A stretch of DNA of 17,221 nucleotides from Clostridiaceae bacterium (GTDB lineage: Bacteria; Bacillota; Clostridia; UMGS1883; JAAYMJ01): the NCBI GenBank assembly GCA_012521455.1, contig JAAYMJ010000126.1, positions 1 to 17,221 on the forward strand, read 5' to 3'. The position numbers were made by a program, and so were the translations under genes. This document shows positions 1-17,221 of the stretch, one piece after another (within the stretch, counting starts at the first letter, position 1; the number at the start of each line of letters is the position of its first letter). The notes beneath the pieces are model-generated. The model did not search any database, was not told the origin of the DNA, and saw only the letters and a program-made list of their open reading frames with translations.

Positions 1-1
1 A

Positions 2-385
2 ATTAATATAATAGAAGTGCCGGATTTAAAAATCCCCGAAAACGCAAGCGAAAAGCAAATTGCGGAACTTCTTATAAAAGAAGGCGAGGGGATTTTTCGG
101 TGCGTAAAAAACAACGCTTATGTAATCGCCCTATGCGTTGAGGCAAAACAAATGTCAAGCGAAGAGTTCGCAAAAACCCTAAAAACACTAATGGATAACT
201 CCGTTTCCGACATTGTCTTTATCATCGGCGGTTCCATGGGCCTTTCTGAAGAAGTGAAAAAAAGAGCCAACCTAAAACTGGGAATTTCCCAAATGACCCT
301 TCCCCATCAAATGGCAAGGCTTGTGCTCATAGAACAAATCTACCGGGCCTTTAAAATTTTAAACAATGAAACATATCACAAGTGA
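2..385 (+). CDS. rlmH: RlmH, 23S rRNA pseudouridine-1915 N3-methyltransferase, 5'-truncated by window edge
   Basis: This is the C-terminal four-fifths of RlmH, the small SPOUT-fold enzyme that uses S-adenosylmethionine to methylate the pseudouridine at position 1915 in helix 69 of 23S rRNA. The reading frame is open from base 2. The residues before the first GTG (INIIEVPD) match the interior of the family, so the GTG at 17 is not the start and about 35 residues lie outside the window. Diagnostic signatures are the SAM-knot segment FIIGGSMGLSEEV and the C-terminal block LPHQMARLVLIEQIYRAF followed by ...ETYHK, which ends at the usual family C-terminus. No convincing hairpin terminator follows the stop. 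Identification rests on these motifs and is secure. Confidence 0.95.
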   Translation: MNIIEVPDLKIPENASEKQIAELLIKEGEGIFRCVKNNAYVIALCVEAKQMSSEEFAKTLKTLMDNSVSDIVFIIGGSMGLSEEVKKRANLKLGISQMTLPHQMARLVLIEQIYRAFKILNNETYHK

Positions 386-459
386 TTACCCCATTTTTCT
401 ATCGGGCAGGGTTGAATTTTAATGCAAAGTATTAAATGCATTATAATAAGGATGATAAC

Positions 460-978
460 ATGGATTATCAAAATTTAACGAATCTTGATTACGTTGAGTT
501 TTATGGTTTGACTGAGCCTGATACGAACAGTTTAAGAATGTATTTTGCCCGGTGCAAAGCAAGTGATAAACCAAAAAATTTATTTATTGGGGATAAAATT
601 ATTAAAGACACTAAACAAATTACTGTCGATATGGATTTGCCAATTTTACAACTGGAATTTAAATCCTATATCGCTTATTCCATAACAAATGAGTCATTTA
701 CCTCATGGGATGATAATGAGATGTTTGAAGGAAAAGCATTTAGGATTTATTCAAAATCATAATATCTAGATTTTATTAAGAACCATACTTTTGCCCATGA
801 AGTTTCTAAAGATACTTATCCACCTTTAACTCATTATGGGATAGTATGTTTAAATCATATTATTGATATTGCTTCAACTTCCATTCCTGAAATTATCGAA
901 ATCGGAAAGCCAGATGTGAAAACAAAAAAATCCAGCAAGATAAAAAACATTTTGAAATCAATAATTATAAAACCCTGA
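460..978 (+). pseudogene. Hypothetical protein gene interrupted by an in-frame TAA
   Basis: I do not recognise this family. The best start is ATG at 460, preceded by AAGG at 449-452; an upstream in-frame ATG at 436 has no ribosome binding site. The first part encodes 100 residues and ends at TAA 760-762. The same frame stays open beyond the stop for a further 71 codons to TGA at 976-978, with protein-like sequence (YLDFIKNHTFAHEVSKD, then HYGIVCLNHIIDIAS). This suggests a roughly 172-residue gene broken by one nonsense change, perhaps with more decay near the 3' end, where neighbouring frames also look protein-like. G+C is about 30-35% by sampled counting, lower than the transport operon. Alternatively the 100-residue product is functional alone. 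No function is assigned. Confidence 0.55.
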
Positions 979-1050
979 AAAACCTGAATTTGTCAGTTTT
1001 AATTATAATAAAAGTTATGTATCCGTAACGCTGTTAATTACTATAATAGG

Positions 1051-1250
1051 GGAACTAATGGCGCCATTGAATTTGTAGAAAAGCTATACGAACTTGAGCT
1101 TTAGACATTTTTTACCGGGATTTTTGATGAGCCTGAGCGTATCGAATTCGAAGGCTAAATGAATTTGAAAAAGAAAACTTTGACCTTAATTTTTGCAAAG
1201 ACTGGTATTACTATGATAACAAAGATTTATTAGTATTTTGGTGGGATTAA
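1051..1250 (+). pseudogene. Degenerate paralogue of the small acidic gene at 1293-1637
   Basis: Conceptual translation recovers pieces of the next gene in the same order. From 1060, GAIEFVEKLYEL matches NAINFVEKLYEL of the intact gene. After an in-frame TAG at 1102-1104, TGIFDEPERIEFEG matches its NIYDDPEFFEDEG region. Then comes TAA at 1156, a frame change near 1155, and loss of about 25 residues corresponding to the ADTLIVKLPEDEEKR segment. The last part, FEKENFDLNF...LLVFWWD, matches YEKEEYDLNY...TLVFWWD and ends at TAA 1248-1250. The final 18 bases match those of the intact gene at 16 of 18 positions. With two stops, a frameshift and a deletion, this is a dead tandem duplicate. Its 5' boundary is uncertain. 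Confidence 0.75.
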
Positions 1251-1292
1251 TTTGACCATATTAAAATCATTAGCAATATAAAGGAGTTTTTT

Positions 1293-1637
1293 ATGGACAA
1301 AATGTTTGAGGCCTTGGAGTGGCTTAGAAACAACAAAAACCCATCAGCATTCGCGACAAACAGGTTTGAAGAAACCGAAAACGCTATTAATTTTGTGGAA
1401 AAACTTTATGAGCTTGGGGCTGAAGAAATATTTGTCGCAAACATTTATGACGACCCCGAATTTTTTGAAGACGAAGGCGGCCCCTATGCCGATACTTTAA
1501 TTGTTAAACTTCCTGAGGATGAAGAAAAGCGGGACAAAATCTTAGAAATCTACAATTACGAAAAAGAAGAATATGACCTAAACTATGGTGACGATTACTA
1601 CGATGATGAAGACACGTTAGTTTTCTGGTGGGATTAA
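1293..1637 (+). CDS. Small acidic conserved hypothetical protein
   Basis: This encodes a 114-residue protein, very rich in Asp, Glu and Tyr, ending in the hydrophobic TLVFWWD. A strong ribosome binding site, AAAGGAG at 1280-1286, lies 6 nt before the ATG. No signal peptide or membrane segment is visible, so it is probably cytosolic. The middle (EEIFVANIYDD...ADTLIVKLPED) alternates strand and loop patterns typical of a small alpha/beta domain. I recall uncharacterised bacterial proteins with a similar YADTLIV...FWWD layout but no established function. A damaged duplicate lies directly upstream. Its small size, acidity and local duplication would fit an immunity-type or orphan accessory protein, but that is speculation. 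A bidirectional hairpin terminator follows at once. Confidence 0.8.
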   Translation: MDKMFEALEWLRNNKNPSAFATNRFEETENAINFVEKLYELGAEEIFVANIYDDPEFFEDEGGPYADTLIVKLPEDEEKRDKILEIYNYEKEEYDLNYGDDYYDDEDTLVFWWD

Positions 1638-1640
1638 TAT

Positions 1641-1674
1641 AAAAAGCCTATATCTTAAAAGATATAGGCTTTTC
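1641..1674. terminator. Bidirectional intrinsic terminator between convergent genes
   Basis: The arm GCCTATATCTT (1646-1656) is exactly complementary to AAGATATAGGC (1659-1669). The stem is extended by A-runs on the left and a T-run on the right, so U-tracts are produced in both directions. It sits between the stop of the plus-strand small acidic gene (1637) and the stop of the minus-strand SDR gene (1676), and can serve both. Confidence 0.85.
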
Positions 1675-1675
1675 T

Positions 1676-2416
1676 TTATTGCTGGCTCCAGCCCCCGTCA
1701 ACCAGAATTGCCTGCCCTGTGGTAAAGTCAGAAAGATTGCTGCACAAAAAGGCGATAAAGTTTGCTATTTCATAAGGCTGTCCCAAACGGTTTGCAGGGG
1801 TTGCAGCGGTAAAGGCTTTAGTCATTTCAGGGGAATTGTTCTTTAAAATCGGTGTTTCAATGATACCCGGGGAAATGACATTTACTTGGATATTGTGCTT
1901 TGCGTAATCCATCGCCACCTGACGGCTCATGGCAATTACCGCGCCCTTTGACGCCGAATAGCTGGGAAGCCCCTGAAGCCCGCAATGCGCGGCAAGGGAA
2001 GCGACATTTACAATTTTTCCCGCTTTCTTTTCCAGCATATCAGGAATAACAGCCTTCATCCCGAAATATACGCCCTTTACATTTACATTCATCATTCGGT
2101 CAAACTGTTCTTCCGTTAAGTCAACAATGTTTGTCGCCTCAGAAATCCCCGCAACGCCGCAAAGGGCATCAACTTTGCCAAATTCAGCGTGGGTTTTTTC
2201 CACAAGCCTTTGCCAATCGGCCCATTTTGAAACATCCATTGTAATGCCAAAAGCCATCCCCCCTTGCGCCTTTATTTCATTTGCGGTTGCGTCCGCGTCC
2301 TTTAAATCCGCGCAAACCACTTTTGCCCCCAATTTTCCAAACACAAGGGCCGTTTCCTTTCCAATACCCGACCCTGCACCTGTAATTATTGAGACATTAT
2401 CCTTTAGACAAATCAT
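1676..2416 (-). CDS. SDR-family NAD(P)-dependent oxidoreductase (FabG-like)
   Basis: This is a 246-residue classical short-chain dehydrogenase/reductase. The start is ATG at 2416, 7 nt after a perfect AGGAGG (2424-2429); an in-frame ATG at 2437 lies upstream of that site. Visible motifs are the nucleotide-binding TGAGSGIG (residues 12-19), Asp37 at the end of strand 2 (VVCAD), which in this family usually favours NAD(H), catalytic Ser140 (NVAS), and Tyr153 and Lys157 (YSASK). SPGIIETPI and the C-terminal ...LVDGGWSQQ are also typical. The usual NNAG motif is GVAG here (residues 87-90), a less common variant. The substrate cannot be read from sequence: many homologues are 3-oxoacyl-ACP reductases or sugar/alcohol dehydrogenases. 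It is monocistronic, convergent with the gene to its left and divergent from yaaA. Confidence 0.9.
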   Translation of the reverse strand: MICLKDNVSIITGAGSGIGKETALVFGKLGAKVVCADLKDADATANEIKAQGGMAFGITMDVSKWADWQRLVEKTHAEFGKVDALCGVAGISEATNIVDLTEEQFDRMMNVNVKGVYFGMKAVIPDMLEKKAGKIVNVASLAAHCGLQGLPSYSASKGAVIAMSRQVAMDYAKHNIQVNVISPGIIETPILKNNSPEMTKAFTAATPANRLGQPYEIANFIAFLCSNLSDFTTGQAILVDGGWSQQ

Positions 2417-2431
2417 AATAAAACCTCCTGT

Positions 2432-2460
2432 TTGCATTTCTCATTTTATTGTGGTATTAT
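2432..2460 (+). promoter_or_regulatory. Possible promoter of the yaaA-pcp operon
   Basis: TTGCAT (2432-2437), a 17-nt spacer and TATTAT (2455-2460) lie 35 nt before the yaaA ATG. The -10 is preceded by TGG, giving an extended -10 (TGnTATTAT), which would offset the weak -35. Confidence 0.45.
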
Positions 2461-2471
2461 TTACAAAGCAA
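2443..2471 (-). promoter_or_regulatory. Possible promoter of the SDR gene
   Basis: Read on the minus strand, TTGCTT (2466-2471) and TAAAAT (2443-2448) are separated by 17 nt. The -10 matches five of six consensus bases; the -35 matches only three. It overlaps the proposed yaaA promoter in the opposite direction. The call rests on spacing and position alone. Confidence 0.35.
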
Positions 2472-2494
2472 AAGTTTTAAAAAAGGGTGAAAAT

Positions 2495-3259
2495 ATGATA
2501 ATTATACTCTCACCTGCAAAAAACATGATTGAAGATACCGACAGCCTCCCGCCAAAAACGGAGCCTGTGTTTTTAGATGAAACCCAAAAACTTTTATCCT
2601 ACTTAAAATCCCTCCCTTATGAAAAATTGAAATGCTTATGGAATACAAGCGATAAACTGACAAAGCTAAATTATGAAAGGCTCAAAGCATTGGATTTGTC
2701 AAAAGCCAATACCCCTGCAGTTTTTGCTTTTTCAGGGCTTGCCTATAAATATTTAAAACCCCGTATTTTTACTTATGATGAATTTGAATACATAGAAAAG
2801 CACCTCCGCATTTTATCGGGTTTTTACGGGGTATTGTCCCCTTTTGACAAAGTTATCCCGTACCGGCTTGAACTAAAGGCCAAAATTGAATTTGAAAACT
2901 ATAAAAATTTGTATCAATTTTGGGGAAGCAAAGTCGCCGGATATTTGTTTTCAAAAACAGACACCATTATAAATTTGGCCTCAAAAGAATACAGCAAATT
3001 TATTATTCCCTATTTAACCCCAAAAATTAAATTTATCACTTGTATTTTTGGAGAACTTGAAAATGGCAGGATTATCGAAAAAGGTGCCCTTGTTAAAATG
3101 GCTCGGGGCGAGATGGCGCGCTTTATGACTGAAAACAACATTTTAGACATTGAAGGCCTAAAAGATTTTGACCGCCTAAATTACCATTTTGAAAAAAGCC
3201 TTTCCAGCCCCGGCACGTTGGTATTTATTAAAAAACACAAACAGGAGAAGATGCTATGA
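2495..3259 (+). CDS. yaaA: YaaA family peroxide-stress protein (DUF328/UPF0246)
   Basis: This is a 254-residue cytosolic protein of the YaaA family. In Escherichia coli the homologue lowers intracellular free iron and DNA damage during hydrogen peroxide stress, and the fold is reported to bind DNA. Hallmarks are the N-terminal MIIILSPAKNM, the block LSGFYGVLSPFDKVIPYRLE in the middle, FWGSKVAGYL, and the C-terminal KMARGEMARFM. Length agrees with the usual 250-260 residues. The start is ATG at 2495, because the family begins exactly at MIIILSPAK; the longer open frame from 2432 would add 21 unrelated residues. A weak AGGG-type ribosome binding site lies just upstream. The stop overlaps the pcp start by 4 nt (ATGA), indicating translational coupling. 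Confidence 0.93.
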   Translation: MIIILSPAKNMIEDTDSLPPKTEPVFLDETQKLLSYLKSLPYEKLKCLWNTSDKLTKLNYERLKALDLSKANTPAVFAFSGLAYKYLKPRIFTYDEFEYIEKHLRILSGFYGVLSPFDKVIPYRLELKAKIEFENYKNLYQFWGSKVAGYLFSKTDTIINLASKEYSKFIIPYLTPKIKFITCIFGELENGRIIEKGALVKMARGEMARFMTENNILDIEGLKDFDRLNYHFEKSLSSPGTLVFIKKHKQEKML

Positions 3260-3852
3260 AGAAGTTTTTAATTTCCGCCTTTGACCCCTTCGGCGGGGAA
3301 AAAATCAACTCATCATTGGAAATACTAAACCTCTTGCCGGAAAAAACAGGGGAAAAAACAATAAAAAAAGTGGTGCTCCCCACCATGTTTTTTAAATCCT
3401 TCGATGTTTTAAAAGAAGAAATCGAAAAAGAAAACCCCGATGTGGTAATCTGCCTGGGACAAGCGGGGGGACGAAAAGAAATAAACCTCGAGCGGATTGC
3501 GGTAAATATAATGGACGCAGAAATCCCTGATAATCAAAATTATAAAGCAGACGGTGTATTTATTAAAGAAGAAGGCCCCGCCGCGTATTTTACAAACCTT
3601 CCTGTTAAAAAAATCAAAGACGAAGTTCAAAATGTAATCCCCATAAAAATTTCAAACCACGCGGGAACCTTTGTATGCAACTACATTTTATACTCCCTCC
3701 TTGACTACATTTATAACAGCAATAAAAAAATCATGGGCGGGTTTGTCCATCTTCCCTATTTAAAAAAACAGGCTGAAGATAAAAAAAATATAACAGGCTT
3801 TTCAGAAGAAGAATTGTTAAAAGGCGTGGTTGCCATAATAAATTCCATATAA
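3256..3852 (+). CDS. pcp: Pyroglutamyl-peptidase I (peptidase family C15)
   Basis: This cytosolic cysteine peptidase removes N-terminal pyroglutamate from peptides. At 198 residues it is slightly shorter than the usual 200-215. The family core is intact: SAFDPFGGEKINSS at the N-terminus, CLGQAGGRKEINLERIAVN with the catalytic Glu79, SNHAGTFVCNYILY with the nucleophile Cys141, and GGFVHLPYL with His165. These correspond to the Glu/Cys/His triad of characterised C15 enzymes. AGGAG at 3242-3246 lies inside the end of yaaA, and the ATG overlaps the yaaA stop, so the two genes are cotranscribed. The functional link between the two is not obvious. A terminator hairpin follows directly. Confidence 0.93.
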   Translation: MKKFLISAFDPFGGEKINSSLEILNLLPEKTGEKTIKKVVLPTMFFKSFDVLKEEIEKENPDVVICLGQAGGRKEINLERIAVNIMDAEIPDNQNYKADGVFIKEEGPAAYFTNLPVKKIKDEVQNVIPIKISNHAGTFVCNYILYSLLDYIYNSNKKIMGGFVHLPYLKKQAEDKKNITGFSEEELLKGVVAIINSI

Positions 3853-3880
3853 AAAGGCGGAAAACCCGCCATTTTATTTT
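3851..3880 (+). terminator. Intrinsic terminator of yaaA-pcp
   Basis: GGCGG (3856-3860) pairs with CCGCC (3866-3870) across a 5-nt loop and is followed by ATTTTATTTT. An A-run precedes the stem. It begins almost at the pcp stop. From here to 3968 I see no gene. Confidence 0.75.
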
Positions 3881-3968
3881 AGGTCTTCCCAACCTTTGAC
3901 CCCGCTTATTTTAAAATCTTATTAAAATACACAGCTCTTCCATGTTTTCATCTCATACCTCACCAAAC

Positions 3969-3996
3969 AAAAAAGGCGGCTCGCGCCGCCTTTTTT
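3969..3996. terminator. Strong terminator at the 3' end of the carbohydrate operon (bidirectional)
   Basis: AAAAAAGGCGGC and GCCGCCTTTTTT form a perfect 12-bp inverted repeat around the loop TCGC. On the minus strand it starts 11 nt after the stop of the last permease gene and gives a six-U tract. It can also catch plus-strand readthrough from pcp. Confidence 0.92.
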
Positions 3997-4007
3997 CATA
4001 AAAGACA

Positions 4008-4979
4008 TTAACCCACAAGACCTGTTCTTTCAATACCCTGCATGAACTTTCTTTGCAAGAACAAATACACAATTAAAATCGGCAGGATTACAAGGAAAGT
4101 ACCAGCCATAGCCACCGCACCGTTTGTCAAAAGCTCACCTTCATCGGTTTTCATTTCGTCGGTTGGTGCTCTCCTCATCATTGCGTACATGTTAGGTAAG
4201 TTCGCAGGCAGCAAATACCTCGCGGATTGGTTTATATAAATATTTGGCTCAAAATAGTCGTTCCAGTGCCATACCATTGCAAGCACGCCTGAAACCAATG
4301 TGGACGCCCCTGCAATGGGCCTAACTATTGTCCAGTATGTCCTAAACGCGTTACAGCCGTCAACCTTCGCCGCGTCTTCAAGCTCAAAAGGAAGCCCCAG
4401 ATAAAACTGCCTAAAGATGAAGATAAACAGCCCCCCTCTTAGCCCGAAACCCAAATAGGTTGGAACTATAAGGGGATAATATGTGTTAATTAACCCCAGC
4501 TTTGCGTATTGGATATAAAGCGGGAAAATAAGCACCTGCACCGGCACGATCAAGGTTAGTATTACCATTGCAAAGAGCACGTCGCGCCCAGGAAACTTAT
4601 ACCTTGCAAAGCCGTAAGCGATAAACGAGCAGGAAATCAAGTGCCCGATAACGCTGAAGGTGGTAACAATCGTGGAGTTTATAAACCCTGTGTTATAGTT
4701 TAATGACCTGTACGCCGCGATAAAGTTTTTAATGTAAAACCCTTTTGGTATGTAATTTACGGTAATATCCACTAGGTCTTCAGGGGACTTAAACGCGGTA
4801 GTTACCATGTAAATAAAAGGGTACAAGAACACAAACGCAAGGTCAATAAGCAGTATATACATGCAAATTCTTATCACAAAGCCCCTTAGGTGATTTCCCA
4901 AAAGGAACCTCTTTACTGTCTCCAAAACGTTTGGTTTTGTCCTGTTTTCACTATTTGCGGTCTCTATTTTCATAGACAT
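4008..4979 (-). CDS. Carbohydrate ABC transporter permease, MalG type (second pair)
   Basis: This is a 323-residue inner-membrane subunit of a binding-protein-dependent sugar importer. About six hydrophobic segments are visible (roughly residues 39-62, 103-125, 134-158, 165-190, 222-240 and 287-308). The cytoplasmic EAA loop that docks on the ATPase reads ELEDAAKVDGCNAF (199-212), with the family's conserved Gly present. The N-terminus is a hydrophilic extension of about 35 residues. ATG at 4979 follows AAAGGA with short spacing; ATG at 4973 is an alternative with longer spacing. It follows the MalF-like partner at 5038 by 58 nt, the widest gap in the operon but without a clear terminator. 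Substrate is unknown; it would pair with the 5038-5910 product. Confidence 0.92.
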   Translation of the reverse strand: MSMKIETANSENRTKPNVLETVKRFLLGNHLRGFVIRICMYILLIDLAFVFLYPFIYMVTTAFKSPEDLVDITVNYIPKGFYIKNFIAAYRSLNYNTGFINSTIVTTFSVIGHLISCSFIAYGFARYKFPGRDVLFAMVILTLIVPVQVLIFPLYIQYAKLGLINTYYPLIVPTYLGFGLRGGLFIFIFRQFYLGLPFELEDAAKVDGCNAFRTYWTIVRPIAGASTLVSGVLAMVWHWNDYFEPNIYINQSARYLLPANLPNMYAMMRRAPTDEMKTDEGELLTNGAVAMAGTFLVILPILIVYLFLQRKFMQGIERTGLVG

Positions 4980-5037
4980 TCATTCCTTTCGTGCCGAATG
5001 ACACAAAATTTTTACACACTTTAAGGTAATCGACCTT

Positions 5038-5910
5038 TTACCTTTCACCTATATTTATTGTAAACCTCTTCATCACAGCAAAGACTATCATTGCCAGCGT
5101 AAATACAAAGATGAAGTAAATCCAGCCCATCGCAGCGCCGTAAGCATACTGCTGGTTCTTGCTTTGGTCTAAAATGTAGGCTACAATGGGGTTATTTTGG
5201 TCTGTGAAAGAGTCAATCAATGTATACACAAAGTTTAACAAAATAACAGGTGAAATCAGTGGTAAAGTAATCTTCCAAAACATTTCCCATTCTGTCGCGC
5301 CGTCGCACTTCGAGCTTTCATAAAGAGAGGGTGAAATACCCTGAAGCCCCGCCAAAAACAGCACGATTTGAACGCCCGACTTCCAGAAAATCTGGGTAAT
5401 CCTAAGCAACAAATCATTTAACATTTGCACAATCTGCGGGCCCAAATATGAAAGCACGCCATCGGGGGAAATAAATTGGGTCGCCACGCTTGTAGCTTCG
5501 TCAACAACGCCCTCGCCCACAAGCTGTTTCATAATGTAACCGCTTCCCAACAGCACGGGAAGGAAAAACGCGCCTCTGAAAAACGCCCTTCCCTTGATGT
5601 CCTTGTTTATCATAATCGCAATAATAAGCGAGAAAATTATGATAATGGGCGTGTTTACCAAAGTATTTACAACGGACTCCTCAAGCCGGGGCAAAAAATT
5701 CACGTCAGTGATAAACAGCTTTTTATAGTTTGCAAGCCCCGCCCATCTCATTTGGAAGCCCGCAAGCTTTGTAATTTCGCTAAAGCTTAACCTGATTGAT
5801 TGTATCATTGGCACAAAGAATAAAAAGATTGAGCCAATAATCCAAGGGGATACAAACACAAACCCTTCAAATATATGCCTTTGCTGCATGTTTAGCCCTT
5901 TTTTCTTCAT
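5038..5910 (-). CDS. Sugar ABC transporter permease, MalF type (second pair)
   Basis: This is a 290-residue membrane subunit with hydrophobic segments at about residues 14-38, 83-104, 113-130, 172-192, 218-235 and 260-280. The EAA loop SLYESSKCDGATEWEMF (195-211) is recognisable, with Ser-Ser where many homologues have Ala-Ala. An extended periplasmic-side loop (about 131-170) separates the third and fourth segments. The start overlaps the stop of the preceding DUF5696 gene by 4 nt (ATGA), with GGAGGGG 8 nt upstream, so translation is probably coupled to that gene. The coupling argues that this importer pair handles a product of, or works directly with, the DUF5696 protein. It forms a heterodimer with the 4008-4979 product by family analogy. 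Confidence 0.92.
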   Translation of the reverse strand: MKKKGLNMQQRHIFEGFVFVSPWIIGSIFLFFVPMIQSIRLSFSEITKLAGFQMRWAGLANYKKLFITDVNFLPRLEESVVNTLVNTPIIIIFSLIIAIMINKDIKGRAFFRGAFFLPVLLGSGYIMKQLVGEGVVDEATSVATQFISPDGVLSYLGPQIVQMLNDLLLRITQIFWKSGVQIVLFLAGLQGISPSLYESSKCDGATEWEMFWKITLPLISPVILLNFVYTLIDSFTDQNNPIVAYILDQSKNQQYAYGAAMGWIYFIFVFTLAMIVFAVMKRFTINIGER

Positions 5911-8180
5911 CTTATATCCCCTCCGCTTGTAACAACAATATAGCTTGTTTTAGGAACTACTTCCCCTGAATCCAACACAAAGTCGTAATTCCCGTAATTA
6001 ACATAAACAGTGTCGCCGTTTTCATATTCCACGCCGTAAACATTTTCGTTTAACTTAAAGTGGCGCCTCATATTGGTTTTATATAAATCTCCCAATCTTT
6101 CTGAAAATTCCTTATAAGTCTCGCTGCAAGTGTCAATCCAGTCCTTATAGTAAGATGTAAATAACACGTTGTATTCGGTGTCTTTTAAATTATCGCTTGT
6201 TAAATAAGTAAGCTCATAATATGGGATACAACCGTATTCCACCCATTTTAGCTTTTGGATTGTAGCGTCATAGAATAAGTTTGCCTGATTTGATACATAG
6301 GGTAAAAACCCATGCACCACAAGCTGGTAAAACGGGATAGCCTCATCGGTTACAAAATAGCCTGAGTCTGAAATCGGCACGTCTTGAACATAGCTTACGT
6401 CTTTTAGCGCATACATGTTCCCGCCGATTACAGCGCTTTTGCCAAATTGTTCATTGGAAGCGTTAAATATTTCCGACCAAATGTTTTGAGCGTCCTGTCT
6501 TGTTACCGGGTTCTTTTTGTTGTAGTCATTATAAAGGTACGTGCCCATCTTGTCGAAGTTAAACCCGCTTATTCCAAGGCCGGCATACTTATTAACAAAC
6601 TTTTTAGTAAACCTCTCAAGCACAACCTTCGGCCCCAGCAAATACTTCTGGCTTTTTGGGTCGGTAATTAAGGTGTTGCTGTTTGTGTAAATAACGTCGT
6701 TTCTTACGGAGAAGCCGCCGTTTTTCTTGTTAGCGTCAATTAAATTGCCTTCTAGGAAAATGCTTCCCCCGCTTTGAGTTACAGTTTCAGCCAATTTCTT
6801 TAATCCCCTGACCCCGCCGAGGCGCCTGTCAGGTTTGAATGTCTGGGGATATTCCCCGTATCCGCCCTTATTCCAGCCGATTAGGTTTAAGTTTATATTC
6901 TGAACCCCGTTTTCTATCAATAAATTATAAATTTCCTCAGCGTTTGCAAAGGTGGTCATAGGGATGTACTTGTCAAAGATAAGCCTGTCTTCCTTAATCC
7001 CCATGAACAAATCAAGGCCAAAAGGCATAGCGGTGGCGTCTTTTAAAACATTGTTGATATTCCCTGTCTCAACCAAATATTTTCTGTACGCCCTCGCCAT
7101 TCCGCTGTAGTCGGAGTCTTCACCGGTCAAAAACACATACCTCATTTGCCTGTCATTGGGTATAATGTTTTTCTCGCTCTTAAGCACGATTGTTTTATCC
7201 TGCCTTGGGGTGTTGTAAAAACGCCTGTAAACAAATTCGCCGCTTATCCTGTCCAAGGCCATGATGTAGCCGCTTGGATATAGGTTTATGAGTGAATCCG
7301 CTTCGCCTTTTGAAATGATTGCCAAATATGAGTTATCATTTTGCTTCATGCCAAACACAGGCATGTTTGTGGTCTTAAGGCTGCTTTCTTCAAGCTTTTC
7401 ATATATTTCCAAATCCACGCTGTGCTCGCCATACACTTCCAATGTCAACTTGCTTTGCTTGTCAATTTCAGACTTTGCCTTGTGGTATAAAAGCGCGCCG
7501 CTTCCGTCGGGATAGAATACATACCCCGGGGTGTCCTCATTTGAAGCGCCCAAAAACGGCAAAACCTCAATGCTTACTATACCTGCTTTAGGCGCCCCTT
7601 GCCCATTCCCTTCCACAATGGAGTCAAAGGGAATGTCCACCACAAGCTCATCGCCTTCTATAGTAAAGTGAACATCAAATTTTATATCCAAATTTGAATA
7701 TTCATAATGTATTTTAAACCCGTTATTTATTTTTGAAATTTCAGCCTTGCTTGCGTCAAGGGCGGTGGTTTCAGTAGCCACGCTCTTTGTTTCCTTAAAT
7801 ACCACATAGTATAATAAAACTAAAGACCTTATCTTTTTTGCCCATGTGGTATTCATACCCTCCATATTTGTAAAGCTGTACCATTCATGACCGCTTCTTT
7901 TATCCTTGATTACTATATTGGGGGCATCTTTTATTCCCTTTTCCTCATCGCTGACTTTAACCAAATAAAGCTCCAATGTATCACTTTCTGCCATCTTCTC
8001 GCCGTTTGCCAAATAGCTGTGATACATATTTTCCGTCAATTCAATATGTCCTGCAACTTCTCCGCCAGCGTCAGTATCACTGCCTGCGTCAGCTTCACCG
8101 GGTTCGGGATCCGCGAAAGAAATAAGGCTTGTTAAAAGCACTAATGCAAAAAGCAAAATACAAAGTAATCTTTTCTTCAC
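5907..8180 (-). CDS. Exported DUF5696-type protein with a TIM-barrel-like domain, putative glycoside hydrolase-like
   Basis: This is a 757-residue exported protein. It starts with GTG at 8180. A classical signal peptide (MKKRLLCILLFALVLL...) is probably cleaved after SFA23, followed by an acidic linker rich in Asp, Glu and Gly (24-44). Residues about 50-380 look beta-rich. About 385-690 look like an alpha/beta barrel, with strand-end motifs LIGWNKGGYGEYP (433-445), GSIFLEGNL (472-480) and SGFNFDKMGTYLY (538-550). A beta-rich tail carries VYGVEYENGDTVYVNYG. I match this layout to the uncharacterised DUF5696 family from memory. Acidic residues such as Glu477 and Asp543 at strand ends would suit a retaining glycosidase, but no catalytic pair is proven. 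It lies 17 nt after YIP1 and overlaps the next permease gene by 4 nt. It lacks a lipobox or visible membrane anchor. Confidence 0.8.
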   Translation of the reverse strand: MKKRLLCILLFALVLLTSLISFADPEPGEADAGSDTDAGGEVAGHIELTENMYHSYLANGEKMAESDTLELYLVKVSDEEKGIKDAPNIVIKDKRSGHEWYSFTNMEGMNTTWAKKIRSLVLLYYVVFKETKSVATETTALDASKAEISKINNGFKIHYEYSNLDIKFDVHFTIEGDELVVDIPFDSIVEGNGQGAPKAGIVSIEVLPFLGASNEDTPGYVFYPDGSGALLYHKAKSEIDKQSKLTLEVYGEHSVDLEIYEKLEESSLKTTNMPVFGMKQNDNSYLAIISKGEADSLINLYPSGYIMALDRISGEFVYRRFYNTPRQDKTIVLKSEKNIIPNDRQMRYVFLTGEDSDYSGMARAYRKYLVETGNINNVLKDATAMPFGLDLFMGIKEDRLIFDKYIPMTTFANAEEIYNLLIENGVQNINLNLIGWNKGGYGEYPQTFKPDRRLGGVRGLKKLAETVTQSGGSIFLEGNLIDANKKNGGFSVRNDVIYTNSNTLITDPKSQKYLLGPKVVLERFTKKFVNKYAGLGISGFNFDKMGTYLYNDYNKKNPVTRQDAQNIWSEIFNASNEQFGKSAVIGGNMYALKDVSYVQDVPISDSGYFVTDEAIPFYQLVVHGFLPYVSNQANLFYDATIQKLKWVEYGCIPYYELTYLTSDNLKDTEYNVLFTSYYKDWIDTCSETYKEFSERLGDLYKTNMRRHFKLNENVYGVEYENGDTVYVNYGNYDFVLDSGEVVPKTSYIVVTSGGDIR

Positions 8181-8197
8181 CTTCTATTCCCCCTCCC

Positions 8198-8821
8198 TTA
8201 ATCCATAATGAGGAGCTTTAGCTCCAAGAATACGCCTTTGAAGAAATCCAGCGCCTGGCTTGTCATGGCGAATAAAAGCAAAGCCAAGCCAACAATGATT
8301 GCCATGGTTAGCGCTGTTAACAAAACCACGCCCACCGTTTTGGAGAAGGAATAGCCGTTCATTGTCTGAACACTAATGAAAAACAATACAAATACCCAAC
8401 CCCAAATTAATGTGTGAAGCCCGCTGTATAGGGAAAATTCCTGCAAGCTAACAATGTGTGAAAAAACAGTAACAGGAACTATCAAAACTATGTATGGCAA
8501 AAGGGAATATGCCGCCGCAAGAGCCATTTCGCCAAACAGCGTTTCCCCGTCAAGAATTGTTGTCACCGCGTAGCAAGATACAACTATCAAACCATACGGA
8601 ACCACAATCCTTATAATTTCCATCCAAATATTCGCGTCTTTCGGAGCAATTGCCGCAAGGGGGAAATGCTCAATAAAAATTGACGCGATTCTCAAAATAA
8701 CTGCCAAAGACACAAGTATAAAAGCAGGGGCATAGTTTGTCGACCCCCTCTTTTTCTTTAAAAAGAGGAAGGAATCAACAGGGTGAAACAGTATCGCCAA
8801 AGACTGATTAATCAAATTCAC
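8198..8821 (-). CDS. YIP1-family integral membrane protein
   Basis: This 207-residue protein is almost entirely hydrophobic, with five likely membrane segments (about 32-53, 68-89, 99-121, 133-154 and 160-187). The N-terminal NQSLAILFHPVDSFLFLKKK and the LAAAYSLLPYIV segment resemble bacterial YIP1 (Pfam Yip1 domain) proteins, whose molecular role is unknown. The start is GTG at 8821, with AGGAGG 8 nt upstream (8830-8835). It overlaps the 3' end of the NHL/TPR gene by 14 nt, so the two are probably made in fixed ratio and may act together. The DUF5696 gene follows after 17 nt. It has no transporter EAA loop, so it is not another ABC permease. Function here is not assignable beyond a membrane partner of the neighbouring exported proteins. 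Confidence 0.8.
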   Translation of the reverse strand: MNLINQSLAILFHPVDSFLFLKKKRGSTNYAPAFILVSLAVILRIASIFIEHFPLAAIAPKDANIWMEIIRIVVPYGLIVVSCYAVTTILDGETLFGEMALAAAYSLLPYIVLIVPVTVFSHIVSLQEFSLYSGLHTLIWGWVFVLFFISVQTMNGYSFSKTVGVVLLTALTMAIIVGLALLLFAMTSQALDFFKGVFLELKLLIMD

Positions 8822-10244
8822 GTCCTAAACCTCCTCCCCATGCTTTGTCAGCACGCTTTTTCAAGGCTTTAAAGATGATTATGATTAGCGCGATTATCAC
8901 CGCAGTCGTCAATACCACCCAAGTGAAATTGTCGCGGAACATATCGTGGCGGTATTCGCCAAAAGCTTGGGAATACCCTTCTTTATCCTCAACCTTACGG
9001 TATTCTTCCATCGCCTGCTTAAACTTTTCTTCCTTTATTAATACCTTTCCAATGCCCTTATGGGCAAGTGAATAGTTTGCGTCAATGGAAATCACCGTTT
9101 CCCAAAGTTCTTTTGTTTCTTCATAAAGGCCGTCTTTATAAAGCGTTACCGCCTTCTTTACAGTGTTTATAAACTTAGTAGGCGTAAATACCTGAATATT
9201 ATTTAGGTTTCTGTCTAAAACATAAATCCTTCCTTCGGAGTCCACCGCAATACTTGTGGGAAGCGAGAACGTGCCCTTCCATGTGCCAAGCCCGCCAAAT
9301 ACGCAGAGGTTATTCCCTTCCTGGTCATATTGGTAGATTTTCCCGCTCTTTTGCTCTAACACCGAAATTATCCCGTCTTTGTCCACCGCAATATCAACAA
9401 AATACGGGTCTGTTAATTTCTGGGTGGTGGGGTCCATAACCGGTTCCCCGTAAATGCCTTTTTTGTAGATATTCTGGCCTACGGAATTTATTTTTCTGAT
9501 TTGGTTTCTCTTACCCAATGTGGTTGCGTAAATCATACCCGAATCATCAATAACAAAGTTTGAATAGCTTTCCGCAACCGCCCTTGCGCGCTTGCTCTTT
9601 TGCTCTTCGGTTGCAAACATCCTGACCAACATTTCACGCAAGCTGAAGGACAACTCCGTTGCCCCTACAAAACCCCTGAAATTGTTGGATGAGTCAATTC
9701 TTATAAAGTTTTGCCCGCGGATTAGGTGAATCATCCCTGTGGGGTTAATGTAAACCTTGCTGGGAGTAAAAGTAAACTCCGCCCCCAAAAGTTCGGATTC
9801 GGGCTTTACAAACTCCTCAATAAACTCCCCTTCGGAGTTAATATGCACAATCCTTTGATTGTTTGTGTCCCCAATGAAAAGGTCCCCGTCCTCATCAACG
9901 TAAACACCGCTTGGGGCGTTAAAAGCCTTTCCCTCCGGCGCTTGGGTATATTCCCTGACAAATTGCCCGTCAAGGGTCAATTTAACAATCCTGTTGTTTC
10001 CTGTATCCGCAACGTAAAGGTAATTGTCCTTTGAAATAAACAAATCTTCAGCTTGATTTAAAAAACCTGCCCCGTTACCCAAGCCATATATAACATTTGT
10101 GACTTCATATGCTTTAGGAATCGGCACACGTTCCTCATCCTCCAGCACATAGTCCATCTTATCCGCCAATGCCTGCATTGAAAGAGAAAGGATTAAAGTA
10201 AATGCCGTTAATACAACAAATAGTCTTTTATGCATCAAAATCAT
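8808..10244 (-). CDS. Membrane-anchored NHL-repeat beta-propeller protein with TPR-like segment
   Basis: This is a 478-residue protein with an N-terminal signal sequence, probably cleaved after ALA27. NHL-type repeats follow: YVADTGNNRIVKL (77-89), LFIGDTNNQRIVHI (122-135) and YVLDRNLNNIQVF (341-353), with weaker blades between. This implies a six-bladed propeller outside the membrane. Residues about 362-425 are helical and TPR-like (LYKDGLYEETKELWETVI, then KFKQAMEEYRKV). A single transmembrane helix lies at about 440-460, followed by a short basic cytoplasmic tail. NHL propellers usually mediate binding rather than catalysis. The start may be ATG 10244 or ATG 10235; AAGGAAAGG (10245-10253) could serve either. 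The gene follows the MalG-like gene by 10 nt and overlaps YIP1. A scaffold or sensor role is inferred. Confidence 0.82.
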   Translation of the reverse strand: MILMHKRLFVVLTAFTLILSLSMQALADKMDYVLEDEERVPIPKAYEVTNVIYGLGNGAGFLNQAEDLFISKDNYLYVADTGNNRIVKLTLDGQFVREYTQAPEGKAFNAPSGVYVDEDGDLFIGDTNNQRIVHINSEGEFIEEFVKPESELLGAEFTFTPSKVYINPTGMIHLIRGQNFIRIDSSNNFRGFVGATELSFSLREMLVRMFATEEQKSKRARAVAESYSNFVIDDSGMIYATTLGKRNQIRKINSVGQNIYKKGIYGEPVMDPTTQKLTDPYFVDIAVDKDGIISVLEQKSGKIYQYDQEGNNLCVFGGLGTWKGTFSLPTSIAVDSEGRIYVLDRNLNNIQVFTPTKFINTVKKAVTLYKDGLYEETKELWETVISIDANYSLAHKGIGKVLIKEEKFKQAMEEYRKVEDKEGYSQAFGEYRHDMFRDNFTWVVLTTAVIIALIIIIFKALKKRADKAWGGGLGREFD

Positions 10245-10254
10245 CCTTTCCTTA

Positions 10255-11142
10255 TTAAGCCTTAATGCCCGAGTGGGTCATAGTTTCCATAATTTTAGCC
10301 TTCATAGCCGTAAAGATAACAATCGTAGGCATTGTCGTCAAGAAAGACGCCGCCGCCATCGCGCCTGTTCGGGCAATCGCGCCTGCCCCACCCGAGATTG
10401 TATTCAACGCAAGCGGTAATGTCTTCATGGCTTGGCTAGTGGTATAGATTAAGGGCCCCATATAATCGTTCCAGTTTGAAACGAAGGAAAGCACAACAAG
10501 GGTTGCCCATGCAGGTTTCATGTTCGGCATGACAATTTGGTAAAACGTCTTCCATTCGGTGGCGCCGTCAATGCGGGCAGCTTCCAAAATATCCTTCGGG
10601 AACTGCTCCATAAACTGCTTCATTAAGAAGAAATTGTACGGCACCGCGATTTTTGTAATGGTTAAAGCCCAGTAAGTGTTAATTAGCCCAAGATTATTCA
10701 CAACCATGTATGAGGGAATGCTTGTTACATGGCCTGAAAACATTAGGCAGGCAATAACCACCGAAAATATGGTGGCAGACCCCGGCGGGTTATGGACAAC
10801 CAGCCCATAAGCGCCTAAGGATGAAACAATTACAGTGCCGATAACTATAACCAAAGTAACAAACACGCTGTTAAATATGTACCTTGTAAAAGGCACAACA
10901 GTTCCGTCAACCGCCGCAAGAAGGTCCGAAAAGTTCACAAGAGTGGGCCTTCTCACAAAAAACTGCGGCGGGTAAGCGAACAATTCATCAAGCGGCTTAA
11001 AAGCCGTAGATACAAGGTAAACCAATGGAAGCGCGGTAAATATAACCAACCCAATCATAATTATATATGTAATTGTCCAGCCGGGCCTGATTCTAAATCT
11101 TCTTCTTCGTCGTCTTCTTGTTTTTGTAGCAGTCGCCATCAT
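10255..11142 (-). CDS. Carbohydrate ABC transporter permease, MalG type (first pair)
   Basis: This 295-residue inner-membrane subunit has six hydrophobic segments (about 22-46, 88-113, 122-143, 156-172, 208-224 and 258-280). Its EAA loop is close to consensus: ILEAARIDGATEWKTF (185-200). The N-terminus carries seven consecutive arginines (9-15) in the cytoplasmic leader before the first membrane segment, consistent with the positive-inside rule but unusually dense. Two adjacent ATGs at 11142 and 11139 are possible starts after a distant AAAGGA. It lies 41 nt after its MalF-like partner and 10 nt before the NHL/TPR gene. It should form the membrane channel with the 11184-12128 product and receive substrate from the modular binding protein encoded at the head of the operon. 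Confidence 0.93.
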   Translation of the reverse strand: MMATATKTRRRRRRRFRIRPGWTITYIIMIGLVIFTALPLVYLVSTAFKPLDELFAYPPQFFVRRPTLVNFSDLLAAVDGTVVPFTRYIFNSVFVTLVIVIGTVIVSSLGAYGLVVHNPPGSATIFSVVIACLMFSGHVTSIPSYMVVNNLGLINTYWALTITKIAVPYNFFLMKQFMEQFPKDILEAARIDGATEWKTFYQIVMPNMKPAWATLVVLSFVSNWNDYMGPLIYTTSQAMKTLPLALNTISGGAGAIARTGAMAAASFLTTMPTIVIFTAMKAKIMETMTHSGIKA

Positions 11143-11183
11143 TTATTAAACCATTCCTTTCAAATATTTATGAGAATCCTCTG

Positions 11184-12128
11184 TTATGTCTCATCCTTAA
11201 ATATTCTCATACAAATTCTGCCAAGGAAGAATGTTGTCAAGAATAAAAACATCGCAATGGCTGATGCGTAACCCATTTCAAACCTAATAAACGCGTGGTC
11301 ATAAAGGTGCGCGACAATGGTGTGGGCCGCATAGTCCGGGCTAGGCATGCCCGCAACCGACACCGCCACGTCAAACACCGCAAAGGAGTTTGTGATGGAG
11401 TTAATCGCGCCAAACAGAAGCTGGGGCTTTGAAAGGGGCAATGTAATGTGGAACAATTCCTGGGTCTTGTGGCTTATACCGTCAATCCTTCCCGCTTCAT
11501 ACAAATCGCTGGGTATGTTTTGAAGCCCCGCCAGGAATACCAAAAATCCCGTACCCATGCTCATCCAAATTGAAATTATGATTACAACAGGCATAATGGT
11601 GTCTGTGTCCTTGTTCCAAAGCACCGGCTCCATAATAATCCCGTACTTTAGTAGTATGTAGTTTATAAAGCCCACGCGGTCGGAAGAGAAGAACCAAAGC
11701 CAAACCTGGCTCATCGCAATACCGCTGCAAAGGGAGGGCGCGTAAAAAGCCAGTGAAAACAAGTTATTATACTTAAGCTGGTTTATAATCCACGCGAATA
11801 AAAATGACGCAAAAAACCCGATCGGGCCGGTAATCACCGCAAATGTCAATGTGTTTTTAATTGCGGTAATGAAGATATCGTCATCCAAAATCAACCTTTT
11901 ATAATTCTCAAGCCCGATAAATTTTGCAGGCTCCAACATATTATAATAGGTAAAGCTCAAACCCATGGCCGAAAATACAGGGAATATAGTAAATATGAAA
12001 AGCAAAATCAAAAACGGCGCCAAAAACACATACCCTATTCCCTTTTCGTTATACCATTTGCCAAACTTTTCTTTCCGGCTTATCTCTGGCGAACTCTCCT
12101 TTTTATTCATCAATGCAGGTGTTGCCAT
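11184..12128 (-). CDS. Sugar ABC transporter permease, MalF type (first pair)
   Basis: This is a 314-residue membrane subunit. Hydrophobic segments lie at about 32-58, 92-115, 124-146, 180-202, 234-253 and 286-308. The EAA loop DLYEAGRIDGISHKTQELF (208-226) contains the conserved Gly after an acidic residue. About 30 hydrophilic residues precede the first membrane segment. ATG at 12128 follows AAGGAG at a rather long distance (about 12 nt). The gene follows the 973-residue binding-protein gene by 32 nt and precedes its MalG-like partner by 41 nt, the standard order of a sugar importer operon (binding protein, MalF, MalG). No ATPase gene accompanies it, as is common in Bacillota where one MsmX/MsmK-type ATPase serves many importers. 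Confidence 0.93.
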   Translation of the reverse strand: MATPALMNKKESSPEISRKEKFGKWYNEKGIGYVFLAPFLILLFIFTIFPVFSAMGLSFTYYNMLEPAKFIGLENYKRLILDDDIFITAIKNTLTFAVITGPIGFFASFLFAWIINQLKYNNLFSLAFYAPSLCSGIAMSQVWLWFFSSDRVGFINYILLKYGIIMEPVLWNKDTDTIMPVVIIISIWMSMGTGFLVFLAGLQNIPSDLYEAGRIDGISHKTQELFHITLPLSKPQLLFGAINSITNSFAVFDVAVSVAGMPSPDYAAHTIVAHLYDHAFIRFEMGYASAIAMFLFLTTFFLGRICMRIFKDET

Positions 12129-12160
12129 TTTATGTACTCACTCCTTAAATAAAACTCCCA

Positions 12161-15082
12161 TTATTCTTCATCTTCAACGTATTCGCCATATTCTTCCTGT
12201 TTGGATCTTAGCTCTTTGTTGATGTCTTTAACTGCCTGTTCAAGTGAATCCCTTGGGTTTTGCCCGCCTGTAACAACCATGGTCCAAGCGTTGTTAACAT
12301 GCCGGCTTGTGAAGTACCCGCCAAGAACATTTGGCATTTCTTTTGCCCATTTTAGCTGGTCTAGTATTATATCTTTGTGCTTTTTGTCCCACGCGGAGTT
12401 TTCAAAAGCGGCAACATTTGCGCTGTTCCATCTCGCTTCAATCCCTAGCAAGGACTCAAGTTCCCTGCCAAACTGGGTTTGAGTTTCCTCGCTGGTCCAC
12501 CACTTTAAGAATTCCCAAGCAGCTTCTTTCTTTTTAGACTGACCCATAATCATGGTGGTCAAACCTGCAATCGGGCCGAAGGATCTGTCAATTTCACCGT
12601 TTTCCTTTAACATTCCGGGTATATATGTAATATCCCATCTTCCAAATAGTTCGGGCGCCGCTGTCGTCATCTTAATGTAGTCGGAATATCCCACAATGCC
12701 CATCGGCATTTCGCCGTTCCTGAACCTGTTGAAAAAGTCTGATTGCACCGGCATACCGTAGCTTACATATTGGTCGGTCCACATCTTAAAGGCCTGGTAC
12801 GCTTCAGCGGTGTCAAGATTTGACTTCTTGCCGTTATCCCTGTAATATGAGCCGCCTAACTGGTATAAGAACACGTTAAACCCTGCAGGTAAAAACTCAA
12901 GCTGGTTTTCGTATAAAATCGGCAAAACTTTTTCATAAACGTCGTTCCATGTCTTTGGAAGAGGAACCCCTAATTCTGATAAAATGTCCTTCCTGTACAT
13001 TAGAACTTGGAAGTCCATCTGGTCGGGGAGCGCGAATACCCCGCCCTTGTATTCAAATGGGGTTAGAATGGTTTTGTTAAACCTTTTTGCCACTTCGTCA
13101 AAGTCTTCAAACTGTCTCAAATCCGTAGCAGCGTTCCTGATTGCGAATTCAACAGGGCTTGTCACGTCAACGCCGCTAGCCACATCGGGAGCCCTGCCTG
13201 ATGTTACAGCAAGCATTAGCGCGTTAACGCTTCCCGCTGAAAGCTGCCCTGAAGGCAAAATGTTCATATTTATCCTGATTCCCGTCTTTGGCGTAAAGTC
13301 CTCGTCAGCAAGCTGTTGCACAAGCTGCGCCCAGTCCTTGCCGCGGCCAATCCAAACGTCAATCACTTCATTAACTTCCGCGTCTGTGAAAGTTGTGATG
13401 TTGTCGTAATCCACCGTAAAGGACCTCAAGAAGTTATCCCATGTAACAACGCTCTTTTCCCAAAAGCCTGATTTTGCTTTAGGAAGCTTTTGCCCTGTCG
13501 GGCCAAAGATAAAGTAGTCAATTGCCAGCGGCCTTGTTTTTAACTCATTAATATAAGTACCCAAATTCCTCTGTGCGTTGTTTAAGTCATCAAGCTTTCT
13601 TGAAATAGTGTCGGGCTTTCTCGCCATGTCCCTAAGCTGGTCGCTAATGGTGTAGAAATTATTTGCCATGGAAGGCACTTTTACGGAAATGCTTGTGATA
13701 ATGTCCCCCATTTCCTTTAAATCTTCGGACAATGCCTTAAACCCGTCGATAAGCCCCGGGATGGTCTTATCCAATTTATATTCAAAGTTAACGTCAGGAT
13801 TTGTGGAGGTAATTAAAATTATCTTCCTGTACCATTCGGAAAGCTCTATGGTCTTTTCCATAACGCCGAAAATAACATCGGTAAGGGGCCCCATAACAAC
13901 CCTCATGGATATTTCATGCCTTCCCTTTGTCAAATAAAAGAGATACGGGTTTCCCTCGTCATCGGAAATGGTATCCATTCTCCAGCCCCGCTCATAGTGG
14001 AATTTTACCGTATTCATTTCAGCGAAGGGGACTTTCCCGTCAATTTTTATCTGCCTGTATGACGGCAAACCGTCATTCCACGACTGCTGGTCGCGCATTG
14101 AAATCTGATATAGCCCGTCTTCTTTTATGTCAAACTCAAAAATAATCTCCTGCCCGCCGGTTCTCCAGCTCCAGCCGCCAATCATGTTTAGCTTTTTAAT
14201 ATGGCGCTCCCTAGGCTGGGTTTTCGGGTCGCTGTCGCTTGAACGCCTCAAAACCGGGTCGGATTTGTAAATTGCCGCGATTTCCGCTTCGTAAAGAGTG
14301 CTTTCCGACACTTCTTTATACCCGTTTCTCTTATATTCTTCCAAAACTTCGCTGTAAGGCCTGAATTCCTCAGGCTTTCTCAAAACAATTTCGCGGATAG
14401 CCATGGGCTCATCCACCACTTCAAAAGTAATGGTGTTTAAACCCTCATTCAAAAGGAAGGTCAACGGCTCTTCATAATAACCCTGGCTGTCATAAAGGGG
14501 GGTTTTTGTGAAAACAAAAACTTCCTTTTGTTTTTGCCTTACTTCGTCGCCCAAAGTGTTTCTCTTGGGTTCCCCGTCATCAACCCAACGCCTGTTAAAG
14601 GCAATGTTGAAGGCCTCATCAAAGGGAACCTTCCCGTTTATATGTATAGCCCTTTGAATTACAGTACCCGAGCCTTCAAGGGGCATATATGTAACATCCA
14701 TTTGGTAAAGCGCCGTTTTTGGCACATTAACCGAGAATGTGACAAACTCCGATTCTTCATAGGTTTCAATATATGTTCCCTCTTCATCGGTCACGATTTT
14801 GGGCTCCATTTCGCCCTCAAAGCTTACCGGCACGATTGGCACAATAATATCTTCACCGTCATAATCTTTTACGCCGCTTGCCAACGCGTCATTCCTGTAA
14901 TCGCGGTAAACCTTTTCATCAGTAACCTTTACCTGTTCTACATTTTCCAGGTCATCGCGGTATTTTTCCTTAAGCATCTGCCCCGGGTCTGCAACGGCAG
15001 TGCTCATTGTACTTGCGATAACCGAAAAGCAAAGTACAAAGGATGAAAATTTCTTTAAAAATCTTGCTGTATAAGCCGACAC
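12161..15082 (-). CDS. Modular exported solute-binding protein with two N-terminal carbohydrate-binding-like repeats
   Basis: At 973 residues this is more than twice the size of a normal sugar-binding protein. The start is GTG at 15082, 8 nt after AAAGGAG. The signal peptide ends near STMSTAVA31 and there is no lipobox cysteine. Two related beta-rich modules follow (about 105-235 and 310-412). They share YQ(M/I)..., I(N/D)GKVPF (148-154 and 347-353), an Arg-Trp segment and a terminal REIVL/DVIFGV strand, so they are probably an internal duplication resembling CBM6/35-like jelly rolls. A helical linker (about 435-515) leads to a family 1 solute-binding domain from about 570: SGRAPDVASG, GGVFALPDQMDFQVLMYRKDIL, LPKTWNDVYE and AAWEFLKWWTSEETQTQFG. 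The C-terminus is strongly acidic. It heads the operon and likely delivers an oligosaccharide to the adjacent permeases. Confidence 0.88.
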   Translation of the reverse strand: MSAYTARFLKKFSSFVLCFSVIASTMSTAVADPGQMLKEKYRDDLENVEQVKVTDEKVYRDYRNDALASGVKDYDGEDIIVPIVPVSFEGEMEPKIVTDEEGTYIETYEESEFVTFSVNVPKTALYQMDVTYMPLEGSGTVIQRAIHINGKVPFDEAFNIAFNRRWVDDGEPKRNTLGDEVRQKQKEVFVFTKTPLYDSQGYYEEPLTFLLNEGLNTITFEVVDEPMAIREIVLRKPEEFRPYSEVLEEYKRNGYKEVSESTLYEAEIAAIYKSDPVLRRSSDSDPKTQPRERHIKKLNMIGGWSWRTGGQEIIFEFDIKEDGLYQISMRDQQSWNDGLPSYRQIKIDGKVPFAEMNTVKFHYERGWRMDTISDDEGNPYLFYLTKGRHEISMRVVMGPLTDVIFGVMEKTIELSEWYRKIILITSTNPDVNFEYKLDKTIPGLIDGFKALSEDLKEMGDIITSISVKVPSMANNFYTISDQLRDMARKPDTISRKLDDLNNAQRNLGTYINELKTRPLAIDYFIFGPTGQKLPKAKSGFWEKSVVTWDNFLRSFTVDYDNITTFTDAEVNEVIDVWIGRGKDWAQLVQQLADEDFTPKTGIRINMNILPSGQLSAGSVNALMLAVTSGRAPDVASGVDVTSPVEFAIRNAATDLRQFEDFDEVAKRFNKTILTPFEYKGGVFALPDQMDFQVLMYRKDILSELGVPLPKTWNDVYEKVLPILYENQLEFLPAGFNVFLYQLGGSYYRDNGKKSNLDTAEAYQAFKMWTDQYVSYGMPVQSDFFNRFRNGEMPMGIVGYSDYIKMTTAAPELFGRWDITYIPGMLKENGEIDRSFGPIAGLTTMIMGQSKKKEAAWEFLKWWTSEETQTQFGRELESLLGIEARWNSANVAAFENSAWDKKHKDIILDQLKWAKEMPNVLGGYFTSRHVNNAWTMVVTGGQNPRDSLEQAVKDINKELRSKQEEYGEYVEDEE

Positions 15083-15149
15083 TTCTTTTTCTCCTTTCGC
15101 AAAGATATTCTGCTGAATTTGGAAGAATATAACCTTATTTAAAATTTAT

Positions 15150-15186
15150 TAAAATGGCCCGCCACCCTTGTGCTTGGCCCATTTTA
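15150..15186 (-). promoter_or_regulatory. Leader hairpin, possible attenuator, upstream of the modular binding protein
   Basis: On the minus strand AAAATGG pairs with CCATTTT, extended by two further G-C pairs after one mismatch, around a loop of about 15-19 nt. The 3' arm runs into a T-rich stretch (TTTTAATAAATTTT), which makes it terminator-like. It would lie about 125-160 nt into the proposed leader and about 68 nt before the start codon. It could equally be a plain stem without regulatory effect. Confidence 0.35.
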
Positions 15187-15222
15187 CAACGGTTTTTGGT
15201 AATTTTAGCAATAGAAAACACC

Positions 15223-15270
15223 TGCATAATTCCCTTCCCAAATTCATCCAAATTTAAGCAAAATTATGCA
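15223..15270 (-). repeat. Perfect 9-bp inverted repeat in the leader
   Basis: TGCATAATT (15223-15231) and AATTATGCA (15262-15270) are exact inverted copies separated by 30 nt. Inside the interval CCAAATT occurs twice. In the transcript this could close a long stem-loop; in DNA it could be two half-sites for a regulator. A+T richness raises the chance of coincidence. Confidence 0.45.
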
Positions 15271-15316
15271 AGATTTCTAAAAAACCTTATTTAATTTTGT
15301 GCCAATTTACTTATTT

Positions 15317-15345
15317 AGTATAAAATATTTATAATTTATTGTAAA
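15317..15345 (-). promoter_or_regulatory. Probable promoter of the eight-gene carbohydrate operon
   Basis: On the minus strand TTTACA (15340-15345) and TATACT (15317-15322) are separated by exactly 17 nt, each one base from the sigma-A consensus. Transcription would begin near 15310, giving a leader of about 230 nt before the GTG at 15082. Confidence 0.55.
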
Positions 15346-15361
15346 TCTTAAATTTTTTCTT

Positions 15362-15375
15362 ATTTAGCGCTTTAT
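15362..15375 (-). promoter_or_regulatory. Weak cre-like site (CcpA catabolite control)
   Basis: The minus-strand sequence ATAAAGCGCTAAAT matches the core WAARCGYTW of the CcpA cre consensus but misses the outer TG and one inner C (11 of 14 positions). It lies just upstream of the proposed -35. Catabolite regulation would make sense for a sugar importer, but the match is partial. Confidence 0.25.
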
Positions 15376-15549
15376 CATCATTTTTTTCCCTAAAGCCTAA
15401 ATTTTTGTCACATTTTTCAACATATGAAAAAAATTGTTCTGCCCAATTTTTTGCCCCATCCTCATTTTTATATTATTTTACAATAAAACCTCTTATAAAT
15501 AAAGATATTTTGGTCATGTTTTAAAAATATTTCAAAATTAAAGGGTTTA

Positions 15550-15588
15550 AAAACAAACAAAACGGGCACCCGCCCGCGGATGCCCTTA
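15550..15588 (-). terminator. Intrinsic terminator of the lipoprotein binding-protein gene
   Basis: GGGCACCCGC (15564-15573) is complementary to GCGGATGCCC (15576-15585) apart from one G-T pair. On the minus strand the stem is followed by GTTTTGTTTGTTTTT. It begins just after the stop at 15592, so the upstream binding-protein gene is transcribed largely apart from the eight-gene operon. Confidence 0.85.
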
Positions 15589-15591
15589 TAT

Positions 15592-17163
15592 TTACCTGCT
15601 CATCAACCTGTCATATGCCCCTTGATAGATTTCAATCGCCCTGTCAATTCCCATTTCTTTTAGCGTACTTACATATTCATCCCAATAATCAAGAGGTGTT
15701 GTGCCTTTAATAAATTCAACATACATTTTTGCCGCGTAAGAGTTAATTTCGCCGATAAAGGAATTTAACTCGTCGGATTCTTCAGTTCTAAAGGTTAGCG
15801 GCGGAAGCATGCCGTCGGTGGGGCCGTCGCTCCAGATTGCCTGAGCGTCTTCAGTTTGGACTTTTCTCACTTCAATTGGGTCTAAAACTTCGAAGGAATC
15901 AGGCGTGCGCACAAGGTGGGGTGAATTTACAATAGTGTATTTATTTAGTCCCACATTCTTGCCGCCCGGGTAATTCATGATGGTGTCGGTCCATACATAT
16001 TCGCCGTTTACCAATTCGTATGTCACGCCTTCCTGGCCGATTTCAAAAAGGTCGGCGCCTTCTTTTGTATAGTGGGTGTCAAACCACATTACAGCGATTT
16101 CAGGATATTTGCACTTTGACGTAATATACGCTTCATATCTTCCGTTTCTCCAGTTTTTCTGCCTGAACCTTGCCTTGTCGCCCCTGTTTTCAACAGGATA
16201 GGGCGCTGCAACCACTTCAAAATCCCCAAAACCTACCGCAACGGAAGCCCCGACTTTGCCGCTGGTTAGGTACTCTGCGCGGCTGTCACCTGAACGGGTG
16301 TCAAATTCAGGGTCAAGCAAACCTTCCTGATACCACTTGTTAAAGGTCTGCAAATACCTCTTATACCCTTCTTCCATCTGGCCGAATTTGATTTTTCCGT
16401 CCCTTCCTACAATAAATCCTTTGTTAACGTCAAACCCACCGATAAACACCCCAAATTCCCTTGTGGTGTCCCACCCCGGGTTATCCGCCATTAGGGGGAT
16501 TTCTATCCCGTATTCCTTAAACGCCTTGAGCATGTGATACCAGTCATCAAAGGTTTCCGGTTTTTTCAAGTTTAAATCTTCCAACAAATCTTTTCTGATT
16601 AGCGGCCCGCCCCATGATTTTGCCTCAAAGGTAAACAGTTTCGGGAAACAGAACATATTTCCGCCGTCAGTTACGGTAAGCCTTCTTGCTTCCTCATCGG
16701 AAAGCCTTGCCTTTTGGTAATTTGGCGCGTATTCTTCAATCAATTCATTTAATCTTAAAATCTTTCCATCCTCAATTGCCTTGTCAGGGCCTCCCCCCGG
16801 CACAACGTTTGAGTTCACGGTTTCAATAATATCCGGAAGGTCGTCTGCAGCAAACATAATGGGAAGCTGCTCATGCCATACCCCCACAGGGTGCAAAAAC
16901 TCAATTTCAACGCCGGTTTTTTCCTGCAAAACCCTGTATGTTTCAATTTCGGCATAATTGCTTACGGCGTTTGTCTTATCGTTTTTAACCCAATATGTAA
17001 GTTTGACAGGTTCATCGGTAACCCTGTATATTTTATCCGTAACCTGCGGTTTTTTAAGGCCCGTTTTTGCTTCTTTTTTCCCGCATGAGGAAACTGAAAT
17101 AGCGATTGCTGCGGCCGATAAAACTATCAAAGTATTTTTCAGCAACCTTTTCCCTTTTTCCAT
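15592..17163 (-). CDS. Extracellular solute-binding lipoprotein of a carbohydrate ABC importer (LplA-like)
   Basis: This is a 523-residue binding protein. I prefer ATG at 17163 as the start, because AAAGG lies 9 nt and GGAG 3 nt upstream; ATG at 17172 directly abuts the AAAGG. The lipobox VSSC at Cys27 (ISVSSCGKK) predicts lipid anchoring on the outer face of the membrane. The mature part has the large Lpl-type binding-protein pattern: LTYWVKND, YRVLQEKTGVEIEF, ADDLPDIIE, GPLIRKDLLEDLNLKKPETFDDWY, YLTSGKVGASV and the C-terminal SYAAKMYVEFIKGTTPLDYWDEYVSTLKEMG. Such proteins typically bind oligosaccharides. No permease follows directly; its partners may be one of the two pairs in the downstream operon. 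It is the first gene of its unit as seen here. Confidence 0.92.
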   Translation of the reverse strand: MEKGKRLLKNTLIVLSAAAIAISVSSCGKKEAKTGLKKPQVTDKIYRVTDEPVKLTYWVKNDKTNAVSNYAEIETYRVLQEKTGVEIEFLHPVGVWHEQLPIMFAADDLPDIIETVNSNVVPGGGPDKAIEDGKILRLNELIEEYAPNYQKARLSDEEARRLTVTDGGNMFCFPKLFTFEAKSWGGPLIRKDLLEDLNLKKPETFDDWYHMLKAFKEYGIEIPLMADNPGWDTTREFGVFIGGFDVNKGFIVGRDGKIKFGQMEEGYKRYLQTFNKWYQEGLLDPEFDTRSGDSRAEYLTSGKVGASVAVGFGDFEVVAAPYPVENRGDKARFRQKNWRNGRYEAYITSKCKYPEIAVMWFDTHYTKEGADLFEIGQEGVTYELVNGEYVWTDTIMNYPGGKNVGLNKYTIVNSPHLVRTPDSFEVLDPIEVRKVQTEDAQAIWSDGPTDGMLPPLTFRTEESDELNSFIGEINSYAAKMYVEFIKGTTPLDYWDEYVSTLKEMGIDRAIEIYQGAYDRLMSR

Positions 17164-17189
17164 TTTCTCCATCCTTTCTTAAAATAAAT

Positions 17190-17213
17190 AATATGGAAAA
17201 AATCCATATTATA
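17190..17213 (-). promoter_or_regulatory. -10 element with adjacent inverted repeat upstream of the lipoprotein gene
   Basis: On the minus strand a perfect TATAAT (17208-17213) partly overlaps an inverted repeat, AATATGG / CCATATT (17190-17196 and 17204-17210, 7-nt spacer). The repeat spans the expected transcription start and could be an operator. The -35 region lies beyond the window. Confidence 0.45.
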
Positions 17214-17221
17214 CTTTATAA

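Follow-up and report, generated by a model that had tools for sequence, protein, structure and literature searches.

An operon linking NHL-TPR, YIP1 and DUF5696 proteins with predicted sugar ABC permeases is conserved among bacteria

Organization of the locus

The window, which is the whole 17,221 nt stretch of DNA analysed here, was examined using its ORF listing. Eight neighbouring ORFs lie on the minus strand between 4008 and 15082. These genes and the features that surround them are as follows.

15592-17172, minus strand: upstream gene for a 526-aa lipoprotein with a lipobox; no Pfam match of its own
15564-15585, minus strand: strong hairpin between the upstream lipoprotein gene and sbpL, 9 pairs, 7 of them G-C
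15317-15345, minus strand: candidate operon promoter TTTACA-17-TATACT, 10/12 match, not evidence by itself
12161-15082, minus strand: sbpL, 973-aa solute-binding protein (SBP), SBP_bac_1 90.8 bits (Pfam)
11184-12128, minus strand: MalF2 permease, BPD_transp_1 45.9 bits; EAA loop conserved (n=63)
10255-11142, minus strand: MalG2 permease, BPD_transp_1 66.3 bits; EAA loop conserved (n=64)
8808-10244, minus strand: NHL-TPR-TM protein, from an NHL match (67.6 bits, Pfam) and a hydropathy scan
8198-8821, minus strand: YIP1 protein, from a Yip1 match (26.6 bits, cut-off 28.6), five hydrophobic stretches and homologs
5907-8180, minus strand: DUF5696 protein, secreted or N-terminally anchored, with a predicted GH129-like fold; Pfam DUF5696 558 bits
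5038-5910, minus strand: MalF1 permease of the core, BPD_transp_1 40.8 bits; EAA loop conserved (n=81)
4008-4979, minus strand: MalG1 permease of the core, BPD_transp_1 46.6 bits; EAA loop conserved (n=81)
3856-3870, no strand assigned: hairpin past the last gene with a GC stem and T tails on both strands

From sbpL to MalG1 the intergenic gaps are, in gene order, 32, 41, 10, -14, 17, -4 and 58 nt. The NHL-TPR and YIP1 genes thus share a 14-nt overlap, and DUF5696 and MalF1 are joined by an ATGA overlap. An initial annotation had described eight minus-strand genes with gaps of at most 58 nt and overlaps of 4 and 14 nt, and the ORF listing reproduced both the coordinates and the gaps. The same annotation reported a terminator at the end of the operon and no clear terminator inside it. 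This agrees with the positions of the hairpins. The eight minus-strand hairpins within the operon are weak, have 3-4 G-C pairs and are located in coding sequence, while the hairpin at 3856-3870, past MalG1, is likely the shared terminator of the operon and a converging gene. The terminator scan taken alone is weak evidence, because 30 terminator-like sites were found against 19.0 ± 4.9 in shuffled sequences. Promoter-like sites in the window numbered 41 with 38.4 expected. Searches of the window for Rfam families and tRNAs produced no matches.

Conservation of the gene set

The gene set was compared across 108 related loci drawn four ways, with both DUF5696-centred and NHL-centred draws used as a check on ascertainment bias. 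A five-gene core consisting of NHL-TPR-TM, YIP1, DUF5696, MalF1 and MalG1 was complete in 93/108 loci. In the remaining 15 the missing genes lie past the contig end (14 loci) or inside a masked stretch (1 locus). The partner set sbpL-MalF2-MalG2 was also present in 70/108 loci, and gene order is mostly kept among the bacteria that carry the set. The initial annotation would have been refuted by finding the trio of NHL-TPR-TM, YIP1 and DUF5696 genes mostly apart in other genomes. No locus among the 108 had the trio split up or had the trio without MalF1 and MalG1, with the proviso that the search profiles derive from relatives of the window itself and might overlook highly divergent loci that depart from the pattern. 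Chance proximity of the genes was rejected given zero counter-examples in 108 loci, and recurrence of the eight-gene set in 70/108 relatives far exceeds chance. The comparison confirms the operon as genuine, with conservation that runs deep, and shows the five-gene core to be a fixed gene unit.

The expected co-occurrence of the trio with MalF/MalG genes was strongly borne out. Its close spacing to the core permease genes was also supported. DUF5696 and MalF1 are separated by ≤60 nt in 96/96 pairs, 43 of which overlap (-4 or -1), where the overlap lengths rest on longest-ORF starts and are partly artefacts. The placement of the trio between two permease pairs holds in the window and fails as a general rule, since sbpL-MalF2-MalG2 is a usual but optional addition. 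The initial interpretation as a whole is partly supported, and the unit itself is better described as the five-gene core with its usual add-on.

At the genome level, a strong DUF5696 match was found in 37/398 genomes drawn from the phylum. The NHL-TPR protein was found in 39/398, including 37/37 of the genomes with strong DUF5696 matches. Matches below or near the PF18952 cut-off, such as those in G034, G099, G261, G329 and G352, were excluded before genomes were counted, and four of the excluded genomes served only the GH comparison. The distribution is patchy, with several copies in some genomes; these copy numbers are lower bounds because scoring was limited to the top 3-4 candidates in each genome. 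The set was also found on two plasmids, and some of the records that carry it are labelled Spirochaetales or Chloroflexi. Three stretches with weak PF18952 matches outside the family (L069-L071) contained no core gene. An Rfam search of the split malG2 in one locus (L136) produced no match.

In correlations calculated among genes of the set alone, the distances of DUF5696 track those of NHL (0.81), MalG1 (0.81), sbpL (0.79) and MalF1 (0.77). The 70 loci in this comparison were picked by their own score limits and so need not be the 70 loci with sbpL-MalF2-MalG2.

NHL-TPR-TM and YIP1 proteins

The NHL-TPR-TM protein has a hydrophobic, signal-like N-terminus, an NHL propeller, a TPR-like part and a C-terminal transmembrane segment at 443-461. 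The NHL match (PF01436) covers two stretches and reaches 67.6 bits against a cut-off of 20. The YIP1 protein has five transmembrane segments predicted by a hydropathy scan. Its PF04893 score falls just below the cut-off. The label is taken from the listed homologs, which carry PF04893 and many of which are fused to the NHL protein. NHL-TPR and YIP1 form one fused gene in 51/108 loci, and such fusions also occur among database proteins. The window protein resembles Yip1 domain proteins in its hydrophobic stretches and homologs, and differs from them in two respects: a secreted NHL-TPR domain accompanies it, either as a fusion or as a neighbour, and it is linked with a sugar permease. PMC5898192 connects relatives of Yip1 in archaea with predicted membrane remodelling.

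DUF5696 and the GH129 fold

PF18952 was the sole Pfam match of the window DUF5696 protein at E ≤ 0.01, and the Pfam scan gave no match to PF11308 (GH129). PF11308 matched one protein in 1/398 genomes, a number too small to build a GH129 profile, and this genome is outside the 37 with DUF5696. The predicted structure resembles GH129 over its whole length, with an N-terminal β-sandwich, a TIM barrel and a C-terminal β domain in the model. The likeness extends to GH129 itself (NagBb, PF11308) and to the GH129-like enzyme DagB, an α-1,3-(3,6-anhydro)-D-galactosidase. According to PMC5698469, a catalytic Asp is common to NagBb (Asp435) and DagB (Asp486). In the window protein D543 sits at this place, as mapped by sequence and strand order rather than by superposed coordinates.

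Conservation of the acid was examined in 187 family members, which are the rows <98% identical from an initial 191; P0093-P0109, proteins ≤690 aa and weak or truncated locus copies were excluded. Neither 543 nor 544 is acidic in 65/187 members. The acid is missing in 62/178 at a 90% identity limit and in 53/147 at a 70% limit. Among 38 sequences comprising the window protein and those closest to it, the acid at 543 is retained as D in 18 and as E in 18. DUF5696 thus differs from GH129 and DagB in having no PF11308 match, a variable catalytic Asp and an obligate importer partner. Trimming of sugar chains by DUF5696, and with it the polysaccharide processing suggested for the trio in the initial annotation, may not occur, because the GH129 fold comes without a catalytic aspartate conserved over the family.

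Importer components and gene neighbourhood

The four permeases match BPD_transp_1 at 40.8-66.3 bits (cut-off 26.4), and the EAA loop for ATPase coupling is conserved in all four alignments. None of the four reached an NCBIfam equivalog cut-off. The window's genome has one MalK-type ATPase match (OB_MalK), outside the operon, and ugpC adjoins the set in Paenibacillus cellulosilyticus. The EAA-loop permease pairs, the SBP gene and the MalK-type match are shared with CUT1-type oligosaccharide ABC importers (MalFG, UgpAE, GlcTU), whereas two permease pairs and a fixed accessory set of NHL-TPR-YIP1 and DUF5696 distinguish the operon. To our knowledge CUT1-type importers have no such accessory set.

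In addition to a signal peptide and a C-terminal SBP domain, the sbpL model (pLDDT 72.9) has two predicted β-sandwich domains (model residues 79-235 and 262-396) and a helical region. The best Foldseek matches listed for it are oligosaccharide-binding proteins. As all of them are SBPs, Foldseek says nothing on the N-terminal part. A weak Golvesin_C-like match was found in 13/14 sbpL members.

Neighbours of the set were sampled by scanning 96 of 203 listed co-directional proteins, hand-picked to keep the scan within a size limit and with Paenibacillus thinned. These included 28 SBPs, 6 LacI regulators, GH28, GH43, GH42, an arabinofuranosidase and others, with 25 of the 79 matching families listed. 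Plant-polysaccharide genes thus often lie beside the set. No single substrate is implied because the neighbouring enzymes vary.

A proposed glycan-capture and import machine

The reading we favour, and judge reasonably probable, is that the eight genes encode one dedicated cell-surface machine for glycan capture and ABC import. The mechanism, substrate and complex formation that we infer are as follows. The NHL-TPR ectodomain, tethered by its own transmembrane segment and YIP1, would keep DUF5696 close to MalF1G1. DUF5696 would grip the sugar chain and perhaps trim it. Oligosaccharides would be passed to MalF1G1, and to MalF2G2 in loci that have it, by sbpL with its two putative β-sandwich domains or, where sbpL is missing, by an ordinary SBP. 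Both permease pairs would be powered by a MalK/UgpC-type ATPase whose gene lies outside the operon.

The GH129-like model of DUF5696, the acid that the window protein and those closest to it retain at 543, and the glycosidases among the neighbours are also what one would expect if DUF5696 were an ordinary extracellular glycosidase, catalytically active and belonging to a new family related to GH129. NHL-YIP1 would then be a plain membrane anchor or a protein with a separate use, and the operon a normal glycan-use cluster without any special complex. We felt that this account was rather unlikely. Over a third of the family (65/187) has no acid at the nucleophile columns, and the free mixing of D and E at 543 in the window's clade is unusual in a nucleophile. 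Moreover, one permease pair is fixed in every complete locus while the neighbouring enzymes vary, which is atypical placement for a glycosidase.

Envelope polymers could also be the target of a protein with the GH129 fold, a propeller tethered to the membrane and YIP1, and the membrane remodelling predicted for archaeal Yip1 relatives would suit a non-nutritional set that makes, trims or recycles polymers of the cell's own surface and recovers the fragments through its ABC permeases. The SBPs, LacI regulators and plant-polysaccharide enzymes nearby argue against this, as do the patchy presence (37/398 genomes), the several copies in some genomes and the two plasmid occurrences, and we regard it as quite improbable. 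Membrane-spanning proteins with large outside domains, together with the LacI-type regulators (6/96 neighbours), might instead suggest that NHL-YIP1/DUF5696 serves to sense external glycan, signalling its presence via the transporter, and not to capture it. In the complete loci that were read, the core contains neither a kinase nor a cyclase nor a DNA-binding part, and the literature searched assigns no signalling role to YIP1; a sensor is accordingly very improbable.

Returning to the capture and import machine, a more specific version is tentative, and we would not be surprised to see it fail. DUF5696 would have kept the fold of a glycosidase and, in a large part of the family, lost its classical catalysis, to serve as a fixed, membrane-held, glycan-presenting subunit of MalF1G1. 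NHL-TPR-YIP1 would be the scaffold joining MalF1G1, MalF2G2 and the β-sandwich SBP into a double-importer complex. Such a complex would be an ABC-permease counterpart in kind of a Sus-like surface machine. In the Sus-like systems of Bacteroidota, surface glycan-binding and -processing proteins are grouped with a transporter. The likeness is in kind only, namely surface glycan proteins kept with a transporter, and the transporters here are ABC permeases.

No description of this gene system was found in the openly licensed papers searched. DUF5696, bacterial YIP1 and the NHL-TPR-TM protein, all without a known job here, are each tied to the same ABC permease pair, and each gains a definite, testable setting. 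The gene set points to sugar-importer accessory subunits absent from the papers searched, and it offers a marker of glycan uptake in uncultured plant-degrading bacteria.

The upstream lipoprotein

A relative of the upstream 526-aa lipoprotein (564 bits) in locus L053 matches SBP_bac_1 at 43.6 bits, and its gene lies 42 nt before sbpL there. The upstream lipoprotein is likely a second SBP, and it is a possible partner of the system. Its gene, behind the hairpin at 15564-15585, may form a separate transcript. The gene lies outside the operon coordinates given in the initial annotation.

Operon structure and flanking genes

Eight co-directional genes run along the minus strand from 15082 to 4008 in the ORF map of the window, separated from sbpL to MalG1 by gaps of 32, 41, 10, -14, 17, -4 and 58 nt. 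Minus-strand hairpins within the operon were weak and all lay in coding sequence. This eight-gene layout had been read from the sequence in the initial annotation, and the ORFs, the gaps, the hairpin at the operon end and the weakness of the internal hairpins bear it out.

Features of the window
15592-17172, minus: lipoprotein gene (526 aa), upstream of sbpL
15083-15591, minus: ~500-nt spacer between the upstream putative solute-binding protein (SBP) gene and sbpL, containing a candidate promoter as well as a strong hairpin
15082 to 4008, minus: sbpL (SBP, 973 aa, first gene transcribed), MalF2, MalG2, NHL-TPR (C-terminal TM; Pfam, hydropathy), YIP1 (five hydrophobic stretches; hydropathy), DUF5696, MalF1, MalG1, in order of transcription (Pfam and hydropathy scan)
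3856-3870, both strands: GC hairpin with T tails on both strands, operon end
3256-3852, plus: pyroglutamyl peptidase (198 bits)
2432-3259, plus: peroxide stress protein YaaA (249.5 bits)
1676-2437, minus: short-chain dehydrogenase (adh_short_C2, 221 bits)
17-385, plus: SPOUT_MTase (146.8 bits)

The 526-aa lipoprotein had no match in the Pfam scan. Its relative in another locus, L053, matches SBP_bac_1 and lies 42 nt ahead of sbpL; in the window a strong hairpin (15564-15585) stands just after the lipoprotein gene. The spacer could be a leader or attenuator, and an Rfam scan of the window, spacer included, gave no match. The genes for SPOUT_MTase, YaaA and pyroglutamyl peptidase are ordinary; that for pyroglutamyl peptidase converges on the operon terminator. 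The short-chain dehydrogenase is on the operon's strand but past the convergent genes, and is not a member.

Conservation of the gene set

Using profiles made from the window and its homologs, we read 108 loci in four sets: 19 NHL-centred loci from named records, 16 DUF5696-centred loci from the order (one of them the second copy of the set within the window's own genome), 55 DUF5696-centred loci from the phylum, and a further 18 NHL-centred loci from the phylum. The five-gene core of NHL-TPR, YIP1, DUF5696, MalF1 and MalG1 was complete in 93/108, making the grouping proposed in the initial annotation far stronger than could be known from one sequence. In 14 of the 15 incomplete loci genes were missing only at a contig end, at most 310 bases off; in the other, L180, the core meets a masked stretch of N. 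All eight genes occurred together in 70/108. Of the named records, 13 were genomes of Paenibacillus; the rest were metagenome bins carrying the labels Bacillota, Clostridiales, Clostridiaceae, Avimonas, Spirochaetales or Chloroflexi, and bin labels can be wrong.

A separate search found the eight-gene set, in the window's order, on two RefSeq-annotated plasmids. On the 509-kb Paenibacillus cellulosilyticus plasmid (L193) NHL and YIP1 form a single 2160-nt gene named YIP1, with ugpC adjacent; on the 243-kb Butyrivibrio fibrisolvens plasmid (L194) GH43 is adjacent.

PF18952, the DUF5696 family, scored above cut-off in 39/398 phylum genomes, the window's among them, with a best E-value <1e-140 in 37. 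The NHL-TPR protein was present in 37/37 of these strong genomes; it matched 39 genomes in total, the two others (G270, G381) being partial or weak. The window's genome (82% complete) holds a diverged second NHL-YIP1-DUF5696 set (L067) on a 3.3-kb contig (C154, 1-3344, minus), cut by both contig ends.

Gene order and fusions

In most loci that have it, sbpL-MalF2-MalG2 lay upstream of the core; it was downstream in L128, L138, L142, L150-L152 and L168, and absent from the fetched flank in, for example, L111, L114, L115, L126, L131, L132, L134, L166, L170 and L178. Therefore, the unit consists of the five core genes, with the three as a frequent partner. Judged by eye, loci lacking the three in that flank often had an SBP-like ORF next to the core. 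The core itself is rearranged in L166 (3779-10714, plus), where DUF5696-MalF1-MalG1 precedes an NHL+YIP1 fusion.

NHL-TPR and YIP1 formed a single ORF in 51/108 loci, and in many database proteins among the matches listed. These fusions are strong evidence that the two proteins act together. The DUF5696-MalF1 gap did not exceed 60 nt in any of the 96 pairs; in 43 of them the genes overlapped by exactly 4 or 1 nt.

In L136 (3861-6720, plus) ~1.6 kb splits malG2 into two ORFs. This insertion gave no Rfam match and contains a 167-aa plus-strand ORF.

Pairwise distances over 70 complete loci were compared with those of DUF5696 by Spearman correlation. NHL (0.81), MalG1 (0.81), sbpL (0.79) and MalF1 (0.77) ranked above YIP1 (0.69), MalG2 (0.66) and MalF2 (0.57); these values have no unrelated-gene control, and part is expected from shared descent alone.

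Probable import function and genomic setting

EAA loops were kept in all four permease families (MalF1 n = 81, MalF2 n = 63, MalG1 n = 81, MalG2 n = 64), so both permease pairs appear competent for ATPase coupling. A single MalK-type ATPase match, a 369-aa ORF, was found in the window's genome. The sbpL structure model, of lower confidence (pLDDT 72.9, 14 sequences), has beta-sandwich domains at 79-235 and 262-396, a helical region at 400-516 and an SBP domain at 519-973. Foldseek matched it to oligosaccharide-binding proteins, the first a beta-1,2-glucooligosaccharide-binding protein; these matches do not fix the ligand.

The function is most likely oligosaccharide capture and import by a dedicated surface machine. 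The analysis itself shows the gene unit, the fusions, a predicted fold (GH129-like, for DUF5696), the EAA loops and the genomic setting; from these we infer the formation of a complex, its substrate, the action of DUF5696 and the role of YIP1. Among the papers listed in searches of the open-licence PMC literature, none was on DUF5696 or the eight-gene set.

Among 96 of the 203 neighbour proteins listed, we counted SBP_bac_1 (28), LacI (6), GH28 (4), GH43 (3), arabinofuranosidase C-terminal domain (3), GH42 (2), GH5 (2), and one each of GH26, GH31, fucosidase, apiosidase and pectic acid lyase. The setting points to probable plant-polysaccharide use. The neighbouring enzymes differ between loci and the importer set is constant.
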